A stretch of DNA of 7,417 nucleotides from Candidatus Fermentibacterota bacterium (lineage in GTDB: Bacteria > JAFGKV01): positions 1 through 7,417 of the forward strand of contig JAUXFG010000175.1 of assembly GCA_030620115.1 (NCBI GenBank), given 5' to 3'. A program made the translations under genes and the position numbers. Below are positions 1-7,417 of this stretch, one piece after another (positions within the stretch are counted from its first letter, which is position 1; every line of letters begins with the position of its first letter). The notes beneath the pieces are model-generated. The model saw nothing but the letters and a program-made list of their open reading frames with translations, searched no databases and was not told the origin of the DNA.

Positions 1-1272
1 CACGACCTCGGATAGGCAAAGACGAGCCCTCTCACCAATCCGCCGGGGAGAGAACTCTCTATTGAAGAGATCGAAACCAGCCTCTGCCAAGGACTGCCTG
101 AGCACTACATCATTCGCGAGTTTTTCAATTGCTCCGGCCAAGGCGTGATAATCACCAGGGGGAACCAACAGGCAGTTCTCGCCGTGGAGAAACCACTCCC
201 GTGCAGCAGCTGTATCACCCGTAATAACGGGCCTGCCAACGGCCAGGGCCTGAAAAACCTTGTTCGGGACTACGGCGCGAGCCTTCCTGGAGGTGCCAAA
301 AATGCCGAGACAGATGTCGGCCTCGGCGATGTACTGAGGGAGCCGTCCATAGGGCACTGCATCAACCCACCTCACGCGACTGTCCGTACCTAACTCTTGG
401 GAAAGACGGCGCACCTTGTCGTAGTCCTGCCCACGACCAACGATGGTGAATCGAATCGAATCGGGGTCCTTCAGTACGGCTGCGGCTCTGATGATCGTAT
501 CCACCCCATGCAGCGGTATCATCCATCCATAGAAAAGCACATGCACGACCCCTTTTCCTTCAGCTAGGGGTTCATGTCGAAACAGATCCGGTTCAGCCCC
601 CACTGGGATTACATCGCTGCTCTCCAGCTTCAGCCCTAAATCGTCAGCAAAAAGCCTGCCATGGGCGGCCGTGTCCACAAGCACATGATCCGCGGCTCTG
701 AAAGAGAGTCGATCCAGGAGTCGACACGAACGACCCACAAGACCTCTCGATCCTACGCGCTGCCTGTCATGAACGACTGTCTGATAAAGCGAGATGAAAG
801 GATCAAAGACCACGGGCACACGCCGTAAACGCGAAAGCAGCCTCGCCAGAAAAACATCCACATGCCCAATGTATGGCACCACCACCACATCGTGCGGGGG
901 AAGACGAAGATACGCCAATGCCAGGAGCGGCATGGCAAGTAGCCAGGCAAGAACGGGCCTCAAGTAGCCCAAAGGGTTATCGATCTGACCCCTATCTTCC
1001 ATCCGACCCCATACAGGGGCTCGACACTCGATTACCTGAAGCCCTGCAAGCTCCAAACCCTTTCGCAAAACACGAAACCGTGGTCTGTGGGCATCATACG
1101 TGCCGAAAAAAACAACCCGTAGGGCGAGCCCGCATTTCTCACCAATCCCGCGTCCGCCGCGGGACTGCAGCCCCGGATCTGACCGCGCCTGCTTCGTTCC
1201 GCTTCTTCGGACTCCTCGACGTATTACATCGAATACGCCTCCGGGGTCCTCGGTCGCAAGCCTTGCATCCAC
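1..1272 (-). CDS. GT-B fold glycosyltransferase (GT4-type), 3' end outside window, repeat-derived N-terminus
   Basis: This reading frame is open from the epimerase stop to the window edge, giving at least 424 codons from the chosen start. The domain core begins LRVVFFGTYDAHRPRFRVLR (residues 51-70), a typical first beta strand of GT4-type transferases. It continues with a middle region VVVPYIGHVDVFLAR, the second-domain signature FYGWMIPLHG (247-256), and the donor-binding region PNKVFQALAVGRPVITGD (336 onward), where Gln stands at the position often held by Glu. It probably adds a sugar from a nucleotide donor to the lipid-linked repeat unit at the cytoplasmic face. The start is uncertain. 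The codon at the expected N-terminus is CTA, and no usual start lies between it and the repeat. I chose GTG at 1272 because GGAG (1279-1282) sits 6 nt upstream; ATG at 1278 is the in-frame alternative. Residues 1 to about 49 are therefore encoded by repeat R1. Family confidence is high; start confidence is low. Confidence 0.85.
   Translation of the reverse strand, partial: MDARLATEDPGGVFDVIRRGVRRSGTKQARSDPGLQSRGGRGIGEKCGLALRVVFFGTYDAHRPRFRVLRKGLELAGLQVIECRAPVWGRMEDRGQIDNPLGYLRPVLAWLLAMPLLALAYLRLPPHDVVVVPYIGHVDVFLARLLSRLRRVPVVFDPFISLYQTVVHDRQRVGSRGLVGRSCRLLDRLSFRAADHVLVDTAAHGRLFADDLGLKLESSDVIPVGAEPDLFRHEPLAEGKGVVHVLFYGWMIPLHGVDTIIRAAAVLKDPDSIRFTIVGRGQDYDKVRRLSQELGTDSRVRWVDAVPYGRLPQYIAEADICLGIFGTSRKARAVVPNKVFQALAVGRPVITGDTAAAREWFLHGENCLLVPPGDYHALAGAIEKLANDVVLRQSLAEAGFDLFNREFSPRRIGERARLCLSEVV
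1146..1164. repeat. Stem-loop in R1 (7-bp stem) next to CTGCAG
   Basis: On the plus strand, TCCCGCG (1146-1152), a 5-nt loop, then CGCGGGA (1158-1164), a perfect 7-bp stem. CTGCAG follows at 1165-1170. The corresponding stem-loop in R2 has CTGCAG on the opposite side. Confidence 0.7.
1220..1237. repeat. Stem-loop in R1, CGTATT/AATACG
   Basis: CGTATT (1220-1225), loop ACATCG, AATACG (1232-1237): a perfect 6-bp stem with a 6-nt loop. R2 lacks it and carries a different GC-rich hairpin in the equivalent place. A similar CGTATTACA string occurs in the minus-strand hairpin at 5891-5925. Confidence 0.6.
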
Positions 1273-1278
1273 GATCAT

Positions 1279-1282
1279 CTCC
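1279..1282 (-). promoter_or_regulatory. Candidate ribosome binding site inside repeat R1 for the GT4 gene
   Basis: GGAG on the minus strand, 6 nt before the in-frame GTG at 1272. It abuts the alternative ATG at 1278 and so would serve that codon poorly. It lies inside repeat R1, so translation initiation of the glycosyltransferase would be supplied by the element. This is an inference from spacing only. Confidence 0.35.
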
Positions 1283-1317
1283 GCTGCTTCCCGACGAGAG
1301 TTGGCGGAAAATGAGGG

Positions 1318-2442
1318 CTAGTCGGTCAGGCCCCATCTCCTGAGCTCTTCCGTCGCCTGGTCTGATCTATCCAGAACGCCCTCCTGTCCTTCAACCCACT
1401 TCACAAGCTCCCCAATACCATCTTTGAGAGCGACCTTTGGCTCGTACCCCAACAGAGTCCGTGCTTTGGAGATATCCGCAATACAGTGTCTGATATCACC
1501 TTCCCTGAACTTCCCGAGGATCAGTGGATCTCCTGAGAAACCAAGATAGCGGGAGAGAAGATCCGACATGCCGAGAATCGATGTGGCCGTGCCGGTACCC
1601 ACGTTGAGGGCCTGATAATCTGCTTTTTCGCTCTCCATGGCGAGCATGTTGGCCTGGACAATATCGGAGACATGGATGAAGTCTCGCGTCTGTTCACCGT
1701 CCTCAAAAATGATGGGTGGTTTTCCATTGAGCAGACGGGCACTGAATATGGCCCCCACGCCGGTGTAGGGGTTGGAGAGCGCCTGCCGGGGACCATAGAC
1801 GTTGAAATATCGCAGGGCAACCGTAGGGATCTTGTACGCATAGCCCACCGAGAGGCACATCTCTTCATGGTCACGTTTGGTCACCGCGTAGATGGAGGTT
1901 GGATAGAGCGGTTTGTCCTCCGCAGTAGGAAGCGGGCTCGTCTCATGCCCGTCATGATCCAAAACCTCCCACCGCCGATCCTCTAATTGTGCCCTGGGCC
2001 GCAGCCTCGGGTGGATCGTGGCGCCATCCCGACACCGGTACGAACCCTCGCCGTAGATGGACATGGAGGAGGCAACGATCAGCTTCTTGGGGCGGACTTC
2101 GGGATTGCGCACGAGGTACTCGAGAAAAAACGCGGTGGCAGCGGTGTTCCCCTCTACGTAACGATGGATCTCATACATCGATTGCCCCACGCCCACCATG
2201 GCGGCTTCATGGAAGATGACCTCGACCCCAGGAAGCACCTCTCTCAGCATGGCTGGATCGTCGATACTTCCCTTGTAGAATTCCACCCCTTTATTCAGAT
2301 AGCCAGGAGGGGTATGACGATCACCGTGTACCTGGGGTTCGAGATTATCCAGAACCCTGACTGAATGCCCCTTTGCGACAAGTGCATCTACAATGTGTGA
2401 GCCGATAAACCCCGCGCCGCCGGTAACAAGAACTACTGCCAT
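1318..2442 (-). CDS. NAD-dependent sugar-nucleotide epimerase/dehydratase (UDP-glucose 4-epimerase-like)
   Basis: A 374-residue extended short-chain dehydrogenase/reductase of ordinary family length. The NAD-binding glycine motif TGGAGFIG is at residues 7-14. The catalytic triad is visible as SSMSIY (Ser125/126) and the YxxxK of YAVTK (Tyr185, Lys189). Substrate-binding motifs RYFNVYGPRQ (211-220) and TRDFIHVSDI (252-261) follow. It most likely interconverts or modifies a nucleotide sugar for the polysaccharide; the exact substrate cannot be read from sequence. Residues about 131-172 form an insertion between the catalytic Ser and Tyr (see findings). The ATG start overlaps the end of the GT2 gene by 10 bp, and an AGGAG lies about 11 nt upstream, so translational coupling is likely. 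The stop TAG is the first triplet of repeat R1. Confidence 0.93.
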   Translation of the reverse strand: MAVVLVTGGAGFIGSHIVDALVAKGHSVRVLDNLEPQVHGDRHTPPGYLNKGVEFYKGSIDDPAMLREVLPGVEVIFHEAAMVGVGQSMYEIHRYVEGNTAATAFFLEYLVRNPEVRPKKLIVASSMSIYGEGSYRCRDGATIHPRLRPRAQLEDRRWEVLDHDGHETSPLPTAEDKPLYPTSIYAVTKRDHEEMCLSVGYAYKIPTVALRYFNVYGPRQALSNPYTGVGAIFSARLLNGKPPIIFEDGEQTRDFIHVSDIVQANMLAMESEKADYQALNVGTGTATSILGMSDLLSRYLGFSGDPLILGKFREGDIRHCIADISKARTLLGYEPKVALKDGIGELVKWVEGQEGVLDRSDQATEELRRWGLTD

Positions 2443-3350
2443 GATCTATGGTGCTCCTCGAATGTCCCTCTGAGCTTGGTTCGCGCAACGATGAGATCCG
2501 CCAGAAGGCCTTGAAAAAGTAATAGCAGCGAGACAACAATAAGGATGACATCTGATTCCCTGATATCATTATATCTGTAGTTATTATACAGCAGTTTCGC
2601 GAGACCGATGACAAACAATACTATGCCAGACGGGAAGAATACCTTGATTGGATTGAAATACATAATCGTCTTGATGATCAGCAGAATATAGTTATATGTA
2701 TCAAGCAATGGGTGAAACGTTGACTTGCCGATTCTCTTGTAATAGTCGACTGGAATGAATTGAACTGGCAGACCATTGCTCAACATGGCAAGCGTGATTG
2801 TGGTAACCCAGGAATGCCCCTGGGGGAGGATATGAAAGAATCGCTGCGCGCTTTCCTTTCGAAAAACACGCAGACCCGAATTGAGATCCGGGATTGATTT
2901 CCCGCTGATATAGGTGGCCAATTTGAGGATGAACCACTTTGGCACTGCCCGAACCCGATTCCGGGCAACCTTCTTTCCAGTGCGCGCTCCCACCACCATG
3001 TGATAGTAGGAAAGGCCCTCGAGCATATTGGGAAGCTCGCTCGCCGGGTATGTGCCGTCCCCATCAAGCATGGCAATAGCCCCATAGTCGGCGGCGAGAA
3101 TGCCCGTGTTCCTGGCGGCGCCCACTCCCCTGTTCTCTCTGTGACGGATAAGCTTGACACCCGCAAGATGGGACACTGCATCAGCCGTACCGTCAGTACT
3201 GCCATCGTCAACTACGATGATCTCGTGGGGCAGATCGATCGTCCTCAGCGCTTGTTGGATTGCTGCCACTGTCGGCGAAATACCGTCTTCCTCATTGAAG
3301 ACGGGTATTACCACGGAAAGGCCGTCGGCAGCCCAATCCCCGAAACTCAT
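2433..3350 (-). CDS. Family 2 glycosyltransferase with C-terminal membrane segments (dolichyl-phosphate mannosyltransferase-like)
   Basis: A 305-residue GT-A enzyme. The nucleotide-sugar site is seen in SVVIPVFNEE (12-21), VVDDGSTDGT (46-55) and the metal-binding DGDG (96-99). DLNSGLRVFRKE (155-166) and YYKRIGKST (203-211) are characteristic of the DPM1/GtrB-like branch. Two hydrophobic stretches at about 239-256 and 267-289 should anchor the C-terminus in the inner membrane. It probably transfers a sugar to a polyprenyl phosphate carrier or to the growing lipid-linked unit; donor and acceptor are unknown. ATG is chosen because it overlaps the wzc stop as ATGA, the usual arrangement for translational coupling; the Shine-Dalgarno is weak. 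Its end overlaps the epimerase start, so the three genes form one tight transcription unit. Confidence 0.93.
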   Translation of the reverse strand: MSFGDWAADGLSVVIPVFNEEDGISPTVAAIQQALRTIDLPHEIIVVDDGSTDGTADAVSHLAGVKLIRHRENRGVGAARNTGILAADYGAIAMLDGDGTYPASELPNMLEGLSYYHMVVGARTGKKVARNRVRAVPKWFILKLATYISGKSIPDLNSGLRVFRKESAQRFFHILPQGHSWVTTITLAMLSNGLPVQFIPVDYYKRIGKSTFHPLLDTYNYILLIIKTIMYFNPIKVFFPSGIVLFVIGLAKLLYNNYRYNDIRESDVILIVVSLLLLFQGLLADLIVARTKLRGTFEEHHRSWQ

Positions 3351-5545
3351 ACGCGGCTCGTGGTGTGCGAATCGGATGTGTAGTAGTAGTAGTGATAGTA
3401 ATGGCCATAGGAGCCATAGCGGTGGTATACGTCGATGTTGTTGAGGATGACCCCAAAGATATGTGACCCGATCTTGCGCAAGAGATCGACTGCGTGAATC
3501 AGCAGATGTCTGTCAGTCTGGCCCCACCTGCAGACAAGGAGAACACCATCAACCTGGCGACTCAGCAAGGCCGCGTCGGTGACCGCAACCACGGGTGGGG
3601 TGTCAAAAAGGACAACCCCATACTCCTCCATCATTTCAGTAATGAGGGCGTTCATCTTCTGTGAGCCAAGAAGTTCCGCAGGGTTGGGAACCGATCCGCC
3701 GCCGGGAATGGTGAAAAGATTCTCCACCTCGGTGCTCCTTACGACATCCTTGAGGGTGAGGTCCTTTCGAGACAGTAGCGTAGTGAGGCCCGGATCTCTT
3801 TCCATTCCAAAAAGATAATGCTGGGTAGGTCTTCGCATATCCGCGTCAACTACCAGCGTTTTCTCACCCATCTGGGCGAAAGTCGTGGCGAGGTTGATCA
3901 CCGTAAGAGACTTTCCCTCCTTTGGACCCGCGCTGGTAACCAATATGGATCGAAGCGTCCGATCCAACCGTGTAAACTGCATATTCGTTCTCAGGGAGCG
4001 ATAGGCCTCGCTGATGGGATCCTTAGGGGCAAAATGTGTGATGATTTTTTCGCTGATCCCAGAGGATTCATCGCCCGGGTTCGAAGCGCCCCCGATCCCA
4101 AACACATTGCCTGCATAGGTTCCCGAGGCCTTGACGCCCATGCGTATCTGCGGGATCGTGCCCAAGACACTGAGATCAGTATAGCGCTGGACCTCTTCTG
4201 ACGTTCTGATGGAGTTGTCGAAATACTCGAGGGAATAAGCAGCTCCAATTCCAAGAAGAAGCCCAATCACCGCACCGAAAAGGATATATGTTTTCGTCCT
4301 TGAAGGCAACGGAGCGATGGGGCGTTTTGGAGGATCGATCATCTTGATGCCAGCGGTCTCCGTCGCTCCTTTGATGCAAGCTTTCTCCCGCTCCTCCACA
4401 AGAAAATTGATAGCCTTGTTGCGGGTATCCACCACGCGCTGGAGACGATGAAGCTCAACGGTCTGCTGGAAAACCTTGGGGTTGTTCCGCTGGAACTGCC
4501 TGATCTTGCTACGATAGTAGTTTTCTTGACTCTGGAAATCGTTCCACTGGGTTTCCAAACTGGCAACCTGCGCCCCCAGCTCTTGCCACCCGCCCACAAG
4601 CGTTGGATTGAGAGTACCCCCCCGGTTGCTTTTTGTCTCCGCAAGGATTTGCCTCGCGATCTTCTCGCGATCGATCCTGAATTGCTTCACTTCCGGATCA
4701 TCAGGCTCCCGAAGGAGTTTGAGTCTGTCAAGCTCGTTATCAATAGTGAGAAGCTCGTTCTGCAGCTGATTCAGTTTCGAATTCCCGGTGATCCCGCGGG
4801 GCCTCATCTGGCGGTCGAGCTCCCGGTATCTCCCTCGGGCGCTGGCAAGTTTCCCCTCCATCGTCGTTTTCTGATTCGACGCGGCCCGCATGAGTGATCT
4901 ATATCCTGCCAGTTCGGTCACCACGGCTTCATTTTCTTCGACCCGTATATCACCGATCTCTGACTTGAACTGCTCTACTTCATGAGCGGCCTGGCCTAAC
5001 TGCTCGCTTATCACCTCAATCTGTTGCGTGATGTAAGCCACAAGCTGCTGGGAGTCTTTCCTCACCAAATCGTCGCACTGAGCCGGGAAAAGCTCCACCG
5101 CGGCCTTGGCAAGGTCGTAGGCTTCATCAGGATCATTTGCCACCGCGGAAAGGCTATAGAAGCCTTCATGGCGTTGCGCGTCGAATGAGATCTTGCCGAG
5201 GACTCTGCCGAATGCACCTTCGGTCGTCAGATTCGACGTTTCGCTCTGAAGCTCCTCCGAGTACGCCTCCAACGCAATGGCTCGCAAGAACATGTGGCTC
5301 TGAAGTATTGCCCGATAGAAGTCTATTGAGCGAACCTTCCTTCCGCTGATCGCCATCTCCCACGGGGTCGCCTGCATCTCCGGGATATCTATCAGGATCT
5401 CTGAGGAGGACCGATAGACATTGGGTTTGGTCAGTGCGAAGTAGGTCGTGACGCCCAACACAACCAAGAAGGCTGTAATGATGACGCCTTTCCGTCGAAA
5501 AAGAAGGTCTACGTAATCCTGGTATTTGGTCTCCTGTGGCTGCAC
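3347..5545 (-). CDS. Wzc-like polysaccharide chain-length determinant / BY-type tyrosine autokinase
   Basis: A 732-residue fused co-polymerase and kinase, the usual length for Proteobacteria-type Wzc proteins. The N-terminal Wzz domain starts in the cytoplasm, with TM1 at about 18-38. A long periplasmic coiled-coil region covers about 165-395. A proline-rich motif PKRPIAPLPSR (406-416) precedes TM2 at about 419-440. The cytoplasmic kinase follows: oligomerisation motif EAYRSLR (513-519), Walker A AGPKEGKS (539-546), Walker A' VVDADMRRP (565-573) and Walker B VLFDTPP (645-651). The C-terminal tail has nine tyrosines within residues 707-722, the autophosphorylation cluster. By family knowledge it sets chain length and cycles with a Wzb-type phosphatase to drive export through the Wza-like partner; no Wzb is seen here. 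The start is GTG, supported by GAGG (5553-5556) 7 nt upstream. It is separated from wza by 441 bp but overlaps the next gene by ATGA. Confidence 0.95.
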   Translation of the reverse strand: MQPQETKYQDYVDLLFRRKGVIITAFLVVLGVTTYFALTKPNVYRSSSEILIDIPEMQATPWEMAISGRKVRSIDFYRAILQSHMFLRAIALEAYSEELQSETSNLTTEGAFGRVLGKISFDAQRHEGFYSLSAVANDPDEAYDLAKAAVELFPAQCDDLVRKDSQQLVAYITQQIEVISEQLGQAAHEVEQFKSEIGDIRVEENEAVVTELAGYRSLMRAASNQKTTMEGKLASARGRYRELDRQMRPRGITGNSKLNQLQNELLTIDNELDRLKLLREPDDPEVKQFRIDREKIARQILAETKSNRGGTLNPTLVGGWQELGAQVASLETQWNDFQSQENYYRSKIRQFQRNNPKVFQQTVELHRLQRVVDTRNKAINFLVEEREKACIKGATETAGIKMIDPPKRPIAPLPSRTKTYILFGAVIGLLLGIGAAYSLEYFDNSIRTSEEVQRYTDLSVLGTIPQIRMGVKASGTYAGNVFGIGGASNPGDESSGISEKIITHFAPKDPISEAYRSLRTNMQFTRLDRTLRSILVTSAGPKEGKSLTVINLATTFAQMGEKTLVVDADMRRPTQHYLFGMERDPGLTTLLSRKDLTLKDVVRSTEVENLFTIPGGGSVPNPAELLGSQKMNALITEMMEEYGVVLFDTPPVVAVTDAALLSRQVDGVLLVCRWGQTDRHLLIHAVDLLRKIGSHIFGVILNNIDVYHRYGSYGHYYHYYYYTSDSHTTSRV
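3380..3400 (-). repeat. TAC/TAT triplet run encoding the Wzc tyrosine tail
   Basis: The plus strand reads (GTA)4 at 3380-3391, then GTG, ATA, GTA, all in frame. The minus strand thus encodes Tyr716-717, His718 and Tyr719-722. Four identical TAC codons in a row make a short in-frame microsatellite at the autophosphorylation site. Confidence 0.7.
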
Positions 5546-5688
5546 GTCTCTTCCTCTTTGGGTAGTTCTTGATTGAGGGCTCGTTCAATAACGGCTGCTT
5601 GTTCTCGTATTCTCTCCCCGGTCCATTTTCGCCCGCTGAGCGAAAACGGCCTCTCCCAACCCGAACTTCTCACCAACTTTCGGCTGCA

Positions 5689-5709
5689 GTCCCGCGTCTG
5701 ACGCGGGAC
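5689..5709. repeat. Stem-loop in R2 (9-bp stem) next to CTGCAG
   Basis: GTCCCGCGT (5689-5697), loop CTG, ACGCGGGAC (5701-5709): a perfect 9-bp stem. CTGCAG precedes it on the plus strand (5684-5689). In R1 CTGCAG follows the equivalent stem-loop, so the module is inverted relative to the shared outer part of the element. Confidence 0.75.
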
Positions 5710-5725
5710 AGAGGATACGCCTGCG

Positions 5726-5745
5726 GGCTTCGCCACGGCGGAGCC
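5726..5745. repeat. GC-rich hairpin in the variable middle of R2
   Basis: GGCTTCGCC (5726-5734), loop AC, GGCGGAGCC (5737-5745); 8 of 9 positions pair. Flanking ACGCCTG and CAGGCTACG strings can extend the structure imperfectly. R1 has no equivalent. Confidence 0.6.
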
Positions 5746-5890
5746 AGGCTACGCCCTGACAGAGCCGGGGTCCTCAGTCGCAAGCCTCGCATTCAGAACC
5801 ATCTCGGCGGTTTCGCTTCGAAAGCCGGCGAGAAGTCCGGGCTAAGCAAATATCATCTATCCCTCAGTATCTGAGCGCCAAACTATGGCC

Positions 5891-5925
5891 TGTAATACGC
5901 CTTTCATGCATCGCGGTGTTTTACA
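5891..5925 (-). other. Imperfect hairpin downstream of the wza-like gene
   Basis: The arms TGTAATACGCC (5891-5901) and GGTGTTTTACA (5915-5925) match as inverted repeats at 9 of 11 positions around a 13-nt loop. It starts about 60 nt after the wza stop. There is no T-run after it on the minus strand, so it is not a standard intrinsic terminator; an RNA 3'-end stabiliser or another dispersed repeat is possible. Confidence 0.4.
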
Positions 5926-5949
5926 TCAAGCCCCGCCGCGCTGTCCGAT

Positions 5950-5962
5950 AGTCCAGTGGACT
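5950..5962 (-). other. Short hairpin just after the wza stop
   Basis: AGTCCA-G-TGGACT is a perfect 6-bp inverted repeat around one base. CCG and CGG outside it extend the stem across a small bulge. It lies 25 nt after the wza stop with no following T-run. A role in attenuating or processing the wza-wzc transcript is conceivable but not shown. Confidence 0.35.
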
Positions 5963-5986
5963 CGGTCCGGCCTTTTGACACGAGAA

Positions 5987-6913
5987 CTAGTTGGTCTGTT
6001 GCTCGATTCTTACGATAGTCAAGTATACAATGAGGAGTTGGGTTATATCTCTTGCATAGGAAATGAACCCTTCCCAGCTCAAGACGGCTTCCGCCTTCAC
6101 AGGGACGAAGATGCTGTCCCCGGCATAGATCTCAGGATTCGAATTAATGTCTCCCTTTTTGAAGAATTTATTCACATCCACCGATCTGCGGATTGCCTCC
6201 CCGGAAGCACTCGAGACGATCCAGACTTGATTCTTTCTGGCACTCGGCACAAAACCGCCTGCTTTGGTGATAACATCGAGCAATCTGACATTCTCGAAGA
6301 TGTAGTAAAATCCCGGAGTCGCCACGCCGCCCATGATATTGACCCGGTTCCCTTTGGCAGTGCCCGGCACAATGATCTTATCATTGTCCCGCAATTGGTA
6401 GAGAAGGTTCGGATCTCCTGTGGCCATGAATTCCTGGAGGTTTACGATCTGCGTCCTGATGTTCCCCTCGACCTCGCGGACGATCTTGATCCCATCCAGG
6501 CGCGCCATCTCTGTACCACCACCGGCCTTCTTGATGGCTTCCTGCACGCTTGATTTGGTCGAAAGCTGTATGACTCCCGGATTATTCACCTGGCCGAGCA
6601 CGCTGATCTCGATGAGATATGTTTCAGGGATGCTCACAAATACCACAGGCCGAGAGATCACCGTGACCAGCTTATAGGTAATCGCGTCCTGGAGACTACC
6701 GATGGAGATCCCCGTCACCGGCGTATTTTGCATATAGGGATAATCGATCATGCCCCTGGAATTGACGGTCACCACTTTGCTGAATTCCTCGTGACCCGTC
6801 ACTCGAATCGCCAGCACATCACCAGGCTCGATAGACATTTCGCTTGCAGACCCAATCGCGGTCATCAGTGACAGGGTAAGAACGAACCCACATAAAACTG
6901 ACGAGAATTTCAC
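5987..6913 (-). CDS. Wza-like periplasmic/outer-membrane polysaccharide export protein with SLBB domains
   Basis: A 308-residue export protein from the chosen start. Residues 1-23 (MKFSSVLCGFVLTLSLMTAIGSA) form a signal peptide with a likely signal peptidase I site after GSA. The poly-export domain begins IEPGDVLAIRVTGHEEFS (28-45) and includes SRGMIDYPYM. Two SLBB-type beta-grasp domains follow, at about 101-180 (starting ISVLGQVNNPGVIQL) and about 185-265 (NIMGGVATPGFYYI). The C-terminal stretch SYARDITQLLIVYLTIVRI can form the membrane-crossing helix of Wza-type channels. It should provide the periplasmic and outer-membrane part of the export route for the polymer handled by the Wzc-like protein. 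GTG at 6913 is preferred because GGAGG (6922-6926) lies 8 nt upstream and the signal peptide then starts normally; a GTG at 6928 would add five residues and overlap that Shine-Dalgarno. Confidence 0.93.
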   Translation of the reverse strand: MKFSSVLCGFVLTLSLMTAIGSASEMSIEPGDVLAIRVTGHEEFSKVVTVNSRGMIDYPYMQNTPVTGISIGSLQDAITYKLVTVISRPVVFVSIPETYLIEISVLGQVNNPGVIQLSTKSSVQEAIKKAGGGTEMARLDGIKIVREVEGNIRTQIVNLQEFMATGDPNLLYQLRDNDKIIVPGTAKGNRVNIMGGVATPGFYYIFENVRLLDVITKAGGFVPSARKNQVWIVSSASGEAIRRSVDVNKFFKKGDINSNPEIYAGDSIFVPVKAEAVLSWEGFISYARDITQLLIVYLTIVRIEQQTN

Positions 6914-6921
6914 GCCGCAGA

Positions 6922-6926
6922 CCTCC
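6922..6926 (-). promoter_or_regulatory. Strong ribosome binding site that decides the wza start
   Basis: GGAGG on the minus strand, 8 nt before the GTG at 6913. It makes that codon the start rather than the in-frame GTG at 6928, which lies partly inside the site itself. Confidence 0.7.
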
Positions 6927-6936
6927 ACAAACCCGA

Positions 6937-6953
6937 GTCTCCCCTTTGGGGAC
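6937..6953 (-). other. Small hairpin in the wza 5' untranslated region
   Basis: On the minus strand, TCCCC-AAA-GGGGA (6952-6940) is a perfect 5-bp stem that can be extended with GTC/GAC across a bulge. It sits 10 nt upstream of the Shine-Dalgarno and could affect ribosome access. I could not match it to a known riboswitch. Confidence 0.3.
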
Positions 6954-7028
6954 CGCTTGATTGCAAGAAACGGCTTATCCCCGCCGGGAAGCGAGGCGGC
7001 CGCAAATCGTCGAAAAAAAGATTGAGCG

Positions 7029-7056
7029 AAGATACCGCCAGACTATGTGGTGTCAA
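7029..7056 (-). promoter_or_regulatory. Candidate sigma-70 promoter for the operon
   Basis: On the minus strand TTGACA (7056-7051) is followed after 16 nt by TATCTT (7034-7029). The -35 box is perfect and the -10 matches 4 of 6 consensus bases. Transcription would begin near 7022, leaving a leader of about 110 nt before the wza start. This is the best promoter-like pair in the window; it is a prediction only. Confidence 0.5.
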
Positions 7057-7173
7057 CGCTTTCCTGTATCAGCCTGTATCAGAATGAACACCGAGCATGG
7101 CCTCGTCTCTTGGAATCAGCCAATCCGATAATTCCTCTCCCCTGCTTCGCCCGTTCCTCACCTCATCAGTCGT

Positions 7174-7189
7174 CCCTATTCCCCTATTC
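7174..7189. repeat. Tandem duplicate of CCCTATTC
   Basis: Two perfect adjacent copies of CCCTATTC (7174-7181 and 7182-7189) inside a longer stretch of degenerate ATTCC-like strings. It is probably a remnant of low-complexity intergenic repeat sequence. Confidence 0.5.
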
Positions 7190-7207
7190 CTCTTCCCATT
7201 CGACGTT

Positions 7208-7223
7208 TCCGCCAGCTGGCGGA
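7208..7223. repeat. Perfect 16-bp palindrome
   Basis: TCCGCCAGCTGGCGGA is its own reverse complement. It lies about 150 bp upstream of the candidate promoter. It may be a dispersed intergenic palindrome or a dimeric regulator site; being embedded in repeat-like sequence favours the former. Confidence 0.6.
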
Positions 7224-7270
7224 TTCGATGTTCATTCCCACATTCCAGCATTCAGCTTCCCTCCTCCCCC

Positions 7271-7370
7271 AGATTCTTCAGTCGCTCCGCTCCCTCAGAA
7301 TGACGCGCATTCATGCATCCAACGTCAAGCACCCCTGTCATTCTGAGCGACTGCAAGAAGCGAAGAATCT
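7271..7370. repeat. Inverted pair of dispersed TCATTCTGAG / GAAGAATCT repeats
   Basis: The left arm (7271-7304) and the right arm (7337-7370) are reverse-complementary in three blocks: AGATTCTTC, AGTCGCT and CAGAATGAC. Each arm carries about nine extra bases, but in a different gap between blocks. The arms are separated by 32 bp, so a large cruciform or RNA hairpin is possible. Repeats of this general sequence are common in intergenic DNA of many environmental bacteria. Confidence 0.7.
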
Positions 7371-7417
7371 CTCCTTGCTCCTCGTTCCGTCATCTGCACG
7401 CTCTCTTCTCCCCATTC

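Follow-up and report, generated by a model that had tools for sequence, protein, structure and literature searches.

N-terminal protein extensions encoded by MITEs have already been described for the RU, RPE and Correia elements. The repeat analyzed here, named R1, lies in front of a GT4 glycosyltransferase gene and is probably a further example.

RU-1, RU-2 and RU-3 are enterobacterial MITEs of the ERIC/YPAL type, and the N-terminal half of the Yersinia protein YP_0349 (wbbJ) is encoded by RU-2 (Delihas 2007, PMC2759123). Like R1, the RU elements are small and palindromic, contain an open frame and are incorporated in a neighbouring protein (PMC2759123). RU and R1 are separate sequence families, however, and in the case of R1 the native start position is demonstrated by orthologous operons without the repeat.

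The RPEs, palindromic elements of Rickettsia (Ogata et al.), are MITE-like, about 150 bp long and open, and lie in-frame within protein genes (PMC10969869, PMC2229807), in all of which R1 resembles them. RPEs are situated inside genes, whereas R1 is found at a gene boundary and is the single clear gene fusion found here.

Correia or NEMIS elements of Neisseria have TIRs with TA ends, and open frames of their short form are fused to genes (PMC2229807). The R1 element shares the TA-ended TIRs and the gene-fused open frames (PMC2229807), but the host lineages differ and no sequence relation was apparent. A MITE of Coxiella extends a protein at the C-terminus (PMC5896051).

Organization of the locus

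The whole stretch of 7,417 nucleotides analyzed here (the window) is a contig from a 4.1-Mb genome of 296 contigs. Its minus strand carries an exopolysaccharide operon of five genes, coding for an SLBB export protein, a Wzc-like chain-length/ATPase protein, a GT2, an NAD-dependent epimerase and a GT4 glycosyltransferase, the gene of the latter being truncated at the contig end. The features are:

1 to 1122, minus strand: core of the GT4-family glycosyltransferase, 374 codons, first codon CTA at 1122-1120 (Pfam Glyco_trans_1_4 / Glycos_transf_1; orthologue alignment from residue 1)
1127 to 1320, minus strand: repeat R1, a 194-bp MITE-like element between epimerase and GT4 (alignment with genome copies)
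1270 to 1272, minus strand: in-frame GTG within R1, the candidate start with the best spacing, which would add 50 residues (duplex of -6.6 kcal/mol with the GGAG 6 nt upstream)
1276 to 1278, minus strand: in-frame ATG within R1, candidate start, 52-residue extension (from the sequence)
1279 to 1282, minus strand: GGAG, Shine-Dalgarno-like, within R1 (from the sequence)
1318 to 1320, minus strand: TAG, epimerase stop codon and left terminus of R1, in the GT4 frame (same stop position in the relatives)
1318 to 2442, minus strand: NAD-dependent epimerase/dehydratase gene upstream of GT4 (Pfam Epimerase; 71-72% identical to the gene at the corresponding place in the related genomes G001 and G002)
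5658 to 5844, minus strand: R2, a second element copy, flanked by the Wzc-like gene and the SLBB export gene (repeat comparison)

The left TIR of R1 is TAGCCCTCATTTTCCGCC at 1320-1303 and the right TIR is GGTGAGAAATGCGGGCT, ending at 1127. GT4 matched the Pfam profiles PF13692 (79.5 bits) and PF00534 (71.4 bits); its PDB relatives matched the C-terminal two-thirds only and did not place the first strand. Near the contig end an imperfect inverted repeat (7271-7304 and 7337-7370) is present, with a sequence unlike R1 and R2.

Reading frame and candidate start codons

On the minus strand the GT4 frame has no stop between the epimerase TAG (1320-1318) and the end of the contig, the stretch within R1 included. 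Direct reading of codon 1122-1120 agreed with an earlier note on this DNA, according to which the core LRVVFFGTYD opens with CTA and not with a usual start. Between the TAG and the core, ATG 1278 and GTG 1272 are the only usual starts in this frame; both are located in R1, as the note had proposed, and share one frame with the CTA. The next usual start downstream of the CTA is TTG 1068, the use of which would delete the first conserved strand.

The GGAG at 1282-1279 had been regarded as well placed for GTG 1272, and indeed it lies 6 nt upstream. It directly abuts ATG 1278, which is served by a weaker GGGA-type match. GTG 1272 has the best spacing, and ATG 1278 is the stronger codon with the weaker site.

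From ATG 1278 a continuous open frame runs through R1 into GT4, and the orthologues are without such an extension. The Arg/Gly-rich, repeat-encoded stretch of about 50 residues that had been predicted would be 52 residues long with initiation at the ATG and 50 residues long with initiation at the GTG; 8 of its residues are Arg and 10 are Gly. It includes LATEDPGGVFDVIR, a peptide encoded by R1 upstream of 1224, and a comparison of the 52-residue extension with NCBIfam gave no family match.

As the distance 2442-1278 is a multiple of three, the epimerase and GT4 lie in one frame, split by the TAG alone. A single mutation in the TAG at 1318-1320 would fuse both genes.

Orthologous operons without the repeat

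The earlier note had pointed to orthologous operons lacking the repeat as a source for the native start. We compared genomes G001 and G002, which belong to the same family as the genome of the window, and G003 and G042 with more distant orthologues. The gene order GT2-epimerase-GT4 in G001 and G002 was the same as in the window. Their epimerase ends at the same residue as that of the window with TAG, followed by 14 nt and a GT4 TTG at the column of the CTA. The junction of G001 reads ...GAG TAG ACGGCGGCCGACCC TTG CGG GTA GTC TTT TTC GGA. GT4 orthologues of the same-family genomes were 55-56% identical and aligned from residue 1; here GT4 and epimerase are separate proteins in different frames. 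The repeat core, searched with at most one mismatch, was found 92 times in the genome of the window and 0 times in G001 and G002.

Since these repeat-free genomes carry the same gene pair, R1 is an insertion located on the start region of GT4, and the native start codon has been lost. The assumption that the insertion displaced the original start region thus held true. Four bases (CGCC) are left between the element end and the CTA compared to the gap of 14 nt in the relatives, so that about 10 nt are missing.

In the alignments the CTA column was confirmed as the native start position, where homologues had been expected to begin with Met. Judged from the sequences of G001 and G002, however, the native start codon was probably TTG rather than ATG, the latter being present in G003 and G042.

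Proposed origin of the GT4 start

R1 entered the TA within the epimerase stop, in the tight gap between the epimerase and GT4. As the comparison with the repeat-free relatives shows, the first G of the element itself completed the TAG and restored this stop. About 10 nt of the gap and the probable TTG start were lost or, in the case of the TTG, mutated to CTA. GT4 is maintained without its native start, so that ribosomes must initiate elsewhere. The most likely start would be GTG 1272 with its GGAG, followed by ATG 1278. Both are part of the element, 40-46 nt past the epimerase stop, and would lead to an Arg/Gly-rich extension of 50-52 residues. Termination of the epimerase at this distance could allow coupled re-initiation, presumably in the repeat-free operons too.

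Translation of GT4 from the repeat-borne GTG or ATG is, on the sequence data, the best explanation and in our opinion a fairly likely one. We infer from this arrangement which codon is used and that the mature protein carries the extension. A strong fold was predicted for the leader which would hide GTG 1272 and counts against a start within the repeat. In this prediction, which treats the leader as isolated and without translating ribosomes, the unpaired probability was 0.0 for GTG 1272 and 0.25 for the GGAG.

The lost native start and the predicted structure over the leader would also fit a GT4 gene that is silent or poorly expressed after the insertion, that is a recent pseudogene. This is unlikely given the state of the gene: its 374 codons are free of stops and near-gapless compared to the orthologues, with one residue of gap relative to G001. 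Identities to two outgroups were 38.9% and 36.5%, compared to 32-34% for the repeat-free orthologues, and by this measure the branch bearing the insertion is not faster-evolving. At a neutral divergence of 11%, approximately the level of the left TIR, the frame would survive with a probability of about 0.04; this age estimate is rough, since many copies carry 2-4 TIR mismatches. From the intact frame and the lack of rate acceleration we argue that GT4 function, and hence its translation, continues.

Initiation at a non-standard codon nearer to the core, resulting in a shorter extension, appears similarly unlikely. ATT 1146, CTG 1170 and ATA 1224 are in frame, and Shine-Dalgarno-like matches were found for ATT 1146 (-5.0, spacing 6) and ATA 1224 (-9.5, spacing 12). 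Non-standard starts are rare and weak, however, and two ordinary start codons are present upstream.

Since the contig is metagenome-assembled, the codon at 1122 could be a true start hidden by a consensus error, one change leading to CTG and two to TTG. We consider this distinctly improbable, because such base errors are rare and because R1 is diverged from all other retrieved copies, so that coverage should be ordinary. The longest exact match between R1 and another retrieved copy was 31 nt, which together with the gene order of the relatives makes it unlikely that the junction is an assembly artefact of identical repeats.

The right TIR (GGTGAGAAATG) also contains ATG 1135, which is out of frame. 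A start at this codon, from which slippage on the T7 run (GTTTTTTTC) with loss of one T would restore the GT4 frame, is highly improbable, as this run is short for slippage, the frame with seven T and the CTA encodes RVVFFG identical to the orthologues, and slippage would alter these conserved first-strand residues. Read-through of the UAG at 1320 into an epimerase-GT4 fusion, which the common frame without a further stop would permit, is hardly credible either, since in the relatives the two proteins are made separately from different frames and ordinary termination at UAG is expected.

The element family

The core of the element was found 143 times in the 4.1-Mb genome at up to 2 mismatches, compared to 3 matches of the control. 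The copies are approximately 182 bp in size and longer where small GC-rich palindromes nest inside. Most of them have the ends TAGCCCGSAYTTCTCACC ... GGTGAGAARTSCGGGCTA in common, which are terminal inverted repeats, and show TA at both termini with flanks Y...R. The base 5' of the left TA was C in 60 and T in 34 of 107 copies; 3' of the right TA, A (43) and G (36) prevailed among 95 copies. The target site is YTAR with TA ends, and the anatomy is that of a MITE: a size between 100 and 400 bp, many dispersed copies, TIRs and TA termini. R1 is best explained as a copy of this non-autonomous, MITE-like transposable element. It has kept the left TA, has lost the right-hand A and is comparatively diverged, its nearest neighbour being 81% identical against a median of 90% for the copies.

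A DDE_3 profile search for transposases (IS630/Tc1-type) gave no match in the genome of the window. Rfam contained no family matching the window or the element, the repeat core had no match in 59 other genomes searched, and the element was absent from the plasmids and viral contigs searched. The same element family was present in full length in the Acidobacteria MAG Zod_Metabat.95 (L151, L155-L159). Both ends of these copies vary together, TTTCTCACAA/TTGTGAGAAA versus TTATTCATGA/TCATGAATAA, which suggests that pairing of the ends matters. The GC-rich palindrome TCCCGCG...CGCGGGA, found at 1146-1165 and 5687-5709, is nested at varying places in the element copies, in the manner of a separate repeat.

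The left end of the element coincided exactly with the stop of a long frame (at least about 100 codons) in 19 of 107 copies, the right end in 6 of 95 (19 versus 6, p = 0.015). Against a background of 9.6% at YTAR sites outside long frames, the excess was significant for the left end (p = 0.006) but not for the right one. The element thus favours stop codons to a modest degree, with a bias in orientation.

Between the conserved core and the element end, the GT4-equivalent phase was open in 35 of the 77 full copies, while base shuffling of the copies would lead one to expect about 20; each of the three reverse frames was open in 61-66 of the 77. Upstream of the conserved core, an in-frame ATG, GTG or TTG was present in 70 of the 77. 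The start and the open frame of R1 are therefore unexceptional, and what sets R1 apart is where, and in which phase, it lies with respect to GT4. R1 departs from the consensus 11, 13 and 7 times at codon positions 1, 2 and 3, without concentration at the third position, and random substitution would keep the frame of R1 open with a probability of about 0.40. Selection on the open frame of the repeat was supported neither by the codon-position differences nor by the counts of open copies. The extension would seem to be a tag acquired by accident, derived from an inherited open frame.

That the family is adapted to operons, with oriented insertion on stop codons, restoration of the TAG and a Shine-Dalgarno site plus start and mostly open frame restarting the next gene, seems rather improbable to us. 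Among the retrieved copies several long frames enter elements, but as to a second start capture, in no other case did a Pfam domain clearly begin ahead of the first start outside the element; copy L023 (deoxyhypusine synthase) was ambiguous.

Implications

Gene callers would report a 50-residue N-terminal stretch of GT4 that is repeat DNA, which should be taken as a warning. The before/after evidence for R1 and GT4 is unusually good, since the sister operons show the prior state. The locus would be a well-documented example from nature in which a mobile repeat has assumed the translation start of a functioning gene.
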